A stretch of DNA of 64,000 nt from Solirubrobacterales bacterium (GTDB lineage: Bacteria; Actinomycetota; Thermoleophilia; Solirubrobacterales; 70-9): NCBI GenBank assembly GCA_021155855.1, contig JAJNAZ010000007.1:124001-188000 (forward strand), read 5' to 3'. The translations under genes and the position numbers were made by a program. This document shows, in pieces, positions 1-64,000 of the stretch. Each line of letters begins with the position of its first letter. Positions within the stretch are counted from its first letter, which is position 1. The notes below the pieces were generated by a model. It was not told the origin of the DNA and did not search any database. It saw nothing but the letters and a program-made list of their open reading frames with translations.

Positions 1-638
1 ACGAGGATCGCCCCGGCGAGAAGCCCGTCGTCCCCATAGACGTTGAAGTTGAGGATGAAGTCGCCGAGTGTGAGGACCCCGGCGAGCGGGGCGATCGTGG
101 CCGTGGCGATGATCGCGATCGCCGCGGTGCGCACGCCGCCCATGATCGTCGGCACCGCCAGCGGGAGCTCGACCCGCGCGATGACCTCGAACTCGGTCAT
201 CCCCACCCCCCGCGCCGCCTCGACCGCGTCGCGGTCGACCTGGCGAATGCCGACGAAGGCGTTGGTGAGGATCGGGGGGATGCCGAGGATCAGCAGGGCG
301 ATGGTCACGTTCAGGACCCCGACCCCGACGAACGCGATCATCAGCGCGATCAGGGCGAGTTCGGGGATCGCACGCCCGGCGTTTCCGATCGCGACCGCGA
401 GCAGCTCGCCCGATCCCCGGTGGCCGAGATAGACGCCGATCGGGAGCGTGAGCGCCACCGCCACCGCGAGCGCCAGAGCGCTGATCCAGACATGCGTCCA
501 GAGGAACTCGGCGACCTGGCCGAGGCCGCCGACCTCTCCCCCAACGCCGACCTCATCGCGCGGGCTGAAGATGAAATCGACGGCGCCCGAGAAAGAGTCG
601 AATACCGAGGCCTGGGGATTGAACGCCGAGACGCTCAT
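1..638 (-). CDS. Osmoprotectant ABC transporter permease (OpuC/ProW-like), partial
   Basis: Integral membrane subunit of a glycine betaine/choline-type importer. It is truncated by the left edge, so the C-terminus is missing. About 212 codons remain. The reverse translation begins MSVSAFNPQ and shows several hydrophobic segments followed by a permease cytoplasmic loop (RQVDRDAVEAARGVGMTEFE, then VELPLAVPTIMGG), which is the EAA-type loop that docks the ATPase. The ATG overlaps the stop of the upstream permease by 4 nt (ATGA), so translation is probably coupled. With the next two genes it forms an ATPase-permease-permease operon; a substrate-binding protein would be expected just beyond the window edge. 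The family assignment is firm, the exact substrate is inferred. Confidence 0.85.
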   Translation of the reverse strand, partial: MSVSAFNPQASVFDSFSGAVDFIFSPRDEVGVGGEVGGLGQVAEFLWTHVWISALALAVAVALTLPIGVYLGHRGSGELLAVAIGNAGRAIPELALIALMIAFVGVGVLNVTIALLILGIPPILTNAFVGIRQVDRDAVEAARGVGMTEFEVIARVELPLAVPTIMGGVRTAAIAIIATATIAPLAGVLTLGDFILNFNVYGDDGLLAGAIL

Positions 639-1375
639 ACGGGCCGGACCTGCCGCCACGGCGACAGCAGCCGCTGCGCGCCGATGTAGACGACGTCGAA
701 CGCGATCGCCATCGCGATCGCGATCGCGCTCCCGACCACGATCGCGGTCTTGAACACCCCCGCCTGGACGCCTTCCGTGTAGATCACATCGCCGAGCCCG
801 CCGGCGCCCGCGAACACGGCGAGGGTCGCGATCGCGACCGTCGACACGGTGGCGATTCGCAGGCCCGCGATGATCTCGGGGACGGCGAGCGGCATCTCGA
901 CCCTCCAGAACAGCTGGCGGTCGGTCATTCCCATTCCCCGCCCCGCATCCTTCGCCGCGTCGGGGACGTTGGCGAGGCCGGTGACGATGTTGCGGTAGAT
1001 GATCTGCAACGTGTAGAGCGTCAGGGCGATCAACGCCGTTGTCGTGCCGCGGCCGCTGATCGGCAACAGCAGCAAGAACAGCGCGATGCTCGGGATCGTG
1101 TAGATGACTCCGGTGGTGGCGAGGAAGGCCGGCATCAGCCAGCGACGGCGGTGCGATAGGACTGAGAGGCCGAGCGCGATCACCAGGCCGGCAGCGACCG
1201 AGACGCCGACGAGCAGCAAGTGCTCGAGCGTCGGGCTCACGTAGCGGTCGGCGTTGTCGAGCGCCCAGTCGAGGCAGACGGTGTCGTTGCTCTGAACGCA
1301 ATCCGCTTCATCGCGCTCGCGAAAGAAGCCGTCGCCCTGCGCGAGCGGAACCACGGAGACGAGTGCGCCGACCAC
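635..1375 (-). CDS. Osmoprotectant ABC transporter permease (OpuC/ProW-like)
   Basis: Second membrane subunit of the same importer, 246 aa from a GTG at 1375. An N-terminal periplasmic stretch with two Cys (CVQSNDTVC) precedes about five to six membrane helices and the docking loop GRGMGMTDRQLFWRVEMPLA. The start is chosen because it lies 5 nt after the ATPase stop; a CTG overlapping that stop is the only other nearby candidate. The protein resembles its neighbour downstream, so the pair would make a heterodimeric channel. The Cys pair before the first helix is unusual enough to note and could form a disulfide. Confidence 0.85.
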   Translation of the reverse strand: MVGALVSVVPLAQGDGFFRERDEADCVQSNDTVCLDWALDNADRYVSPTLEHLLLVGVSVAAGLVIALGLSVLSHRRRWLMPAFLATTGVIYTIPSIALFLLLLPISGRGTTTALIALTLYTLQIIYRNIVTGLANVPDAAKDAGRGMGMTDRQLFWRVEMPLAVPEIIAGLRIATVSTVAIATLAVFAGAGGLGDVIYTEGVQAGVFKTAIVVGSAIAIAMAIAFDVVYIGAQRLLSPWRQVRPV

Positions 1376-1380
1376 CGGTC

Positions 1381-2568
<1,188 letters not shown>

Positions 2569-2579
2569 GTTCGAGCACG

Positions 2580-2585
2580 ATCCTA
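2580..2585 (-). promoter_or_regulatory. -10-like TAGGAT for the osmoprotectant operon
   Basis: TAGGAT on the minus strand lies 11 nt before the GTG at 2568. It fits TANNNT and would place the transcript start near the start codon. No clear -35 was seen. Confidence 0.4.
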
Positions 2586-2787
2586 CTCGGGGGGGCGTCG
2601 GCGCCTCCGCAGGCCTGCAGCTCAGCCGTGCCTTGAGCCGTGACCCTCTTCGAACCGGAGATCTTGGAAGAGGGACGATCACCGTCAGCCGCTCCTGAGC
2701 GGCGTCACGCCGCGGCCAGGATCACCCTCTTGCCTCGGCCTCGGATCGTCTGCTCCGGACATCGGTCGTATCGCGGTCGCGCTCTGT

Positions 2788-2796
2788 TTATATGGT
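2788..2796 (+). promoter_or_regulatory. -10-like element, probable leaderless start of the P-type ATPase
   Basis: The AT-rich stretch TTATATGGT contains overlapping -10-like hexamers (TTATAT, TATGGT) and ends 3 nt before the GTG start. There is no Shine-Dalgarno. It is the only AT-rich stretch in the 231 bp divergent gap 2569-2799, which otherwise shows no recognisable element. Confidence 0.4.
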
Positions 2797-2799
2797 CGC

Positions 2800-5295
2800 G
2801 TGGAAGCGGCGGCGACAGCTCAGGACCTTTCCAGCGCGGAGGCAGCGCGCAGGCTCGAGCGGCTGGGGCCGGCGGAGCGGGAGACGAGCCGCTCGGTGGC
2901 GAGCATCGTCGCCGCCAACGTGCTGACCCTGTTCAACGCGATCATCGGCGTCTTCTTCATCCTCATCCTCTCGCTGGGGCTGTGGGCGGACGCGCTGTTC
3001 GGCCTGATCGCGATCGTCAACTCGGCGATCGGGATCCGCCAGGAGCTGAAGGCGAAGGAGACCCTCGATCAACTTGCGCTGTTGGTCGCGCCGCGGGCCA
3101 AGGTGATCCGCGACGGACGCCAGGTCGAGCTGCACGGCGACGAGGTGGTCCCTGGCGACCTCGTCCGGGTCGAGCCCGGCGACCAACTCGTCGCCGACGG
3201 CCCGGTGGTCGAGTCGCGGGGGCTGACCATGGACGAGTCGCTGCTCACCGGCGAGTCCGACGGGGTCCGCAAGCGTACGGGTGACCGCCTGCTCTCGGGC
3301 TCGTTCGGGATCTCGGGCTCCGGCTACTACGAGCTCGACGCCGTGCGCGAGGACAGCCACGCGGAGAAGATCGCCGGTGAGGCGCGCCAGTTCCGCCACC
3401 CGCCCTCGCCGCTGCAGCACGAGGTCAACGAGGTTCTGAAGGCGACCACGGTCGCCCTGGTGCCGACCGCGGCGATCACCCTGATCGGGTTCAGCCTCCA
3501 CGATAAGGGGTTCCGGGAGGCCGCCCAGGAGGCGACCGCCGGTCTGGTGACGCTGATCCCGGAGGGCCTCGTGCTGCTGATGAGCGTCACCCTCGCGGTC
3601 GCCGCCGTGCGCCTCGCGCGCCAGCACACGCTGGTGCAGCAGATGGCGGCGACCGAGGCGCTCGCCGCGGTGGACACGATCTGCGTCGACAAGACCGGCA
3701 CCCTCACCGACGGCAGCCTGGAGTTGGTCAAGGTCGAGGTTGCCGATCCCGCCGGGCCCGCAGCCGCCGAGCGCGCCCTCGCCGCCTTCGCCGCTTCGGC
3801 GGGCGAGCGCAACCGCACCCTGGAGACGATCGCCGAGCGCTACCCGGGGCGCGCGGAGAGGGTCTCGGCCGAAGTGCCGTTCTCCTCGCAGTGGAAATGG
3901 AGCGGGCTGACGATGAATGGCTCCAGCTACGTGCTCGGCGCCCCCGACGTGCTCGTCGGGGCCGGGGCGCTGTCCCTCCCTGGCGCGCTCGAACACGCGG
4001 TCAAGGAGCACACCGCGGCCGGGCGCCGGGTGGTCGCCTTCGCCGAGACCCGAGCCCCGCTGCCGACCGACCCGGCCGCCCAGGCGCCGCCGCGGCTGGA
4101 GCCGCGGGCGTTGGTGGTGCTGGAGGAGACCCTGCGGCCGGACGCCGCGGAGACGATCGAGTTCATGCGCGAGCAGCAGGTCGACCTGAAGCTGATCTCC
4201 GGCGACGCGCGCGAGACGGTGACCGCGGTCGCCCAGGCGGTCGGGGTGCCGCACGACGCGGAGGTGGTCGAGGGCCCGCAGCTCCCCGACGACCGGGGCG
4301 GCCTCGCCGAGGCCGCGGAGCGCCACACCGTTTTCTGTCGGATCACCCCGGAGCAGAAGAAGGCGCTGGTGGCGGCGCTGGCCGAGCGCGGCCGGTTCAC
4401 GGCGATGATCGGCGACGGCGTCAACGACGTGCCGGCGCTGAAGCGAGCCCGGCTCGCGGTCGCGATGGGCTCCGGCAGCCAGATCACCAAGGGGATCGCC
4501 GACATCGTCCTGCTCCGCGACCAGTTCTCGATGCTGCCGCGAGCGGTCGCCGAGGGTCGACGGATCGCCCGCAACATCCACCGCCTCGGGCGTCTTTATC
4601 TGACCAAGTCCGTCTACGCCGGCTTTTTGATCGTCGCGGCCGCGATATTCGGCTTCACCTTCCCGTTCTTGCCGCGCCAGCTCACCGTCGCCGCTTTCCT
4701 CACCATCGGGGTGCCCTCGTTCGTGCTCGCCCTCGCGCCCAGCGAGGGGCCGCTTTATCGCGGCCGCCTGCTGCGGGCGCTCGCCGCCTTCGCCGTGCCC
4801 GCCGGGATCGCGATGGGGTTCGCGTCGCTGCTCTCCTTCTTCTTCGTCGACGGCGTCTTCGGCGGCACCCTGAACGAGGGCCGCACGGCGGCGACCACCA
4901 CCCTGATCGTGCTCGGCCTCTGCTTCATCGTCCTGCTCGAACGCGGCCCGGGGCGCGAGCACATCACCGTGCAGAGCTACATGCTCGCCCTGGTCGCCGG
5001 GCTCGGAGCGCTGTTCGCCCTCATTCTCGCCGCCGAGCCGGTGCGCGACTTCTTCGAGCTCGATCTGCTCTCGGGCGGACAGTGGTTCCTCGCGCTCGTC
5101 TTCGTCGCGCTCGGGCTCGGCCTCGCGGGCGCCGCCTGGCGACTGCCCTACGTGCAGCGGCTCGAGCTGGCGAGCGGGGAGGATCTCGGCGACGACGGCC
5201 CCGGGCCCACCCACACTCCGCGCACAAGCGAGTTCGAGGCCGTCGACGAGGCGCCGACGACGGTCGCCCCGACCGAGCAGCTGCCCCGCCCGTGA
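2800..5295 (+). CDS. Cation-translocating P-type ATPase (CtpE-like, probably calcium)
   Basis: Membrane ion pump of 831 aa. The order is an N-terminal cytosolic stretch, two helices, the actuator domain with TGES (LTMDESLLTGESDG), two helices with IPEGLVLL, the phosphorylation site DKTGTLTDG with catalytic Asp about 297, the nucleotide-binding domain, the hinge GDGVNDVPALK and six C-terminal helices. The IPEGL core and absence of N-terminal heavy-metal domains fit the CtpE/P2-type group, for which calcium uptake is known in mycobacteria. The C-terminal tail of ~45 residues is acidic and proline-rich. The GTG at 2800 directly follows a -10-like box, suggesting leaderless mRNA. The stop overlaps the pyk start by 4 nt (GTGA). 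Ion specificity is inferred. Confidence 0.88.
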   Translation: MEAAATAQDLSSAEAARRLERLGPAERETSRSVASIVAANVLTLFNAIIGVFFILILSLGLWADALFGLIAIVNSAIGIRQELKAKETLDQLALLVAPRAKVIRDGRQVELHGDEVVPGDLVRVEPGDQLVADGPVVESRGLTMDESLLTGESDGVRKRTGDRLLSGSFGISGSGYYELDAVREDSHAEKIAGEARQFRHPPSPLQHEVNEVLKATTVALVPTAAITLIGFSLHDKGFREAAQEATAGLVTLIPEGLVLLMSVTLAVAAVRLARQHTLVQQMAATEALAAVDTICVDKTGTLTDGSLELVKVEVADPAGPAAAERALAAFAASAGERNRTLETIAERYPGRAERVSAEVPFSSQWKWSGLTMNGSSYVLGAPDVLVGAGALSLPGALEHAVKEHTAAGRRVVAFAETRAPLPTDPAAQAPPRLEPRALVVLEETLRPDAAETIEFMREQQVDLKLISGDARETVTAVAQAVGVPHDAEVVEGPQLPDDRGGLAEAAERHTVFCRITPEQKKALVAALAERGRFTAMIGDGVNDVPALKRARLAVAMGSGSQITKGIADIVLLRDQFSMLPRAVAEGRRIARNIHRLGRLYLTKSVYAGFLIVAAAIFGFTFPFLPRQLTVAAFLTIGVPSFVLALAPSEGPLYRGRLLRALAAFAVPAGIAMGFASLLSFFFVDGVFGGTLNEGRTAATTTLIVLGLCFIVLLERGPGREHITVQSYMLALVAGLGALFALILAAEPVRDFFELDLLSGGQWFLALVFVALGLGLAGAAWRLPYVQRLELASGEDLGDDGPGPTHTPRTSEFEAVDEAPTTVAPTEQLPRP

Positions 5296-6713
5296 GCCCG
5301 CGCAGGACCAAGATCGTGGCCACGATCGGTCCGTCGACCCGGAGCATCGAGACGATGGTCGAGCTGATCGAGGCCGGTGCCGACGTCTTCCGCTTCAACT
5401 TCTCACACGGCACCCACGCCGACCACGCCGAGAACGTCGCCATGACCCGCGAGGCCGCCAAGCGCAGCGGCAAGGAGGTCGGGATTCTCGGCGACCTTCC
5501 GGGGCCGAAGCTGCGAATCAACGACGTCGAGGGCGAGATCGTCGACCTGCGGCCCGGGAGCGAGGTCGTGCTCACCACCGAGCCGGTGCTGGGGACCCCG
5601 GAGCGGATCTCGATCTCCTACGAGGGCCTGCCGGCGGCGGTGAGTCCGGGCGACGAGGTCTACATGGCGGACGGCCGCATCCGGCTGCGGGTGACCGACT
5701 GCGCCGCGGAGGAGGTCCGCTGCTCGGTCGAGGTCGGCGGGCCGATCTCCTCCCACCAGGGGCTCAACCTCCCGGGCGCGGAGGTACAGCTCCCGGCCGC
5801 TGGGCGCAAGGACCTCGAATGGGTCGATTTCGCCGTCGAGCATGGGATCGATCTGCTCGCGATCTCGTTCGTGCGCCGGGCCGAGGACATCACTCCGGTC
5901 GAGCGCCGGGTGCGGACCAGCGGCGCCGACATCCCGGTGATCGCGAAGATCGAGAAGCCGCAGGCAGCCGAGCGGGCGGAGGAGATCGTCCGGGCCGTGA
6001 CCGCCGGCGTGATGGTCGCCCGCGGTGACCTCGGCATCGAGCTGCCGCTCGAGAAGGTGCCAACCGTCCAACGCCATCTGCTGGCACTCGCCGGCCGCCA
6101 CTCGGTGCCCTCGATCACCGCCACCCAGATGCTCGCCTCGATGGTCGCTTCGCCCCGGCCGACGCGAGCCGAGGTCTCCGACGTCGCCAACGCGATCTTC
6201 CAGGGCACCGACGCGGTGATGCTCTCCGAGGAGACCGCGATCGGCGAGTATCCACTCGAGGCGGTGCGGATGATGGACCGGATCGCGCGCGAGACGGAGC
6301 CCGACCTGCCCTACGGCGACTGGGTCTTTAACCGGGCGCACAGCGACGAGGCCGACGTCGCCAACTCGGTTGCGCGCGCCGCGGTCAGCTCGACCTACAC
6401 CCTCGGCCTCGCGGCGCTCGTCGTACCGACCCGCAGCGGGCGGACCGCGCGGCTCGTCTCCGCGCACCGCCCGCGGCTCCCGGTGCTCGCTGTCTCACCC
6501 CGGATCGAGACCGTCCGACGGCTGAACCTGCTGTTCGGGGTTCAGTGCGTGATCGCCGAGGACTGGAGCGGGATCACCGCGCTGCTCGACGAGTGCGCGC
6601 AGCTCGCGAAACAGACCGGGGTGGCGAAATCGGGTGAGCTGATCGGGATCACCGCCGGGCTGCCCCGCCAGGAGCTGGGCACGAATCTGTTCGAGGTCCA
6701 TCGGGTTCCGTGA
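5292..6713 (+). CDS. pyk: Pyruvate kinase
   Basis: Catalyses phosphoenolpyruvate + ADP to pyruvate + ATP, the last step of glycolysis, in the cytosol. The 473 aa length is typical. Visible motifs: RRTKIVATIGPST at the N-terminus, FRFNFSHG (substrate-binding Arg and Asn), LGDLPGPKLR, the catalytic Lys in IAKIEKPQA, the Mg site MVARGDLGIELP, and the signature ITATQMLASM. The C-terminal ~120 residues form the allosteric domain (VPTRSGRTARLVSAHRP). The GTG overlaps the stop of the ATPase gene and the TGA overlaps the next GTG, so three genes are translationally coupled. A much longer reading frame in the same phase upstream overlaps the ATPase and is an artefact. Confidence 0.96.
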   Translation: MSPRRTKIVATIGPSTRSIETMVELIEAGADVFRFNFSHGTHADHAENVAMTREAAKRSGKEVGILGDLPGPKLRINDVEGEIVDLRPGSEVVLTTEPVLGTPERISISYEGLPAAVSPGDEVYMADGRIRLRVTDCAAEEVRCSVEVGGPISSHQGLNLPGAEVQLPAAGRKDLEWVDFAVEHGIDLLAISFVRRAEDITPVERRVRTSGADIPVIAKIEKPQAAERAEEIVRAVTAGVMVARGDLGIELPLEKVPTVQRHLLALAGRHSVPSITATQMLASMVASPRPTRAEVSDVANAIFQGTDAVMLSEETAIGEYPLEAVRMMDRIARETEPDLPYGDWVFNRAHSDEADVANSVARAAVSSTYTLGLAALVVPTRSGRTARLVSAHRPRLPVLAVSPRIETVRRLNLLFGVQCVIAEDWSGITALLDECAQLAKQTGVAKSGELIGITAGLPRQELGTNLFEVHRVP

Positions 6714-7141
6714 GGACAGCGGGCGCCTCAACACCGGCGCGGCTCGGTTACGCCTCGCTGGCCGTGCGCGCGACCCCGCCGCTGGCGCTGATGGCGTTGA
6801 TCTTCTATCTCTCGGCTCAGGAGGCGGTCGGCCCGGATCTGCCCGGCTGGACCCGGGTCGTCGCCCATTTCGGCGAGTACGCGCTGCTGGCGGCGCTGTG
6901 GGCGTGGGCGCTGGGGCCGGCGCTCTCGGACCGCGCACTGCCCGCGGCCGCCGCAATCGCGTTCGTCTACGCGCTCAGCGACGAGTTCCACCAGAGCTTC
7001 GTCGAGGGCCGCGAGGCTGACCCGCTCGACGTGCTCGCAGACACCGCCGGGATCGCGGCCGCGCTCATCCTCTTCGCTCGTCTCTCGGCGAACGCGCGAA
7101 ATCGCCGAACGGCTCGTCGCGTTCCCGGACCGCCTGCTTGA
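6710..7141 (+). CDS. VanZ-like membrane protein
   Basis: Small membrane protein of 143 aa with about four helices and the VanZ-family core HFGEYALLAALW and the polar FVYALSDEFHQSFVEGREADPLDVLADTAG. The SDEFHQ and DVLAD clusters are the conserved polar part of the family. Its biochemical role is not established; VanZ itself gives low-level teicoplanin resistance. The GTG start overlaps the pyk stop (GTGA). The 3' end runs 77 bp into the convergent enoyl-CoA hydratase gene, so the two coding regions overlap tail to tail. Confidence 0.8.
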   Translation: MRTAGASTPARLGYASLAVRATPPLALMALIFYLSAQEAVGPDLPGWTRVVAHFGEYALLAALWAWALGPALSDRALPAAAAIAFVYALSDEFHQSFVEGREADPLDVLADTAGIAAALILFARLSANARNRRTARRVPGPPA

Positions 7142-8000
7142 ACCCGGACTCGGCGGCGCGACGGACGAAGTCGAAGCCCTCCGGGGTGTGGCGGGCGATG
7201 CCGTCGAAGAACGTCCCCAGCACCTGGGTCGCGTAGAGGCCCTGGGCGGCGGCCGCCTGGTTGACGAGCAGCTTGTGCATCACCAGCTGATTGACCGGCA
7301 GCCGCGCCACCCGCTCGAGCAGCGATTCGAAGCGCCGGTCGAGCTCCGCCGCCGGAGCCGACTCGCTCGCCAAGCCCCACTCGACCGCCTCGATCCCGGA
7401 GATCGAGTCGCCGGTGAGGAGCAGCCGCTTCGCCCGCGCCGGGCCGATCCGGTGCGCCCACAGCGCGGTCGTCGGCACCCCCCAGACCCGCGCCGGCGGA
7501 TATCCGATCTTGGCGTCGTCCTCGACCACCAGCAGGTCGGAGCAGAGCGCCATGTCGGTGCCGCCGGCGACGCAGTAGCCGTGCACCTTGCAGATCACCG
7601 GCTTCTCGGAGTGAAACAGGCTCATGAAGCCGCGCACGTTGCGAGACATCATCTGAAAGTCGGTTACCGGGTCCCAGGTGCGATCGGGATCGTGATTGGC
7701 GGCGATGATGGCCGGGTCGAGCGGCGAGCCGCGCAGCTCGTCGCTCGTCTCCCCTCGCTCGTCCGCCGGCTCGTGCCCCATCCGCTCCGCCGATGCCACG
7801 AGGTCGTAACCGCCGCAGAAGCCGGAGCCGTTGCCGGCCAGGGCGATCACGTGGACTTCGGGGTCGAGGTTGGCGCGCTCGACGCAGGCGGCGAGCTCGC
7901 CCGGCATCTCGAGCGTGATCCCGTTGCCGCGCTCGGGACGGTCGAGGGTAACCCGCGCGATGCGCCCATCGCGCTCGTAGGTCATCGTGTCGAGCGCCAT
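7065..8000 (-). CDS. Enoyl-CoA hydratase/isomerase family protein (crotonase)
   Basis: 311 aa crotonase-fold enzyme acting on acyl-CoA thioesters. The start is MALDTMTYERDGRIARVTLDRPER. The oxyanion-hole segments are IALAGNGSGFCGGYDL and KVHGYCVAGGTDMALCSDLLV. It is ~50 residues longer than the usual ~260, with an extra stretch after SGFCGGYDL as in some actinobacterial EchA proteins. The first glutamate of the canonical catalytic pair is not obvious, so hydratase activity is not certain. The ATG at 8000 sits in the same CCATGG as the divergent Prim-Pol start. TAGCTT lies 8 nt before it with no Shine-Dalgarno. An alternative ATG at 7985 would shorten it by five residues. Confidence 0.85.
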   Translation of the reverse strand: MALDTMTYERDGRIARVTLDRPERGNGITLEMPGELAACVERANLDPEVHVIALAGNGSGFCGGYDLVASAERMGHEPADERGETSDELRGSPLDPAIIAANHDPDRTWDPVTDFQMMSRNVRGFMSLFHSEKPVICKVHGYCVAGGTDMALCSDLLVVEDDAKIGYPPARVWGVPTTALWAHRIGPARAKRLLLTGDSISGIEAVEWGLASESAPAAELDRRFESLLERVARLPVNQLVMHKLLVNQAAAAQGLYATQVLGTFFDGIARHTPEGFDFVRRAAESGFKQAVRERDEPFGDFARSPRDERRG

Positions 8001-9003
8001 GGCGAAGGAAGCTATCGAGATCCAGGCGGCCGGGAGAGAGGTGCGGCTGTCGAGCCCGGGCAAGGTCTACTTCCCCGAGGTCGGGTACACGAAGCTCGAC
8101 CTCGCCGAGTACTACCTGGCGGTCGCCGACGCCGCCTGCCTGCAGCTGCGCGAGCGCCCGACGACGATGAAGCGCTTCGTCGACGGGGCAGCGGGCGACT
8201 TCTTCTTCCAGAAGCGGGTGCCGAAGACCGCCCCGGACTGGCTCGAGACGGCGACGGTCCGGTTCCCGAGCGGGCGCAGCGCGACCGAGCTCTGTGCCAA
8301 CGACGCCGCGCATCTGGTCTGGGCGGTCAACCTCGGGGTGATCGACTTCAATCCGTGGCCCGCCCGTCGCGCCGACCTCGACCATCCCGACGAGTTGCGG
8401 GTCGACCTCGACCCGACACCCGAGGCCGGCTTCGCCGAGGTGCGCCAGGTGGCGATGGTGGTCCGCGAGGTGCTCACCGACCACGGGCTCGAGGGCTTTC
8501 CGAAGACCTCGGGCTCGCGCGGGATCCACGTCAACGTGCGAATCGAGCCGCGCTGGACCTTCACCGCGGTCCGCCGGGCGGCGCTGGCGCTCGCGCGCGA
8601 GGTCGAGCGGCGAACCGAGCTGGCGACCTCGAAGTGGTGGAAGGAGGAGCGCCACGGCGTCTTCGTCGACTACAACCAGAACGCCCGCGACCGCACCGTC
8701 GCCTCCGCCTGGTCGGTGCGCCCCACCCCCGACGCCCGGGTCTCGACCCCGCTCGAGTGGGACGAGGTGGCCGAGGTCGAGCCGGCGGAGCTCCGCCTCG
8801 ACACGGTGCCGGCGCGGCTCGCCGAGCGCGGCGACCCCTCCGCGTCGATCGACGACGTCCACCACTCACTCGTCTCGCTGCACGAGCTCGCCGACCGCGA
8901 CGAGGCCGAGGGCCTCGGCGACGCCCCCTGGCCGCCGCACTTCCGCAAGCAGAGGGGTGAGGCAAAGCGCGTGCAGCCGAGCAGGGCGCGCAAGCGCGGC
9001 TAA
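7999..9003 (+). CDS. LigD-type polymerase/primase domain protein (Prim-Pol)
   Basis: Stand-alone archaeo-eukaryotic-primase-like polymerase of 334 aa. It starts MAKEAIEIQAAGREVRLSSPGKVYFPEVGYTK (key motif SSPGKVYFP). Further family marks are LRERPTTMKRFVDG, FFFQKRVP, DLDHPDELRVDLDP with the metal-binding Asp pair, and KTSGSRGIHVNV. In LigD proteins this domain adds nucleotides at breaks; as a separate protein beside a LigC-type ligase it matches mycobacterial Prim-PolC, which is linked to gap filling in excision repair. No ligase or nuclease domain is fused. The ligase gene lies 0.6 kb downstream on the other strand. The ATG shares its CCATGG with the divergent hydratase start; a GTG at 7987 is an alternative. 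Confidence 0.88.
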   Translation: MAKEAIEIQAAGREVRLSSPGKVYFPEVGYTKLDLAEYYLAVADAACLQLRERPTTMKRFVDGAAGDFFFQKRVPKTAPDWLETATVRFPSGRSATELCANDAAHLVWAVNLGVIDFNPWPARRADLDHPDELRVDLDPTPEAGFAEVRQVAMVVREVLTDHGLEGFPKTSGSRGIHVNVRIEPRWTFTAVRRAALALAREVERRTELATSKWWKEERHGVFVDYNQNARDRTVASAWSVRPTPDARVSTPLEWDEVAEVEPAELRLDTVPARLAERGDPSASIDDVHHSLVSLHELADRDEAEGLGDAPWPPHFRKQRGEAKRVQPSRARKRG

Positions 9004-9050
9004 GCGACCTGCCGGACTCGGGATCGCCGGCGCAGCGAGCGGCGCTCAGT

Positions 9051-9545
9051 TCAGCCGGTGCCGATCGGCACCCTGATCAGCTGACCCGGGAAGATCAGGT
9101 CTGGGTCATCGATCTGGTGCACGTTCGCGCGCACCAGAGGCTGGAAATCGCTTGTGCCGTAGTGCTCCTGAGCGATCGCCGACAGGGTCTCATTCTGCTC
9201 GACGACGTGCTCGCGATAGCCGATGTAGTCCCCCTCGACCATCCGGGCGCCGAGCAGCACCGGCTTCGAGACCTTGTGGATCTCGCTGCCGTCCTCGGCG
9301 CTGACCTCGAACACCTCGACGAACAAGCGGTCGAGCTGGAAGGCGGCGCCACCGACGTTCGCCTTGACCTGGAACTGCGCGTGCTCGCCCGTGCCGCCGC
9401 CAACGCTGATCGAGCCCGTGACCTCGTCGTGCCCTTCGTGGACGCGATAGTTGATCGTCGCCTCGAACCCGGTCCCGATCCCGGCGATCATCACCCGGTT
9501 GCCGACCAGGTCGAACCGCTTCGGTTGGTCCATCCTGATGCTCAT
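9051..9545 (-). CDS. LysM protein with an immunoglobulin-like (Gmad2-type) domain
   Basis: 164 aa. Residues ~15-105 form a beta-rich domain resembling Gmad2 Ig-like domains (VMIAGIGTGFEATINYRV ... GEHAQFQV). Residues ~112-160 are a LysM motif (VEQNETLSAIAQEHYGT ... DPDLIFPGQLIRVP), which binds peptidoglycan or chitin-like glycans. No signal peptide is visible, so export is unclear; many actinobacterial proteins of this type lack a classical one. A good AGGAGG lies 5-9 nt before the ATG at 9545, so this gene has a normal leader, unlike many neighbours. It sits between the Prim-Pol and ligase genes; I see no functional reason for that. Confidence 0.78.
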   Translation of the reverse strand: MSIRMDQPKRFDLVGNRVMIAGIGTGFEATINYRVHEGHDEVTGSISVGGGTGEHAQFQVKANVGGAAFQLDRLFVEVFEVSAEDGSEIHKVSKPVLLGARMVEGDYIGYREHVVEQNETLSAIAQEHYGTSDFQPLVRANVHQIDDPDLIFPGQLIRVPIGTG

Positions 9546-9628
9546 CTCGTCCTCCTTCTCGCCTCTACGGACGACGCTACCTCACTCGGGGAGCGAGATG
9601 CCGAGGCGGCGAAGCCGCGATCGGTCCG

Positions 9629-10585
9629 TCAACCGTCGAGCTGATCGAACCGGCACTCGGTCGGTGCCTTGTCTTCGCGCCAGCGCAGCACCTTGGTGCC
9701 GTGGCGGATACGGCCGGCGCTGACGTGGTCGAAGCTGACCTCGACGACGAGCTCCGGGCGCAGGCCGATCCACTCGAGATCGCGGTCGGCCGCCCAGCGA
9801 CTGGGCTCGGCCGAGCCGCGCTCACCGGTCTCATACGGCGCCAGCCGTGTGGCCAGCTCGCGCTTCTCCTTGGCCTTGAAACCGGAGGTGTGGCCAACGA
9901 CCCGCAGCTCGTCGTCGTCGTAGAGACCGAGGATCAGCGAGCCGACGGTGCCCTCCTCCTTGCCCGGTCGCCAGCCCACGACCACACAATCCGCGGTCCG
10001 AAGGCGCTTCACCTTCACCATTCCCTTGCGCTCGCCGGGGCGGTAAGCGGCATCGAGCCGCTTCGCGATCACGCCCTCGCCGCCGGTCAGCCAGGCCTCG
10101 GCGTCGGCCGGCACGCTCACGAGCGGCGTCACCTCGACCGAGCCGGGATCTTCGAATCCCTCGACCATGCGCTCGAGCGCGGCGCGGCGCCGCTCGAATG
10201 GCTCGTCGAGCAACTTCGTTCGCCCATCGGCGAGCAAATCGAAGGCCCGGAACAGCGCCGGGGTCTTTTCGGCCAGCATCCGCACCCGGGACTCCGCCGG
10301 GTGAAGCCGGTTCTGAAGCGCGTCGAACTCCTCGCGGCCATCGGCGTCGAGGATCACCAGCTCGCCGTCGATCACGTAGCCGCCGGCGGGGAAGTCGAGC
10401 TCGGGGAAGTAGCGGGCGAGCGGGCGGCCGGTTCGCGACTGGAGGAAGAGATCGTCGCCGTCGACGAAGGCAAGCGCGCGAAAACCGTCGTACTTGGGCT
10501 CGTACGCCCAGCCGTCATCGGTCGGTAGCTGCTTGCGCGAGAGCGCCAACTGGGGCTTCACCGGCGGCTTGATCGCGAGGGCCAC
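9629..10585 (-). CDS. ligC: ATP-dependent DNA ligase (LigC-type)
   Basis: Seals nicks in DNA using ATP. The 318 aa protein holds only the nucleotidyltransferase and OB domains. The adenylated lysine is in motif I, EPKYDGFRAL (Lys about 31). Other motifs: VIDGELVI (motif III region), EGVIAKRLDAAYRPGERKG (motif IV) and MVKVKRLRTADCVVVGW (motif V). The OB part follows (GSLILGLYDDDELRVVGHTSGF). It lacks the polymerase and nuclease domains of LigD. The stand-alone polymerase lies 0.6 kb away. The GTG at 10585 is 17 bp from the divergent start at 10603. No Ku gene is in the window. Confidence 0.9.
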   Translation of the reverse strand: MALAIKPPVKPQLALSRKQLPTDDGWAYEPKYDGFRALAFVDGDDLFLQSRTGRPLARYFPELDFPAGGYVIDGELVILDADGREEFDALQNRLHPAESRVRMLAEKTPALFRAFDLLADGRTKLLDEPFERRRAALERMVEGFEDPGSVEVTPLVSVPADAEAWLTGGEGVIAKRLDAAYRPGERKGMVKVKRLRTADCVVVGWRPGKEEGTVGSLILGLYDDDELRVVGHTSGFKAKEKRELATRLAPYETGERGSAEPSRWAADRDLEWIGLRPELVVEVSFDHVSAGRIRHGTKVLRWREDKAPTECRFDQLDG

Positions 10586-10590
10586 GCGGC

Positions 10591-10596
10591 TAGTCT
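10591..10596 (+). promoter_or_regulatory. -10-like TAGTCT before the lhgO start
   Basis: TAGTCT ends 6 nt before the GTG at 10603 with no Shine-Dalgarno, consistent with leaderless mRNA. The whole divergent gap to the ligase gene is 17 bp. Confidence 0.45.
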
Positions 10597-10602
10597 CGCA
10601 CC

Positions 10603-11826
10603 GTGCCAGCCGATCCGCCGCCCCGCGAGTGCGACGTTGCCGTAGTCGGCGCCGGGATCGTCGGCCTGGCCGTCGCCCGCGAGCTCGCCCGGCGCCATGA
10701 CGGAATCAGGATCGCGGTGCTCGAGCGGGAGCCTCGGATCGCCGCCCACCAGACCAGCCATTCGAGCGGCGTGATCCACGCAGGCATCTACTATCGGCCG
10801 GGCTCGCTGAAGGCGCGCCTTTGCGTCGCCGGCGCCCGCGAGTTGTATGCCTATTGCGACGAGCACGCGATCCCGGCCCGACGCAGTGGCAAGCTGATCG
10901 TCGCCACCGAGCCGAAGGAGCTCGAGCCGCTGGCCGAGCTCGAGCGGCGCGGGGCCGAGAACGGCGTGCCCGGGCTGCGGCGACTCGGGCCCGACGAGCT
11001 GCACGAGGTCGAGCCACACGTGACGGGCATCGCCGGGTTGCACTCGCCGCAGACGGGGACCGTCGACTTCGCCGGAGTCGCCGCCGCATACGCGGCCGAC
11101 CTCGCCGAGTCCGGCGGCACCGTGACCGGCGCCTGCCCGGTGGCGGCGATCTCGGAGGAAAGCGGCGGCGCCGCAATCCGCCATCGGCTCGGGACGACTC
11201 GGGCGCCGGCGGTCGTAATCTGTGCCGGCGCGTGGTCGGACCGGCTCGCGGTGGCCGCGGGCGCGCCGGCGGAGCCGCGCATCGTCCCCTTCCGGGGTGC
11301 CTACCTCCGTTTGCGTCCGCAACGCTCGCATTTGGTCCGCGCCAGCGTCTATCCGGTGCCCGATCCCGAGCTGCCGTTCCTCGGCGCCCACCTGACCCGC
11401 GGTCCCGACGGCAGCGTTCTGCTCGGCCCCTCGGCGCTGCTGGTCGGCGCCCGCGACGCCTACGCGCTCGGTCGCCTGCGCTCGGCCGACCTACGCGAGA
11501 CGCTCGGCTGGCCCGGGACGTGGAGGCTCATGAGGCGCCATTGGCGGGCCGCGCTGGTCGAGCTCTCGCACGCGGCGTCACGGCGCGCCTTCGTCGCCGA
11601 GGCCCAACGCTTCGTCCCCACGCTTCGCCCGGCGGACTTCGTCGCCGGTCCGTCGGGGATCCGCGCCCAGGCCGTCGCCCGCGACGGCTCACTGGTCGAC
11701 GACTTCGTCGTCTCGCGAACCGAGCGCGCGCTGTACGTCCGCAATGCGCCCTCTCCGGCGGCAACCTCATCGCTGCCGCTCGGGCGCTTGATCGCCGACC
11801 GGCTCCGGCCGCTGCTGGCGAGATAG
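10603..11826 (+). CDS. lhgO: L-2-hydroxyglutarate oxidase/dehydrogenase (LhgO-like)
   Basis: FAD enzyme oxidising L-2-hydroxyglutarate to 2-oxoglutarate, 407 aa. The N-terminal dinucleotide fold is VAVVGAGIVGLAVARELARR. The family marks QTSHSSGVIHAGIYYRPGSLKARLC and CDEHAIPARRSGKLIVAT follow, and the C-terminus has GPSGIRAQAVARDGSLVDDF and VRNAPSPAATSSLPLG. The HSSGVIHAGIYY block is characteristic of this group within the DAO family. The next gene, an acyl-CoA dehydrogenase, begins 26 bp downstream with its own -10-like box, so the two may serve a common degradative route. The GTG start follows TAGTCT by 6 nt. Confidence 0.88.
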   Translation: MPADPPPRECDVAVVGAGIVGLAVARELARRHDGIRIAVLEREPRIAAHQTSHSSGVIHAGIYYRPGSLKARLCVAGARELYAYCDEHAIPARRSGKLIVATEPKELEPLAELERRGAENGVPGLRRLGPDELHEVEPHVTGIAGLHSPQTGTVDFAGVAAAYAADLAESGGTVTGACPVAAISEESGGAAIRHRLGTTRAPAVVICAGAWSDRLAVAAGAPAEPRIVPFRGAYLRLRPQRSHLVRASVYPVPDPELPFLGAHLTRGPDGSVLLGPSALLVGARDAYALGRLRSADLRETLGWPGTWRLMRRHWRAALVELSHAASRRAFVAEAQRFVPTLRPADFVAGPSGIRAQAVARDGSLVDDFVVSRTERALYVRNAPSPAATSSLPLGRLIADRLRPLLAR

Positions 11827-11840
11827 TTATCGGTCCAGGA

Positions 11841-11846
11841 TACGCT
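11841..11846 (+). promoter_or_regulatory. -10-like TACGCT before the acyl-CoA dehydrogenase start
   Basis: TACGCT ends 6 nt before the GTG at 11853 and no Shine-Dalgarno is visible, again suggesting a leaderless transcript. Confidence 0.4.
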
Positions 11847-11852
11847 GGCCTT

Positions 11853-13610
11853 GTGGAGGCCGCCGCCAAGGTAGAGCTAGAGGGCAAGCCCGAGCGCGAG
11901 GTCTCCTCGTTCGCGAAGTCGCTGTTCCTCGGCGAGATCTGCGAGCAGCTGGTCTTCCCGTGGCCCGCGCCCGACCCCGCCGAGCAGCAACGGATCCGGG
12001 CACTGAACGCGGCCGCGCGCGAGATCGGCTCGCGCATGGACCCGCGCGAGGTCGAAGAGAAGCGCTGGGTCGGCGACAAGACGATCCGCGAGCTCGGCGA
12101 GGCGGGGCTCTGCGGCCTCTATGTCGACGAGCGCTACGGCGGTCAGGGCCTCTCCCAGACAGGCTACGCACGCGTGTTCGAGACCTTCGCCCAGATCGAC
12201 GCGACGCTCTCGATCGTGCTCGGCGTGCACCAGTCGATCGGCTTCAAGGGCATCCACATGTACGGCACCGAGGAGCAGAGGGAGCGCTTCCTCCCCGACC
12301 TCGCGAGCGGCCGCAAGCTGGCCGGCTTCGCGCTCACGGAGCCGGAGGCCGGCTCCGACGCCTATGAGATCAGGTCGCGCGCGGTGCTCCAGCCCGACGG
12401 CTCCTGGGTGCTCAACGGCGAGAAGCGCTACATCGGCAACGGCTCCAAGGGCGACGTGTTCACCGCCTTCGCCCGCTGCGAGGTCGACGGCAAGGATCGC
12501 CACATCGCGCTCATCCTCGAGCAGGGGATGAAGGGGTTCGAGGTCGGCGAGCGCTACGACACGATGGGCCTGCGCGGCAACGACCTGCGCCGGTTGTATT
12601 TCAAGGACGTCAAGGTGCCCGCCGAGAACGTGCTCGGTGAGCCCGGCGAGGGCTTTCGGATCGCGATGCAGGTGCTCAACAACGGCCGCATCGGGCTCGG
12701 CACCGGCTCGGTCGGGGCGACCAAGAGGCTGCTCGACCTGGCGATCGATCACGTCAAGGAGCGGCGCCAGTTCGGCCGTCCGCTGGCCGAATTCGAGCTG
12801 GTCGAGGAGAAGATCGCCTGGATGGTCTCCCACCTGTTCGGGCTCGAGTCGATGTGCTATCTGACCTGCGGCCTCGTCGACTCGGGGGTCGAGGACTACT
12901 CGCTGGAGTCGGCGATCTGCAAGGTCTCAGGGACCGAGTTCCTCTGGTATGCGGCCAACCGGGCCATGCAACTCAAGGGCGGCGCCGGCTACATGCGCGA
13001 CGAGCCCTACGAGAAGATCCTCCGCGACATCCGCATCTTCCCGATCTTCGAGGGCGCCAACGACGTCATGCGGGCGTTCATCGCGCTCTCGGGGATGAAG
13101 CCCCTGGGCGAGAAGCTGAGCGAGGTCGGTGAGCTCCATCTCGGCGACCCGATCGGGACGATCGGCGTCCTCTTCGACTACGTCTCGGACCGGATCGCCC
13201 GCCAGGTCTCGCCGGAGAAGATCTCGCTCGTCCACCCGGCGCTGTCCGAGCATGCCGACGCGGTCTCCGGCCAAGTCTCGGCGCTGCGCGGGGCAACCGA
13301 GAAGCTGCTGCGCGCCCACGGCCACGAGATCGTCGAGCGCCAAGTCCAGCAGCGGCGCCTCTCCGACATCGTCTCCGACATCTACGCGCAGATCGCGGTG
13401 CTCTCGCGCGTCAGCAGCATCTTCGAGGACCAGGGAGTCGAGCCCTCGGGCCAGGAGCGCTACATCGCCGACACCTTCTGCAGCCGCGCCGCCTCCCGGG
13501 TTCGCTCGAGCCTGAGCAGCATCGAGTCCAACGACGACGAGCGGATGTCGGCGATCGCCAAGCTCGCATACAAGCGCGGCGAGTACGGCTACGCGCTGTT
13601 CGAGGACTGA
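11853..13610 (+). CDS. Acyl-CoA dehydrogenase, long form
   Basis: FAD-dependent alpha,beta-dehydrogenation of acyl-CoA, the first step of beta-oxidation. At 585 aa it is much longer than the ~380 aa short/medium-chain enzymes and has an extra C-terminal helical domain, as in the very-long-chain (ACADVL/ACAD9) type. Visible parts: GLCGLYVDERYGGQGL, KLAGFALTEPEAGSDA (FAD and substrate contact), WVLNGEKRYIGNG, KERRQFGRPLAEFELVEEK, and QLKGGAGYMRDEPYEKILRD before FEGANDVMRAFIALSG. In VLCAD-type enzymes the catalytic Glu sits in the FEGAND-type block, consistent here. The first ~30 residues are poorly conserved, so a later start is possible; GTG 11853 is chosen for its upstream TACGCT. Confidence 0.9.
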   Translation: MEAAAKVELEGKPEREVSSFAKSLFLGEICEQLVFPWPAPDPAEQQRIRALNAAAREIGSRMDPREVEEKRWVGDKTIRELGEAGLCGLYVDERYGGQGLSQTGYARVFETFAQIDATLSIVLGVHQSIGFKGIHMYGTEEQRERFLPDLASGRKLAGFALTEPEAGSDAYEIRSRAVLQPDGSWVLNGEKRYIGNGSKGDVFTAFARCEVDGKDRHIALILEQGMKGFEVGERYDTMGLRGNDLRRLYFKDVKVPAENVLGEPGEGFRIAMQVLNNGRIGLGTGSVGATKRLLDLAIDHVKERRQFGRPLAEFELVEEKIAWMVSHLFGLESMCYLTCGLVDSGVEDYSLESAICKVSGTEFLWYAANRAMQLKGGAGYMRDEPYEKILRDIRIFPIFEGANDVMRAFIALSGMKPLGEKLSEVGELHLGDPIGTIGVLFDYVSDRIARQVSPEKISLVHPALSEHADAVSGQVSALRGATEKLLRAHGHEIVERQVQQRRLSDIVSDIYAQIAVLSRVSSIFEDQGVEPSGQERYIADTFCSRAASRVRSSLSSIESNDDERMSAIAKLAYKRGEYGYALFED

Positions 13611-13663
13611 CGGGCGCCTGCGAGGGGGCGCATCTCGCGTCCTCGGCCGCTGTCTCGCTCACT

Positions 13664-14257
13664 TCACCGTGGCGGCGACCGGCCCCAGCGCTCTCTCATC
13701 GCCCGCCACGCTCGCCTGATCCGGGTCCAGACGAGGATCACGAGCGCGCTCCCGACGACCAGCAGCAGGATCGCGATCGCCGCGGCGAGCTCGGGCTGCT
13801 CGAGCGAGAACGCGGTCACGGCGGCGACGAGGCCGTCCTCGGTGAGGCTGGCGAAGATGTTGGAGACCGGCTCCGGGGAGGCGTTGATGCCGAGCCGCAG
13901 GCTCGCCTTGACCGCGTGACTGGCCAGGGCGACCGACCCCGAGGTAACCCCGGCGAGCGCCTCGTCGAGGCTGTCGAGCCCTTGCTGGCCGGCGAACTCG
14001 ACCCCCAGCACGCTGCCGATCGCGGGCCGGATCACCGTGTGGATGACATCCCAGGTGTTGTCCAGATAGGGGATCTTGTCGGCGACGAACTCGATCACCG
14101 ACATCGCCACGGAGACGATCAAGACGGCGTCGGAGGTGAGCGGCTCCGGCACCTCGACCGCGCCCGCCCGCCCGAGCGCCGACAACATCGCCACGGTCAG
14201 GTACGCGTTCACCCCCGATGCCCAGCCGGCGCTGAGCAGATGCGCGGTCAGGTCCAT
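13664..14257 (-). CDS. DUF4126 family membrane protein
   Basis: 197 aa with about five hydrophobic segments. The N-terminus LLSAGWASGVNAYLTVAMLSALGRAG and the central IEFVADKIPYLDNTWDVIHTVIRPAIGSVLG match the DUF4126 pattern. Function is unknown. The last helix is followed by a basic tail (RIRRAWRAMRERWGRSPPR). It is the last gene of a three-gene minus-strand run with thiolase and a DUF167 protein; only 3 bp separate the DUF167 stop from its ATG, so co-transcription is very likely. Confidence 0.75.
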   Translation of the reverse strand: MDLTAHLLSAGWASGVNAYLTVAMLSALGRAGAVEVPEPLTSDAVLIVSVAMSVIEFVADKIPYLDNTWDVIHTVIRPAIGSVLGVEFAGQQGLDSLDEALAGVTSGSVALASHAVKASLRLGINASPEPVSNIFASLTEDGLVAAVTAFSLEQPELAAAIAILLLVVGSALVILVWTRIRRAWRAMRERWGRSPPR

Positions 14258-14260
14258 GCC

Positions 14261-14539
14261 TCAGCCGAGCAACCGCCGGCGCAACACGGACTCGGGCAGG
14301 CCCTCAACCCGGATCCTCTTCTCTCGCGAACGCACGCCGCGGACCAGGCTCACCTTGCCGCGGGCGACCCGCGCCCGCTTCGCGATCAGCTTGCAGAGCG
14401 CCGCGTTGGCGCGACCCTCGACCGGGGGCGCCGTGACCCGAACCAGCAGCCGTCCGGCGCGCTCGCCGACGATCTCGTCGCGCGGCGCCTGCGGCTGAAG
14501 CCGGAGGCTGAGCTCGGCGGACTCGATCGCGAGGTCAGT
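14261..14539 (-). CDS. DUF167 (YggU-like) protein without a standard start codon
   Basis: Reading the minus strand back from the TGA at 14261-14263 gives a ~90-residue frame with clear DUF167 features: RLQPQAPRDEIVGERAGR, then LLVRVTAPPVEGRANAALC, then KLIAKRARVARGKVSLVRG. Family members are ~75-100 aa proteins of unknown function. The frame opens only at 14539, overlapping the thiolase stop, and has no ATG, GTG or TTG before the conserved core. The first near-cognate codon is ATC at 14527. Either a non-standard start is used by re-initiation after the thiolase stop, or a base is wrong here. The protein identity is good, the 5' end is not. Confidence 0.65.
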   Translation of the reverse strand, partial: TDLAIESAELSLRLQPQAPRDEIVGERAGRLLVRVTAPPVEGRANAALCKLIAKRARVARGKVSLVRGVRSREKRIRVEGLPESVLRRRLLG

Positions 14540-15695
14540 TCAGCCGCTCGACGATCATCGCCTCGCCCTGGCCGCCGGCGACGCACATCGTCTCCAGGCC
14601 GACCGCGTGGTCGTCGGTCTCCATCACGTTCAGCAGCGTGGTCATGATCCGGGCGCCGGTCATTCCGAACGGGTGTCCGAGAGCGATCGCGCCGCCGTGT
14701 GTGTTCAGCTTCTCGAGCGGGATCTCGCACTGGTCCATGATCGGGATCACCTGGGCGGCGAAGGCCTCGTTGAGCTCGACCGCGTCGATGTCGGAGATCG
14801 ACATCCCGGTCCGCTCGAGCACCTTCTTGATCGCGCCGATCGGCGCCACGCCCATGTACTCGGGCTCGTTACCCCAGGTCGCGGCGTTGACGATCCGCGC
14901 CTTCGGCTCGAGGCCGAGCTCCTTCGCCCTGCCGTCGGACATCACCAGTACCGCGGCGGCGCCGTCGTTGAGCGGGCACGAGTTGCCGGCGGTGACGCCG
15001 CCACCGCCGAACGCCTCCTCGAGCTGCGACAGCTTCTCCAGGGTCGAGCTCGGCCGCGGGCCGTCGTCCTTGGCGACCTCGTTGCCCTCGTGATCGGGAA
15101 CGGGGACGATCTCGCGGTCGAAGAAGCCGTCCTCCTGCGAGGCGACGGCGAGCTCCTGTGAGCGTTGCGCGTACTTGTCCATGTCAGCGCGGCTGACCTC
15201 GTACTTCTTCGCCACGTTAACCGCCGTCAGCCCCATCTCGATATAGGCGTTCGGCCGGCCGTCACCACCCTGGAGCTTCGGGTTCTGATCGGCGGCGCCG
15301 GCGGGCTCGGTGCGCTCGTTATAGCGGCTCACCCACTCGACTCCCGCGGCGACATAGGTATCGCCCTCACCCGCCTTGACCGCGTTCGCGGCGTGGCGAA
15401 TCGCGTCCAGGCTGGAGGCGCAGTAGCGCGAGAAGGTCACCCCGGTGACGGTCTGCGGCAGCGACTCGGAAAGCAGCGTGATGATCCGCGCGATGTTGAA
15501 CGCCTGCAGCCCCTGGGGCATGCCGCAGCCGCAGAAGACGTCCTCGACCGCCCGCGGCGAAACGTCGGGGTTGCGCTCGAGCAGCCGGTCGACCACATAG
15601 GCGGCGGTCTCGTCCGGGCGAAGCTGGGCCAGGGACCCCTTGAACGCTCGTCCGATCGGGCTGCGGGCGGCGTCGACGATCACGGCTTCGGGCAT
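14535..15695 (-). CDS. fadA: Acetyl-CoA C-acyltransferase (thiolase)
   Basis: Thiolytic cleavage of 3-ketoacyl-CoA in beta-oxidation, or acetoacetyl-CoA formation in reverse. The 386 aa length is standard. The nucleophilic Cys is in TFSRYCASSLDAI (about Cys 90). The downstream catalytic His is in GGAIALGHPFGMTGAR and the second Cys in ETMCVAGGQGEAM. AAGGAG lies ~10 nt before the ATG, so it has a true leader, and TAGCAT at 15732-15737 is a likely -10. It is the first gene of the thiolase-DUF167-DUF4126 operon. The acyl-CoA dehydrogenase and crotonase within 8 kb give the other beta-oxidation steps, but in separate operons. Confidence 0.94.
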   Translation of the reverse strand: MPEAVIVDAARSPIGRAFKGSLAQLRPDETAAYVVDRLLERNPDVSPRAVEDVFCGCGMPQGLQAFNIARIITLLSESLPQTVTGVTFSRYCASSLDAIRHAANAVKAGEGDTYVAAGVEWVSRYNERTEPAGAADQNPKLQGGDGRPNAYIEMGLTAVNVAKKYEVSRADMDKYAQRSQELAVASQEDGFFDREIVPVPDHEGNEVAKDDGPRPSSTLEKLSQLEEAFGGGGVTAGNSCPLNDGAAAVLVMSDGRAKELGLEPKARIVNAATWGNEPEYMGVAPIGAIKKVLERTGMSISDIDAVELNEAFAAQVIPIMDQCEIPLEKLNTHGGAIALGHPFGMTGARIMTTLLNVMETDDHAVGLETMCVAGGQGEAMIVERLN

Positions 15696-15731
15696 CTTCG
15701 GTGCAGCTCCTTCGGTTCGGTTGGGGCGCAG

Positions 15732-15741
15732 ATGCTATTGA
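15732..15741. promoter_or_regulatory. Overlapping divergent -10-like elements between thiolase and rhodanese genes
   Basis: On the minus strand TAGCAT (15737-15732) precedes the thiolase leader. On the plus strand TATTGA (15736-15741) ends 7 nt before the rhodanese ATG. The two share the TA at 15736-15737. The plus-strand hexamer lacks the conserved final T, so that half is weaker. Confidence 0.35.
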
Positions 15742-15748
15742 TGTTGCG

Positions 15749-16108
15749 ATGGCCGATGAGGCAGCGATCGAGACCGCGCTGGGACCCGAGCAGGCCGCCA
15801 AGCTGATCGAGGCGGGCGCCGAGCTGATCGACGTGCGCCGGCCCTACGAGTACGAGGGGGGCAGGCTGGCCGGATCGCGCAACGTCGAGATGAACGAGCT
15901 CACCGCCGCTGCGGAAACGATCTTCCGAGATCGCCCGGTGATCCTCTACTGCCGCAGCGGCAGCCGCTCGCAGATGGCCGCCCAGGCCTTTCGCGAGTCC
16001 GGATACGACGCCCACAGCCTAGCCGGCGGGATCGAGGCGTGGGACGCCGCCGGGCGCCCGCTCGAGCCTGAGCACGGCGAGGTCAGAAAGCCCCTGCCCG
16101 CGTCGTAG
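15749..16108 (+). CDS. Rhodanese-like domain protein
   Basis: Single rhodanese domain of 119 aa, likely a sulfurtransferase or persulfide carrier. The conserved ELIDVRRPYEYEGGRLAGSRNV opens the domain and the active-site loop is CRSGSRS with Cys 68, followed by AGGIEAWDAAGRPL at the end. The six-residue loop after the Cys suits sulfur rather than phosphate or arsenate chemistry. ATG 15749 is chosen because it follows the overlapping -10-like element by 7 nt; an in-frame ATG upstream at 15701 would sit inside the divergent promoter region. Its stop TAG is embedded in the TAGGAT before the next gene. Confidence 0.88.
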   Translation: MADEAAIETALGPEQAAKLIEAGAELIDVRRPYEYEGGRLAGSRNVEMNELTAAAETIFRDRPVILYCRSGSRSQMAAQAFRESGYDAHSLAGGIEAWDAAGRPLEPEHGEVRKPLPAS

Positions 16109-16111
16109 GAT
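16106..16111 (+). promoter_or_regulatory. -10-like TAGGAT before the coiled-coil membrane protein
   Basis: TAGGAT includes the rhodanese stop codon and ends 8 nt before the GTG at 16120; no Shine-Dalgarno is present. Confidence 0.4.
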
Positions 16112-16119
16112 CCCGGCTC

Positions 16120-16635
16120 GTGGAAGGCGAAGGAAAGCCCACCCCGCCCCCGGGACAGCAGCCGAAGCCGCCTCCTGGCCAGGGGCCCCGGACCGGCGCC
16201 CAGGCCGCGGCGGGCGAGCCGCCCGGGCAGCGGATTGAAAGCATGCGCGCATGGATCGCGCAGGTCGACCGGAAGCTCGGCGTGCGCACCTACGCCCTCG
16301 GCGCCGCGCTGGTACTGGCGCTCGCCGCCGGGATCGTCGGCGTCGTGCTCGCGCTCAGCGCAAAGGACGAGAGCGCGACCAAGGACGAGGTCCGCTCCCT
16401 GCGCGACCAGGTCGAGGCCGTCCAGCAGGAGGCCTCGGAGGCCGCCGAGGAGGACGTCGCGACGATCACCGACCAGCTCGACGCGCTCGAGGGCCGCGTG
16501 AACACGATCGCCAACGGTCAGCGCACCACCGAGAGCGAGCTCTCGGTGGTCCAGGACGACATCGAGGACCTTCGCGACCAGATCTCGGGACTGGAGAGCC
16601 CGGGCGGGGGCGGCGGCCCGACCGGCGGCCCCTAG
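16120..16635 (+). CDS. Proline-rich, single-pass membrane protein with coiled coil (unknown)
   Basis: 171 aa with no recognised family. Residues 1-40 are rich in Pro, Gly and Gln, which suggests a disordered cytosolic tail. One transmembrane helix (~56-80, YALGAALVLALAAGIVGVVL) is followed by ~75 residues of heptad-like acidic/basic sequence (DEVRSLRDQVEAVQQEASEA ...) and a Gly-Pro tail. The topology suggests an oligomeric envelope protein with an extracytoplasmic coiled coil. It converges with the ion channel gene, leaving 17 bp. The function is not known. Confidence 0.65.
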   Translation: MEGEGKPTPPPGQQPKPPPGQGPRTGAQAAAGEPPGQRIESMRAWIAQVDRKLGVRTYALGAALVLALAAGIVGVVLALSAKDESATKDEVRSLRDQVEAVQQEASEAAEEDVATITDQLDALEGRVNTIANGQRTTESELSVVQDDIEDLRDQISGLESPGGGGGPTGGP

Positions 16636-16652
16636 GCACCGATCAGGGCGAT

Positions 16653-17546
16653 CTACGCCCGCATCCGGCCGCCCTTCGTCGGCCGTTTGACCGAGCGCGC
16701 GGGGCCGGGGAGGTCGCCGGCTCCCTCGGCGAGCTGGGCCTCGAGTCGGTCGAGCGAGCGGCGCGCCTCTTCCAAGCGCTTCGCGACCGTGGCCTCGTTG
16801 CTCGCGGCGGCCTCCTCGTCGCGACGCTTGCGCTCCTCCGCGCGCTCGACGTCGTGGACCTCCTCCATCGAGTTGATGATGATCGCGATCAGGATGTTGA
16901 TCACCAGGAACGAGGCGATCAGCACGTAGGAGACGAAGAAGATCCAGGAGGCGGGATAGATCTCCTGACCGCGCTCCAGGTACCGCGGCCAGTTCTCGAG
17001 CGTGAGGATCTGGAAAAGGCTCAGCAGTGACTGGCCGATGTTGCCCCACTGCTCGGGATCCTCCTCGTGAAAGAGGATCCAGCCGACCATCCCGTAGATG
17101 TACATGAGCAGGGCGGTGAGCAAGACCAGGCTGGTGATCGGCGGCAGCGAGCGGGCCAACGCCCGGACCAGGATCCGCAGGTCCGGCATCACGCTGACCA
17201 GCCGCACCACCCGCAGCAGGCGCGCCAGTCGCAGCAGGGTGACGTTCTCGCGCAGTCCCGGCGCGAAGGCGAGCGCGATGACGACGAAGTCGAAGACGTT
17301 CCAGCCCTCCTTGAAGAAGTCCTGGGGGCGGCGTCCATAGGCGGTGATCCGGATCGCGAGCTCGACCACGAAGATGCCGAGGAAGATCTCGTCGAGGACC
17401 GTCAGCGCCGACTCGACCCCGGCGCCGAAGTCGTAGGTGCCGAGCCCGAGCGTGATCGCGTTGAGCACGATCACCCCGAAGATGAAGCCCTGGAATCTGG
17501 GCGAGTCGGCGATTCGGCGGCACGTCCGGACCATCAGGAGCAGCAT
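16653..17546 (-). CDS. Voltage-gated ion channel, single-domain (BacNav-like)
   Basis: 297 aa with the S1-S6 plan of one voltage-gated domain, which forms homotetramers. S4 is basic (LLRLARLLRVVRLVSVMPDLRILVRAL). The pore loop is LFQILTLENWPRY with Glu 184, matching the TLESW/TLEDW filter position of bacterial sodium channels, so a Na+ or Ca2+ pore is likelier than K+ (no TVGYG). S6 is SYVLIASFLVINILIAIIINSM. A ~70-residue charged C-terminal helix follows (EERKRRDEEAAASNEATVAKRLEEAR), like the tetramerising coiled coil of BacNav proteins. GGAAGG abuts the first ATG; a second ATG four codons in, at 17534, has better spacing and may be the true start. Confidence 0.82.
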   Translation of the reverse strand: MLLLMVRTCRRIADSPRFQGFIFGVIVLNAITLGLGTYDFGAGVESALTVLDEIFLGIFVVELAIRITAYGRRPQDFFKEGWNVFDFVVIALAFAPGLRENVTLLRLARLLRVVRLVSVMPDLRILVRALARSLPPITSLVLLTALLMYIYGMVGWILFHEEDPEQWGNIGQSLLSLFQILTLENWPRYLERGQEIYPASWIFFVSYVLIASFLVINILIAIIINSMEEVHDVERAEERKRRDEEAAASNEATVAKRLEEARRSLDRLEAQLAEGAGDLPGPARSVKRPTKGGRMRA

Positions 17547-17659
17547 CCTTCCATCCGCGCGCTCCGGGCGAGCTTGTATCGAACGCTACGACCCTGCCGT
17601 GCGTGCGTCCGACGACTCCTCTACGGTCGCGCGAACGTCGCCCTGAAAGGAGAGGCTCG

Positions 17660-17809
17660 ATGCCCGAGGGTTACTGTGTGAAGGAGCGGAAGAAGGTCGA
17701 GATCAAGGATCCCCAGCAGGTCACGATGAAGAACGGCCGGCCGGCGATCCAGGGTGTCTGCCCGGACTGCGGCACCAAGATCTTCAAGATCGGGAAGCTC
17801 GAGGGCTAG
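17660..17809 (+). CDS. DUF5679-like small cysteine protein
   Basis: 49 aa, starting MPEGYCVKERKKVEI and containing VCPDCGTKIFKIGK. A good AGGAG precedes the ATG. The CPDCG knuckle plus the Cys in GYCVK suggest a small zinc-ribbon-like fold, although only three Cys are present, so a fourth ligand would have to be something else. The pattern (YCVK ... K.GRPA..G.CP.CGTK.F.IG) fits the DUF5679 family. Function unknown. A 9-bp hairpin follows the gene. Confidence 0.72.
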   Translation: MPEGYCVKERKKVEIKDPQQVTMKNGRPAIQGVCPDCGTKIFKIGKLEG

Positions 17810-17849
17810 ACCGCGCAGCCCGGTCGCGGTCGGGACGCGACCAGCTCGG

Positions 17850-17880
17850 ACGGCCGCCAAGCCCGACTGACGGCGGCCGT
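17850..17880 (+). terminator. Hairpin downstream of the DUF5679 gene
   Basis: ACGGCCGCC (17850-17858) pairs with GGCGGCCGT (17872-17880), a perfect 9-bp stem. No U-tract follows, so it is terminator-like only. Confidence 0.4.
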
Positions 17881-17993
17881 AGTGACAGCTCACCAGCGCT
17901 TCGCCAGCTCGAGGTTGAACCGGATGTCGGCGGTCGTCCGGGCGACTCGGTGGGCAATTGCGCCGATCGGTGGAAGAATGGCGCCCACACCGC

Positions 17994-18428
17994 ATGGGCA
18001 GCCCAAGATCGCAGAAGCCGCTCGAGCTGATTCTCGCTCGGAACCTCCTGACCAGCATCTCGACGCCGGGCTTTCTCCTCGACAGCGATGCGGCGGTGGT
18101 CTTCTACAACGAGGCCGCCGCGGCGCTGCTCGGCCGCTCGTTCGAGGATGCCGGGCGAATGAGCGCGGAGCAGTGGACGGCGGCGTTCGGCCCCTTCGAC
18201 AGGCAGGGCGCCCCGGTCGAGGTGGACGGCCTGGCGACCACCGAGGCGATCAGGGCCGGCCGCCCCGCGCACGGCAGCTTCACGATCCGCGCCGCCGACG
18301 GCGCGCGCGTGGCGATCGAGGCGAGCGCCTTCCCGATCGTCGCCTCCGAGCACGGATCCTCAGGGGCGATGGTCCTCTTCTGGCCACTGTCCGAGAACGG
18401 GGACAGCAGCCCAGGGGGCGGCAGGTAG
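17994..18428 (+). CDS. PAS domain protein
   Basis: 144 aa holding a single PAS domain: LLTSISTPGFLLDSDAAVVFYNEAAAALLG is the classic PAS opening and FTIRAADGARVAIEASAFPI the closing strands. No kinase, GGDEF or other output domain follows, so it may sense a small ligand or act through a partner. Its stop overlaps the GTG of the metallo-beta-lactamase gene (TAGTG), and this PAS-hydrolase coupling suggests a joint role. The start is uncertain: ATG 17994 is chosen, but GTG 17970 and TTG 17958 are in frame. Confidence 0.75.
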   Translation: MGSPRSQKPLELILARNLLTSISTPGFLLDSDAAVVFYNEAAAALLGRSFEDAGRMSAEQWTAAFGPFDRQGAPVEVDGLATTEAIRAGRPAHGSFTIRAADGARVAIEASAFPIVASEHGSSGAMVLFWPLSENGDSSPGGGR

Positions 18429-19300
18429 TGCGGGTCAAAGTCTGGGGCGCGCGGGGCTCGGTCCCGGCGCCCGGTCCGCACATGAACCGCTACGGCGGCA
18501 ACACCTCCTGCGTTCAGGTGACCCTCGCCGACGGCGACGTGCTGATCCTCGACGCCGGCACCGGGATCCGCAACCTCGGCGTCGGCCTGGTCGGAGCCCG
18601 GCGCATCAACATCCTGCTCACCCACCTGCACCTCGACCACATCCAAGGGCTGATGTTCTTCCCGCCCTGCTTTCGCGAGGAATCGCAGATCACGATCTGG
18701 GGCCCGGCCTCGCCGGAGGCCTCGCTCGAAGACCGGATCGCGCGCTACATCTCGGCGCCGCTGTCGCCGGTCGAGGTGCGCGAGCTACCCTGCTCGGTCT
18801 CCTTCCGCGACACCCCGGCGACCGAGTGGGAAGTGGCCGGGGCGACGATCCGCGCCGAAGCGGTCACGCACCGAGGGCCGACGCTCGGCTACCGGATCAC
18901 CGACGGGGACACGGCCCTCGCATACATACCCGACCACGAGCCGGCGCTCGGCGCGCCGCTCGCCGGGCTCGAGCCCGAGTGGATCTCCGGGTTCGACCTC
19001 GCCCGCGGCGTTGACCTGCTGATTCACGACTGCCAATACGCCGACGACGAATACCCCGAGCACGTCGGCTGGGGCCATTCGGGCCTGTCCGACACGCTCA
19101 TCTTCGCCAGCCGGGTCGAGGCCGACCGCCTGCTGCTCTTCCACCACGACCCGCTGCACTCGGACGAGTTCCTCGACGATCTCGGCGCGACGGCGAAGCG
19201 GGCGTGGCAGGGTCTCCGCCGGGACGCGACCGAGCTCGAGCTTGGCCAGGAGGGCGGCGAGTTCGCGGTCGGCCCCGCTGTCCAGGCGGTCCACGCCTGA
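18428..19300 (+). CDS. Metallo-beta-lactamase-fold hydrolase
   Basis: 290 aa. It opens VKVWGARGSVPAPGPHMNRYGGNTSC, typical of the phosphodiesterase-like group, and carries the metal motif THLHLDHIQGL. Later ligands are plausible at VTHRGPTLGYRI, IPDHEP, LIHDCQY and FHHDP. The GARGS and YGGNTSC motifs are shared with PDE-type MBL proteins and with PAS- or two-component-linked hydrolases. The substrate is unknown; cyclic nucleotides are one possibility. Translational coupling to the PAS protein (TAGTG overlap) hints that the PAS domain senses or modulates its activity. Confidence 0.82.
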   Translation: MRVKVWGARGSVPAPGPHMNRYGGNTSCVQVTLADGDVLILDAGTGIRNLGVGLVGARRINILLTHLHLDHIQGLMFFPPCFREESQITIWGPASPEASLEDRIARYISAPLSPVEVRELPCSVSFRDTPATEWEVAGATIRAEAVTHRGPTLGYRITDGDTALAYIPDHEPALGAPLAGLEPEWISGFDLARGVDLLIHDCQYADDEYPEHVGWGHSGLSDTLIFASRVEADRLLLFHHDPLHSDEFLDDLGATAKRAWQGLRRDATELELGQEGGEFAVGPAVQAVHA

Positions 19301-19455
19301 GCGCGGCCCGATTCGACCGCCGGTACAAGCGGCCCTGCTCCAAGTTTCGACACCGGGATAACGACCTCCGGCGCCGCGGCGCCTACCGTCCCTCGGGATC
19401 GAGGAACTGCGACCGCCGTCCGTGCGCGGGCGGCGGACAAGGAGGAACGAAGCGG

Positions 19456-20916
19456 ATGGTCAAGCGGGTGGGCGTAGGCGCCGCGTTGGCGCTCACAGCA
19501 TTCCTCGCCGTGCCGGGCTCGGCACTGGCTCAGGGCGGCGCCGTCGAGGCGCTAAAGGGCGAGCTCGACATCACCTGGGTGATGGTCGCGGCCGTGCTCG
19601 TGCTGTTCATGCAGGCCGGGTTCTTGCTGCTCGAGATCGGCTTCTCGCGCCAGAAGAACGTCGGCGCCGGAGTGGCCAAGGTCCTGGTCAACCTCAGCGT
19701 GCTGACCCTGGCGTGGTGGGCCGTCGGATATGGAATCGCGTCGGCGACGGGGAACAAGATCTTCGGCACCGAGGGCTTCTTCTTCCACAACGGTCAAATG
19801 ATCGGCGGGGTCGAGGTCGGCGGGACCGACACCGCGCTGATGCTGTTCGGGATGCTGTTCGCGGCGGTCTCGCTGGCGATCGTCTGGGGGACGACCCTGG
19901 AGCGGATCAAGTTCGCCGCCTACGCGATCTACGCGGCCGTGTTCGGGGCGGTGATCTACCCGCTCGTCGCCCACGGAGTCTATGGCGGCGGCCTGCTGGC
20001 CGACGTCGGGGGCAAGCCGGTGATGGACTTCGCCGGCTCCTCGGTGGTCCATCTCACCGGCGCGGTCGGCGCCCTCGCGGCGCTGCTGTTGCTCGGACCG
20101 CGGATCGGCAAGTACGCGACGGACGGCCGGCCGCGTGCGATCCCCGGCCACTCGATGCCGCTCGTCGGCCTCGGGGTGGCGATCCTGTGGGTGGGCTGGT
20201 ACGGGTTCAACGCCGGCTCGACCTTCGGCACCACCGACAACTTCATGGCCGAGGTCGCGCTCAACACCCAGCTGGCCGCGGCCGCCGGAGTGATCGCGGC
20301 ATCGCTGGTCACCTACATGAAGACGAGGTCGGTCGACGTCGGCATGGCCGGCAACGGTGCGATCGCCGGTCTGGTCGGGATCACGGCCCCGGCGGGGTTC
20401 GTCGAGTTCTGGGCGGCGCCGATCATCGGCTTCGTCGCCGGCGTGATCGTCGTCTACGGCGTCTACGCGATCGACAGGCGCCTCGACGACCCGGTCGGCG
20501 CGCTCTCGGCGCACGGTCTCGCGGGCATCTGGGGCACGCTCGCCGTCGGCCTGTTCGCATCGGAGCGGCTGATCCTCGACGGCGCCGCGCCGGGTGTCTT
20601 CTACGGCATCTTCGGCGACGCGTCGCTGGGCGCGACGGTCGGCCAGTTCGGCGTCCAGGCGCTGGGCGTGGCGGCGACGTTCGCGCTCGTGCTCTCGCTC
20701 TCCTATCTCACCTTCCTGGCGATCCGCAAGACGATCGGCCTGCGGGTGTCGGAGAACGAGGAGCTCGCCGGCCTCGACATCTCCTCGCACGGGATGTTCG
20801 GCTATCCGGAGGCGTTCATCCCGCCGGAGGAGTACCCGGGCCACGAGGTCGGCGTCCCGGCGCCGGCTCCGGCGCCCGCGACCGCGATCAGGGCCGAGCG
20901 GCCGTCCGAGGCATAG
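19456..20916 (+). CDS. amt: Ammonium transporter (Amt)
   Basis: Channel-like ammonium transporter, 486 aa. A cleavable signal peptide (MVKRVGVGAALALTAFLAVPGSALA) precedes eleven membrane helices. Family marks: ITWVMVAAVLVLFMQAGFLLLE, DFAGSSVVHLTGAVGALAALLLLGPR with the first pore His, and SAHGLAGIWGTLAVGLF with the second. AGGAGGAACGAAGCGG before the ATG is a clear Shine-Dalgarno. The leader (19301-19455) has TACCGT and a GC-rich hairpin directly before the Shine-Dalgarno (19411-19438 region). The PII gene follows by 10 bp, the usual amt-glnK pair in which PII plugs the channel when nitrogen is plentiful. Confidence 0.95.
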   Translation: MVKRVGVGAALALTAFLAVPGSALAQGGAVEALKGELDITWVMVAAVLVLFMQAGFLLLEIGFSRQKNVGAGVAKVLVNLSVLTLAWWAVGYGIASATGNKIFGTEGFFFHNGQMIGGVEVGGTDTALMLFGMLFAAVSLAIVWGTTLERIKFAAYAIYAAVFGAVIYPLVAHGVYGGGLLADVGGKPVMDFAGSSVVHLTGAVGALAALLLLGPRIGKYATDGRPRAIPGHSMPLVGLGVAILWVGWYGFNAGSTFGTTDNFMAEVALNTQLAAAAGVIAASLVTYMKTRSVDVGMAGNGAIAGLVGITAPAGFVEFWAAPIIGFVAGVIVVYGVYAIDRRLDDPVGALSAHGLAGIWGTLAVGLFASERLILDGAAPGVFYGIFGDASLGATVGQFGVQALGVAATFALVLSLSYLTFLAIRKTIGLRVSENEELAGLDISSHGMFGYPEAFIPPEEYPGHEVGVPAPAPAPATAIRAERPSEA

Positions 20917-20926
20917 AGGAGGAACC

Positions 20927-21295
20927 ATGAAGAAGGTCGAGGCATACATCCGCCATGAGGCGTTCGAGCCGATCCGCGCCGAGCTGCTCGATAGGGGGTT
21001 CCCCTCCCTGTCGATCGGCGAGGTGAAGGGATCCGGACGCCAGAAGGGCATCGTCGAGACGTACCGCGGTTCGAGCCTGACGGTCAACGTGCGGCCGAAG
21101 CTCAAGCTCGAGGTGGTGGTCGAGGACAAGGACAAGTCCCTGGTGGTCGAGACGATCCTCAGGCATGCGCGCACCGGCGACGTCGGCGACGGGAAGATCT
21201 TCGTGGTCCCCGTCGAGGAGGCGATTCGCATCCGCACCGGCGAGGAGGGCGAGGAGGTCCTCCAGGCCCACACCGAGGCGGAGATCGCGGCATAG
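20927..21295 (+). CDS. glnK: PII nitrogen regulatory protein with unusual T-loop
   Basis: 122 aa PII protein that senses 2-oxoglutarate and ATP/ADP and gates Amt. It starts MKKVEAYIRHEAFEPIRAEL and has GRQKGIVETYRGSS, then KLKLEVVVED and GDGKIFVVPVEEAIRIRTGE, the ATP-binding C-loop signature. Numbering aligns exactly with GlnB: Tyr 46, Arg 47, Gly 48 are kept, but the modified residue Tyr 51 is Leu here. Ser 49, the phosphorylated residue in cyanobacterial PII, is present. Uridylylation or adenylylation at Tyr 51 is therefore impossible. It follows amt by 10 bp with its own GAGGAGGAA. Confidence 0.93.
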   Translation: MKKVEAYIRHEAFEPIRAELLDRGFPSLSIGEVKGSGRQKGIVETYRGSSLTVNVRPKLKLEVVVEDKDKSLVVETILRHARTGDVGDGKIFVVPVEEAIRIRTGEEGEEVLQAHTEAEIAA

Positions 21296-21301
21296 GGGCT
21301 C

Positions 21302-21814
21302 GCCGACGTTCGCGGCAGCCTGCTCGAGGATCTGCGGGCACGATGAGCCGAACCCGCCGACACGGTCGGCCGGGCGGCGCCTCTCGGCTGCGATCTGCGC
21401 GGGGCGCGCTCGCCCTGGCCGCCGAGGTGCGCTCGGCCATGCCCCGCCTTGTCGCCGTGCTGATCACCGGCGAGCACCCCGGGGCGATCGCCGAGCCGCT
21501 GGCGAGCCCGGAGGGGACGCCGACGCCGCGAATCTACGCCGTGCTGCCCGCCCGCGACGGCGCCGATCCGCCCGCGCGCAGCGTCGCCTCCGCGAGGTCG
21601 ATCGTCTCCCGCGGCACACTCGGGGCCTTCTCGCCAACGACCGCAACATGAACGCCACCGCGCGGGCCGTGTTCGCCCACCGCCACACGGTCGCCCACCC
21701 CTCGGCCGCATGCGCGAGCTCACCGGTCTCGACGCGGCGCTCGGCGAGGACCGCGAGCGCCTCGGCCTTGGCCTCAAGGCGCCCCGGATCGTCGCGCCGA
21801 CACTGCCCCGGTAG
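21302..21814 (+). pseudogene. Decayed PucR/CdaR-family regulator, C-terminal half in several frames
   Basis: No single frame is coherent, but successive frames give parts of a PucR-type regulator in the right order. ADVRGSLLEDLRAR ends in a TGA at 21344. LALAAEVRSAMPRLVAVLITGEHPGAIAE and RIYAVLPARDG lie in the next frame. LLANDRNMNATARAVFAHRHTV, the helix-turn-helix of the family, lies in a third. RMRELTGLDAALGEDRERLGLGLKA runs from 21707 to the TAG at 21812 in a fourth. At least three frameshifts are needed and the N-terminal part is missing. Many frame errors in 0.5 kb point to gene decay rather than one sequencing slip. It follows glnK; PucR-type regulators often act in purine or nitrogen metabolism. 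Confidence 0.65.
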
Positions 21815-21842
21815 CTCCCGACCAGCGCCGCCGGTTAAGTCG

Positions 21843-22613
21843 TCACTCCACGTCCAAGCGCGGCAGGGGCTCGATCCCCCACTCCCGCATGCCGTCCTCG
21901 ATCCGCTCGTTCACCGTCTCGACCACCCGGACCCGCGCGTAGCGCTTCGACTCGGCCGCGATCAGCGACCACAGGAGCTTCGGTTGGTCGTTGCGCGCCA
22001 GCATGTCCTCGATCGCGTCCACGTAGGCCGGACGCTTATCGCGGTTGCGCCAGTCCTCGTCGGTGAGCTTCCACGACTTCAGCGGGTCCTGCTGGCGCCG
22101 CTTGAACCGGTTCAGCTGCTCCTCGGCGGAGATGTGCATGAAGATCTTGACCAGGATCGTGCCCTCGTCGGTGAGCGAGCGCTCGAAGTTGTTGATCTCG
22201 TCGTAGGCGCGCTTCCATTGGTCCCGCGTCGCATAACCCTCGACCCGCTCGACCAGAACCCGCCCGTACCAGCTGCGGTCGAAGATCGCCATCCCTCCCC
22301 ATCCCGGCAGCTTGGGCCAGAAGCGCCAGAGGAAGTGATGGCGCTTCTCGTCCGGGGTCGGGGCCGCGAACTGGGCTACGCGCACGTGGCGGGGGTCGAT
22401 CGGGGCGACCAGCCGCTTGATCGCGCCGCCCTTGCCCGAGGCGTCCCAGCCCTCGAACAGGACGAGGACGGGCGGGCCGATCTGCTTCGCACCGATCTGA
22501 CCGCCGAGCGTCAATCGCAGCTGGGCGAGCCGCGCCCAGGCGTTCTCCAGGCCGCGCCGCTCCTCCTTTCGCGACAGCGACGGCGAAAGGTCGATCTCGT
22601 CGAGCCTGCCCAT
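21843..22613 (-). CDS. ppk2: Polyphosphate kinase 2 (PPK2) family protein
   Basis: 256 aa enzyme transferring phosphate between polyphosphate and nucleotides. Walker A is FEGWDASGKGGAIKRL and the lid/Walker B region is FDRSWYGRVLVERVEG; RFWPKLPGWGGMAIFDRSW is the family signature. The short one-domain form usually makes ADP/ATP or GDP/GTP from polyP. The ATG lies 3 nt after the stop of the small membrane protein, so both are transcribed from the bidirectional promoter near 22860. The divergent partner is a MoxR ATPase. Confidence 0.92.
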   Translation of the reverse strand: MGRLDEIDLSPSLSRKEERRGLENAWARLAQLRLTLGGQIGAKQIGPPVLVLFEGWDASGKGGAIKRLVAPIDPRHVRVAQFAAPTPDEKRHHFLWRFWPKLPGWGGMAIFDRSWYGRVLVERVEGYATRDQWKRAYDEINNFERSLTDEGTILVKIFMHISAEEQLNRFKRRQQDPLKSWKLTDEDWRNRDKRPAYVDAIEDMLARNDQPKLLWSLIAAESKRYARVRVVETVNERIEDGMREWGIEPLPRLDVE

Positions 22614-22616
22614 CGC

Positions 22617-22850
22617 TCAGATCGCCGCCCTCGGCACCCGTGGCCCGGGTGGCGGCGGCTCGTCGGAGAAGATCTGCAGCGCGAGCGGGAACAGCAGCGT
22701 GGCGAGGAAGATCATGATCACGCCCACCGCGACCAGCCACCGCGAGCGCGCCAGGTGGCCGAGGATCGCGACGGCGAAGCCGACGCCCATGAGGGCGATG
22801 TAGGGGCCGATCGATTCCGGCAGGGCGACGCCGAGGCTGGGCGATTCCAC
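22617..22850 (-). CDS. Small two-helix membrane protein (unknown)
   Basis: 77 aa from a GTG at 22850: VESPSLGVALPESIGPYIALMG and then two hydrophobic helices (MGVGFAVAILGHLA, LVAVGVIMIFLATLLFPLAL) and a proline-rich tail. The length and two-helix plan resemble small oxidase subunit IV-type proteins, but that is weak. GATAAT ends 6 nt before the GTG, an almost consensus -10, and there is no Shine-Dalgarno. Starting further upstream would run into the divergent MoxR gene. It is translationally close to ppk2. Confidence 0.65.
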   Translation of the reverse strand: MESPSLGVALPESIGPYIALMGVGFAVAILGHLARSRWLVAVGVIMIFLATLLFPLALQIFSDEPPPPGPRVPRAAI

Positions 22851-22856
22851 GGCCTC

Positions 22857-22864
22857 ATTATCAT
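22857..22864. promoter_or_regulatory. Symmetric bidirectional -10 element (moxR / small membrane protein-ppk2)
   Basis: The octamer ATTATCAT reads GATAAT on the minus strand (22862-22857), 6 nt before the GTG at 22850. It reads TATCAT on the plus strand (22859-22864), 8 nt before the ATG at 22873. The two divergent starts are only 22 bp apart and share this single AT-rich tract; neither has a Shine-Dalgarno. Confidence 0.6.
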
Positions 22865-22872
22865 CGGCGCCG

Positions 22873-23829
22873 ATGGCGGCAGGAGCAGACCACGGTTCGG
22901 TGTCGGAGGTCAAGCAGGCGCTCGCGCGCGTCGGATACCTCGCCGACGAGCCCGCGGCCCTGGTCGCCTACCTCGCCCAGGAGCTCGGCAAGCCGGTCCT
23001 CGTCGAGGGCCCTGCCGGCGTCGGCAAGACCGAGCTCGCGAAGGCGATCTCGCGGGCCACCGATCGCACCCTGATCCGGCTGCAGTGCTACGAGGGCCTT
23101 GACGAGGCGAAGTCGCTGTACGAGTGGAACTACCGAAAGCAGCTGCTGCGCATAAATGCGCAGCAGCAACAACCGCCTGACGCCTCCTCGGCGTCGCCTC
23201 CGGGGGCGTCCGGGTCCGACTCGGGCCGGGCTTCGACGCTGGACGAGATCTTCTCCGAGGAGTTTCTGCTCACCAGGCCCCTGCTCGAGGCGATCGCCTC
23301 GACCGAGCCGGTGGTCCTGCTGATCGACGAGATCGACAAGACCGATCAGGAGTTCGAGGCGATGCTGTTGGAGGTGCTCTCGGACTTTCAGATCTCGATC
23401 CCCGAGCTCGGGGTGATCGAGGCCCGCACCCATCCGATCGTCGTGCTCACTTCGAACAATTCGCGCGAGCTCACCGAGGCGCTCAAGCGGCGCTGCCTCT
23501 ACCTCTGGCTCGACTATCCCGAGGTCGAGCGCGAGATGGAGATCGTCCGCCTTCACGCCCCCGAGCTCGACGCGCGACTCGCCCGCCGGCTGGTCGAGGT
23601 GATCCACATGGTCCGCCAGCTCGATTTGAAGAAGCCGCCCTCGATCGCCGAGTCGATCGACTGGGCGCGGGCGCTCTTGCTGCTCGGCGCCGACGACATC
23701 GACAGCTCGGTGTTCGAGCGCACGATGAGCATCATCGTGAAGCATCGCTCGGATATCGATCTCGTGGCGGAGAGGATCGGCGTGCAGCTCGGATCGCCGC
23801 CCGGGCTCGAAGCCGGGGCGGCGGGGTGA
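22873..23829 (+). CDS. MoxR-family AAA+ ATPase
   Basis: 318 aa AAA+ protein of the MoxR/CoxD type, chaperone-like and usually paired with a VWA protein to mature metalloenzymes or handle envelope stress. Walker A is LVEGPAGVGKTELAKA, Walker B is VVLLIDEIDKTDQEFEAML and the sensor 1 region is VVLTSNNSRELTEALKRRC. A low-complexity insert rich in Gln, Pro, Ser and Gly (about residues 95-120) interrupts the region after Walker A. The stop overlaps the start of the VWA gene (GTGA), so the two are co-translated. Transcription is from the symmetric -10 at 22859. Confidence 0.92.
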   Translation: MAAGADHGSVSEVKQALARVGYLADEPAALVAYLAQELGKPVLVEGPAGVGKTELAKAISRATDRTLIRLQCYEGLDEAKSLYEWNYRKQLLRINAQQQQPPDASSASPPGASGSDSGRASTLDEIFSEEFLLTRPLLEAIASTEPVVLLIDEIDKTDQEFEAMLLEVLSDFQISIPELGVIEARTHPIVVLTSNNSRELTEALKRRCLYLWLDYPEVEREMEIVRLHAPELDARLARRLVEVIHMVRQLDLKKPPSIAESIDWARALLLLGADDIDSSVFERTMSIIVKHRSDIDLVAERIGVQLGSPPGLEAGAAG

Positions 23830-25211
23830 GCCGCGCGGCTCCGAGCCTGCCGCCCGGCCTCGCCCCCCGGATCGTCGGCTTCTGCGAGGAGCTCCGCGGC
23901 GAGGGCGTGGCGGTCGGCACCGCCGAGATCCTCGACGCCTTCGCGGCGCTCGAGGCGGTGCCGTGGACCGACCCGGCCGACTTCCGCGAGGCGCTCGCGG
24001 CGACGATCGCCAAGTCGCAGGAGGACCGGCGGGTGTTCGAGCTGCTGTTCGAGCGCTACTTCTTCCGCGCCGCCGAGGCCGAGGCGCTCGACCGCGAGAT
24101 CCGCGAGGACCGCCGCTACGAGGGCGGCGAGCGGCTCGACCTCGACCAGCTTCGCGAGGCGATCCGCCAGGCGATCGCGCAGGGCAACGACGGTGAGATG
24201 CGGGACGCGGCGCGGCTCGCGATCGCCGCCTTCGGCCGCCGCGGCGAAGGCTCGGGCGTGGTCGGGGTCGACGTGCAGCGGATCCGTCGCACGCTCGGCC
24301 TCCAGGCCGCGGGCCGCGGCGCCGATGGCGACGAGCCGGCGCTCGAGCGCGACCAGATCCAGGGCTTCGAGCGCCATCTGCGGCGCGAGCTCGAGCGGGC
24401 GCTGATCGAGCGAACCGCGAAGCTGCCGCCGTCGCGACCTCTCGCCGAGCTCGACCGAGCGCTGCCGACGAGTCCGACCCAGGACCTGGCGGCGGTGCAT
24501 CGGGCGGTCGCGCAGCTCAAGCGCCGCCTGGCGACCCTGGGCCACGAGCAGCGCGGGCGCAAGCGCGCCGCGGCGGTCGACATGCGGCGGACGATGCGCG
24601 CCTCGCTGGAGACCGGCGGCGTGCCGCTACGGCTCCGGTATCGGCCCAAGCGCCCCCGCCGGCCGGAGATCTACGTGCTCTGCGACGTCTCCACGTCGGT
24701 CACCTCAGCGAGCGTCTTCTTCCTCTCCGTCCTGCACGCGCTGCACGACTCGTTCCGCAAGCTGCGCAGCTTTGTCTTCATCGAGCGGATCTCGGAGATC
24801 ACCGAGGTGTTCGAGCGCGAGCGCGACTTCCGCGCGATCTCGGAGAAGATCAGCCGCGAGGGTGGCGTCGCGGACGTCTCCGGTTACACCGACTACGGCC
24901 GCGTCTGGCTCGAGTTCTTCGACGAGATCTCCGAGGACCTCGACCCACGCTCGACGGTGATCGTGCTCGGCGACGCGCGCACCAACGGGCGCGAGCCGCA
25001 TGCGGAGGTCTTCGCCCGGGTCGCCGAGCGAGCGGGACGCACCTTCTGGCTCAATCCCGAGCCGCGCCTGTACTGGAACTACGGCGACTCGGTGATGGCC
25101 GCCTACGAGCGCCATTGCACCGCCGCCTTCGAGTGCTGGACGACCAAGCACCTCGAGGACTTCGTCAACGTGGTCGCCGGCGGGGCGCCGGTCGCCGAGG
25201 CGGGCGGCTAG
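23826..25211 (+). CDS. VWA domain protein (CoxE-like), MoxR partner
   Basis: 461 aa. The N-terminal ~270 residues are helical with no named domain. The C-terminal part has a von Willebrand A fold with MIDAS motif CDVSTSVTSAS (DxSxS) and a later Asp in IVLGDARTNG. No signal peptide or membrane segment, so cytosolic. CoxE/CoxD pairs are known for assembling the Cu-Mo centre of CO dehydrogenase, but no cox structural genes are in view, so a different client is likely. The last codon's TAG is part of TAGACT, the probable -10 of the following riboswitch. Confidence 0.88.
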   Translation: MSRAAPSLPPGLAPRIVGFCEELRGEGVAVGTAEILDAFAALEAVPWTDPADFREALAATIAKSQEDRRVFELLFERYFFRAAEAEALDREIREDRRYEGGERLDLDQLREAIRQAIAQGNDGEMRDAARLAIAAFGRRGEGSGVVGVDVQRIRRTLGLQAAGRGADGDEPALERDQIQGFERHLRRELERALIERTAKLPPSRPLAELDRALPTSPTQDLAAVHRAVAQLKRRLATLGHEQRGRKRAAAVDMRRTMRASLETGGVPLRLRYRPKRPRRPEIYVLCDVSTSVTSASVFFLSVLHALHDSFRKLRSFVFIERISEITEVFERERDFRAISEKISREGGVADVSGYTDYGRVWLEFFDEISEDLDPRSTVIVLGDARTNGREPHAEVFARVAERAGRTFWLNPEPRLYWNYGDSVMAAYERHCTAAFECWTTKHLEDFVNVVAGGAPVAEAGG

Positions 25212-25214
25212 ACT
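25209..25214 (+). promoter_or_regulatory. -10-like TAGACT for the TPP riboswitch transcript
   Basis: TAGACT overlaps the stop codon of the VWA gene. A start ~7 nt downstream (near 25221) would begin exactly at the 5' edge of the TPP aptamer. Confidence 0.45.
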
Positions 25215-25220
25215 GGGCCG

Positions 25221-25327
25221 AGGAAATCCAGGGGGGCTCGCGGGCAAGCGGGCTGAGATAGCGCCTCTGGCCAGGACCACCCGGCGCTGACCCTTCGAAC
25301 CTGTGCGGTAATGCGCGCGGAGGGAGC
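25221..25327 (+). ncRNA. TPP riboswitch (THI element)
   Basis: The conserved thi-box elements occur in order: GGCTGAGAT at 25251-25259, TGACCCTTCGAACCTG at 25288-25303, CGGTAATGC at 25306-25314 and GGAGGGA at 25319-25325. The AGGGA strand that closes the aptamer coincides with the Shine-Dalgarno, whose downstream end is ~4 nt from the ATG at 25328. Binding of TPP should therefore hide the ribosome site, giving translational control. It precedes an ABC transporter for a thiamine precursor. Only the exact 5' end is uncertain. Confidence 0.95.
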
Positions 25328-26164
25328 ATGCAACGCGGCACAGAGGCTCCCGTAGAGGAGCCTCGTACATCCTCACGACCGGACCGGGGCGGCGCGCCGG
25401 CTAGCGCCGAGCCGACGATCGCCGTCGCCGGGCTGAGCCACTCGTTCGGGACGCTTCGGGTGATCGAGCGACTCGAGCTCGAGCTCGAGGCAGGCGAGCT
25501 GGTGGGCCTGGTCGGACCGTCGGGCTGCGGCAAGTCCACCCTGCTCGAGCTGGTCGCCGGGCTGCGCGAGCCGACCGCCGGAACGCTGCGGGTCGGCGAC
25601 CAGAACACGACCAGCGGTCGGCTCGCGCAGTGCGCATACATGGCCCAACGCGATCTGCTGCTGCCCTGGCTGGCGGCGATCGACAACGCGGCGCTGGCGC
25701 CGCGCAACCGCGGCGCCTCGCGGGCCGAGGCACGGGCCGAGGCGGCACCCCTGTTCGACCGCTTCGGGCTCGCGGGATTCGAGCTGGCACGCCCGGCGGA
25801 GCTCTCCGGCGGCATGCGCCAGCGGGTCGCCTTCTTGCGCACGCTGCTGGCGGGCAAGCCGGTGCTTCTCCTCGACGAGCCATTCGCCTCGCTCGACGCG
25901 ATCACCCGGGCGGAGATGCAGGAGTGGCTCGCCGGGGCGCTGGTCACCCAGGCCAGATCCGCGGTTCTGGTCAGCCACGACGTCGAGGAGGCGCTCTACC
26001 TCTGCGACCGCGTGCTCGTGCTCTCCTCGCGTCCGGCTGTCGTCGTCGCCGAGCTCGCGGCCCCCTCGCCGCGAGCGTTGCCTCGCAATCAGGTCGTCGC
26101 CGACCCGGCCTTCGTCGCCCTGCGCGAACGGGCCCTGTGGGCGCTTCAGGAGCGGCGGCGATGA
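25328..26164 (+). CDS. thiZ: HMP/thiamine-precursor ABC transporter ATP-binding protein
   Basis: 278 aa NitT/TauT-type ATPase. Walker A is VGPSGCGKSTLLELV, the Q-loop is YMAQRDLLLPWL, the signature LSGGMRQRVAFLRTLL, Walker B VLLLDEPFASLDAI and the H-loop VSHDVEEAL. TPP riboswitch control and the NMT1-like binding protein downstream indicate uptake of hydroxymethylpyrimidine or formylaminopyrimidine (ThiXYZ). The stop overlaps the permease start by 4 nt (ATGA). The first ~30 residues are hydrophilic and not conserved. Confidence 0.9.
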   Translation: MQRGTEAPVEEPRTSSRPDRGGAPASAEPTIAVAGLSHSFGTLRVIERLELELEAGELVGLVGPSGCGKSTLLELVAGLREPTAGTLRVGDQNTTSGRLAQCAYMAQRDLLLPWLAAIDNAALAPRNRGASRAEARAEAAPLFDRFGLAGFELARPAELSGGMRQRVAFLRTLLAGKPVLLLDEPFASLDAITRAEMQEWLAGALVTQARSAVLVSHDVEEALYLCDRVLVLSSRPAVVVAELAAPSPRALPRNQVVADPAFVALRERALWALQERRR

Positions 26165-26934
26165 GGCGCTGGCTGCCGCCGCTTGCGGTGATCGCAGCGC
26201 TGCTCGGACTCTGGGAGCTGGCCGCGCGCTGGGAGCTGATCGCCGACGCGCTCTCGATCGAGCCCTTCCTGGTCCCGGCGCCCAGTGACGTCGCCGAGTC
26301 GCTTTGGACCGACCGCGAGCTGCTGGCGGAGAACGCCTGGGTGACGGTCCAGGAGGTGCTGCTCGGCTTCGCGACCGCGGTCGCCGCCGGGGTCACGTTC
26401 GCGGTCGCCCTGCACCTCTCCGCGGTCCTGCGCCGTGCCTTCTATCCGCTGCTGATCGCCTCGCAGACGGTGCCGGTGATCGCGATCGCGCCGATCCTGG
26501 TCGTCTGGCTCGGGTTCGGGATCGGCCCGAAGCTGGCGATCATCGCCCTCGTCTGCTTCTTTCCGATCACTGTCAACACGCTCGATGGGCTGCGGTCGGT
26601 CGACCCGGAGCTGCCGCGGATGATGCGCACGCTGGACGCGACCCGGGTGCAGATCCTGCGCCGAGTCGAGATCCCCGCGGCGCTCCCGTTCCTGTTCAGC
26701 GGCGCCAAGATCGCCGCGGTGATCTCGGTGATCGGCGCCGTGTTCGGCGAGTGGTCGGGGGCGGACGAGGGCCTCGGCCACCTGATCCTGGTCGCGCAGG
26801 GCCAGGTGCAGACCGCGCGGGTGTTCGCGGCCGTAGTCGTGCTCTCGGCGCTCGCGATCGCCCTCTTCGGGCTGCTGGCGCTGCTCGAGCGCCGGTACGG
26901 CTGGTGGCTGCCGGGACGCGCGCGGACGGCATGA
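26161..26934 (+). CDS. thiX: HMP/thiamine-precursor ABC transporter permease
   Basis: 257 aa with six predicted helices and the EAA loop (DPELPRMMRTLDATRVQILRRVEIPAALP). The SSuC/TauC-like permease fold and the position between ATPase and binding-protein genes support a ThiX role. ATG 26161 overlaps the ATPase stop, so translation is coupled. The 3' end is followed by a 22 bp gap before the binding-protein gene. Confidence 0.9.
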   Translation: MRRWLPPLAVIAALLGLWELAARWELIADALSIEPFLVPAPSDVAESLWTDRELLAENAWVTVQEVLLGFATAVAAGVTFAVALHLSAVLRRAFYPLLIASQTVPVIAIAPILVVWLGFGIGPKLAIIALVCFFPITVNTLDGLRSVDPELPRMMRTLDATRVQILRRVEIPAALPFLFSGAKIAAVISVIGAVFGEWSGADEGLGHLILVAQGQVQTARVFAAVVVLSALAIALFGLLALLERRYGWWLPGRARTA

Positions 26935-26956
26935 GCGGCGCCCGGAGCGGATCAAG

Positions 26957-27976
26957 TTGAGGTCCACCCGGTGCACCCTCGTGCTCGCCACGGCCCTGGC
27001 GACGCTGGCGATCGGCGCCGGCTGCGGTGAGAAGGAGGAGTCGCGGGCGGGGGGCGAGCCGGAGCCGTTCGCTGTCGCGCTCGATTTTTACGTCAACCCG
27101 GACCACGCCGGTCTGTTCATGGCGCTCGAGCGCGGTTACTTCGAGCAGGCGGGGCTCGAAGTCGACCCTCAGGTTCCCTCCGACCCTTCGGCGCCGATCC
27201 GCCAAGTCGCCGCCGGGCGCGCCGATCTCGCGATCTCCTATGAGCCCGAGGTGCTGCTGGCCCGCGACCAGGGCCTCGATGTGGTCGCGATCGCCGCCCT
27301 GGTCCCGCGGCCGCTGACCTCGCTGATCTCGCTGCCCGAGGCGGGGATCGAGGACCCGGCGGACCTCGACGGCAAGACGATCGCCACGGCCGGGATCCCC
27401 TACCAGGCGGACTTCCTCGACGCGATCCTCGCCGAGGAGGGCCTGGCGCTCGGTGACGTCAGGCAGGTGGACGTCGGTCTCGGCCTGCTGCCGGCGGTTC
27501 TCTCCGGGCGCGCCGACGCGATGCTCGGCGGCTTTCGCAACATCGAGGGCGTCGACCTGGCCGAGCGTGGCCGCGACCCGCGCGTGGTCCCGGTCGACGA
27601 CCTCGGCATCCCCACCTACGACGAGCTCGTCCTGGTCGCCGACTCCGATCGAGTGGCGGACGACCCCGAGCTCCTGCGGCTGTTCATCGCCGCTCTCGAG
27701 CGCGGCACCCGCGACGCCGTCGACGATCCCGCGGCGGCGACCGAGGCGGTGCTCGACGCCGGCGAAGGGCTCGAGCCGGAGCTGACCCGAGCCGAGGTCG
27801 ACGCCACGCTGCCGCTGCTTCTGGCGGAGGGCGAATCGCGGCCGTTCGGCTACATGGACGGTCAGGAGTGGGAGCGCTTCGCCGGCTTCTTCGCCGACCG
27901 CGGTCTGCTCGGCACCCGGCCGCAGGCCTCGGAGCTGCTCACCAACAAGCTGCTGCCGGGCGAGATTCCCGAGTAG
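26957..27976 (+). CDS. thiY: HMP/thiamine-precursor ABC transporter substrate-binding lipoprotein
   Basis: 339 aa NMT1/THI5-like binding protein, anchored as a lipoprotein (lipobox IGAGCG, Cys about 23). Family features: VALDFYVNPDHAGLFMALERGYFEQAGL at the start of the mature part, then APIRQVAAGRADLAISYEPEVLLA and YDELVLVADSD. THI5-like proteins bind pyrimidine precursors of thiamine. The start is a TTG at 26957 with GGAG ~10 nt upstream. It is the last gene of the operon and converges with alkA, leaving 3 bp between the coding ends. Confidence 0.9.
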   Translation: MRSTRCTLVLATALATLAIGAGCGEKEESRAGGEPEPFAVALDFYVNPDHAGLFMALERGYFEQAGLEVDPQVPSDPSAPIRQVAAGRADLAISYEPEVLLARDQGLDVVAIAALVPRPLTSLISLPEAGIEDPADLDGKTIATAGIPYQADFLDAILAEEGLALGDVRQVDVGLGLLPAVLSGRADAMLGGFRNIEGVDLAERGRDPRVVPVDDLGIPTYDELVLVADSDRVADDPELLRLFIAALERGTRDAVDDPAAATEAVLDAGEGLEPELTRAEVDATLPLLLAEGESRPFGYMDGQEWERFAGFFADRGLLGTRPQASELLTNKLLPGEIPE

Positions 27977-27979
27977 GGC

Positions 27980-28906
27980 TCAGGCGGCGAGCCCGAGCGG
28001 GGGCGCCTGCGCGACGGCGCCGTGCCAGCGCACCAGCGCGAAGCTTCCGGCTAGCCCGCGGAAGGGCGCGTAGGGGGCGAAGTACTCCTCGACCTCCTCG
28101 ACCGTGGCTCGGCGACCGAGGCGGGCGAGGACCCCGACCAGCTTCACGTAGGCCAGGTCCCCGGCGGGCAGCGCATCGGGTTCGCCACGGCCGCTGAACC
28201 CGAGGATCTGGACCGTCCACGGGCCGATCCCGGGGATCCGCAGCAGCCGAAGGTCCCCCGTCTCGCAGGAGGGATCGACGCGGCCGGCGGCGACCTCGCG
28301 CGCGCAGCGAATCAGGGCAATCGCCCGCGACGGCGCGAGATCGAATGCGGCGAGCTCGGCGGGTGCGCGACCTGAGATCAGCTCCGCCGCCGGCACACCC
28401 CTGAGCGGCCCGGGGCCTCGCCACACGGCTGTCGGCTCGGCCGCCGGCATCAGCTTGCTCCCCCACCGCAGGACGATGCGGCGCTGGATCTCGGCCGCGC
28501 GGCTGGCCTCGATCAGCTGCTCGGTGACCGCCCATGCGAGCGCCTCCCACGGCCACGGCCGGCGCCGCGGCCGGTGCCACGGGCGGTGGTGGATCGCCTC
28601 GCCGATCAGCGGGTCGCCGCGGAAGGCGCGCGCGAACTCGCTCAGGTCCTCGTCGACGCCGAGCGCGAACCGCATCCGCTCGATCGCGGTCTCGAGCGCG
28701 GCGGCCGTCGTGGTGGGCTCGCAGCCGGCGGCGCGCAGGACCACCCGGCTGCGCTCCGGCTGCCAGGCATGGACGACGACCAGTTCGCCGCCAACCTCGA
28801 GCAGGCGCGAGACGACCGCACCCCGCCGCCGGGCGACGCCGTCGCCGCCGAGCCGCGAGGGCAGCCGGTACGGCCACCGCGGGCGTACCTCGACCTCGAG
28901 GGGCAC
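27980..28906 (-). CDS. alkA: DNA-3-methyladenine glycosylase II family protein (AlkA-like)
   Basis: Base-excision repair glycosylase removing alkylated purines, 308 aa. The helix-hairpin-helix is LLRIPGIGPWTVQILGFSG and the catalytic Asp follows in LPAGDLAYVKLVG. The N-terminal ~95 residues match the extra beta domain of AlkA proteins. It is longer than HhH-only enzymes. The GTG lies 3 nt after the stop of the upstream membrane protein, so the two are one transcript starting near 29239. A Pro/Ala/Gly-rich tail ends the protein. Confidence 0.85.
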   Translation of the reverse strand: MPLEVEVRPRWPYRLPSRLGGDGVARRRGAVVSRLLEVGGELVVVHAWQPERSRVVLRAAGCEPTTTAAALETAIERMRFALGVDEDLSEFARAFRGDPLIGEAIHHRPWHRPRRRPWPWEALAWAVTEQLIEASRAAEIQRRIVLRWGSKLMPAAEPTAVWRGPGPLRGVPAAELISGRAPAELAAFDLAPSRAIALIRCAREVAAGRVDPSCETGDLRLLRIPGIGPWTVQILGFSGRGEPDALPAGDLAYVKLVGVLARLGRRATVEEVEEYFAPYAPFRGLAGSFALVRWHGAVAQAPPLGLAA

Positions 28907-28909
28907 GCG

Positions 28910-29230
28910 CTACTGGTCGCCGAGCAGGTGGACGTCGACCAAGAACGAGCGGCTGGCGACGACCTTCACCGGGCGCTCGCGACCGCGCGATCGCTTCCCC
29001 GGCCGGCGGCCGGAGCCACCGCGGGTCGCGCGCACCACCGCGACCGTGGCCGCGCCGGCGACCAATCCGCCGGCGGCGGCGAGCGCGGCGGTGCGGACCT
29101 CACCGCGCCAGACCGAGAGATCGCCGCGCTGCTCGCGACGCGCGGGCAGTGGGCGGGCGGGTTGCGCCTCGGTGGCGTCGCCGGTCGCCGGCATCTCGAT
29201 CGCCTCGCTCTCCAGGAGGTCCTCTCGCAT
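28910..29230 (-). CDS. Small single-pass membrane protein (unknown)
   Basis: 106 aa. An acidic N-terminus (MREDLLESEAIEMPATGD), one hydrophobic stretch with Gly/Ala (AALAAAGGLVAGAATVAVV) and then a strongly basic segment (RGGSGRRPGKRSRGRERPVK) before VVASRSFLVDVHLLGDQ. No family recognised. TAGAGT ends 8 nt before the ATG and there is no Shine-Dalgarno. It is the first gene of a pair with alkA; a role in DNA repair is not implied by the sequence. Confidence 0.6.
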   Translation of the reverse strand: MREDLLESEAIEMPATGDATEAQPARPLPARREQRGDLSVWRGEVRTAALAAAGGLVAGAATVAVVRATRGGSGRRPGKRSRGRERPVKVVASRSFLVDVHLLGDQ

Positions 29231-29238
29231 CGGCTTTT

Positions 29239-29244
29239 ACTCTA
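29239..29244 (-). promoter_or_regulatory. -10-like TAGAGT before the small membrane protein-alkA pair
   Basis: TAGAGT on the minus strand ends 8 nt before the ATG at 29230. A TTGACA occurs at 29255-29250 but only 5 nt upstream of it, too close to be its -35. Confidence 0.45.
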
Positions 29245-29252
29245 AGGGCTTG

Positions 29253-30407
29253 TCAAGCGGCAGCCTCCGACACCCCTCGAAGGGGTAGCCGGTAGATGCG
29301 GTACTTCTGCACCACCCTGCCGCCCATGCCCGCCATCGCGCGGTTCATCGGGTCGTTGGTCTCCAGGATCCAGCCCATGTGGCCGCCCAGCGGGCCGTGC
29401 GCCGCGGCGGTCTGCACGTGGCGCTCGTACAACGCCGCGGCCACGCCGAGGTGCTGGTATTCGGACCTGACCCCGAGCGCGAATACGCGCAGGCGGTCGA
29501 TGTAGCGGCGCCGGCGCAAAAAGTGCCACCAGCCGAACGGCAGCAGGCGGCCGTTCATCCGCGCCAGCGCCTGCTCGACGTCGGGCAGGGTGAGCGCCGC
29601 GCCGACCACCTCGCCGTCCTTCTCCGCGATCATCGCCCAGTTCTCGTCCAGGATCGGCTTCAGGCTCTTGGCCTGGAAGGCGACCTCGGCCTCGGTGATC
29701 GGGACGAACCCCCAGTTGTCGCCCCAGGCCTCGTTGTAGACCTCCATGAACCGGGCGACCTCGGCCGCCATCTCGGCCTTGCGCATCGAGCGCAGGACGA
29801 CGCCCTCGTCGCGGGACTTCTGCGCCGCGGCGTGGATCAACGGGTGCAGCTCGGTGCCCTCCTTCAGCCGGCCGAACCACAGCTCCCACATCAGCAGGTC
29901 GGCCTGCTTGGTGAGTCCGAACGCCTCGAGGCGCTGTGCATAGTAGGGCGGATGCCAGGGCTCGAGGATCATCGACGGCTCGTCGTAGCCCTCGATCAGG
30001 ATCCCGCACTCGTCGTTGAGGGTGAAGTCCATCGGTCCCAGCATCCGCTCGCGGCCGCGGGCGCGCAGCCAATCCGCGGCCGCCTCGATCAGCGCCGCGA
30101 ACACGGCCGGGTCGTCCTCAGCCTCGAAAAAGCCGAACATGCCGTCGTTTCCCCCCTGGAACTCGTCCCAGCGCCGATCGATATGGGCGCTGACCCGCCC
30201 GACAACCTCGCCGTCGCGCTCGGCGGTGAACAGCTGCACCTCGGCGTGCTCGAACCACGGGTTCTTGTGCGGGTCGAGGAACCGGCGGCGCTCGAACCGC
30301 AGCGGCGGCACCCACCGGGGGTCGTCGCGCCGCAGGCGGTAGGGAAGCTCGATGAACCGCTTCAGGTCGCGCTTGCCCACGAGTGGCCGGATCGAGACCT
30401 CCCTCAC
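29253..30407 (-). CDS. GNAT-fold acyltransferase, candidate bacterial ceramide synthase
   Basis: 384 aa protein of the YghO-like GNAT group. It begins VREVSIRPLVGKRDLKRFIELPYRL and has the marks DDPRWVPPLRFERRRFLDPHKNPWFEHAE, ERMLGPMDFTLNDECGILIEGYDEPS and, in the C-terminal GNAT half, RVFALGVRSEYQHLGVAAALYE. Single-domain GNATs of similar length include the ceramide synthase of Caulobacter, which N-acylates the long-chain base. It is divergent from an SPT-like enzyme and shares a promoter with it, so lipid N-acylation is a reasonable guess. The GTG at 30407 is 7 nt after TAGGTT. Assignment to the GNAT superfamily is firm, the substrate is inferred. Confidence 0.75.
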   Translation of the reverse strand: MREVSIRPLVGKRDLKRFIELPYRLRRDDPRWVPPLRFERRRFLDPHKNPWFEHAEVQLFTAERDGEVVGRVSAHIDRRWDEFQGGNDGMFGFFEAEDDPAVFAALIEAAADWLRARGRERMLGPMDFTLNDECGILIEGYDEPSMILEPWHPPYYAQRLEAFGLTKQADLLMWELWFGRLKEGTELHPLIHAAAQKSRDEGVVLRSMRKAEMAAEVARFMEVYNEAWGDNWGFVPITEAEVAFQAKSLKPILDENWAMIAEKDGEVVGAALTLPDVEQALARMNGRLLPFGWWHFLRRRRYIDRLRVFALGVRSEYQHLGVAAALYERHVQTAAAHGPLGGHMGWILETNDPMNRAMAGMGGRVVQKYRIYRLPLRGVSEAAA

Positions 30408-30414
30408 CGGGCGG

Positions 30415-30424
30415 AACCTACACT
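30415..30424. promoter_or_regulatory. Symmetric bidirectional -10 element (GNAT / SPT-like)
   Basis: TAGGTT on the minus strand (30420-30415) lies 7 nt before the GTG at 30407. TACACT on the plus strand (30419-30424) lies 7 nt before the ATG at 30432. The two hexamers share the TA at 30419-30420, so the arrangement is symmetric around one dinucleotide. Neither gene has a Shine-Dalgarno. Confidence 0.6.
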
Positions 30425-30431
30425 TCCGGGA

Positions 30432-31694
30432 ATGAGCGAGACCGCACGCGCTCCCGTGGACGTGTTCGAGAAGGCGAGAACCCACGACCGCGCCGAGCAG
30501 CTCGAGATGGCCAAGGAAGCCGATCTTCTGCCGTACTTTCGCGTGCTCACCTCGGAGGCCGGGCCCGTGGTCGAGATGGAGGGCCGCGAGACGATCATGC
30601 TCGGCTCGAACAACTACCTCGGCCTGACCGGGGACCCGCGCGTCAAGCAGGCCGCCCGCGAGGCACTGGAGACCTACGGCACCGGGCTCACCGGGTCGCG
30701 ACTGCTCAACGGCACCACGCCCCTGCACCTCGAGCTCGAGCGCGAGCTCGCCGAGTGGATGGGAGTCGAGGACGCGATCGTGTTCACAACCGGCCATCAG
30801 GCGAACGTCGGCTGCATCGGCACCATCCTCGAGCCGGGCGACACGGTGATCTGCGACTCCGCCGATCACGCCTCGATCCTCGACGGCTGCCGGCTCTCGG
30901 GCGCGAAGCTGCGCCCCTTCCGCCACAACCAGATGCCAAAGCTCGAAAAGATGCTCGTGCGAGCGGCGGACGACGGCGGCGGCGTACTGGTGGTGGTCGA
31001 CGGCGTGTTCTCGATGGAGGGCGACCTCTGTGACCTGCCGGCGATCGTCGAGCTCTGCGGGCGCTACGGCGCCCGGCTGATGGTCGACGAGGCGCACGCC
31101 GTCGGGGTGCTAGGCGCCCGCGGCGCCGGTACCTGCGAGCTGTTCGGGCTCGAGGACCGGGTCGACCTGCGGATGGGGACTTTCTCGAAGAGCATCGCCT
31201 CCTGCGGCGGCTTCATCGCCGGACCGGCGGAGGTGGTCGAGTACCTGCGGATCGCCTCGCGACCGTTCATCTTCACCGCCTCCGCGGTGCCGGCGGCGGT
31301 CGGGGCGGCGCTGGGAGCAGTGCGGATCATCCGTTCCGAGGGCGCCGAGCTGATGGAGCGATTGCTCGACAACGCCCGCTATCTGCGCCGGGGACTTCGC
31401 GACCTCGGCCTGCGCGTGATCGAGCCGGGCAGGCTCCCGGACGGCAGCGAGGCCACCACGCCCGTGGTTCCGGTCGTCGTCGGCGAGGACTGGCAGGCGG
31501 TGCTGCTCTGGAAGGCGCTGTTCGACCGCGGTGTCTACACCAACGTCGCCATCCACCCCGCCGTGCCCCCGGGCGGGGCATTGCTTCGCACCTCGCTGAT
31601 GGCGAGCCATGAGCGCGAGCATCTCGACCGCGCCCTGGCGACCATCAAGGCGACGATCGTCGACTTCGCCGACCTGCCCCGTTCGGCTCCTTGA
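30432..31694 (+). CDS. Alpha-oxoamine synthase, serine palmitoyltransferase-like
   Basis: PLP enzyme condensing an amino acid with an acyl-CoA, 420 aa. The PLP lysine is Lys 253 in GTFSKSIASCGGF, the His/Asp sites are in DSADHASILDG and VDEAHAVGVLG. Several blocks follow serine palmitoyltransferase rather than BioF or KBL: an N-terminal arm before LPYFRVL, FRHN at 163, RPFIFTASAVP near 277, and LLWKALFDRGVYTNVAIHPAVPP. The first committed step of sphingolipid synthesis is therefore the best single guess; 8-amino-7-oxononanoate synthase is the main alternative, but no biotin genes are near. A rho-independent-like terminator follows at 31722. Confidence 0.8.
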   Translation: MSETARAPVDVFEKARTHDRAEQLEMAKEADLLPYFRVLTSEAGPVVEMEGRETIMLGSNNYLGLTGDPRVKQAAREALETYGTGLTGSRLLNGTTPLHLELERELAEWMGVEDAIVFTTGHQANVGCIGTILEPGDTVICDSADHASILDGCRLSGAKLRPFRHNQMPKLEKMLVRAADDGGGVLVVVDGVFSMEGDLCDLPAIVELCGRYGARLMVDEAHAVGVLGARGAGTCELFGLEDRVDLRMGTFSKSIASCGGFIAGPAEVVEYLRIASRPFIFTASAVPAAVGAALGAVRIIRSEGAELMERLLDNARYLRRGLRDLGLRVIEPGRLPDGSEATTPVVPVVVGEDWQAVLLWKALFDRGVYTNVAIHPAVPPGGALLRTSLMASHEREHLDRALATIKATIVDFADLPRSAP

Positions 31695-31721
31695 GCGGCC
31701 GCCGCTCGGGACCTCGCCTTT

Positions 31722-31740
31722 CCCCCCAACGGGGGATTTT
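31722..31740 (+). terminator. Rho-independent-like terminator after the SPT-like gene
   Basis: Six C (31722-31727), loop AAC, five G (31731-31735), then ATTTT. The stem is short but GC-only and followed by T residues. It occupies the first part of the 317 bp gap 31695-32011 that otherwise holds the mIHF promoter and leader. Confidence 0.55.
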
Positions 31741-31827
31741 CCCTTTGTCCACTTTCGGACATGCGTCGCTCACGCACAAAAAAGATGCTCATAGCGAACG
31801 ACGGTGGGGGCGCCGCGAGCCGACGCA

Positions 31828-31857
31828 TTGACGTGAGCGCTCGCTTTTCCATAGGTT
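31828..31857 (+). promoter_or_regulatory. Housekeeping-type promoter of the mIHF gene
   Basis: TTGACG at 31828-31833 and TAGGTT at 31852-31857 are separated by 18 nt, the clearest -35/-10 pair in the window. Transcription would start near 31864, leaving a ~150 nt leader before the ATG at 32012. The leader has no recognised riboswitch motif. Confidence 0.6.
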
Positions 31858-32011
31858 GCGCGAGCGCCGAACGCACCCTGGGGCAGGGAGCGGTCGAGAC
31901 GAAGAAGGTGTGATTTGTCCCGGCCCGCCCTGGAGCGGCAGCGAGCCGCACGGGATGCGACGGGCGCCGATATCCCGCAACCCGCAACCCCCACTTGGAG
32001 GAGGAGTGAGT

Positions 32012-32356
32012 ATGGAAGCTGCCTCGACCCTGGTTCCTGCCGCGATGCCGCAGCACATGCAGGCGCTCGAACACGCCAACCGCGTCCGGCTGGCGAGGGC
32101 GTCGCTGAAGCGGTCGGTCGCAGCGGGTCAGGTCGGTGCGGCGGAGATCGTCCGGGAGTGTCCGTGGGAGGTCGAGTCGATGACGGTCGGCGAACTGCTG
32201 AGGAGCCAGCGCAGGTGGGGACGGACACGCGCGCGCAAGTTCCTCTTCTCGATGGCGCTGAACGAGAACCGTGAGCTCGGAAGGCTGACGCAGCGCCAGC
32301 GCGACGTTCTGGCGAGAGAGCTCGAGACAAAGCGCCCCGTGCTCAAGCTGCCGTAG
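32012..32356 (+). CDS. mihF: Actinobacterial integration host factor (mIHF-like nucleoid protein)
   Basis: 114 aa DNA-binding protein of the mIHF type, unrelated to HU/IHF of other bacteria. The N-terminal helix is ALEHANRVRLARASLKRSVAAGQ and the H2TH part is MTVGELLRSQRRWGRTRARKFLFS followed by GRLTQRQRDVLARELE. mIHF bends DNA and organises the nucleoid; it is essential in mycobacteria. The start ATG follows GGAGGAGGAG by ~7 nt. An in-frame ATG 156 nt upstream would add unconserved residues and is rejected. Strong promoter, long leader and strong ribosome site fit an abundant protein. A GC-rich hairpin follows. Confidence 0.88.
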   Translation: MEAASTLVPAAMPQHMQALEHANRVRLARASLKRSVAAGQVGAAEIVRECPWEVESMTVGELLRSQRRWGRTRARKFLFSMALNENRELGRLTQRQRDVLARELETKRPVLKLP

Positions 32357-32391
32357 GACTCGACCGGGGATCGGTCGGTAACGGTCGATAC

Positions 32392-32418
32392 GGGGCGGGC
32401 GCCGAGCGCGCCCGCCCC
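32392..32418 (+). terminator. Strong GC hairpin after mihF
   Basis: GGGGCGGGCGC (32392-32402) pairs perfectly with GCGCCCGCCCC (32408-32418) around a 5-nt loop. There is no T-tract, but its position 35 bp after mihF and before the convergent gene end at 32451 suits a terminator for both strands. Confidence 0.5.
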
Positions 32419-32450
32419 GCCGCCGAGCACCCCGCCGGGGCGGAACCTCA

Positions 32451-32840
32451 CTAGAAGCCGATGTTGAGCGGCACCGGGCTCGCGCCGGCGAAGCCGAAGA
32501 ACCAGATCCCGAATCCGACGATCGCGATCCCCGCGCTGGCGACGAGGATCACCTCGAGTACCGAGCTGCGCCCGAGCGGGCGGTTGCGTCGCTCCTGAAG
32601 CGCCGCGTGGCGCCGGTTGAGCCATGAGAGAGCGGCGACGACGGCGAAGACCGTGACCACGATCCCGAGCATCGTCACCATCAACGCGGTGCCGAGCGAA
32701 GCCGAGCCCTGAACCTGGGAGCCGATCCAGAGCCAGCCGAGCGGGACGCCGATCCACAGGAACATGCATCCGGCGAGCATCAACAGCACCAGCGCGGCGC
32801 TGGCCGGCCCGCTCATGATCTCACGCAGTCGGGAGACCAT
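32451..32840 (-). CDS. Small multi-pass membrane protein (unknown)
   Basis: 129 aa with three hydrophobic stretches: ALVLLMLAGCMFLWIGVPLGWLWIG, ALMVTMLGIVVTVFAVVAAL and VILVASAGIAIVGFGIWFFGF. A short basic loop (RRHAALQERRNRPLGR) separates the last two. No family recognised; several Trp and Gly residues in the first helix. It follows another membrane protein gene by 16 bp on the same strand and probably shares its transcript. Start could be MSG at 32816 instead of 32840. Confidence 0.6.
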   Translation of the reverse strand: MVSRLREIMSGPASAALVLLMLAGCMFLWIGVPLGWLWIGSQVQGSASLGTALMVTMLGIVVTVFAVVAALSWLNRRHAALQERRNRPLGRSSVLEVILVASAGIAIVGFGIWFFGFAGASPVPLNIGF

Positions 32841-32856
32841 CGCCGTGAGGGTACGG

Positions 32857-33345
32857 CTATCGCACCTTCACCATTCGCCCGGCGCGGTTTCGGAATCCGC
32901 GCGCGAGCGCCAAGAAGCAGACCATGCCGACGGCTGCGCCGACGATGAGGCTGAACGTCGGCGAGAGCTCGGCGAGATAGTAGAGGCCGAGCATCACCGC
33001 GACCGCCGCGGCGGCGGCGAGCAGTGTCGAGTGGGAGCGATAGCCGGCGAGGTGCTCGCGGATCGAGAGCTCGAGCCCGGCGAGCGAGGCGATCGCCAGC
33101 CCGGTGGCGAACAGCTGGGTGCCGCGCCCGCCGTCGACGAAGAAGAACCCCGCGATGAACAGCCCGAGGCCGAAGAGGACCACCAGCTCGACCAGGGGAA
33201 ACGAGCCCCACGGCGCCGGGGGCCGCTCCTGATCGATCGGCTTGCGGGGCGGCTGCGCCGCGGCGCGCTTGGGAGGCGGCTTCGGGGCGCTCGCAGTCGC
33301 GGCACCAGACACACGAGGTCGACGCTTGCGACGTTTCTTCGCCAT
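32857..33345 (-). CDS. Multi-pass membrane protein with basic N-terminal tail (unknown)
   Basis: 162 aa. The first ~45 residues are Lys/Arg/Pro/Ala-rich (MAKKRRKRRPRVSG...), followed by four hydrophobic segments (VELVVLFGLGLFIAGFFFV, LFATGLAIASLAGL, LLAAAAAVAVMLGLYYLA, LIVGAAVGMVCFLALARGF). No catalytic motif is visible. Upstream is a hairpin with a UUCG-type loop (33373-33395). The coding region is overlapped on the same strand by the out-of-frame 3' extension of the gene at 33887. Confidence 0.6.
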   Translation of the reverse strand: MAKKRRKRRPRVSGAATASAPKPPPKRAAAQPPRKPIDQERPPAPWGSFPLVELVVLFGLGLFIAGFFFVDGGRGTQLFATGLAIASLAGLELSIREHLAGYRSHSTLLAAAAAVAVMLGLYYLAELSPTFSLIVGAAVGMVCFLALARGFRNRAGRMVKVR

Positions 33346-33887
33346 CGATCAGAAACCGGGGTGGGCTCGGTCGCCGGGGGCCGAAGCCCCCCGGCTAAGG
33401 GGCAACCGGACGAGAGCCGGACCCTCCACCAGCCGAGCAGCATCCCGAGGATGCCCCACCGCGGCCGCGAATGCCAGTGACGGCAGCCGCGCTCACCGAT
33501 GTCCTCGTTGGAGACGATCACCCAGCGGTGGCCCTCCGGGGCGGCGATCATCCGCTCGATCAGGGCGCGGTTGGCCTCCTCGACGTCGGCCCGCCGGGCG
33601 AGCTCGGCCTCGGCGTCGCGCAGCCGGAGCGCGAGCGCGTCACGGACCCGCTCGAGCTCGCCGGTTGAGAGCATCCGCGGCCCACCGACGGCGCCGATCC
33701 CCCACTCGAGCCCGGTCCGGGGAAAGGCGGAGGCGAAGAGCTCGCCGAGCCGGCGTTCGAGGTCGGCAATCTGCCGCCGCAGGTCGTCGCGGGCGAGGCG
33801 CTCGGCGCTTGCCGGTACCGGTGCGCCGAGCAGATCGGCGCCGGGCGCCGGCGCCGAGACCGGGGTCTGTGCGAGCGCGTTTGGCAC
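32994..33887 (-). CDS. Coiled-coil protein with His/Trp-rich C-terminal block; 3' end doubtful
   Basis: From a GTG at 33887 (AAGGAG nearby) the frame gives ~175 credible residues: a Pro/Ala-rich start, a coiled-coil helix (DDLRRQIADLERRLGELFASAF), a second helix (ERVRDALALRLRDAEAELARRADVEEA) and a conserved-looking block VIVSNEDIGERGCRHWHSRPRWG followed by MLLGWWRVRLSSGCPL. After that the frame stays open through a hairpin and 350 bp into the next gene, where the residues look random. The real protein probably ends just after SSGCPL, which would need a frame slip, or the tail is junk translation. No family assigned. Confidence 0.5.
   Translation of the reverse strand: MPNALAQTPVSAPAPGADLLGAPVPASAERLARDDLRRQIADLERRLGELFASAFPRTGLEWGIGAVGGPRMLSTGELERVRDALALRLRDAEAELARRADVEEANRALIERMIAAPEGHRWVIVSNEDIGERGCRHWHSRPRWGILGMLLGWWRVRLSSGCPLAGGLRPPATEPTPVSDRWRRNVASVDLVCLVPRLRAPRSRLPSAPRRSRPASRSIRSGPRRRGARFPWSSWWSSSASGCSSRGSSSSTAGAAPSCSPPGWRSPRSPGSSSRSASTSPAIAPTRHCSPPPRRSR
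33373..33395 (-). other. Stable hairpin with UUCG-type loop
   Basis: On the minus strand GCCGGGGGGC and GCCCCCGGC pair around UUCG with one bulged G. It lies between the block ending SSGCPL and the following membrane gene, where a terminator or mRNA-stability element would be expected. No U-tract follows. Confidence 0.4.
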
Positions 33888-33919
33888 GGAGGCTCCTTTA
33901 CCCGTTGCCTACCGGGCGC

Positions 33920-33925
33920 ATTCTA
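33920..33925 (-). promoter_or_regulatory. -10-like TAGAAT upstream of the gene at 33887
   Basis: TAGAAT on the minus strand is ~33 nt before the GTG at 33887, which has a Shine-Dalgarno; a ~26 nt leader would result. Confidence 0.4.
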
Positions 33926-33951
33926 ATCGGCCCCGCGCCGTCGCTCCACCC

Positions 33952-34599
33952 CTAGTCGCGCCTCTGATCGCCCTCGAGGACGCCGGCCGCGAGCCAGAGC
34001 GCCTCCTCGACCGCGATCCCGGGCACGCCGGTGACCTGGATCGCGGCGAGCATCGTCCGCGAGCTGCGCGGGCGCACCCCGCGTCCGGCCGCCAGCGCGC
34101 CGAACAGCAGCGAGAGCGGGCGCAGCTCGTCGGCGATCACCAGGGTGCCCGCCGGGAGCCCCCCGGGGCGCCCCTCCAGCTCCTCCCCCGGCTCAGTGGG
34201 GCGAATCCCCGGACGCCCGCTGACCCGGTCGGCGTCGAAGGCGCGCAGGGCGACGCTCGACTCGACCGTGGCGATGATGAGCGCGTCGTCGAGCAGGCTC
34301 CGGCTGCGGAAACCACCGTGCTTCATCCGCTCCAGCGCGAGCTCCTCGACCGGGGTGCGCTGCTGGTCGGGATCGAGGCCGATGTGGCGATAGAAGACCC
34401 GATAGGCCCAGGGGATCGGCTGGTGGCGGAGGTTGATCGCCTGGGCACCCGAGAAGCGGTCCGAGAGCGTGCGCAGCCGCTGCTTCACCTCACGGGTCGA
34501 GCGGCCCGACCCCCGCTGGACGGTCAGGTGGTGCAGGGCGAGACCGGGAAACTCCTCGCGCAGCTCCGCCGCGACCCAGCCGAGCTCGGTCGAGCTCAT
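33952..34599 (-). CDS. B3/B4 tRNA-binding-like domain protein
   Basis: 215 aa resembling the B3/B4 domain of phenylalanyl-tRNA synthetase beta subunit as a free-standing protein: WAYRVFYRHIGLDPDQQRTPVEELALERM, then FRSRSLLDDALIIATVESSVALRAFDAD and the C-terminal GVRPRSSRTMLAAIQVTGVPGIAVEEAL. Stand-alone versions are thought to bind or edit misacylated substrates, but the role is not settled. The ATG overlaps the stop of the redoxin gene by 4 nt (ATGA). Confidence 0.78.
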   Translation of the reverse strand: MSSTELGWVAAELREEFPGLALHHLTVQRGSGRSTREVKQRLRTLSDRFSGAQAINLRHQPIPWAYRVFYRHIGLDPDQQRTPVEELALERMKHGGFRSRSLLDDALIIATVESSVALRAFDADRVSGRPGIRPTEPGEELEGRPGGLPAGTLVIADELRPLSLLFGALAAGRGVRPRSSRTMLAAIQVTGVPGIAVEEALWLAAGVLEGDQRRD

Positions 34600-35306
34600 C
34601 GCGAAGCCTCCGCGCGGCGCTCCGACTCCCGGATCAGTCGCTCGATCGCGGCCCCGAGCGCCCCGCGGTCGAGCTCGTCGCTGCCGACCCGGGCCTCGCT
34701 CAGGATCCCGCCCGGGAGCACGAAGGCGACGGTCGGACAAAGGCCGACCCGGTAGAGGTTCGAGACCGCGCCGTCGCGATCCCACCCGACGGGAAGTTCC
34801 CAACCGCGCTCGGCGACGATCGCGGCGAGCTCCTCGCGCTCGCCGCGGACCGCGAGCGAGAGGAAGTTGACCCGCCCGCCGTGGCGGCGAGCCGCGCGGT
34901 CGACCACGTCCTGGGTCGGCGGGCACTCGGCCGGGGTCGAGAACCAGAACGAGAGCACGAGCGGGCGATCGAAGAGATCGCAGACGCGGATCACGTCGGC
35001 GACCTCCACCTGGCAGGCCGGGGTCCGCTGCTGGTCGTCCGGACAGGGGATCTCCGAGCTCTCGCAGTCGTCCTGGAAGATATTGGCGTCGGCGTCCTCG
35101 CCACCGAGCAGCTCGGGGACCGCGAACTCGGGCAGCGGGGCGCCGATCTCGGCCTCGTCGGCGCCGAGCACGCCGCCCTCGTTGGTCTCGAAGGTGTTCA
35201 CCGCGGCAACCACCACCACGACCAGGAACGCGAGCCCGACGAAGGTGGAGTACCGGCTCGGCGGCCGCTTGCGCTCCGGATCGCGCTCTTTCCCGTCGCC
35301 CGTCAC
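34596..35306 (-). CDS. Membrane-anchored redoxin (AhpC/TlpA-like), CXXC lost
   Basis: 236 aa from a GTG at 35306. One membrane helix (TFVGLAFLVVVVVAAVNTF) anchors an extracytoplasmic thioredoxin fold: PLVLSFWFSTPAECPPTQDVV in place of the WCxxC site, then RGWELPVGWDRDGAVSNLYRVGLCPTVAFVLPGG. The resolving Cys of CxxC is missing (ECPPTQ). Extra Cys residues occur in an insert before the active site (DDCESSEIPCPDDQQRTPAC), so disulfide relay could use those. It follows the MMPL exporter gene by 47 bp, and the repeat element spans that gap up to and including this GTG. It overlaps the B3/B4 start. Confidence 0.72.
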   Translation of the reverse strand: MTGDGKERDPERKRPPSRYSTFVGLAFLVVVVVAAVNTFETNEGGVLGADEAEIGAPLPEFAVPELLGGEDADANIFQDDCESSEIPCPDDQQRTPACQVEVADVIRVCDLFDRPLVLSFWFSTPAECPPTQDVVDRAARRHGGRVNFLSLAVRGEREELAAIVAERGWELPVGWDRDGAVSNLYRVGLCPTVAFVLPGGILSEARVGSDELDRGALGAAIERLIRESERRAEASR

Positions 35307-35402
35307 GAGATAGCGACGGAGTCGCGCGTTACCCGCCTTCGACCTGCGACCACTCAGCGAGCCTCCCCCGGCGAGACCGGACGCGAAGCGGAGGATCTCG
35401 CC
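35304..35402. repeat. ~100 bp repeat, copy A
   Basis: It begins CACGAGATAGCGACGGAGTC and ends with GCGGAGGATCTCGCC. The first 23 bases match copy B at 39936 in 21 positions, and the last ~23 differ by one substitution and one inserted base. The ends are imperfect inverted repeats (CACGAGAT...ATCTCG). It spans the last ~15 codons of the exporter gene, the intergenic gap and the GTG start of the redoxin gene. The left part contains the small hairpin GCGAC-GGA-GTCGC. Confidence 0.65.
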
Positions 35403-38020
35403 GGGGTCATCCTGAAGCCCGACTCGGCCCAAACCAGCGCCGCCGGCAGGATCACCAGCACGCCGAGCAACGCGACGGAGAGATCGATGACGGTGACGAT
35501 GCCGAAGTCGCGCAGCATCCGGATATCGGTGGCGATCAACGCCGCGAAGCCGGCGATCGCGGTGATCCCAGAGGCCACCACCGCCATTCCGGTGCGCGAG
35601 TAGGCGCGCCGCAGCGCCTCACCGACCGATAGCTCGGCGCGCCTTTCCTCCTCATACCGAGCGGACAGCAGGACGCTGAACTCGGTTGCGATCGCGATCA
35701 CAAGTGCCCCGAGGGTGGCCGACATCGGGTTCAGCGGCACCCCCGCGATGCCCAGTCCGAGCGCTGACCAGCCGGTCGCGAGCACGATCGGGATCAGCGG
35801 CACCAGCCCCCGGCGCAGGGAGCGATAGACCGCGAGCAGGACGAGCGCGACGGCGATCAGCCCGGCGACGGTGAGCAGGTATCGGTTGCCCTCGAGCGCC
35901 GAGTGGGCATCGGCGGCGAGCACCGGGAGCCCGACGACCTCGGCGCTGACCCCCGCGGGTGGGTCGTTCTCCGTCCCGGGCGGGTCGATCTCGGCCCGGA
36001 TCGCGTCGATCAGCCGCTTCTGTTCGTCGAACGGCATCACCTTGATCCCGAACGCGATCACGGCCGTGTCGCCCAGTTCCTGCGTCTGCGGATCGACGCT
36101 GACCACGGCCTGAGAGAAATACGGCGGCAACAGCTCCAGGACCCGCCGGATCCTCGCTCGTGTCGGCTCCCCGCCGTCGCCGCCGAACAGGTCCGGGAGT
36201 GCGATCGACGGGCACAGGCGGGTCTCCTGCTCGAGACAGGAGGTTGCCTCACCGGCGAAGCCCGCGCGCGCGAGCACCCGTTGCTTGTACTCGCTCATCC
36301 AGGCGATCACCTCAGGTTCGGTGAGATCGGGGGCGGTGACGGTGATGTCGACCTCGCCCGAGACGCCCGTCGCCTGTTGAAGCTCGTCGACGTTCTGCAG
36401 CTCCGGCAGGTCGCGAGGGACGAGCTCGCGGATGTCGGAGATCACCTCGGTTCGGGTGCCGACCGCCCAGCCGATCGCCGCGACGACGAGACCCGCCACC
36501 AGCACCCGGCCGGGGGCGGCCACCGACAACGCCAGCGCCCGCCGGCCGAGGGCGTGCGTACGCACGGAGATGGCGCGGCGGGACTGCGCGATCCGGTCCA
36601 AGGCCGCGACCAGTGGGCTCGGCAGAAGCTCTGTGATGTGTCGTCGCCCCTCGTCGGGCTTGGTCAGCGAGAGGGCGCAGAGGCCGGCGGTGAGCGCGAG
36701 TGCGAAGGCGGCCGCGATCCCGATCACGAGCAGTAGCCCGAAGCCGCGGACCATCGGGATCGGCGAGAGCAGCAGGACGAGGAAGCCCGCGCCGGTCGCG
36801 AGTGCCGCGGCGCCGATCACCGGCGCCCCGGCCGCGGCCGCCTCGACCGCCGCCCGGGCGCTCGAGGCGCCGGCCCGGGCGAGCTCCGCGTACCGGGCCT
36901 GGAACTGGATCGCGTAGTCGACTGCGAGTCCGATCAAGATCGGAAGCACCGCCAGCGACGCCATCGTCAACGAGCCCCGGAAGGCGGCCAGCAGGCCGAA
37001 GACGGCGGCGGCGGCGACGAGCGCGATCGCCAGCGGCAGCAACCGCAGCGGCGGCCCGAGCAGCAGCGCCAGCGCCAGCGCCATCACCGCCAGCGCGGCG
37101 ACGAGCAGGACGAAGATCTCGCTGGAGAGCTTCTCGGCGAGGCCCTCGACGACGACCGGCACCCCGCTGACGACGTACTCCGCGTCGCGGATCTCGAACG
37201 CCGGATCGGCGACCGCGTCGCGGATCTGATCGATCGCCTCCCGGCGTTCGGACTCGCTCAGCTCGGGGCGCAAGCGGACGGAGATCAGCGCCGCGTCGGC
37301 GCTGGGGAACAGGTATGAGAACCGTGCCTTCGGCTGTCCGGCGCGCCGGCTGTCGAAGACCACCGAGCTGACGAAGGTCGGGTCGTCGATGCGCGGAATC
37401 CCCGTCTGCCCGTAGCGCAGGGCGAGATCGATCAGCTGCTGCTCGAAGCGGGTCATCACCTCCTGCGCCGCGGCCTGCGCCGCGGCCCGCTGTTCGGCCT
37501 TCGAGAGCCCCTGGCGGCGAGCCTCGAGCGCCGCTGCCGCGGCGGTGGATCGTGCCTGCTTGCGGGCGGCGGCCGACTGCTCGGCGAGCAGCCGCTCGGC
37601 TTGGATCGCGAACTGGTTGAGGAAGGTCGCCGGCCCGTACACCACCCGGGCGGGCTTTTTTTCGGCGAGCGCCTCACACGGCCCGGGGGCGGGCTCGTCG
37701 GGGAACACCCGGCCCTCGGGAGCGTTGCCGGCCAGACACGCCTCGAGCGCCAACAGCCTGCCGAGCGCGGAGGTGAGCATGAGCTGCTCGAGGTCGCCCT
37801 TGACCAGCACGACGACCGCGTCGTCGCCGAACTCGCGCTTGAACTCCTCGGTGGCGATGAAGGCCTCGGAGTCGGGATCGACGAGTTGGTCGGTGCCGGC
37901 GTCGGCCTCGAGCCCGAGGGCGCCCACCGTCGCCACCAGCGCCACCAGCGCGGTGGCCGCCAGCACCGGGAGCGGACGCTCGACGCACCAGCCCGCGATC
38001 CGTGCGAGCAGATCCCTCAT
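35354..38020 (-). CDS. MMPL/RND-family exporter (HpnN-like)
   Basis: 888 aa membrane transporter with the duplicated RND plan: helix 1 (VERPLPVLAATALVALVATV), a large extracytoplasmic loop with LVDPDSEAFIATEEFKREFGDDAVVVLV, five helices with IGLAVDYAIQFQARYAE, then the second half with ELVPRDLPELQNVDELQ, a second loop and the final helices (ATEFSVLLSARYEEERR). Two conserved GLAVDY/TEFSVLL-type helix-4 motifs mark proton coupling. Such transporters move lipids such as hopanoids or mycolate-type molecules. Alone before it is the MlaF/MlaE cluster, suggesting joint lipid traffic. TAATCT ends 7 nt before the ATG at 38020, so it has its own leaderless promoter. Confidence 0.88.
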   Translation of the reverse strand: MRDLLARIAGWCVERPLPVLAATALVALVATVGALGLEADAGTDQLVDPDSEAFIATEEFKREFGDDAVVVLVKGDLEQLMLTSALGRLLALEACLAGNAPEGRVFPDEPAPGPCEALAEKKPARVVYGPATFLNQFAIQAERLLAEQSAAARKQARSTAAAAALEARRQGLSKAEQRAAAQAAAQEVMTRFEQQLIDLALRYGQTGIPRIDDPTFVSSVVFDSRRAGQPKARFSYLFPSADAALISVRLRPELSESERREAIDQIRDAVADPAFEIRDAEYVVSGVPVVVEGLAEKLSSEIFVLLVAALAVMALALALLLGPPLRLLPLAIALVAAAAVFGLLAAFRGSLTMASLAVLPILIGLAVDYAIQFQARYAELARAGASSARAAVEAAAAGAPVIGAAALATGAGFLVLLLSPIPMVRGFGLLLVIGIAAAFALALTAGLCALSLTKPDEGRRHITELLPSPLVAALDRIAQSRRAISVRTHALGRRALALSVAAPGRVLVAGLVVAAIGWAVGTRTEVISDIRELVPRDLPELQNVDELQQATGVSGEVDITVTAPDLTEPEVIAWMSEYKQRVLARAGFAGEATSCLEQETRLCPSIALPDLFGGDGGEPTRARIRRVLELLPPYFSQAVVSVDPQTQELGDTAVIAFGIKVMPFDEQKRLIDAIRAEIDPPGTENDPPAGVSAEVVGLPVLAADAHSALEGNRYLLTVAGLIAVALVLLAVYRSLRRGLVPLIPIVLATGWSALGLGIAGVPLNPMSATLGALVIAIATEFSVLLSARYEEERRAELSVGEALRRAYSRTGMAVVASGITAIAGFAALIATDIRMLRDFGIVTVIDLSVALLGVLVILPAALVWAESGFRMTPARSSASRPVSPGEAR

Positions 38021-38027
38021 GCGGCGA

Positions 38028-38033
38028 AGATTA
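38028..38033 (-). promoter_or_regulatory. -10-like TAATCT before the MMPL exporter
   Basis: TAATCT on the minus strand ends 7 nt before the ATG at 38020 and no Shine-Dalgarno is present. Confidence 0.5.
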
Positions 38034-38081
38034 GGGAGCGCGCTCTGACAGCTGCGCCGAATCCGAGGGCGCTATCGCTCC

Positions 38082-39101
38082 TCAGTCCATTGCGAGGGGG
38101 CCCTGGGTCTCGGCGTTGAGGAACTGCGAGACAAACTGGTTCTCGGAGTTGAACAGCTCCTCCGACGGCCCTGACTCGACGATCCGGCCCTTCCAGAGCA
38201 CGGCGATGAAGTCGGCGATCCGGCGCGCGGTGCCGAGGTCGTGGCTGATCACCAGATAGCAGCCGCCGTTCTCCTCGTGGACCTCGCGGATCAGCTCGCA
38301 GAGCAGTGCCGTGCGCACCGGGTCGAGGCCGGAGTCGGGCTCGTCGAACATGACGATCGCGGGGTCGAGCACCAGCGCCCGGGCGAAGCCCGCCCGCTTG
38401 CGCATCCCGCCCGAGAGCTCGTTCGGCATCTTCTCGGTCGCCTCGGCGAGCCCGACCTCACGCAGACGCCGGTTGACGATCTCGCCGATCTCGTCCTCGC
38501 CCTTGTCGGTGTGCTGACGCAGCGGGAAGGCGGTGTTGTCGTAGACGTTCATCGAGCCGAACAGCGCCCCGTCCTGGAACAGGAGGCCGAACTTCTTGCG
38601 CATCTCGAACAGCTCGTCGTCGGTCATGTTCGGGACCGACTCGCCGTGGACCAGCAGATCGCCGGAGTCGGGATAGAGCAGGCCGACGATGTGCTTGATC
38701 AGCACGCTCTTGCCGGTGCCGGACGGGCCGAGGACCATCGAGATCTGGTTGTCGGGCAGGCCGAGGTTGAGGCCGTTGAGGATGCGCGTGCGACCGAACT
38801 GCTTGACCACGTCGATCACCTCGATCGCGTCCTCTCCGCCGTGGTCGCGCTTCTTGCCTGTGTGCCATCGGTACGGATTCGACTCCCGCGCGTCGACGCC
38901 CGGGATCGAGTAGTCCTTGTGCAGGTCGCCGAGCTCCGGCGCGGGCTCCTCGTAGGCTTCCGCGTCCCCGCCCCGGTCGACATCGTCAGCGAAGCGGTCG
39001 TACTCCTGCTCCTGCGCGAGCTGCTCGTCGGCGGGTTGCTCCTCGGCGATCTGCTCGTCGCCGCCGCGCTCGTCCGCCGGATAGGTGCGTTCGTCAGCCA
39101 A
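38082..39101 (-). CDS. mlaF: MlaF/Mkl-type ABC ATPase for lipid transport
   Basis: 339 aa ATPase of the Mce/Mla importer. Walker A GPSGTGKSVLIKHIVGLL, signature NELSGGMRKRAGFARAL, Walker B AIVMFDEPDSGLDPVR and the MlaF mark VISHDLGTARRIAD are all present. The first ~75 residues are very acidic (DERGGDEQIAEEQPADEQ), absent from E. coli MlaF but found as an extension in some actinobacterial Mkl proteins. The start is a TTG at 39101 with GGAGGAG ~9 nt before it. It directly follows the two MlaE permease genes. No Mce substrate-binding genes follow; the exporter is next. Confidence 0.9.
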   Translation of the reverse strand: MADERTYPADERGGDEQIAEEQPADEQLAQEQEYDRFADDVDRGGDAEAYEEPAPELGDLHKDYSIPGVDARESNPYRWHTGKKRDHGGEDAIEVIDVVKQFGRTRILNGLNLGLPDNQISMVLGPSGTGKSVLIKHIVGLLYPDSGDLLVHGESVPNMTDDELFEMRKKFGLLFQDGALFGSMNVYDNTAFPLRQHTDKGEDEIGEIVNRRLREVGLAEATEKMPNELSGGMRKRAGFARALVLDPAIVMFDEPDSGLDPVRTALLCELIREVHEENGGCYLVISHDLGTARRIADFIAVLWKGRIVESGPSEELFNSENQFVSQFLNAETQGPLAMD

Positions 39102-39125
39102 GGTTCCTACTCCTCCATTGCATGG

Positions 39126-39938
39126 TCAGCCGCCGATCGGCGCTCTCGGGTTCGCTCCCCAGAAGACCAGCGTCCCCATCATCCCGATGATGTGCACCAG
39201 GACGATGTTGAGCACCATCGACTTCGCCGTCGCAGTGCCCACTCCGACCGGGCCGCCCGAGGCCGTGTAACCGTAGTAGCAGCCGACGAGCACGATGACG
39301 GTCGCCATGAACATCGCCTTGATCAGGCTGAATAAGAGGTCGGGTGGGTTCTGGAACATCCAGAAGATCAGGAAGTAACCGCCCGCGGAGACCTCGCCGA
39401 TCTGCTCGACCACCGCCAGGTAGGAGGCGAGGTAGCCGACCCCGATCGCAGCCAGGTACATGAACGGGAACACGAGCCAGCAGGCGAGCAGCCGGGTGCC
39501 GCAGAGGAAGATCATCGGGTTGACGCCCATCACCTCGAGCGCGTCGATCTCGTCGGAGATCCGCATCGCGCCGAGCTCGGCGACGATCCCGGTGCCCACC
39601 TTGGCCGACAGCATGTAGCCGAAGGCGTAGGGGATCACCTCGCGCAGGTCGCACCAGGCGGCGAACACGCCGGCGTAGGCGGGAGCCCCCACGGAGCGGT
39701 TGAAGTACGCGCCCTCGATCCCGCACTGCAGGCCGAGGATGAAGACGAGCCCCCAGATCACGACCGTCGAACCCAGGATCAGGATCCCGGCTTGGCGCAG
39801 CGCCTCGCCGAAGAAGTGCATCACCCGGCCCGAGTAGACGATTCCCAGCACCCGGCCGCAGAAGCGCGCGATGTCGCCGAGCGAGGCGAGCCAGTCCCTG
39901 GGTACCGCGAGCCAGCCCATTAACCGAGCCCCCGCCAC
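39126..39938 (-). CDS. mlaE: MlaE/YrbE permease 1
   Basis: Integral membrane subunit of the Mce/Mla lipid transporter, 270 aa (264 if the ATG at 39920 is used). The MlaE signature is KVGTGIVAELGAMRISDEIDALEVMGVNPMIFL, followed by five or six helices and YYGYTASGGPVGVGTATAKSMV near the end. The N-terminus precedes a GTG inside the repeat copy B; the internal MGWLAVP start has no clear ribosome site either. It pairs with the second permease to form the heterodimer expected in actinobacteria (YrbEA/YrbEB). Confidence 0.9.
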   Translation of the reverse strand: MAGARLMGWLAVPRDWLASLGDIARFCGRVLGIVYSGRVMHFFGEALRQAGILILGSTVVIWGLVFILGLQCGIEGAYFNRSVGAPAYAGVFAAWCDLREVIPYAFGYMLSAKVGTGIVAELGAMRISDEIDALEVMGVNPMIFLCGTRLLACWLVFPFMYLAAIGVGYLASYLAVVEQIGEVSAGGYFLIFWMFQNPPDLLFSLIKAMFMATVIVLVGCYYGYTASGGPVGVGTATAKSMVLNIVLVHIIGMMGTLVFWGANPRAPIGG

Positions 39939-40036
39939 GAGGTAGCGACGAAGTCGCGGTTCACCACCTCACGACCTGCCCTCCCTGAACAGGGCGCGAC
40001 CGCGCGAGAGCGGACGCGAACGCGGAGCATCTCGTG
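39936..40036. repeat. ~100 bp repeat, copy B
   Basis: Second copy of the repeat at 35304, same orientation, beginning CACGAGGTAGCGACGAAGTC and ending ATCTCGTG. Its ends are inverted repeats (CACGAGGT/ATCTCGTG, 7 of 8). It fills the 106 bp gap between the two MlaE genes and reaches the GTG at 39938. Between the conserved ends the two copies share CGACCTGC and similar GC-rich filler but diverge. Confidence 0.65.
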
Positions 40037-40044
40037 GGAGTTGT

Positions 40045-40785
40045 TCACTTGATCACCGAGATCTCCGGATGGGTGGCGAGCAGGGTCTGCGTGAACACAT
40101 AGTTGAACGCGAACACGCCCAAGAAGGCGATCACCACCGCCTCGTTGACCGCGCGGCCCACGCCCTCGGGGCCGCCCGAGGCGTTCATGCCCTTGTAGGA
40201 GCAGACCACGGCGATGATGCCCCCGAACGCCGTGCACTTGAGGATCGACCCCCAGAGGTCGGTCACGGAAGCGTTGTTGAACAGCGTCGCGAAGAAGCCG
40301 CCGAGTGGCTGGCCATAGGCGATCTCGGCGAAAATCCCGCCGGTGATCCCGAACAAGAGCGCGTAGACGTCCAGCAGACCGGTGATCAACATCAAAGCCA
40401 AGAAGCGGGGCACGACCAGGTTCTTGATCGGATCGACGCCGAGCACCTGCAGCGCGTCGAGTTCCTCGCGGATCTTGCGCGCGCCCAGATCGGCGGTGAT
40501 CGCGGTCCCGGCGACCCCGGCGACCACCACCGCGGTCACAAGCGGCGCGAACTCGCGTACCGAGGCGAGAATGAAGAAGCCCCCGAGGCGGTCGAGCGAC
40601 CCGAACAGCGAGAGGAAGTTCGCCGCCTGGAGCCCAGGGGCCCCGAAACCGAACGCGACGGTCGAGATCAGCATCGGGAACCAGCTGAGCTGCAACACGA
40701 AGAGGAACTGGCCCACGAACTCGCCCCCGTAGGGGTAGGGCGGGCGGACCGTGGCGGTGATCGTCTTGCCGGTCAGGATGATCAT
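40045..40785 (-). CDS. mlaE: MlaE/YrbE permease 2
   Basis: 246 aa, first gene of the Mla-type operon. The MlaE block is ITADLGARKIREELDALQVLGVDPIKNLVVPRFLAL and the end has YKGMNASGGPEGVGRAVNEAVV. It starts MIILTGKTITATVRPP and then helices. No obvious Shine-Dalgarno; the frame is open further upstream, but that part lacks similarity. The divergent lipoprotein gene begins 130 bp away. Confidence 0.9.
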   Translation of the reverse strand: MIILTGKTITATVRPPYPYGGEFVGQFLFVLQLSWFPMLISTVAFGFGAPGLQAANFLSLFGSLDRLGGFFILASVREFAPLVTAVVVAGVAGTAITADLGARKIREELDALQVLGVDPIKNLVVPRFLALMLITGLLDVYALLFGITGGIFAEIAYGQPLGGFFATLFNNASVTDLWGSILKCTAFGGIIAVVCSYKGMNASGGPEGVGRAVNEAVVIAFLGVFAFNYVFTQTLLATHPEISVIK

Positions 40786-40860
40786 GTTCCCGACCTGCTC
40801 GCGGCGAAAATCCGGCCGCGTGGCCGAGTTGAGATTGCCCTCGCGGGACGCTCCCGGTGG

Positions 40861-40866
40861 TATGTT
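40861..40866 (+). promoter_or_regulatory. -10-like TATGTT upstream of the lipoprotein gene
   Basis: TATGTT lies ~49 nt before the ATG at 40915 and 8-9 nt before an in-frame TTG at 40875-40877, so either a short leader or a leaderless TTG start is possible. The rest of the gap between 40786 and 40914 shows no other element. Confidence 0.35.
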
Positions 40867-40914
40867 GCGCGCGCCTTGGGGGAGGAGATCGCCACAAGCG
40901 CCCACCCACCGCTC

Positions 40915-41571
40915 ATGCCCCGAGGCGTCCGGGGGCGGGCCCTGTCGCTGGCGGCGATCGCGCTGCTCGCCGGCGGCGTCTCCGGCTGCGGCGACGACGC
41001 CGAGCGTCAGGATGCCGACGACCCCGAGGGGGAGTTCCCGGTCGAGGTCGTGGCGGCGAAGTTCCCGACCGAGCAGCGACTCGCCCAGACCAGCGACCTC
41101 GAGCTCGAGATCGAGAACGTGGGCTCCGAGGACGTCCCCGGGCTGGCGGTGACGATCTTCACCGGCGACGAGCCCTCGAGCGGCTCGTTCTCGGTGCGCA
41201 GCGAGCAGGCGGGCCTCGCCGATCCGAACCGACCGGTTTGGATCCTCGAGCCCGGCTTCCCGAAGCTGGTCACGCCCGAGGTCAAGGACCTCGACGAGGC
41301 GCCGCCGGCAGGCGCCGAGGCGGCGCAGACCAACACCTTCTCCTTCGGCCCCCTGCCCCCGGGTCGGAGCATCGACATCGTCTGGCGTCTGACCCCGGTC
41401 CAGGCGGGCACCTACACGGTCCACTACGAGCTCGCCGCAGGGCTGACCGGCAAGGCCGAGGCGGTGACCGAGGACGGGAGCCCGGTCGAGGGCGAGTTCG
41501 TGGTCACGATCACCGATAAGCCGCCGCGAGCCCGCGTCAACGACGCGGGCCAGGTCAAGATCGACGAGTAG
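40915..41571 (+). CDS. Secreted lipoprotein with DUF11/CARDB-like beta domain (unknown)
   Basis: 218 aa. A lipoprotein signal peptide ends at SGCGDD (Cys about 23). The mature part is beta-rich and extracytoplasmic: SDLELEIENVGSEDVPGLAVTIF and VWRLTPVQAGTYTVHYELAAGL resemble immunoglobulin-like domains that describe extracellular matrix or adhesion proteins. No enzymatic motif. It sits directly before the PQQ-type dehydrogenases, 30 bp apart, and may be in the same transcription direction for a periplasmic/sugar oxidation function, which is speculative. ATG is preferred over TTG 40875 because the signal peptide then has normal length. Confidence 0.68.
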   Translation: MPRGVRGRALSLAAIALLAGGVSGCGDDAERQDADDPEGEFPVEVVAAKFPTEQRLAQTSDLELEIENVGSEDVPGLAVTIFTGDEPSSGSFSVRSEQAGLADPNRPVWILEPGFPKLVTPEVKDLDEAPPAGAEAAQTNTFSFGPLPPGRSIDIVWRLTPVQAGTYTVHYELAAGLTGKAEAVTEDGSPVEGEFVVTITDKPPRARVNDAGQVKIDE

Positions 41572-41585
41572 GCCCACCCGCTCGG

Positions 41586-41591
41586 TACCGT
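41586..41591 (+). promoter_or_regulatory. -10-like TACCGT before the first sugar dehydrogenase
   Basis: TACCGT ends 10 nt before the GTG at 41602; no Shine-Dalgarno precedes the GTG. Confidence 0.35.
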
Positions 41592-41601
41592 CTCCGGGAC
41601 A

Positions 41602-42819
41602 GTGCGGAAGCGCAGGGCGTGGACCATGGTGACAGCGACGGCCCTCGTCGTAGCGGCGGCCGCGACCGGTTGCGGGGGCTCCGACGACCCGACGACACCG
41701 ACGACGCCGAGCGAATCGCCCGACCGGGGCGCGGCCGAGTCGGGCGAGGATCGCCGCGATCGGCAGGGGGCTCCTGTGGGTGACGGGAGCGGCGACGTGC
41801 AGCTGACCGAGCTCGGGGACTTCGAGCAGCCGCTCCATGTGGCACAGCCGGCGGACGGAGACGACGGCCATGTCTACGTGGTCGAGCAGTGCGGGCGGAT
41901 CCACAGGGTGCCGGTCACCGGCGGCGAGCCGGAGCTGTTCCTCGACCTGGCCGAGCTGATCGTCTGCGGCGGCGAGCAGGGTCTGCTCTCGGTCGCCTTC
42001 GACCCCGACTACGCGGCGTCGGGTCTTCTTTACGTCTACTACACCGATACCGACGGCGACGAGCGAATCGTCGAGTATCGGCGCTCGCCGTCGATGCCGC
42101 CGGTGGCCGACCCGCAGAGCGCGCGCGAGCTGGTGCGGATCGAGGATTTCGCCTCCAACCACAACGGTGGCCTGCTCCTCTTCGGCCCCGACGGCCACCT
42201 CTACGCGGGCACCGGAGACGGCGGCGGCGCCGGGGATCCCGAGCGCACCGCACAGGATCCCGACAGCCCGCTGGGGAAGCTTCTGCGGGTCGACACGGAC
42301 GACGGTGACACGGAGGTAGCCGCGCTCGGGCTGCGCAACCCATGGCGGTTCTCGTTCGACCGCGAGACCGGCGATCTGTGGATCGGCGACGTGGGTCAGG
42401 ACGAGCTCGAGGAGATTGACTCGGCAACTCGCGCCCAGATCACCGGCAACGGTCCGGCGCCGAACTTCGGCTGGTCGGCGTTCGAGGGTAGCCACCGCTA
42501 CAACCGCGACCAGCGGGCGCCGGGCGCACGACCGCCGACGCTCGAGTACGGGCTCGACGGCCGCTGTTCGGTGACCGGGGGCTACGTCGTTCGCGACCGC
42601 GAGCTCGAGTCGCTCTACGGTCGCTACGTCTACGGAGACTACTGCGAGGGGGAGCTGCGCAGCTTCATCGCCGAGCCGGGGGGCGCCGCCCGCGACGACC
42701 GCGCGCTCGGGCTTCGGATCCCCTCGCTGAGCTCGTTCGGCGAGGACGCCGCGGGGCATCTTTACGCCACCTCGTTGGAGGGGCCGGTCTACCGGCTGAC
42801 GCCCGCTCGATCCCGGTGA
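41602..42819 (+). CDS. PQQ-dependent sugar dehydrogenase-like lipoprotein, copy 1
   Basis: 405 aa beta-propeller of the soluble-glucose/aldose-sugar dehydrogenase family, exported as a lipoprotein (signal ending ATGCGG, Cys about 24). Family marks in order: HVYVVEQCGRIHRV, EQGLLSVAFDPDY, ASNHNGGLLLFGPDGHLYAGTGDGGGAGDPE, ALGLRNPWRFSFDRETGDLWIGDVGQDELEEID and ITGGYVVRDRELESLYGRYVYGDYC. The catalytic His is in NHNGG. These enzymes oxidise sugars and pass electrons to the respiratory chain. It is the first of three tandem copies; the stop overlaps the start of the second (GTGA). Confidence 0.85.
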   Translation: MRKRRAWTMVTATALVVAAAATGCGGSDDPTTPTTPSESPDRGAAESGEDRRDRQGAPVGDGSGDVQLTELGDFEQPLHVAQPADGDDGHVYVVEQCGRIHRVPVTGGEPELFLDLAELIVCGGEQGLLSVAFDPDYAASGLLYVYYTDTDGDERIVEYRRSPSMPPVADPQSARELVRIEDFASNHNGGLLLFGPDGHLYAGTGDGGGAGDPERTAQDPDSPLGKLLRVDTDDGDTEVAALGLRNPWRFSFDRETGDLWIGDVGQDELEEIDSATRAQITGNGPAPNFGWSAFEGSHRYNRDQRAPGARPPTLEYGLDGRCSVTGGYVVRDRELESLYGRYVYGDYCEGELRSFIAEPGGAARDDRALGLRIPSLSSFGEDAAGHLYATSLEGPVYRLTPARSR

Positions 42820-44037
42820 TGAAGGCGCCGGGGGGCGTGCGACTGGCGGTCGCGGCGATGCTCGCCGCGCTGGTCGCCACCGCGGTAGGTGCCGCGGCCG
42901 CCGACGGCGGGCGCTCTTCGCGCGGCGGACTCGAGCTGCACCCGATCGCCATCCTCGACCAACCGACCTATGTGACCCAGGCGCCGGGCGACCCACGCAC
43001 GCTCTACGTGGCCACGCAGCGCGGGCGTGTGATGGCGATCCGCAACGGGCGCCGGATCCCCCGCCCGTTCCTCGACATCACCGACCGCGTCCGCTTCGGG
43101 TCCAAGGAGGCGAAGTCGGTCGAGGCGGGGCTGTACTCGATCGCCTTCGATCCCGCCTACGCACGCACGGGCGCTTCTTCGTCTTCTACACCGGTCCCGG
43201 CGGGCACAACTTCGTCGATAGGTACGGGCGCTCGGATCTGCGACCGATCCGCGCTGCGCAGGGCTCGCGGCACCCGGTGCTGAAGATCCTCCATCCGTTT
43301 ACCGACTCGCACAACGGCGGCCAGCTCCAGTTCGGGCCCCACGGCCACCTCTGGATCTCCGACCGGTGACGGCGGCTGCTGCAACGACGTCCACGACCAG
43401 GCCCGCAGCCTCGGCTCGATGTTGGGCAAGCTGCTGCGGGTCGACCCCCGCCGGCGCCGGCGCGGATTCCGGATCCCGGCCGGCAACCCGCTGGTCGGCA
43501 AGCCCGGCTCGAACGCGATCTATGCCTGGGGGCTGCGAAATCCGTGGCGCTTCTCCTTCGACCGCCTGAGCGGCGACCTGGTGATCGCCGACCCCGGCGA
43601 CAACGAGCAGGCCCGCGAGGAGATCGACTACCTGAGCCCGGCGGCAGCCGCGGGCGCCAACTTCGGCTGGCCGGAGTACGAGGGCTTCCGGCTGCGCGAT
43701 CCCTCCCGCCCCGGAAGCGGGGCCGGTGGCGCCGATCCACGCCTACGCACACGGCAACAACCGCTGCGCGACCACGGGTGGCTACGGGGTTCGAGACCCG
43801 CCGCTGCCCCAGCTCTACGGACGCTACGTGTACGCCGACTTCTGCGGTGGCCGGATCCGCAGCCTGACGCCGCCCCCACTCGGCGACCAGGGGTTGCCGG
43901 TGCCCGGGCGGGCGGCCGACGACCGGGGCGAGGGGCTCTCCTTGAGCTTGCCCACCTCGTTCGGGGAGGGCCTCGACGGCGAGATCTACGTCGCCTCCCG
44001 AGCGGGCCCGGTCTACAGGCTACGAGCGGCGCGCTAG
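42816..44037 (+). pseudogene. PQQ-type sugar dehydrogenase copy 2, three frameshifts
   Basis: Second tandem copy, starting MKAPGGVRL with a secretion signal (AMLAALVATAVGAAAADG). It follows the family plan, but the frame must change three times: near 43170 (one base missing in GCACGGGCGC), at 43363-43366 (one base too many in GACCGGTGAC) and near 43724 (GGCCGGTGGC). Each resulting piece is highly family-like: FFVFYTGPGGHNFVDRYGRS, DSHNGGQLQFGPHGHLWISD, GDGGCCNDVHDQARSL and NNRCATTGGYGVRDPPLP. The mature protein is otherwise complete to a stop at 44037. Either a recent pseudogene or base-call errors; the copies before and after are intact. Confidence 0.75.
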
Positions 44038-44055
44038 GCCGCGCCGAGCGCGCGT

Positions 44056-44061
44056 TACCCT
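44056..44061 (+). promoter_or_regulatory. -10-like TACCCT before the third sugar dehydrogenase
   Basis: TACCCT ends 8 nt before the ATG at 44070 with no Shine-Dalgarno; suggests that copy 3 is transcribed on its own. Confidence 0.4.
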
Positions 44062-44069
44062 GGCGAACG

Positions 44070-45239
44070 ATGGCGGGGAGCCCCAGAGGCGGCCCGCGCA
44101 GGGTCAGGCCGGCGGTTGCGGCGGCGATTGCCGCCGCGGTCGTGCTCGCCACGGCGATCGGAACGGGCAGCGCGGGCGCCGGCCGGGGCGGCCTCGAGCT
44201 GAGGCGCGTGGGCAGCTTCGAGGGGCCCGTGTTCGTCGACGACGCGCCTGGCAAGCGCAGGCTCCTGTTCGTGGTCGAGCAGCGCGGCACGATCGCGGTC
44301 GTGCGCGACGGCCGCAAGCTGCGCAGGCCGTTCCTGGACCTCCGCAACCGCGTCCGGGTCTCCTACGAGGAGGGGATGCTCTCGGTCGCGTTCGATCCCG
44401 GCTACGCGCGCAACCGGCGCTTCTACGTCTACTACGTCAACCGGGACAGTGACATCCAGGTCGACAGCTTCAAGCGCAAGCGCGGCTCGCCCACCCGCGC
44501 CAAGGCGCGCTCGCGGCGGACGGTGATCGTGATCTCCCATCCCCGCTACACCAATCACAACGGCGGCCAGCTCCAGTTCGGCCCCGACGGCCTGCTCTAC
44601 ATCGGCACCGGCGACGGCGGCGGCTCCGGCGACCCGGCGGAGAACGCCCAGAACCCCGACAGCCTGCTCGGCAAGCTGCTGCGGATCGATCCCGGCCGCG
44701 GGGGCTACGCGAGCCCGGGCTCGAACCCGTTCGCGGGCGGGCCCGGCGCCGATGAGGTCTACGCGCTCGGGCTCCGCAACCCGTTCCGCTTCTCCTTCGA
44801 CAGCGGCGGCGGCGGCATCGCGATCGGCGACGTCGGTCAGAGCGCCTGGGAGGAGATCGACTTCGAACCGCTTGCCGAAGCCAGCGGGGCCAACTTCGGC
44901 TGGGACAACCTCGAGGGGAACCACTTCTTCGAGGACCCCGGCACCGCGCCGTTCAACTACCGGGCCCCGATCCACGAGTACTCAGGCGGCAGCTCGGTGA
45001 TCGCCGGCTACGTCGTCCGCGATCGGCGGCTGAGGTCGCTGGCGGGGCGGCTCGTCTACGCGGATCTCAGCGGCGATCAGATCCGCTCTCTGGACCCCTA
45101 CGCGTCCGACCCGAGCGCAACGGACGCCGCCAGCGGGCTGCCGATCGCTCAGCCGTCCTCGTTCGGCGAGGGCGCCCGGGGGCGGATCTACGTCGCCTCG
45201 CTCGCCGACAACGCCGTCTACAGGATCGTCGCCCGCTGA
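44070..45239 (+). CDS. PQQ-dependent sugar dehydrogenase-like secreted protein, copy 3
   Basis: 389 aa, with a signal peptide (AAIAAAVVLATAIGTGSAGA) and no lipobox Cys. It has the full family plan: LLFVVEQRGTIAVVRDGRKL, GMLSVAFDPGYARNRRFYVYYVN, TNHNGGQLQFGPDGLLYIGTG with the catalytic His, DEVYALGLRNPFRFSFDS and FGWDNLEGNHFFEDPG. It is the only copy with RIVAR at the C-terminus. A longer in-frame ORF that starts at 43365 runs through copy 2 and is an artefact of copy 2's third frame. Confidence 0.86.
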   Translation: MAGSPRGGPRRVRPAVAAAIAAAVVLATAIGTGSAGAGRGGLELRRVGSFEGPVFVDDAPGKRRLLFVVEQRGTIAVVRDGRKLRRPFLDLRNRVRVSYEEGMLSVAFDPGYARNRRFYVYYVNRDSDIQVDSFKRKRGSPTRAKARSRRTVIVISHPRYTNHNGGQLQFGPDGLLYIGTGDGGGSGDPAENAQNPDSLLGKLLRIDPGRGGYASPGSNPFAGGPGADEVYALGLRNPFRFSFDSGGGGIAIGDVGQSAWEEIDFEPLAEASGANFGWDNLEGNHFFEDPGTAPFNYRAPIHEYSGGSSVIAGYVVRDRRLRSLAGRLVYADLSGDQIRSLDPYASDPSATDAASGLPIAQPSSFGEGARGRIYVASLADNAVYRIVAR

Positions 45240-45280
45240 CCGCGGTCGGCGCAGACGGAACCGGCGTGCCGGTCGGCGAG

Positions 45281-45286
45281 TAGAGT
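45281..45286 (+). promoter_or_regulatory. -10-like TAGAGT upstream of the aldehyde dehydrogenase
   Basis: TAGAGT is ~43 nt before the ATG at 45330, which has GAGGAGGA, so a ~37 nt leader with a normal ribosome site is predicted. A clear -35 was not found. Confidence 0.4.
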
Positions 45287-45329
45287 CCGCTGCGCGCATC
45301 AGCTGCCCCAGCGAGGAGGACGAGTCGAG

Positions 45330-46913
45330 ATGGAGTCCGCGACGCACCCCGAGGCCACCAATGAGGCGCCCGAAACCGCGATCGACGGCGAGGGCCGGTT
45401 CGCGGCGGCCGGCAGCTTCGACGTCCACCGCCCCGTCGACGGCTCGGTGATCAGAACGGTCGCGATCGACTCCGAGGCCCAGGTCGCCGAGACCGTGGCT
45501 CGCGCCCGGGCCGCCCAGCCCGCCTGGGAGGCGATCGGCTTCGATGGCCGGCGCCGCTGGATGGAGGAGCTGCGCGACTGGATCCTCGACAACCAGGACC
45601 GCCTCGACTCGATGATGCAGGAGGAGACCGGCAAGGTCCGCGCCGACGCCACGCTGGAGGCGTTCTACTGCCTCGACGCGATCAACTACTGGGTCGACCA
45701 GGGCCCGAAGCTGCTCGCCGACGAGATCGTCACCCCACACGTGCCACTGTTGCGGGCGAAGCGCAGCAAGATCGTCTACCGGCCGTTCGGCGTCGTCGGC
45801 CTGATCAGCCCCTGGAACTTCCCGGTGGTCCTCTCGGTCGGCGATGCGCTGCCGGCGCTGGTCGCCGGCAACGCGGTGGTGATCAAGCCGTCCGAGCTGA
45901 CCCCGCTGACCGTGATCGAGCTCGCCCGCGCCTGGCGCGAGGAGATCGGCGCCCCCGAGGTGCTCCGGGTGGTCAACGGCGGCGCCGAGACGGCGGGGGC
46001 TTTGATCGACGGGGTTGACTACCTCCAGTTCACCGGTTCGGAGCGGACCGGCAGGATCGTGATGAAGCGCGCCGCCGAGACGCTGACCCCGGTCAGCCTC
46101 GAGCTCGGCGGCAAGGACCCGATGATCGTCACCCGCGATGCCGACCTCGATCGAGCCGTCAACGCCACCGCCTGGGGCGGGTTGGTCAACAGCGGTCAGG
46201 TCTGCATCGGGATCGAGCGCGTCTACGTCGAGGAGCCGGTCTACGACGAGTTCGTCGACAAGCTGCGGGCGAAGGTGAAAACCTTGCGCCAGGGCGCCGA
46301 CGGCGACACCTACACGGCGGAGATCGGGGCGATGACCTCGCCGCCCCAGGTCGAGATCGTCTCCGAGCAGGTCGAGGACGCGCGCGCCTCAGGCGCCCGG
46401 GTGCTCATCGGCGGCAAGCGCGGCGACGGCCCCGGGGACTGGTATGAGCCGACGGTGATCGCCGACGTCGATCAGTCGATGAAGGTGATGCGGGAGGAGA
46501 CCTTCGGCCCCGTGATCCCGGTGATGAAGGTCGCCGACGTCGAGCAGGCGATCGAGTTCGCCAACGACACCCGCTACGGGCTCGGCTCCTCGGTGTTCGC
46601 CGGCGACCCCGCCGAGGGCGAGCGGATCGCGCGCCGGATCGAGGCGGGTCACTGCAACGTCAACGACGTGCTCGTCAACTACAACGTCCTCGGGCTGCCG
46701 ATGGGAGGCTGGAAGAGCTCGGGCATCGGCGTCCGCCACGGGGCGCAGGGGATCCGGCGCTTCTGCCGCACCGAGGCGCTCACCGTGCCCCGCCTGCCGC
46801 AGGCGAAGTCGGAGCCGATCTGGTTCCCGTACAGCGCCCGCAAGCGGGGCGCCGTGCGCCGCCTGTACCGCTTCCTCAGTGCGCGCGGGATTCGCAACCG
46901 ATTGGGGATCTGA
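45330..46913 (+). CDS. NAD(P)-dependent aldehyde dehydrogenase (succinate-semialdehyde type)
   Basis: 527 aa oxidoreductase. The N-terminal arm is long (~30 residues). Rossmann and catalytic marks: VVGLISPWNFPVVLS, LVAGNAVVIKPSELTP, LQFTGSERTGRIV, the general base Glu in SLELGGKDPMIVT and the nucleophile Cys in NSGQVCIGIERVYVEE. REETFGPVIPVMKV and LGLPMGGWKSSGIGVRHGAQGIRRF close it. The overall type fits succinate-semialdehyde dehydrogenases of actinobacteria. It lies just upstream of the metH gene, which converges with it; there is no shared operon. Confidence 0.88.
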   Translation: MESATHPEATNEAPETAIDGEGRFAAAGSFDVHRPVDGSVIRTVAIDSEAQVAETVARARAAQPAWEAIGFDGRRRWMEELRDWILDNQDRLDSMMQEETGKVRADATLEAFYCLDAINYWVDQGPKLLADEIVTPHVPLLRAKRSKIVYRPFGVVGLISPWNFPVVLSVGDALPALVAGNAVVIKPSELTPLTVIELARAWREEIGAPEVLRVVNGGAETAGALIDGVDYLQFTGSERTGRIVMKRAAETLTPVSLELGGKDPMIVTRDADLDRAVNATAWGGLVNSGQVCIGIERVYVEEPVYDEFVDKLRAKVKTLRQGADGDTYTAEIGAMTSPPQVEIVSEQVEDARASGARVLIGGKRGDGPGDWYEPTVIADVDQSMKVMREETFGPVIPVMKVADVEQAIEFANDTRYGLGSSVFAGDPAEGERIARRIEAGHCNVNDVLVNYNVLGLPMGGWKSSGIGVRHGAQGIRRFCRTEALTVPRLPQAKSEPIWFPYSARKRGAVRRLYRFLSARGIRNRLGI

Positions 46914-46977
46914 GCTCCGCGCGCTCTAAGGCGGTCGACCCGCCCACCTACGTGCACGGGCCCGGTCCCTGCGTCGA

Positions 46978-49900
46978 CTAGGGGGCCGGCGCGGCGTCGA
47001 GCGACGGCTCGTCGGCCTCGGCCGCGATGGTCCCGTCGCCCTCGGGGTCGGACTCCGGCGGCAGCGCGCCACCGCGCTCGGTACCGGCGATCAGCTCGTC
47101 GCCCTTTTTGGAGACCGGGACGAAGCCCGACTTCATGCCGAAGTAGACCGCCTGCGGATGGTGGGCGACGATCGCCGCGGTCGACTGCTCCGGCTCGAGC
47201 GCATAGCCGCCCGAGAGCGAGATCCCGATCTCGGAGAAGCGGAGCAGGCGCTCGACCTTCTCGTGCTCGGACTGCTCCGGGCAGGCGGGATAGCCCCATG
47301 AGTAGCGCCGGCCTTGGTCGAGGTCGATCCCGAGGCCGCGGCGGACCTCGGCGTGCAGCCATTCGGCGAGCCCTTCGGCTGCCTGCACGCCCAGGCCGTG
47401 GGTGAACAGCTGCTCGGCGAACTCGCCGTCCGCCTCCAGCTGGGCGATCCGCCTGGTGACCTGCTCGCCGACGGTCACCGCCTGCAGGGCGACTACGTCG
47501 CGCTCGCTTGAATCGAGTGGCCGATAAAAGTCCGCCAGGCAAATGCGGTCGTGCTTGGGCTGGCGCGGAAATATCAGTCGCTCGAGCTCGCGCTCGTGGT
47601 CGTCGGGGTCGAAGATGAGCAGCTCGTTGCCGTCGGCCGCGCACGGGAAGTAGCCGAGCTTCGCGCGAGGGTGCAGATAATCCTGCTCGCGCCACATCCG
47701 CTCGAGCTTCGGCGCGAATCCCTCGTCGCCGTCGTGGCCCTCGACGATCCGTCGCCAATCCTCGCCCTTCTTGCCGCGCCCGCCCCAGTGGAGCTTGAAC
47801 AGCACGTGGCGATCGAGGTGGGGGAAGACCTGGTCGAGGTCGATCGCGACCTCGCGCACGCCCCAAAACGGGGGCTCGGGGATCGGATTGTCCGTGGCGA
47901 CGGCGGAGCGCACCGAGTCGTCGGTGGTCGGCGGCGCGTCGTCGGCCACCTCGGGCTTTTCGCGCAGGGTCCTCGCCTCCTCGCGGATCCTCGCCACCAG
48001 CGCATCGCGCGCCGGCTCGTCAACCAGGGCGTCCACCGTGTCGAGCCCGGCGAACGCGTCCTTGCAGTAGAAGACGCCGGGCTCGTAGACCTCGTCGGAC
48101 TCCTTGCCGTGCGGATAGAGCGCCCGGCGACCGAAGTCGCGATTGATCGCCGCGCCCCCGATCAGCACCGGGAACTCGTGCCCGCGCTGATGCAGCTCCT
48201 GGATGCAGGCGGGCATCTGCTTCGAGGTCGAGACCAACAGGGCCGAGAGCCCGATCGCGTCGGCCTCGTGCTCGACCGCGGCATCGATGATCGTGTCGAT
48301 CGGGACCTGCTTGCCGAGGTCGACGACGGTGTAGCCGTTGTTGGTCAGGATCGTGTTGACGAGCGACTTGCCGATGTCGTGAACGTCGCCGAACACGGTC
48401 GCGATCACGACCTTGCCCTTGGTGTGGCCCTCGATCCGGTCGAGGTAGTTCTCCAGCCGGGCGACCGCGCGCTTCATCACCTCCGCCGACCGGAGCACGA
48501 ACGGCAGGATCAGCTCGCCGGCGCCGAACTTGTCGCCGACCTCCTTCATCGCCGGCAGCAACACTCCGTTCAGGGTCGGCACGGCGCCGATCTTTTCCAC
48601 CGAGGCGTCTATCCAGTCCTCCACCCCCTCCTTCTTTCGCCGCAGGATGTGCCAGTGCAGCGCCTCCTCGGGCTCCATGCCCTCGGTCGGGTCGCCGGCA
48701 TCGGCCTCGTCCTCGGGGCCCTTGGACTCGAAGTGGGCGATGAAGCGCTCGAGCGCGTCGTCGCGACGGTTGTAGACGAGGTCGTCGGCGAGCTCGCGCT
48801 CGGACTCCGGGATCTCCCCGTAGGGAGTGATGTGATTCGGGTTGACCATCGCCAGGTCGAGCCCGGCCTCGACGCAGCGGTGGAGGAAGACCGAGTTGAG
48901 CACCGCCCGCGCCGGCGGCGAGACACCGAACGAGACGTTGGAGACGCCGAGCGACGTCTTCACGCCCCCGATCTCGGACTTGATCCGCCGGATCCCCTCG
49001 ATCGTCTCCACCGCCGAGGGCTTCCATTCGTCGTCGCCGGTGGTGAGGGTGAAGGTGAGCGCATCGAAGATCAGGAGCTCCGGGTCGAGCCCGTGCTCGT
49101 CGCAGGCGAGCTGCGTGATCCGCTGTGCGATCTCGAGCTTGCGCTCGGCGGTCTTCGCCATCCCGACCTCGTCGATCGTCAGCGCGATCAGCGCCGCGCC
49201 GTGGGCGCGGGCAAGCGGCACCACCCGGTCGAGCTTGTCGCGGCCCGCCTCGAGATTGACCGAGTTGACGATCGCCCGGCCCGGCGTCTGCTCGAGCGCG
49301 GCTGCGATCACCTCGGGTTCGGTCGAGTCGATCTGCAGGGGCGCCGGCTGGGTCAACGAGACCCGCTTGGCGACCTCGGCCATCTGCTCGTCCTCGTCGG
49401 TGCGCTCGGTCAGCGCGACGCAGAGGTCGAGCACATGCGCGCCGCCGTTGACCTGGTCCTCGGCCACCGCGACGAGGCCGTCGTAGTCCTCGGCCAGCAG
49501 CAGCTCCTTGGCCTTGCGCGAGCCCTGCGAGTTGACCCGCTCGCCGACCAGGGTCGGGCGCGGCTCCTGAATCAGCGGGGTCGCGGTCATCATGCTCGAG
49601 ACCTGCGGCGGCCCCTGGTCGGGGCGCCGCGCCGGGACGCGGCCGGCGACCCGCTCACTGATCGCCCGAATGTGATCGGGCGTCGTCCCGCAGCAGCCGC
49701 CGACGATCGAGATCTCGTACCGCTCGACGAACTCGCCCAGCACCGAGGAGATCTGCTCCGGTGTCTCGGGGAAGATCGTCTCGCCGTCGGGGCCCTGAAG
49801 CGGGAGGCCGGCATTGGGGATGCAGTGCACGGGAACCGGGCAGGCTTGCCCGAGGAAACGGATCGCGTCGCGCATGTCCTCGGGGCCGGTCGAGCAGTTG

Positions 49901-50589
49901 AGCCCGATCACCTGCACATCGAGCGCCGCAAGCGTCGTCAGCACCGCCTGGATGTCGGTGCCGAGCAGCATCTTGCCGCCCTGCGGCAGCAGCGAGACCG
50001 AGGTCTGGATCGGCAGCGCGCGCCCGAGCTGCTCGAACGCCTCCCGGGCGCCGAAGACGGCCGCCTTGACCTCGAGGATGTCCTGCGCGGTCTCGATGAT
50101 GATCAGATCGGCGCCGCCCTCGACCAGTCCACGCGCCTGCTCGGCGAAGACCTCGACGAGATCGCGGAACGAGATTGCGCCGAGCGTCGGATCGTCGGAG
50201 GCGGGCAGATAGCCGGTCGGCCCGATCGACCCGGCGACGAAGCGCGCGTCGCCCGCCGCCTTGCGGGCGATCTCGGCGGCCTTGGTGTTGATCTCGAGCG
50301 TCTGCTCGCCGAGCCCCCACTCGTCCAGCTTCAGTCGCGATCCCTGGAAGGTGTCGGTCTCGAGCACCTCGGCCCCGGCCTCGATCATCGAGCTGTGCAC
50401 CCCTTCGATCACGTCGGGCCGGTTGAGCACGAGCGCCTCATGACATTTGCCCGCCAGCCCGCCGTAGTCCTCGGAGGTGAGGTCGAATTGCTCCAGGGTG
50501 GCGCCCATGCCGCCGTCGTAGACGATGACCCGCTCGCGGCTCGCGGCTAGGAAGTCTCGTTCTCGGTCGAGCAGTTCGCTTACCTCCAT
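46978..50589 (-). CDS. metH: Methionine synthase, cobalamin-dependent
   Basis: 1203 aa, transferring methyl from methyltetrahydrofolate to homocysteine. Domain order: homocysteine-binding (1-~340; zinc Cys in IVGGCCGTTPDHI), pterin-binding (~350-610), cobalamin cap and B12 domain with GDVHDIGKSLV (His 737 as lower ligand) and the SAM-dependent activation domain (~930-1150; RYSWGYPACPEQSEHEKV). Near full length compared with 1227 aa in E. coli. ATG 50589 is chosen: an in-frame GTG 18 nt upstream lies inside the conserved GGTGC of the SAM riboswitch, so it is not a start. Regulation is by that S-box element. Confidence 0.95.
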   Translation of the reverse strand: MEVSELLDRERDFLAASRERVIVYDGGMGATLEQFDLTSEDYGGLAGKCHEALVLNRPDVIEGVHSSMIEAGAEVLETDTFQGSRLKLDEWGLGEQTLEINTKAAEIARKAAGDARFVAGSIGPTGYLPASDDPTLGAISFRDLVEVFAEQARGLVEGGADLIIIETAQDILEVKAAVFGAREAFEQLGRALPIQTSVSLLPQGGKMLLGTDIQAVLTTLAALDVQVIGLNCSTGPEDMRDAIRFLGQACPVPVHCIPNAGLPLQGPDGETIFPETPEQISSVLGEFVERYEISIVGGCCGTTPDHIRAISERVAGRVPARRPDQGPPQVSSMMTATPLIQEPRPTLVGERVNSQGSRKAKELLLAEDYDGLVAVAEDQVNGGAHVLDLCVALTERTDEDEQMAEVAKRVSLTQPAPLQIDSTEPEVIAAALEQTPGRAIVNSVNLEAGRDKLDRVVPLARAHGAALIALTIDEVGMAKTAERKLEIAQRITQLACDEHGLDPELLIFDALTFTLTTGDDEWKPSAVETIEGIRRIKSEIGGVKTSLGVSNVSFGVSPPARAVLNSVFLHRCVEAGLDLAMVNPNHITPYGEIPESERELADDLVYNRRDDALERFIAHFESKGPEDEADAGDPTEGMEPEEALHWHILRRKKEGVEDWIDASVEKIGAVPTLNGVLLPAMKEVGDKFGAGELILPFVLRSAEVMKRAVARLENYLDRIEGHTKGKVVIATVFGDVHDIGKSLVNTILTNNGYTVVDLGKQVPIDTIIDAAVEHEADAIGLSALLVSTSKQMPACIQELHQRGHEFPVLIGGAAINRDFGRRALYPHGKESDEVYEPGVFYCKDAFAGLDTVDALVDEPARDALVARIREEARTLREKPEVADDAPPTTDDSVRSAVATDNPIPEPPFWGVREVAIDLDQVFPHLDRHVLFKLHWGGRGKKGEDWRRIVEGHDGDEGFAPKLERMWREQDYLHPRAKLGYFPCAADGNELLIFDPDDHERELERLIFPRQPKHDRICLADFYRPLDSSERDVVALQAVTVGEQVTRRIAQLEADGEFAEQLFTHGLGVQAAEGLAEWLHAEVRRGLGIDLDQGRRYSWGYPACPEQSEHEKVERLLRFSEIGISLSGGYALEPEQSTAAIVAHHPQAVYFGMKSGFVPVSKKGDELIAGTERGGALPPESDPEGDGTIAAEADEPSLDAAPAP

Positions 50590-50682
50590 CGATCCCGGCT
50601 GTCGCACCGCGCCGTTCTCCGGGGAGTGGGTCGGTTGCGGCGGCGTCGAAGGTCCGGGTCCCTCAGCCGCTCCAGATGGTGA
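50586..50682 (-). ncRNA. SAM riboswitch (S-box) in the metH leader
   Basis: On the minus strand the S-box landmarks occur in order: GAGGGA at 50664-50659, GCAACC at 50638-50633 and GGTGC at 50608-50604. CCATC (50679-50675) is complementary to GATGG (50590-50586), which contains the metH ATG, so the closing helix P1 would trap the start codon when SAM is bound. The -10 TATCCT would start transcription at the 5' edge of P1. The 3' part between GGTGC and P1 is shorter than in Bacillus S-boxes. Confidence 0.8.
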
Positions 50683-50687
50683 TCAGG

Positions 50688-50693
50688 AGGATA
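50688..50693 (-). promoter_or_regulatory. -10-like TATCCT of metH
   Basis: TATCCT on the minus strand puts transcription start near 50681, the first base of the S-box aptamer. The gap to the next gene's end at 50742 shows nothing else. Confidence 0.5.
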
Positions 50694-50741
50694 GCGGGGT
50701 GTGGGAAATTCGATGGGGTGGCGCTGGGTGGACCGGCCCCG

Positions 50742-53054
50742 CTAGTTCGCGTTCTCGGTCACCCGGGCCGACCGCAGGCGCACCGGCGCGGCCGCGAGCG
50801 CGCGCAAGCGCATGTCCTGCCAGGTGACGCCCTCGCGGACCAGCGCCGGGAGGCCGAGCCCGACGGCGGTCGCGATCTCGACCGCCTGCAGGATCACTCC
50901 GTAGGCGAGCGCGTTCGGGGCGCTGACGTGAAAGCCGGTGGTCAGGACGCTGATCGTCGCGAGCTGGAAGATGCCGATGTTCGACGGTGTCGCCGGGATC
51001 ACCGCGGTGACGTTGACCGCGAACAGGACCGCGGCGGCGGCGCCGAGGTCGATCATCGGGTTGTTATCGAGGCCGAGCGCGGTGAAGAGCGCGAAGCAGG
51101 CGAGCAGCTGCAGGCCCCAGGCCCCGAGCTGGGCGCCGACGGCCAGCGGTCCGCGGCGAGGATCGCGGAAGACGACCAGGCCGGTGCGCACCTTGAGCAT
51201 CGCCGCGCGGATCGCCCCGACGACCCGGGCGATCCGGCCGGAGCCGCTCTGCTTCACCAGCTGCGGTGCGAAGACGACCGCGAGCAGGAGCAGCACCGGA
51301 GCCGTGCTGATCAAGAACAGCCGCTCGGAGCTGGCGTGGAAGAGGTCGGTGGAGGCGACGATCACCGCGCCGAGAATGACCAACGCGACGGCATTGAGCA
51401 CGCTTTGGGAGACCAGGGTGCCGAGCAGGACCGGGAACGACTCGCGCATGCGGCCTGTGCGCCGGGCGAGGACCATCGCCCGCGCCGGCTCACCCAGGCG
51501 CGCGGGCAGGGTCGCCGACATCAGCACGCCGATCATCGTCGCCGAGGTCACGTCGCGCCGGCGGAGCGGGGTGTTGGGAAGCGCCGAGCGGGCTATCGAG
51601 AGCCACGAGCTCGCCCGCAGCAGGAGCGAGGCACCCATCAGCGCGGTCGCCACCAGGACCCAGGTCAGATCGGATTCGACCATGTTCGTGAGCACGTTGC
51701 CGACCCCCATCCGCTTGGCGGCGATGAAGGTGAGCACGAGCCCGAGCACGCCGGCGGTCGCGAGCGCCAGACGGCGGGCCACTTGGCCGCGCCCAGAAGC
51801 CTGCGCCGGCGCGGGGTCGAGCGACGGCAGGCGCCGCGCCGGGACCGGGGGCGAGCCATCGATCGGCACGAATCCCTTGCGCCTGGCAAGCGCCTCGACC
51901 GCGCTGGCGGGCTCGGGCACCTCGGTGGTCAGGACGCGCTCGTAGACCGACTCCACCTGCTCGGCGATCCGCGGCCAGGCGTACCGCCGGGCGGATTCGC
52001 GCGCCGCCCGGCCCATCCGTTCGAGCCGGGCCGGCTCATGGCTCGCGGCCTGAAGCTCCTCGGCGAGCCGCTGCGGGTCCGCGGGCGGCACCAGCACCCC
52101 GTCTACCCCCTCGTCGACCACGTCGGCGTAGCCCGCGATGTTTGAGGCGATAACCGGCGTGCCGGCGGCGAAGGCCTCGGTGAGGATCATGCCGAAGCTC
52201 TCACCGGTGAGCGACGGTGCGCAGAGGACGTCGGCCTCGTGCAGGGCTCGCCAGAGCTCGTCGCCGCGGACGCGGCCGCGGGCGTCGATCCGGGCCTCCG
52301 CCTCGGGGTCAGCGAGATAGCGGCGCACCTCGGCATCCGAGACGCCGATCACGGTCAGTCGCGCCGGCTCGTGCTCGATCAGGGCCCCGAAGGCGGTGAG
52401 CAGGACCGGCAGACCCTTGCGCTCCTCCGGACGGCCCACGAACAGCACCCTGAGCTCGTCTGAGGCCGGTTTGGGGCCCGGTGGAGGCGCCTCGGTGTCG
52501 ACGCCGTTCGGGATCAGCTCGTAGGTGCCGCCGAAGAAGCGGCGCCCGGTCCAGGCCGCGGCCTCGGAGACCGCGATCCGCGCGTGCATGCGGTTGAACC
52601 GGCGCCGGGCCCCGACCAGGATGCCGAAGCCGTTCGTCCACCGGTTGGTGGAATAGGCATGAAAGGTGCCGACGACCGGGGCGTCCGGAAACGACGACGC
52701 GCTCCACGAAATCACCGGGGCGGGCGGCTCGTGGACGTGGACGACATCGGGGGTGTAGGCGCGCAGCTCGCGCTTGACCGCGGCCGCCGCGTTGGGAAGC
52801 CAGCTCAGGTTCGAGACCGAGCCGTTGGCGCCGACCGAGAACGTCCGAGTCAGGGGCACCAGGTAGTCGGGGCGCCGGCGCGACTCGGGCGCGGCACGAT
52901 GCAGCACCCGGCTGAGGCGGTCGGGCGGGTCCCAGGGCGCAAGCACCCGAAGCTCGTGGCCGCGAGCGATCAACTCGCCGGCGAGAGCCTCGACGTGCCT
53001 GTTCACACCGCCCCTGTAGGTCCAGGAATAGGGCGAGACTATGGCGATGCGCAC
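50742..53054 (-). CDS. Glycosyltransferase family 4 fused to a flippase-like membrane domain
   Basis: 770 aa fusion. Residues ~1-400 form a GT-B glycosyltransferase like PimA/GT4: IAIVSPYSWTYRGGVNRHVEALAGEL, DVVHVHEPPAPV, LIPNGVDTEAPPP, LFVGRPEERKGLPVLL and the E-x7-E region SLTGESFGMILTEAFAAGTPVIAS. Residues ~430-745 are an eight-helix LPG_synthase_TM (UPF0104/AglD-like) domain: LLRASSWLSIARSALPN, LMSATLPARLGEPARAMVLARR and VNVTAVIPATPSNIGIF. The combination suggests that a lipid-linked sugar is made and moved by one protein. The GTG at 53054 is 6 nt after TACCCT. The stop of the next upstream gene is 40 bp away. Confidence 0.85.
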   Translation of the reverse strand: MRIAIVSPYSWTYRGGVNRHVEALAGELIARGHELRVLAPWDPPDRLSRVLHRAAPESRRRPDYLVPLTRTFSVGANGSVSNLSWLPNAAAAVKRELRAYTPDVVHVHEPPAPVISWSASSFPDAPVVGTFHAYSTNRWTNGFGILVGARRRFNRMHARIAVSEAAAWTGRRFFGGTYELIPNGVDTEAPPPGPKPASDELRVLFVGRPEERKGLPVLLTAFGALIEHEPARLTVIGVSDAEVRRYLADPEAEARIDARGRVRGDELWRALHEADVLCAPSLTGESFGMILTEAFAAGTPVIASNIAGYADVVDEGVDGVLVPPADPQRLAEELQAASHEPARLERMGRAARESARRYAWPRIAEQVESVYERVLTTEVPEPASAVEALARRKGFVPIDGSPPVPARRLPSLDPAPAQASGRGQVARRLALATAGVLGLVLTFIAAKRMGVGNVLTNMVESDLTWVLVATALMGASLLLRASSWLSIARSALPNTPLRRRDVTSATMIGVLMSATLPARLGEPARAMVLARRTGRMRESFPVLLGTLVSQSVLNAVALVILGAVIVASTDLFHASSERLFLISTAPVLLLLAVVFAPQLVKQSGSGRIARVVGAIRAAMLKVRTGLVVFRDPRRGPLAVGAQLGAWGLQLLACFALFTALGLDNNPMIDLGAAAAVLFAVNVTAVIPATPSNIGIFQLATISVLTTGFHVSAPNALAYGVILQAVEIATAVGLGLPALVREGVTWQDMRLRALAAAPVRLRSARVTENAN

Positions 53055-53060
53055 CCGCGT

Positions 53061-53066
53061 AGGGTA
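53061..53066 (-). promoter_or_regulatory. -10-like TACCCT before the glycosyltransferase-flippase gene
   Basis: TACCCT on the minus strand ends 6 nt before the GTG at 53054; no Shine-Dalgarno. It suggests an extra leaderless start inside the two-gene run. Confidence 0.45.
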
Positions 53067-53094
53067 ACCAGCCGCGCCCCGGATGCGTGTACGG

Positions 53095-54975
53095 CTAACC
53101 CCCGTTCTGCAACGGACGCCCCGGACCGGTGGTCGCCCAGAAAAACCCGGCCGAGACCCCGAGGTAGATCGTCCCGATCACTAGCAGGACCGAACCGGAG
53201 TCGTTGGCGAGCGTGCCGACGAGCACCCCGGCGAGCGCACCGAGGAAACCGCTGCGCGCCGCCCAGCGCGTGCCGAACCAGCCGAGCACCGCTCGCCGCT
53301 TAACGAAGGCGGCGACCAGCACCACCACCGTGGCCATGAGCAACTCGGGGTAGACCGGGTCGGTGAAGCTGCTCGTCATCAGGGTCAGGCGCCGCTCGAA
53401 GACATCCACGAGGTCGCCCGCCTGACCCGCGCCGAGCACCGAACGGCTCAAGTGCGCGCCCCCGAGCGCAAGGTCGATCACGAGCAGGGCGGCCAGCGCG
53501 AGCACGGCTCCGCCGGCGACGATCAGGATTGCCCGCCGGCGCTCGAGGCCGAGCGCGAGCACGGCGGCGGTGGCGGCGCCGATGCCGAGCACGATCGCCG
53601 CCCCGACGTCGGCGCCGAACCGCCCCGGCGCGAACGCCGCCGTCGCGACCAGGGCGATGCCGACGAAGCCGGCGGCCCCCGCTCGCCGTTCGATCCTTGC
53701 TTGCGTCGCGAGGGCGGCGCCGGTGCCGATCAGGGTCAAGGTGGTGAGGATCGCCTCCAGCTCGTTGCCGATGCCGAAGAAGCGCACTCCATAGCCGGGA
53801 TTGGGCCCGAGCACCGAGAGCGACGTCAGCGGCGAGCCGGCGACGACGTCGACCGCGTAGGCGCCGACCGTCAGCCCGCAGGCGAGCGCAAACCCGGCGC
53901 ACCCAGCAAGCCACCGGTCGACCGCGAGCGCGCCTACCGCCGATCCCACGCCCATCAGCAACGCGGAGGCGAGCGTGCTGGCGTCGATCGCCGCCGCGAC
54001 CAGGAGCAGCAGGGGCGCGAGCGCGCATGAGAGGCCGAGCAGGCGGAGGGCGATCCGGGCACCGGGCCGCCGCCAGACCACCGCCACGAGCGCGCTCAGC
54101 GCCAGCCATATCCCCAGCGGGAGCAGAGCAACCGTCTCCCTGCTTGGGCGGGTCTCGAGCTGGTCCTGGAGCTCGGCGACCGCCGCCGGGTCGCGATGGG
54201 CGGAGGACGTGATCTCGCTCCCGTTCATCTCGTCGGGCACCTCCACCGCGAAATGCTCGAACACGGTCGGGGCGATGTCGGTCGTGGTGACGACGCCGTC
54301 GGTCCGGGTCGAGGCCGAGGTCAGATTGCCGCCGAAGCCGGGCCCGGCGACGCCGGCGGGCAACAGCTCCTGGTCCGCCCGTGCACCGGCGGCAAACGCG
54401 ATCAGCAGGTCGTCCGGCCGAAGCCCGTCGACCATCGCCGGCAGCTCGGCGAGCCGGATGCGCAGCACGCTGAGCCCGGGCCCGCAGCCGCTTGCGCAGG
54501 CGCTCCTCTCGGCGATCTGCACGGTGCCCTCGCGGTCGACCGCCATCAGCGTCGCGAGGCCGCTGTCGGCCTCGGCCGTGACCGGCACACCCTCGCCGAC
54601 GAGGGTCGAGGCGAGCAGGCCCGGCACGATGTTCGCCGGGGCATCCTCGGCCCGCTCGACCGTCCGCTCCCAGAGGCGCTCGGGCACCTGGCCATCGCGA
54701 AGATAGAGGCGGGGCAGGTCGCGGTCGTAAAGGCCCTGGTTGACCCGGTTGCCCTGGCCGACGTCGAGGAACGTCTGCGCCACCGGCACCGCCCCGAGAC
54801 CGGCGCTGACCACCCCCGGCGCGAGCGCCTCGTGCGCCGCGATCTCCTCGACGGTTGTGCCGTAGGGGAGCACGGCGATCACGGCCCGCGGCTCGTCCTG
54901 CGCGGCGGCGTTCGAGGGGGCGACCGCCAGCAGTCCGAGCGCTAGCATCGCCGCTGAGGCGATGCCCGACCGCAC
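53095..54975 (-). CDS. Secreted alkaline-phosphatase-like domain with C-terminal multi-TM region
   Basis: 626 aa from a GTG at 54975. A signal peptide (GIASAAMLALGLLAVAPSNAAA) precedes an extracytoplasmic domain of ~290 residues. It has AlkP-superfamily traits: LLIAFAAGARADQELLPAGVAG, then TTTDIAPTVFEHFAVEVPDEMNGSEI, which resembles the C-terminal metal region of phosphodiesterase/sulfatase proteins. Eight or more helices follow (LLPLGIWLALSALVAVV, ..., GALAGVLVGTLANDSGSVLLVIG). It may hydrolyse an envelope phosphate ester. The start is uncertain; ATG 54948 would still leave a short signal. The first 14 bp overlap the divergent HemQ-like gene's ATG at 54962. Confidence 0.7.
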   Translation of the reverse strand: MRSGIASAAMLALGLLAVAPSNAAAQDEPRAVIAVLPYGTTVEEIAAHEALAPGVVSAGLGAVPVAQTFLDVGQGNRVNQGLYDRDLPRLYLRDGQVPERLWERTVERAEDAPANIVPGLLASTLVGEGVPVTAEADSGLATLMAVDREGTVQIAERSACASGCGPGLSVLRIRLAELPAMVDGLRPDDLLIAFAAGARADQELLPAGVAGPGFGGNLTSASTRTDGVVTTTDIAPTVFEHFAVEVPDEMNGSEITSSAHRDPAAVAELQDQLETRPSRETVALLPLGIWLALSALVAVVWRRPGARIALRLLGLSCALAPLLLLVAAAIDASTLASALLMGVGSAVGALAVDRWLAGCAGFALACGLTVGAYAVDVVAGSPLTSLSVLGPNPGYGVRFFGIGNELEAILTTLTLIGTGAALATQARIERRAGAAGFVGIALVATAAFAPGRFGADVGAAIVLGIGAATAAVLALGLERRRAILIVAGGAVLALAALLVIDLALGGAHLSRSVLGAGQAGDLVDVFERRLTLMTSSFTDPVYPELLMATVVVLVAAFVKRRAVLGWFGTRWAARSGFLGALAGVLVGTLANDSGSVLLVIGTIYLGVSAGFFWATTGPGRPLQNGG

Positions 54976-55666
54976 GTTTGCCAAGTTCACCTTCTTCAAG
55001 CTCGACCCCGCCTGGCAGCGCCGCGACGCCGAGGCGCGGGCGGAGGATAAACGGGAGTTCCTCGCCGCCTGCGAGGACTTCGCCACCGACCGGTCGCTGC
55101 GCGCCTACTCGACCGTCGGCACCCGCGGCGACACCGACCTGATGCTGCTCGCCCAGAGCCCCCTGCTCGAGGACATCCACACCTTCCACGTCGTCCTCGC
55201 CCAGAGCGGCCTCGCGAAGTGGTCGACGATTCCCCATTCCTACCTGGCAACGACAAAACGCTCGCCGTATTCCGAGGCCGAGGCGCGACCGGAGATCTGT
55301 ACCTCGCAGCGTCGCTACTGCATCGTCTACCCGCTCGACAAGAAGCGCGAGTGGTACCGGCTCCCACTCGAGCGGCGCCGCTCAGTGATGGCCGAGCACA
55401 TCGAGATCGGCCGCCGGTACCCGGAGATCACGATCAACACGGCCTACTCCTTCGGCCTCGACGACCAGGAGTTCGTGGTCTCGTTCGAGTGCGACGACCC
55501 GGCCGAGTTCCTCGATTTGGTCGAGGAGTTGCGCGGTTCCGAATCGAGCGCCTACACACTGCGCGACGTCCCGATCTTCACCTGCGTCGCGATGTCGATC
55601 GGTCGCGCCCTCGACGCCCTCGACGGCACTGCGACTCCGCGCGCCGCTGCTCTGGCCGAGCGCTAG
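54962..55666 (+). CDS. hemQ: Chlorite dismutase-fold heme protein (HemQ/coproheme decarboxylase-like)
   Basis: 234 aa. In actinobacteria this family member usually decarboxylates coproheme to heme b. Marks: FAKFTFFKLDPAWQRRDAE at the start, LMLLAQSPLLEDIHTFHVVLAQSGL, the block MAEHIEIGRRYP with its His, and INTAYSFGLDDQEFVVSFECDDPAEFLDLVEELRGS. Whether all coproheme contacts are kept cannot be judged without alignment. TAGCAT at 54943-54948 is a possible -10, 13 nt upstream. Its TAG stop shares a CTAG with the stop of the convergent DUF6636 gene. Confidence 0.82.
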   Translation: MPDRTFAKFTFFKLDPAWQRRDAEARAEDKREFLAACEDFATDRSLRAYSTVGTRGDTDLMLLAQSPLLEDIHTFHVVLAQSGLAKWSTIPHSYLATTKRSPYSEAEARPEICTSQRRYCIVYPLDKKREWYRLPLERRRSVMAEHIEIGRRYPEITINTAYSFGLDDQEFVVSFECDDPAEFLDLVEELRGSESSAYTLRDVPIFTCVAMSIGRALDALDGTATPRAAALAER

Positions 55667-56073
55667 AACAGCTTCGCACGCTGCGCCGAGATCCGAAAGC
55701 CGTGCTCGTTGCGGCGATTGACGCACTTGATCCCACTCCGCTTGTTCTTGCAGCGGAACCGGCCACGCTCGATCTTCTCGCCCTTGCCGAGCACCGGGCT
55801 GCTCGGGTCGAGGGTCGCGTCCCCGGCGCAGACGTAGTCGGCGCGCCCGTGCCTGCCGACCGCGAGGCCGCCTCCCCAGTCGAGCTCGCACGACGGAGGC
55901 TTCGGCGGCGCCTGCCAGTCGTGGTTGCGGATGTCGCAGCGGGCACCCTTGCCGGAGATGTAGCAGCCGACGTTGCCGCTCGGGGAGCGAAAGCCGGCGA
56001 GGCTCGCCGATGCCGCGGGCGCACCCGCGCATACCGCGAGGAGCGCGATCGGGACGGCGAGCCGGCGGGCCAC
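55663..56073 (-). CDS. Secreted DUF6636-type protein
   Basis: 136 aa with signal peptide (VPIALLAVCAGAPAASAS) and a small domain rich in Cys: FRSPSGNVGCYISGKGARCDI, PPSCELDWGGGLAV, ADYVCAGDATLDP, FRCKNKRSGIKCVN. Six Cys in the mature domain suggest disulfides. The FRSPSGNVGC start matches DUF6636, secreted proteins of unknown function in actinobacteria. The GTG start at 56073 is 57 bp from the divergent FprA ATG. The gene's stop overlaps the HemQ-like stop in CTAG (55663-55666). Confidence 0.72.
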   Translation of the reverse strand: MARRLAVPIALLAVCAGAPAASASLAGFRSPSGNVGCYISGKGARCDIRNHDWQAPPKPPSCELDWGGGLAVGRHGRADYVCAGDATLDPSSPVLGKGEKIERGRFRCKNKRSGIKCVNRRNEHGFRISAQRAKLF

Positions 56074-56112
56074 AGCGCGCAGCCTGCTCGACCGCCCGTG
56101 GTTGCCATCCCC

Positions 56113-56118
56113 TACGCT
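56113..56118 (+). promoter_or_regulatory. -10-like TACGCT before fprA
   Basis: TACGCT ends 11 nt before the ATG at 56130 and there is no Shine-Dalgarno. Confidence 0.35.
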
Positions 56119-56129
56119 TTCGCGCTCGC

Positions 56130-57542
56130 ATGAGTGACCTCGGAAGCCTCGAGAACCCCCTGCGCGTGGCGATCGTCGGCTCCGGCCCGGCCGGGTTCTA
56201 CGGCGCCGAGCACCTGCTCAAGCGCGACGACGTCAGCGTCGAGGTCGACATGTTCGATCGCCTACCGACGCCGTTCGGGCTCGTCCGCGCCGGGGTCGCC
56301 CCCGACCATCCGAAGATCAAGTCGGTGATCCGGGTCTACGAGAAGACCGCCGCGCGCGGCGGCTTTCGCTTTTTCGGCAACGTCGAGATCGGCCGCGACC
56401 TGACCGTGGCCGAGCTCGAGCAACGCTACAACGCGGTCGTCTACGCCTACGGGACGGCGACCGACCGCCGGCTCGGGATCCCGGGCGAGGACCTGCCGGG
56501 GTCGCATGCGGCGACCGAATTCGTCAACTGGTACAACGCCCATCCCGATTTCGCCGATCACCGGTTCGACCTCTCGGCCCGGCGCGCGGTGGTGATCGGT
56601 AACGGCAACGTGGCGGCGGACGTCGCCCGGATGCTCGCCCTGCCGCGGGCCGAGCTCGACGTCACCGATACGGCCGACCACGCGATCGAGGCGCTCGCCG
56701 AATCGGCGATCGCCGAGATCGTCATCCTCGGCCGCCGCGGCCCCGCCCAGGCGGCCTTCACCAATCCCGAGGTGCGCGAGCTGGGCGAACTCACCGACGC
56801 CGACATCATCATCGACCCCGCCGAGCTCGAGCTCGACCCGGCGAGTCGGGAGTACATCGACTCCGAGGACTGCGATCCCACCCACCGCCGCAACGTCGAG
56901 ATCTTCACCGACTTCTCCGAGCGCCAGCCCGAGGACAAGCCAAAGCGCGTGGTGATGCGTTTCTGCTGCTCGCCGGTCGAGATCAGGGGCGAGGGCAAGG
57001 TCGAGAGCATCGTCATCGGCCACAACGAGCTCTACCGCGACGATTCCGGTCAGATCCGCGCCCGCGACACCGGCGAGCGCGAGGAGATCGAGTGCGGCCT
57101 CGTGCTGCGCTCGATCGGCTATCGGGGCATCGGCCTCGAGGGGATCCCGTTCGATCCCCGCCGGGGCCTGATCCCGAACGAGGCCGGCCGCGTCAACGAC
57201 CCCGAGCGGGGCGAGCAGGTCCCGGGCCACTACGCGGTCGGCTGGATCAAGCGCGGGCCCTCGGGCGTCATCGGGACCAACAAGAAGGACGCCCAGGAGA
57301 CCGTCGCCACGATCTTCGCGGATCTCGAATCGGGGGCAATCGGGAAGCGCGAGCCCGTCGAGCCACCGATCGAGGTGGTTCTGGCGGCCCGAGGAGGCGA
57401 CCACATCACCTACCTCGACTGGCAGGCGATCGACCGCGCCGAGGTCTCCGCCGGCGAGCCGCAAGGGCGCCCGCGGATCAAGTTCTGTCGCATCGACGAG
57501 ATGGTCGACGCGGCCCGGTCGGCCGACGCGGTCGCCAGCTAG
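56130..57542 (+). CDS. fprA: Ferredoxin/adrenodoxin-type NADP+ reductase (FprA-like)
   Basis: 470 aa flavoprotein passing electrons between NADPH and ferredoxin. FAD site RVAIVGSGPAGFYGAEHLL; then VDMFDRLPTPFGLVRAGVAPDHPKIK, the typical FprA block; NADP site VVIGNGNVAADVARML; AEIVILGRRGPAQAAFTN; ECGLVLRSIGYRG; and AVGWIKRGPSGVIGTNKKDA. The order matches mycobacterial FprA/adrenodoxin reductase. Next are BolA and Grx4, so the run 56-58 kb relates to redox and Fe-S handling, though each gene has its own -10-like box. Confidence 0.93.
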   Translation: MSDLGSLENPLRVAIVGSGPAGFYGAEHLLKRDDVSVEVDMFDRLPTPFGLVRAGVAPDHPKIKSVIRVYEKTAARGGFRFFGNVEIGRDLTVAELEQRYNAVVYAYGTATDRRLGIPGEDLPGSHAATEFVNWYNAHPDFADHRFDLSARRAVVIGNGNVAADVARMLALPRAELDVTDTADHAIEALAESAIAEIVILGRRGPAQAAFTNPEVRELGELTDADIIIDPAELELDPASREYIDSEDCDPTHRRNVEIFTDFSERQPEDKPKRVVMRFCCSPVEIRGEGKVESIVIGHNELYRDDSGQIRARDTGEREEIECGLVLRSIGYRGIGLEGIPFDPRRGLIPNEAGRVNDPERGEQVPGHYAVGWIKRGPSGVIGTNKKDAQETVATIFADLESGAIGKREPVEPPIEVVLAARGGDHITYLDWQAIDRAEVSAGEPQGRPRIKFCRIDEMVDAARSADAVAS

Positions 57543-57573
57543 CGGCACCGCCGTCGCGTGCGGGCTGCGCGCC

Positions 57574-57579
57574 TAGACT
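57574..57579 (+). promoter_or_regulatory. -10-like TAGACT before bolA
   Basis: TAGACT ends 8 nt before the ATG at 57588; no Shine-Dalgarno. Confidence 0.4.
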
Positions 57580-57587
57580 GGCAAGCG

Positions 57588-57824
57588 ATGGCCGATCTGA
57601 ACGAGCTCAAGCGGATGATCGAGGCGGCGCTCCCGGGAGCCGAGGTCGAGATGCTCGACGAGGGCGGCGGCGACCATCTGCGCGCGATCGTCGCGGCGCC
57701 GCAGTTCGATGAGATGAAGCGCATCGACCAGCATCGCGCGATCCGCAACGCGGTTCGCGAGCGCTTCGAGGACGGCTCGATCCACGCGCTCTCGATCGAG
57801 ACCACTGTGCTCGGGTCCGGTTGA
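57588..57824 (+). CDS. bolA: BolA family protein
   Basis: 78 aa. The BolA fold shows LKRMIEAALPGAEVEMLDEGGGDHLRAIVAAPQF (beta-turn GGGDH with His) and RAIRNAVRERFEDGSIHALSIET. BolA proteins partner monothiol glutaredoxins, sharing a [2Fe-2S] cluster with a His and a Cys. The monothiol glutaredoxin gene is next (42 bp), a typical BolA-Grx4 neighbourhood, which supports a role in Fe-S trafficking or iron sensing. Confidence 0.9.
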   Translation: MADLNELKRMIEAALPGAEVEMLDEGGGDHLRAIVAAPQFDEMKRIDQHRAIRNAVRERFEDGSIHALSIETTVLGSG

Positions 57825-57854
57825 CGAGTCCCCGATCGCACCGCGGTGCTGCGC

Positions 57855-57860
57855 TACCCT
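57855..57860 (+). promoter_or_regulatory. -10-like TACCCT before grxD
   Basis: TACCCT ends 6 nt before the ATG at 57867; no Shine-Dalgarno, so leaderless mRNA is likely. Confidence 0.45.
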
Positions 57861-57866
57861 GAACGC

Positions 57867-58271
57867 ATGGCGGCCGATCCACAGCTCAAGCAGCAGGTCG
57901 AGAAGGCGATCGCCGAAAACCCGGTGCTGCTGTTCATGAAGGGAACCCCCGACGCGCCCCGCTGCGGGTTCTCGATGCGGGTGGTTGGCATGCTCGAGCA
58001 GGTCGGGATCGACTACGGGGCGATCGACGTCCTGCCGGCGCTGCAGCCGCTGCGCGAGGTGACCGCGGAGCTCTCCGACTGGCAGACCTTCCCTCAGCTC
58101 TACGTCAACGGCGAGCTGGTCGGCGGCTGTGACATCGTCGAGGAACTGCTCGAGTCGGGCGAGCTGGCGGAGCTGCTCGGGGTCGAGCAGCCGGCCGAGG
58201 CCGCGGCTCCGGCGCCCCAGCGCATCCTTCCCGGCGGCTCGCAGCTGAGCCCGCCGATGCAGCCGGAGTAG
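57867..58271 (+). CDS. grxD: Monothiol glutaredoxin (Grx4/GrxD)
   Basis: 134 aa. Active site CGFS (Cys 33) in TPDAPRCGFSMRVVGML, then WQTFPQLYVNGELVGGCDIVEELLESGEL. This CGFS type binds a [2Fe-2S] cluster with glutathione-like thiols and works with BolA. About 30 extra residues rich in Ala, Pro, Gly and Gln at the C-terminus are not part of the fold. Actinobacteria generally use mycothiol rather than glutathione, so the low-molecular-weight thiol partner here is open. The ATG at 57867 follows TACCCT by 6 nt. Confidence 0.92.
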   Translation: MAADPQLKQQVEKAIAENPVLLFMKGTPDAPRCGFSMRVVGMLEQVGIDYGAIDVLPALQPLREVTAELSDWQTFPQLYVNGELVGGCDIVEELLESGELAELLGVEQPAEAAAPAPQRILPGGSQLSPPMQPE

Positions 58272-58319
58272 ACCGACTACCGGGCCGGGTCGCACGGTCC
58301 CGCCCAAGCCGGCTCGCCC

Positions 58320-60197
58320 CTACGCTCCCTCCTGCGCCTTCGTCCAGCGCTCATAGAGCTCGTCGAGCTCGCGGCCGGCGCTCTCGTGTCGCTGCGCCGA
58401 CTCGGCCGCGCGCTGCGGGTCGGCCCAGCGCGCCGGGTCGGCGAGCTCGTCCTCGAGCGCTCGCAAGGCCGCCTCGGCGGCCTCGACCTCGCGCTCGAGC
58501 CGGGCCGCGGCGGCGAGCCGGTTCTTGCTCGGTCCGCTCGCCCTCGGCGGCCTGGGGCGCTTGTTCGCCGCGCGCCCCGCCCCCTCGCCCGCTGCCCGGG
58601 CGCTCTCGACCCCGGAGCGGTACTCGGCCCAGCCGCCGCTGTGGCTTCGCAGCCGCCGGTCCTCGATCACGATCGTGCGCGATCCCACCGCCTCGAGCAG
58701 GGCACGATCGTGTGAGATCAGCAGCACGGTGCCGTCGAAGCCGGTGAGCGCGTCCTCGAGCGCCTCCCGACTTTCGAGATCGAGGTGGTTGGTCGGCTCG
58801 TCGAGGATCAGCAGGTTGGCGTCGGAGCTCGTCAGCAGCGCCAGCGCCAAGCGGCGGGACTCGCCGCCGGAAAGGTCGGTGAGCCACTTGGCCACCTCGT
58901 CGCCGGAGAACAGGAAGCGGCCGAGCAGCGCTCTCGTCTTTGCCTCGGAGAGACCGGTCGCGGCCTGCGCGTGGGCGAGCACGGTGGCCCCGGCCCGGGG
59001 GTCGAGCGCGGTGTGCTGGGCGAGGTATCCGACCTGCACGTTGTGGCCGCGGCGAAGCTTGCCCCGGCCGAGCTCGCGAACGCCCACGAGCGACTCGACC
59101 AGGGTCGTCTTGCCGCTGCCGTTGGCGCCCACCAGGGTCACGTGCTCGCCGCGCTCCAGCCACATCCCGGCGTCCTCGATCAGCGTTCGGCCGCCGACCG
59201 CGAGCGTGGCGTCCTCGAGCTCCAACACGACCCGGCCCGAGCGCTGCGCCGCTCCGAACTCGAACGACAGCGAGCTGCCCTCGGGGGGTGCCGCGTCCGG
59301 CATCCCGCGCTTCAGTCGCTCGATGCTCTTCAGCTTCGACTGCGCCTGCCTCGCCTTCGTGGCCTTGTAGCGGAAGCGCTCCACGAACCGCTCCATGCGT
59401 GCGATCTCGGCCTCGCGGCGAGCGGTGTCGCGACCCGCGGCGAGCTCGCGAGCCGCCTGCTCGGCACGCCAGGCATGCCACGGGCCGGCGAAGGAGCGGG
59501 CACCGCCACCGACCAGCTCCAGGACCGAGGTGCCCACGGACTCGAGGAACCAGCGGTCGTGGGCGACCATGACGACCGCGGCATCGATCCCGCCCAGATA
59601 GTCCTCGAGCCACTCCAGGGACTCGATGTCGAGATGGTTGGTCGGCTCGTCGAGCAGCAGCAGATCGGGGGCGGACGCGATCGCGCGGGCGAGGGAGGCG
59701 CGGGTCAGCTCGCCGCCCGAGAAGCTCGCCAGCGGCCGGTCGAGCTCCCCTTCGACGAACCCGAGCCCTCGCAGAGCCGCGTCGACGCCGTCCCGCCAGC
59801 GGTAACCACCGGCGTGCTCGAGCCGGGCCTGGGCGTCCGCGTAGGCGGAGAGCGTCGCCTCGTCGGCCGCCTCGGCCATCACCCGCTCGAGGCGCTCGAG
59901 CTCCCTCTCGATCGCGACGATCCAGTCGAGGCCTGCGGTCACGTACTCACGCAAGCTGGCACCGGTCCGCGGTGGGCGCTGATCGTGGAGGGCGATCCGC
60001 GTTCCGCGCCCGGTCGAGACCCGGCCTCGATCGAGGCTCGCCTCGCCGGAGAGGATTCGCAGCAGCGTCGTCTTGCCGCTGCCGTTGCGCCCGGTGAGGG
60101 TCATTCGGTCGCCCCGCTCGAGCTTGAACGAGACGTCGGCGAACAGCGTCCGCCCGCCGATGTGCTTCGTCAGGCCGGCGGCCGTGACGACGGGCAA
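58320..60197 (-). CDS. ABC-F family ATPase
   Basis: 625 aa with two ATP-binding cassettes and no membrane segment, a ribosome-acting translation factor type. Cassette 1: GRNGSGKTTLLRIL, signature SFSGGELTRASLARAI, LLLDEPTNHLDIESLEWLEDYL. The linker (~75 residues) carries RFRYKATKARQAQSKLKSIERL, the P-site tRNA-interacting motif. Cassette 2: GANGSGKTTLVESL, LSGGESRRLALALL, LILDEPTNHLDLESREALEDAL. The C-terminal ~100 residues are a charged coiled coil (RLEREVEAAEAALRALEDEL), as in Uup-like ABC-F. The start is a TTG at 60197, 8 nt after the stop of the upstream A-type carrier gene, with no clear Shine-Dalgarno. Confidence 0.85.
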   Translation of the reverse strand: MPVVTAAGLTKHIGGRTLFADVSFKLERGDRMTLTGRNGSGKTTLLRILSGEASLDRGRVSTGRGTRIALHDQRPPRTGASLREYVTAGLDWIVAIERELERLERVMAEAADEATLSAYADAQARLEHAGGYRWRDGVDAALRGLGFVEGELDRPLASFSGGELTRASLARAIASAPDLLLLDEPTNHLDIESLEWLEDYLGGIDAAVVMVAHDRWFLESVGTSVLELVGGGARSFAGPWHAWRAEQAARELAAGRDTARREAEIARMERFVERFRYKATKARQAQSKLKSIERLKRGMPDAAPPEGSSLSFEFGAAQRSGRVVLELEDATLAVGGRTLIEDAGMWLERGEHVTLVGANGSGKTTLVESLVGVRELGRGKLRRGHNVQVGYLAQHTALDPRAGATVLAHAQAATGLSEAKTRALLGRFLFSGDEVAKWLTDLSGGESRRLALALLTSSDANLLILDEPTNHLDLESREALEDALTGFDGTVLLISHDRALLEAVGSRTIVIEDRRLRSHSGGWAEYRSGVESARAAGEGAGRAANKRPRPPRASGPSKNRLAAAARLEREVEAAEAALRALEDELADPARWADPQRAAESAQRHESAGRELDELYERWTKAQEGA

Positions 60198-60205
60198 GGA
60201 AGGGT

Positions 60206-60574
60206 CTAGACGGTCGCGGCCTGCTCGGCCGCGTCCTCGCGCACCTGGAAGCTCGAGCCGCAGCCGCAGGCGGCGACGACGTTCGGGTTGTTGACCGTGA
60301 ACCCGGCGCCTTGGAGGCCGTCGACGTAGTCGACCTCGGAGCCGAAGACGAACTGCATGCTGACCTTGTCGACGATCACCGAGACCCCGTTGTGCTCGAA
60401 GACGTGGTCGTCCTCCTTGGCCGCGTCGAGGGCGAGCGCGTACTGGAATCCCGAGCAACCGCCGCCGCGAACCGCGACTCGCAGGGCCTGCTCGTTCTCG
60501 TTCGCCGCGACCAGGTCGCGGATCTTCTCGGCCGCCGTGTCGGTGATCTTGACCGCTGTCTGAGGCGTGTCCAT
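60206..60574 (-). CDS. erpA: A-type iron-sulfur carrier (ErpA/HesB family)
   Basis: 122 aa. The three cluster-ligating cysteines are at Cys 40 (RGGGCSGFQY) and Cys 103/105 (VVAACGCGSSF), the A-type signature. Its order with the redox genes 56-58 kb and the adjacent glutaredoxin-like gene suggests Fe-S handling, though the genes are in several transcripts. TATCAT lies 8 nt before the ATG at 60574 and there is no Shine-Dalgarno. ErpA is preferred to IscA only because there is no isc cluster nearby. Confidence 0.9.
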   Translation of the reverse strand: MDTPQTAVKITDTAAEKIRDLVAANENEQALRVAVRGGGCSGFQYALALDAAKEDDHVFEHNGVSVIVDKVSMQFVFGSEVDYVDGLQGAGFTVNNPNVVAACGCGSSFQVREDAAEQAATV

Positions 60575-60582
60575 CGCCGCAG

Positions 60583-60588
60583 ATGATA
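60583..60588 (-). promoter_or_regulatory. -10-like TATCAT before erpA
   Basis: TATCAT on the minus strand ends 8 nt before the ATG at 60574, with no Shine-Dalgarno. Confidence 0.45.
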
Positions 60589-60609
60589 GAGGGTTCGCCA
60601 GAGGCTCCC

Positions 60610-60894
60610 TCATCTGTTTGGTTCGGCGCCCGCCGGGGGCGATTCGCGCTTCGCGTAGTTCCATTCCAGGTACTCGCGGATCCGCTTCGAGTCGTGAATC
60701 ACCTCCTCGCCGTCGACCAGGACCGGGACCCGTCGCTGGCGCGTGAGCTCCTCGATCTCGGGGCGGCTCGAGCGCCCGTAGGGGACCCGCCGCGTGGCGT
60801 GCTCGAGGTTCAGCTTGCGCAGCCGGCGTTCGACGGCGCCACAGGGACAGAGCACGTTGGTCGGCGTCGGGCAGCGATAGAGCACCCGCGTCAT
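60610..60894 (-). CDS. Thioredoxin-fold (GST-N/glutaredoxin-like) protein
   Basis: 94 aa. The fold starts MTRVLYRCPTPTNVLCPCGAVERRL, with Cys residues at CPTP and LCPC, and continues RRVPVLVDGEEVIHDSKRIREYLE, the cis-Pro and DSKRI part of GST N-terminal domains. The CPC dithiol could be redox-active. The ATG overlaps the SDR stop by 4 nt (ATGA), so it is coupled to that gene. It ends 22 bp before the erpA promoter. The exact function is not known. Confidence 0.72.
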   Translation of the reverse strand: MTRVLYRCPTPTNVLCPCGAVERRLRKLNLEHATRRVPYGRSSRPEIEELTRQRRVPVLVDGEEVIHDSKRIREYLEWNYAKRESPPAGAEPNR

Positions 60895-61946
60895 CGCCCG
60901 CGCAGCCTCTCGCCGGCCCGCAGCAGCCGGCCCGCGGCGCGCAGGGCGAACCGCTCCGGGCCCTCCCGCGGGCGGCGGCCGCCGAGTTGCTCGCGCTGCC
61001 AGGTGACCGCATCCTCGAGTGTCTGCTCGTGCGGCCGCGTGCGAAAGCCCAGCTCGCGCTTCGCCTTCGTGTTGCGGTAGGTCCACCACAGGGTCGCCGA
61101 GCGGACCTCGTCGCCGATCACGGGGAGCGGCACCCGGGCGTGCCGCGCCAGCTCCATCCCACCGAGAGCGACCGTCGCCGGCAGTTTCAGGGGTGGCGGC
61201 TGCACGCCGGAGATCCGGGCGAGGTCGGCGAACAGGCGGTCGAGGGTGAAGTTGCGCCCGCCGAGTATGTAGCGCTCCCCGACCTCGCCCTTCTCGTCGG
61301 CGAGCAGGTGGCCGAGCGCGACATCGCGGACGTCGACGATGTTGAGGGCGCCGTCGACGTATACAGGGATCCGGCCCAGCAGGAAGCGACGCACGAGCCG
61401 CATCGAGGTGCCGGTCGGGTCCTCGGGGCCCAGCACGAAGGTCGGGTTGACGATCACCACCGGGAGACCGTGCGCGGCGAGGCGGAAGGCCTCGAGCTCG
61501 GCCTCGTGCTTCGAGTTGACATAGGCGAACCCCAGGTGCCCGATCTCGAACGGGGTCGTCTCGTCCGCGGTGCTCTGTGGCTTCGCGATCCCGATCGCGC
61601 CCACGGTCGAGGTGTGGACGAGTCGCTCGACGCCCGCCGCCAGCGCCTCCTCGAAGACGATCCGCGCCCCGCGAAGATTGGCGGCGAAGACCGCCTCGCG
61701 GTCGCGTCCCCGCAGCGACGTCCTGCCGGCGACGTGGAACACCCGGGTGACGCCGTCCATCGCCCGCCTGACCGCGCGCCGGTCGCCGATGTCGCCGGTC
61801 GCGCGCTCGAACTCGAGGTCGGCGATCGGGTCGAGGTTGGAGGTTCGGCGGGCGAAGAGGCGAAGCTCGTCGCCGCGGCGGGCGAGCGCGCGAGCCAGAT
61901 GCGAGCCAAGAAAGCCGGTTGCGCCGGTGACAAGCGTCTTCGACAT
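60891..61946 (-). CDS. NAD(P)-dependent extended SDR (epimerase/dehydratase-like)
   Basis: 351 aa. Cofactor motif TLVTGATGFLGSHLARAL, and ARRTSNLDPIADLEFERATGDI suggests an NADP-binding Arg. The YxxxK catalytic site is likely FAYVNSKHEAEL (Tyr about 144, Lys 148). VNPTFVLGPEDPTGTSMRLVRRFL follows. Overall it resembles dihydroflavonol reductase/3-beta-HSD or the hopanoid-associated HpnA branch. It could reduce or epimerise a lipid or isoprenoid intermediate. The following small thioredoxin-fold gene is translationally coupled. TAGCAT ends 8 nt before the ATG at 61946. Confidence 0.8.
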   Translation of the reverse strand: MSKTLVTGATGFLGSHLARALARRGDELRLFARRTSNLDPIADLEFERATGDIGDRRAVRRAMDGVTRVFHVAGRTSLRGRDREAVFAANLRGARIVFEEALAAGVERLVHTSTVGAIGIAKPQSTADETTPFEIGHLGFAYVNSKHEAELEAFRLAAHGLPVVIVNPTFVLGPEDPTGTSMRLVRRFLLGRIPVYVDGALNIVDVRDVALGHLLADEKGEVGERYILGGRNFTLDRLFADLARISGVQPPPLKLPATVALGGMELARHARVPLPVIGDEVRSATLWWTYRNTKAKRELGFRTRPHEQTLEDAVTWQREQLGGRRPREGPERFALRAAGRLLRAGERLRGR

Positions 61947-61954
61947 TCGGGCGG

Positions 61955-61960
61955 ATGCTA
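61955..61960 (-). promoter_or_regulatory. -10-like TAGCAT before the SDR gene
   Basis: TAGCAT on the minus strand ends 8 nt before the ATG at 61946. On the plus strand the overlapping TAGAAC (61959-61964) could serve the divergent degV gene, but it lacks the final T. Confidence 0.4.
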
Positions 61961-62009
61961 GAACGCGGGTCCCGGTGCGATCAGACCCCGAGTGATAAGA
62001 AGCTTTGTC

Positions 62010-62888
62010 GTGAGCACCGCCGTCGTCACCGACACGACTGCGTATCTGCCCGAGGAGCTGATCGCCGAGCACGGGATCCACCGGGTCAGCCTCTACGTCA
62101 CCCTCGACGGCGAGCAGCGGCCCGAGAGCGAGATCGCCGCCCAGGCCTACGACGACTTCTACGAGCGCCTGCGGCGAAGCGAGCAGGGAGCGACCACCTC
62201 GCAGCCCTCGGTCGGCGACTTCAGCGCGGTCTACGAGCCGCTCTTGGCCGCGGGCTCGGACGTGGTCTCGATCCACATCTCCAGCGGCATTTCGGGGACC
62301 TGCGACTCGGCGCGCCAGGCTCGCCAGAAGCTGATCGACGAGGGCGGAGGCGGCGAGCGGATCGCGGTGATCGACAGCCGCTCCGGCTGCGGGGGCCAGG
62401 GATTGATGGCGCTGGTCGCGGCCCGGGCGGCGGCGGCCGGAGTTGGTGGAGCGGAGGCGGCGCAGGCGGCCGAGCGCGCCCGCGAGTCGTTGAAGATGTG
62501 GTTCGCGATCGACACGCTCGAGTACCTGCGCAGGGGCGGGCGGATCGGCGCCGCCCAGGCGCTGCTCGGCTCCGCGCTGCAGATCAAACCGATCCTCACC
62601 CTCGAGGAGGAGATCACCCCGATCGAGCGCGTCCGCACCCGACGGCGGGCGTTCGAGCGCATGGTCGAGTTCGCCCACGAGCGCAAGCAGGCGGGCGCGG
62701 GGGCCTGGGTGGTGCAGCACATCCACGATCCCGACGGCGCCAGACGGCTGGTCGACGAGTGCCGTCAGGTGTTTGGCTCGGACCCCGTGTTCGTCTCCGA
62801 GATCGGGCCCGTGATCGGCGCCCATGTCGGGCCCGGGTTGCTCGGCTTCGGCGGGATGAGCAGCGAAGCCTGGGAACCGCCGGGCTGA
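62010..62888 (+). CDS. degV: DegV family fatty-acid-binding protein
   Basis: 292 aa from GTG 62010. The domain opens STAVVTDTTAYLPEELIAEHGIHRVSLYV and has the DegV marks RSEQGATTSQPSVGDFSAVYEPL, IHISSGISGTCDSARQA and GGRIGAAQALLGSALQIKPILTLEEE. DegV/FakB proteins bind a fatty acid, presented to FakA kinase in other bacteria; no fakA is in view. The C-terminal end is FVSEIGPVIGAHVGPGLLGFG. An alternative GTG at 61992 would add six residues. Confidence 0.87.
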   Translation: MSTAVVTDTTAYLPEELIAEHGIHRVSLYVTLDGEQRPESEIAAQAYDDFYERLRRSEQGATTSQPSVGDFSAVYEPLLAAGSDVVSIHISSGISGTCDSARQARQKLIDEGGGGERIAVIDSRSGCGGQGLMALVAARAAAAGVGGAEAAQAAERARESLKMWFAIDTLEYLRRGGRIGAAQALLGSALQIKPILTLEEEITPIERVRTRRRAFERMVEFAHERKQAGAGAWVVQHIHDPDGARRLVDECRQVFGSDPVFVSEIGPVIGAHVGPGLLGFGGMSSEAWEPPG

Positions 62889-62905
62889 TCCGGACGGCGC
62901 GGCTT

Positions 62906-63178
62906 CTAGCGCCGGCGGCGCAGCGCCATCAGGCCGCCAACGGCGAAGCCGATCACAGCGGCGCCGATGATCATCTCGCGGCGGTGCTCGCTCACCTGCC
63001 GGCGCCAATCGGTGAGCTCGGCGACGCGTCCCCGCAGCGCCTCGACCGAGTGCGAGAGCTCGTGTCGCTGGCGCTCGATGTCGACGCGAATCTGGTCGGA
63101 GCTGCGGCCCGGGGCTCCGGAAGCGCGCTGCGCTACCGGCTCCCCGGCCCCGCTGTAGATCTCCGGCTCCTGGCTCAC
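62906..63178 (-). CDS. DUF3618 family protein
   Basis: 90 aa. RSSDQIRVDIERQRHELSHSVEAL is the DUF3618 core, an amphipathic helix pair, followed by one membrane helix (MIIGAAVIGFAVGGLMAL) and RRRR. Function unknown. It forms the usual actinobacterial trio with a holin-X-type protein and a DUF4235 protein. The GTG overlaps the holin-like stop (63175-63178). Confidence 0.82.
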   Translation of the reverse strand: MSQEPEIYSGAGEPVAQRASGAPGRSSDQIRVDIERQRHELSHSVEALRGRVAELTDWRRQVSEHRREMIIGAAVIGFAVGGLMALRRRR

Positions 63179-63717
63179 GGCGCGGTCGGCCCCTCGGCGG
63201 TGGGAGCGGCGGTCTCGCCGGCGGTGCGAGCGGTGGTCCCGCCGGCGGTGGGAGCGGCGGTCCCGCCGGCGGTGGGGGCGGTCGGCTCCTTGGCCACCGG
63301 AGTCGTGCCCGCCTCGAGCGTCTGCTTGATCCGCTTGCCCTCCTCGATCGCGAGGTCGGGGGTGGGGGGAGCACCTTTCTGTATCGCCCGGTAGGCGACA
63401 TAACCGGCGATCGCGGCGGTGGCGAAGAAGACCACCGCCTCGATCAAGAAGCCGATCCAGAAGTGATCGCCGAAGAAGAGGTCGTTGAGCAGCCAGGCGA
63501 TCGAGTGCATGAGCAGGATCAGCCCGAGGAAGGCGAACGTGCCGGCGACGATCCCGACCACGCCGCCGCGCAGAAGCGACTGGACCTTCTCCGTGACCTC
63601 GGCCTTGGCCAGCTCGATCTCCTCGCGGACCAAGGTCGAGACCCGCTCGGAGACGTCGAAGACCATCTCGCTGACGGAGCGATCCTCTTCGGGGGCTCTG
63701 GGCGGCTGGTAGCTCAA
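63175..63717 (-). CDS. Actinobacterial holin-X/DUF1469-type membrane protein
   Basis: 180 aa. The start TTG overlaps the DUF4235 stop (TTGA). A cytosolic helix with VSTLVREEIELAKAEVTEKVQS is followed by two membrane helices (GIVAGTFAFLGLILLMHSIAWLL; WIGFLIEAVVFFATAAIAGYVAY). This DUF1469/phage-holin superfamily III protein is thought to be envelope-associated, not lytic. The C-terminus consists of Thr/Ala/Pro/Gly repeats encoded by 24-bp DNA repeats. Confidence 0.78.
   Translation of the reverse strand: MSYQPPRAPEEDRSVSEMVFDVSERVSTLVREEIELAKAEVTEKVQSLLRGGVVGIVAGTFAFLGLILLMHSIAWLLNDLFFGDHFWIGFLIEAVVFFATAAIAGYVAYRAIQKGAPPTPDLAIEEGKRIKQTLEAGTTPVAKEPTAPTAGGTAAPTAGGTTARTAGETAAPTAEGPTAP
63196..63285. 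repeat. 24-bp tandem repeat (3.75 units) in the holin-like gene
   Basis: Units at 63196-63219, 63220-63243, 63244-63267 and a partial one at 63268-63285. Consensus begins GGCGGTGGGAGCGG. Each encodes eight residues of the type GGTTARTA/PTAGGTAA in the C-terminal tail of the holin-like protein. Unit 2 is the most diverged. Such repeats change length by slippage. Confidence 0.8.
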
Positions 63718-63848
63718 TCCGGTGGGTCCTCTCCGAAGACGCGCTGCCAGATCAGGGTCGAGACCCGCATCGCGACCACGCTCGCCAGCGCGCCCGTGCC
63801 GGCGACCAGGCCCGTCCACATAAGCCGCTTGACGATCTCGTTATCCAT
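63714..63848 (-). CDS. Small DUF4235-type membrane protein
   Basis: 44 aa. Reading back from 63848: MDNEIVKRLMWTGLVAGTGA, followed by one hydrophobic stretch and the end QRVFGEDPPD. The KRLMW...GLVAG and ..FGEDPP pattern fits DUF4235. It is the first gene in the DUF4235-holin-DUF3618 operon. A TTGA overlap links it to the holin-like gene. No clear Shine-Dalgarno lies before the ATG, and the gap to 63929 shows no firm promoter. Confidence 0.65.
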   Translation of the reverse strand: MDNEIVKRLMWTGLVAGTGALASVVAMRVSTLIWQRVFGEDPPD

Positions 63849-63929
63849 GGATTTGGTTCCGCCTACCCGGCGCAAGCGCAGTAAACCATTCCGGCCACAC
63901 TCTCCGCGTCGGGTGCGGTGCGGCCGGTC

Positions 63930-64000
63930 TCATTCTTGCCCATTGGCGGCGCCGCGCTCGAGCCCGCCGCAGATCGTGTCGACGACCATCACCCGAGCGC
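63930..64000 (-). CDS. C-terminal fragment of an unknown protein (right edge)
   Basis: The last 22 codons of a minus-strand frame end ICGGLERGAANGQE and a TGA at 63930-63932. The ending ARVMVVDTICGGLERG resembles the last helix of TetR-type regulators, but 22 residues are too few for an assignment. Confidence 0.3.
   Translation of the reverse strand, partial: ARVMVVDTICGGLERGAANGQE

What the first reader, a model, noticed from the sequence alone, without database searches (positions are those of the whole stretch)
30415..30424. Two opposite -10 hexamers sharing one TA, each exactly 7 nt from its start codon
TAGGTT (minus) and TACACT (plus) overlap on a single TA and both lie 7 nt from a leaderless start. 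The symmetry implies that one 10-bp core directs both genes and that polymerases would compete at the site.
Basis: seen in the sequence. Interest (0 to 1): 0.5.

Follow-up and report, generated by a model that had tools for sequence, protein, structure and literature searches.

The report
Two-way promoter between leaderless genes
A ten-base DNA core squeezed between two genes that face away from each other looks like a single start switch serving both, kept unchanged in some related bacteria, and similar layouts recur elsewhere in this genome.

Summary
In detail: AACCTACACT at 30415-30424 holds TACACT (+) and TAGGTT (-) sharing one TA, each 7 nt from a start codon (the 7/7 pattern is expected 0.01 times in the window). 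The genes are a GNAT-fold protein (-) and a BioF/Kbl-type enzyme (+) in a Solirubrobacterales-like genome.

Both halves look like leaderless -10 elements. TANNNT clusters 6-9 nt before starts in this genome. The GNAT-side -10 is present in 61 of 61 loci with that gene; the BioF-side one (NANNNT) in 44 of 45 family loci, strict TANNNT in 20. The shared core is kept in 10 of 21 family loci with both genes; the '7 and 7' spacing is not conserved. In seven relatives lacking the GNAT gene, one clade, the base needed only by that side is lost.

The layout recurs: 15 sites in this genome against 2 for the reversed control, 12 between two coding-like ORFs.

Best reading: a bidirectional promoter of the known 23-bp geometry, serving two leaderless genes and forming the whole 24-bp intergenic region. 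Polymerase competition is untested. New variant of a known kind.

The parts
30415..30424 (.). shared bidirectional core AACCTACACT (ANNNTANNNT)
   Evidence: the same decamer in 10 family loci, this one included
30419..30424 (+). -10 element TACACT of the BioF-like gene, 7 nt before ATG
   Evidence: NANNNT at 6-9 nt in 44 of 45 family loci, strict TANNNT in 20 of 45
30415..30420 (-). -10 element TAGGTT of the GNAT gene, 7 nt before GTG
   Evidence: TANNNT at 6-10 nt in 61 of 61 loci with the gene
30419..30420 (.). shared TA (positions -12/-11 of both hexamers)
   Evidence: read from the sequence; position numbers follow the standard -10 numbering (recalled)
30425..30431 (+). spacer; predicted plus transcript start at 30431 or 30432 (leaderless)
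   Evidence: inference from -10 to start spacing; no transcript data
30408..30414 (-). spacer; predicted minus transcript start at 30408 or 30407 (leaderless), about 23 bp from the plus start
   Evidence: inference from -10 to start spacing; no transcript data
29253..30407 (-). GNAT-fold protein gene (384 aa, PF00583 over residues 253-339), GTG start
30432..31694 (+). BioF/Kbl/serine palmitoyltransferase-type PLP enzyme gene (420 aa, PF00155), ATG start
   Evidence: no NCBIfam cut-off is reached, so the substrate is open

Best explanation
The 24-bp gap between the two genes is one bidirectional core promoter. RNA polymerase with a housekeeping-type sigma factor (inferred) can engage the same TA in either orientation: reading TACACT it starts at about 30431 and makes a leaderless BioF-type mRNA; reading TAGGTT it starts at about 30408 and makes a leaderless GNAT mRNA. 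The starts lie about 23 bp apart, so the two complexes must exclude each other (inferred from footprint size and from the E. coli work). No -35 element is visible on either side. The GNAT-side -10 is the more widely kept and probably older element. The BioF promoter came to lie beside it, and in part of this family to share its TA; in sister families a BioF-side -10 candidate instead sits inside the GNAT coding region. Shown by sequence: positions, conservation and recurrence. Inferred: activity, exact starts, exclusion, order of events.
For: Leaderless use in this genome: in 321 kb with 260 self-called genes (533 start codons looked at), TANNNT ends 6, 7, 8 and 9 nt before start codons 16, 14, 16 and 10 times, against 0-5 at each other distance. 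GNAT side: 61 of 61 loci have TANNNT 6-10 nt before a start; seven permuted hexamers score 0-7 of 61 there, and TANNNT at two shifted distance ranges 5 and 11 of 61. BioF side in the family: NANNNT at 6-9 nt in 44 of 45 (10 and 5 of 45 at shifted distances; TANNNT strictly in 20 of 45, 0 and 0 at shifted distances). Shared TA in 10 of 21 family loci with the GNAT gene, and in 2 of 40 outside the family, G053 and G081. In sets chosen by genus, the 10-bp core is invariant in the 7 fetched g8+g11 loci with GNAT while most spacer positions differ. Where the GNAT gene is missing in g11, the A that serves only the minus T-7 is gone in 7 of 7 (G or T), while the plus TANACT is kept in 7 of 7. Upstream of 56 and of 176 leaderless-type promoters there is no AACC preference, only a mild C at -1 (0.45), so AACC is not a general plus-strand element. 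Recurrence: 15 sites against 2 for the reversed control in this genome, 12 of 15 with both ORFs coding-like by my filter. Shine-Dalgarno-like motifs: 2 of 44 family BioF starts, 1 of 59 GNAT starts.
Against: No transcript data. The seven GNAT-less genomes form one clade (SH-aLRT 83), so they are a single event. Six of those seven still keep ACCTA, so part of the core may have a plus-strand role or be inherited unchanged. The shared core is not universal: of 21 family loci with GNAT, 10 have -10s separated by 4 to 165 bp and one has no BioF-side -10 at the start. Of the six permuted BioF-side patterns at 6-9 nt, five score 1-17 of 45, and ...A.T scores 44 of 45 because the hexamers there are mostly NANACT; T at the first place is found in only 20 of 45, so it is not essential to the family's BioF promoter. 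Five g11 loci offer a second hexamer, CACTCT, 6 nt before the start. Across all 50 genomes of the family the raw pattern is only weakly above its reversed control (387 vs 378, or 280 without one outlier genome; sign test p = 0.07), and in f4 it is below it (43 vs 75). -10 hexamers were found by pattern, not by promoter assay.
Confidence: 0.8

Rival explanations
1. Only one direction is real. The GNAT -10 (TAGGTT) is genuine, and TACACT is a coincidence or the BioF gene is transcribed from a promoter further upstream inside the GNAT gene, as sister families suggest.
For: In other families of the order a plus-strand TANNNT lies at one place inside the GNAT coding region in 31 of 40 loci, with A/T third bases at the two codons involved in 60% and 82% of loci against a median of 10% (range 0-38%) at 38 other codons.
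Against: In this family that region holds no TANNNT (0 of 21 loci), and NANNNT 6-9 nt before the BioF start is present in 44 of 45 loci, 24 of which lack the GNAT gene there.
Confidence: 0.08
2. The core is a regulator operator (for example the CGGAA-N7-TTCCG inverted repeat around it), and the hexamer match is secondary.
For: In this genome CGGAA (30412-30416) and TTCCG (30424-30428) flank the centre (read).
Against: The arms outside the core are not kept: most spacer positions differ among relatives while the 10 bp stay; the core itself is not a palindrome.
Confidence: 0.05
3. TAGGTT/TAGGGT is a Shine-Dalgarno-like AGG(G) for the GNAT mRNA, not a -10.
For.AGG.. occurs at 6-10 nt in 44 of 61 GNAT loci, against 15 and 19 at shifted distances.
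Against: The letters kept throughout are T, A and the last T: 61 of 61 fit TANNNT, including TAGAGT, TAGCGT, TAAAGT, TACCGT and others without AGG.
Confidence: 0.04

Closest known systems
Bidirectional promoters with overlapping -10 elements (Warman, Grainger and colleagues, E. coli; Salmonella in PMC10268837)
   Same: Divergent starts from overlapping -10 elements; predicted separation of about 23 bp, a distance called 'also common' after 18 bp (PMC12825309 introduction).
   Different: [quoted passage not shown] here the shared-TA (23) layout exceeds the 18 layout (15 vs 10 raw sites with controls 2 and 10; 12 vs 3 with both ORFs coding-like). Here both products are predicted leaderless mRNAs, so the promoter is the whole intergenic gap and any upstream element would lie inside the opposite gene.
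Leaderless genes with a TANNNT -10 next to the start codon (Actinobacteria, Deinococcus-Thermus; PMC3160421, PMC12340547)
   Same: TANNNT about 12 bp upstream of the start (counted from its first T; PMC3160421 passages), few Shine-Dalgarno-like motifs at these starts and no -35 consensus in this genome.
   Different: The words 'divergent' and 'bidirectional' occur 0 times in the main texts of both papers; I saw passages of them only.
lysG-lysE divergent region of Mycobacterium tuberculosis (PMC5648196, passages)
   Same: Divergent actinobacterial genes with overlapping promoters found by RNA sequencing, one transcript leaderless.
   Different: A regulator (LysG) and an inverted repeat in the centre of that intergenic region control it; one leaderless transcript was described in the passages seen.

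Membership tests
Bidirectional promoter (Warman/Grainger definition) | -10 elements on opposite strands overlap and share key positions | tested here: met
   TAGGTT and TACACT share the TA
Bidirectional promoter (Warman/Grainger definition) | divergent transcription starts 7-25 bp apart | not testable with these tools
   predicted about 23 bp from spacing; no transcript data; the 7-25 bp definition is from PMC10268837 passages
Bidirectional promoter (Warman/Grainger definition) | RNA made in both directions from the element | not testable with these tools
   comparative evidence only: both -10s conserved, minus-only base lost where the minus gene is missing
Bidirectional promoter, commonest 18-bp form | -7T and -11A of the two strands reciprocally paired (TANNNTA) | tested here: not met
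   core is ANNNTANNNT, not TANNNTA; it is the 23-bp layout instead
Leaderless gene pair | TANNNT -10 directly before each start codon | tested here: met
   7 nt on each side; peak at 6-9 nt in 321 kb of this genome
Leaderless gene pair | no Shine-Dalgarno before the start | tested here: met
   SD-like in 2 of 44 family BioF and 1 of 59 GNAT starts
Leaderless gene pair | mRNA 5' end at the start codon | not testable with these tools
   no transcript data

The most novel reading that the evidence does not exclude
In Solirubrobacterales, and perhaps other leaderless-rich high-GC bacteria, sharing one TA between two leaderless -10s is a preferred and selected layout for divergent genes. The whole gap is then a two-way switch that fires one way at a time, couples the two genes' expression, and takes the place of the 18-bp layout favoured in E. 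coli. Here it arose after the BioF promoter moved out of the GNAT coding region, where sister families still carry a candidate promoter that forces rare codons.
Probability: 0.33. Interest if true: 0.6.

Novelty: new variant of a known kind. Interest (0 to 1): 0.42.

Why it matters
It joins two subjects that the papers seen here treat apart: bidirectional -10 elements and leaderless genes. In such genomes a candidate bidirectional promoter can be recognised from sequence alone, because start codons mark the expected transcript starts on both sides, so it can be counted and followed through evolution without transcript maps. It also gives a testable case of a promoter moving from inside a neighbour's coding region to a shared intergenic core.

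Tried and rejected
Operator reading (CGGAA-N7-TTCCG): arms not conserved. -35 elements: none by scan; no TTGAC enrichment among 176 leaderless-type promoters (0 observed, 0.36 in shuffles; the looser TTG gives 9 against 5.8). Shine-Dalgarno reading of AGG: rejected by hexamer variety. AACC as part of the plus promoter: no such preference in 56 or 176 promoters, only a mild C at -1, though six of seven GNAT-less g11 loci keep ACCTA.

18-bp layout (TANNNTA): no raw enrichment in this genome (10 vs 10); 3 of 10 sites have both ORFs coding-like, against 12 of 15 for the shared-TA layout (Fisher p = 0.03). Adjacent layout ANNNTATANNNT: 1 site against 0. Over 101 genomes the shared-TA pattern totals 1004 against 744 for the reversed control (646 without G029, which alone has 98), more than control in 69, fewer in 26, equal in 6; the 18 layout totals 447 against 715. 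The reversed control may be biased, so I lean on ORF-filtered counts, whose thresholds are my own.

Test of another site (HrcA-like): the HrcA-side -10 lies 6-10 nt before the start in 29 of the 30 loci fetched of 40 matching genomes, but ANNNTANNNT in register appears in 3 of 30 (L261, L266, L272), and by eye only in this genome (L261) is it followed by a start codon at 6-9 nt; so sharing there looks recent. RidA-like site: ANNNTANNNT in register in 3 of 7 loci fetched (L291, L292, L295).

The ten loci aligned were picked for holding the exact core, so their invariant core is circular; the genus-chosen sets are the fair comparison. Eleven of 101 genomes were not used in the ortholog counts: five of family f1 (partial or weak matches) and six others (two without a match, two partial or weak, two intact ones not fetched).

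The 2021 Warman paper itself is not held; what is said of that work comes from the 2023 and 2026 papers. Literature searches on leaderless, divergent and bidirectional promoters listed no paper that I recognised from title and abstract start as describing this double-leaderless layout; most listed papers were not opened, and only open-licence papers are held.

Full report
What is there. The core AACCTACACT lies at 30415-30424. TACACT (+) is followed by 7 nt and ATG 30432; TAGGTT (-) by 7 nt and GTG 30407. The whole gap between the two start codons is 24 bp. The minus gene encodes a GNAT-fold protein (PF00583). The plus gene encodes a PLP enzyme of the BioF/Kbl/serine palmitoyltransferase group; none of the NCBIfam cut-offs is met. 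The window is part of a 2.83-Mb genome; the named contigs with the closest BioF-type proteins are Solirubrobacterales and other actinobacterial or Thermoleophilia MAGs.

Chance. The 7/7 pattern is expected 0.01 times in the window and found once. ANNNTANNNT as such is depleted, 2 found against 12 in shuffles. Both occurrences sit at leaderless-type starts: the other, at 11837, includes TACGCT 6 nt before a GTG.

Leaderless use in this genome. With a simple ORF caller on 321 kb (260 genes, 533 start codons looked at), TANNNT ends 6-9 nt before starts 56 times, against 0-5 at any other single distance. In 861 kb there are 176 such promoters against 30-98 for eight permuted hexamers and 18-52 at four shifted distance ranges. 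No -35 and no upstream consensus appear beyond a mild C at -1.

Conservation at this locus. I fetched 90 orthologous loci from 101 genomes, 45 of the family (f1) and 45 of other families of the order; 61 have the GNAT gene divergent beside BioF, 21 of them in f1. On the GNAT side 61 of 61 have TANNNT 6-10 nt before a start (seven permuted hexamers 0-7 of 61). On the BioF side 44 of 45 f1 loci have NANNNT at 6-9 nt; 20 of 45 have T at the first place too. The two -10s share the TA in 10 f1 loci (genera g1, g7, g8, g11) and in two loci of family f2, G053 and G081, with different hexamers, which suggests separate origins. The decamer is identical in the 7 GNAT-bearing loci fetched of g8 and g11 and in both of g1, while spacers change in sequence and in length, 6-9 nt. 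The other 11 of 21 f1 loci with GNAT do not share the TA.

Natural control. Seven g11 genomes lack the GNAT gene beside BioF (0.5 to 1.5 kb upstream examined) and form one clade (SH-aLRT 83). There the plus hexamer stays TANACT in 7 of 7, but the base that would be the minus T-7 is G or T in 7 of 7. This fits loss of the minus function, with the caution that it is one event and that six of seven still keep ACCTA.

Where the BioF promoter was before (inference). In families f2-f4 the BioF ATG often abuts the GNAT -10 (as in ...CCCTACATG), and TANNNT at 6-9 nt before BioF is found in 3 of 45. Instead 31 of 40 loci with GNAT carry a plus-strand TANNNT at one place inside the GNAT coding region (none of the four f4 loci; f1: 0 of 21). 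At the two codons involved, A/T third bases rise to 60% and 82% against a median of 10% (range 0-38%) at 38 other codons, through changing amino acids (Tyr-Arg, His-Ala, His-Ser). So the promoter appears to have moved.

Recurrence. The pattern CAY-N(6-9)-ANNNTANNNT-N(6-9)-RTG has 15 sites in this genome against 2 for the reversed control; 12 of 15 lie between two coding-like ORFs. In four other genomes of the order, chosen for high counts, with 101 raw sites (23, 19, 33 and 26), 12 of the 15 sites fetched pass. In 861 kb there are 17 divergent leaderless-type pairs with -10s up to 200 bp apart: 3 share the TA, 1 is TANNNTA, and the other 13 are 6 to 121 bp apart, no two at one spacing. If spacings were even over 30 to 125 classes, three at one named spacing has p = 0.018 to 0.0003. 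Across 101 genomes the raw pattern exceeds its control in 69, is below in 26 and equal in 6, but weakly in this family (29 above, 16 below, 5 equal) and not in f4.

Known and not known. Bidirectional promoters with overlapping -10s are an established kind; 18 bp between starts is commonest, 10 and 23 bp also common (PMC12825309 introduction; PMC10268837 passages). Leaderless genes with TANNNT are established in Actinobacteria (PMC3160421 passages) and Deinococcus-Thermus (PMC12340547 passages). The union of the two, with both sides predicted leaderless and the promoter filling the intergenic gap, is what I take to be new here, as a variant; the searches behind that are listed under Tried and rejected.

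Mechanism and limits. Two polymerases should not fit on one core at once, so exclusion is physically expected, but in E. coli the five basal bidirectional promoters tested showed little competition until one side was strengthened (PMC12825309 abstract and passages). Whether these two genes are coupled in this way is open; nothing here measures transcription.

Noticed in passing
L115-L162 (families f2-f4), about 82 bp inside the GNAT gene from its start; codons 25-26: Plus-strand TANNNT inside the GNAT coding sequence in 31 of 40 loci, with rare A/T-ending codons there (60% and 82% against a median of 10%): probably the BioF promoter in sister families.
   Followed up: partly
L179, L181, L183, L184, L187-L193 (G000): Other shared-TA divergent pairs in this genome with both ORFs coding-like. 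By my reading of the N-termini (recalled, not searched) they include HrcA/peroxiredoxin-like, a pterin dehydratase-like, RidA-like/RecG-like, endonuclease III-like and UppP-like genes.
   Followed up: partly
L261-L290, upstream of the HrcA-like gene: The HrcA-like gene has a TANNNT 6-10 nt before its start in 29 of 30 loci: a conserved leaderless-type promoter although the sequence beyond it differs.
   Followed up: partly
L083-L085, L087-L089, about 35-60 bp upstream of BioF: In six of the seven g11 genomes without the GNAT gene, an inverted repeat GCAAAC-N5-GTTTGC (one copy, L084, with a mismatch) lies upstream of BioF, operator- or terminator-like (by eye).
   Followed up: no
G029 (whole genome): The reversed control pattern has 98 matches in this one genome against 0-22 in the other 100: some repeat family perhaps, unexplained.
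   Followed up: no
window 11837-11846: The only other ANNNTANNNT in the window also sits at a leaderless-type start, TACGCT 6 nt before a GTG; the other strand was not looked at for a partner gene.
   Followed up: no
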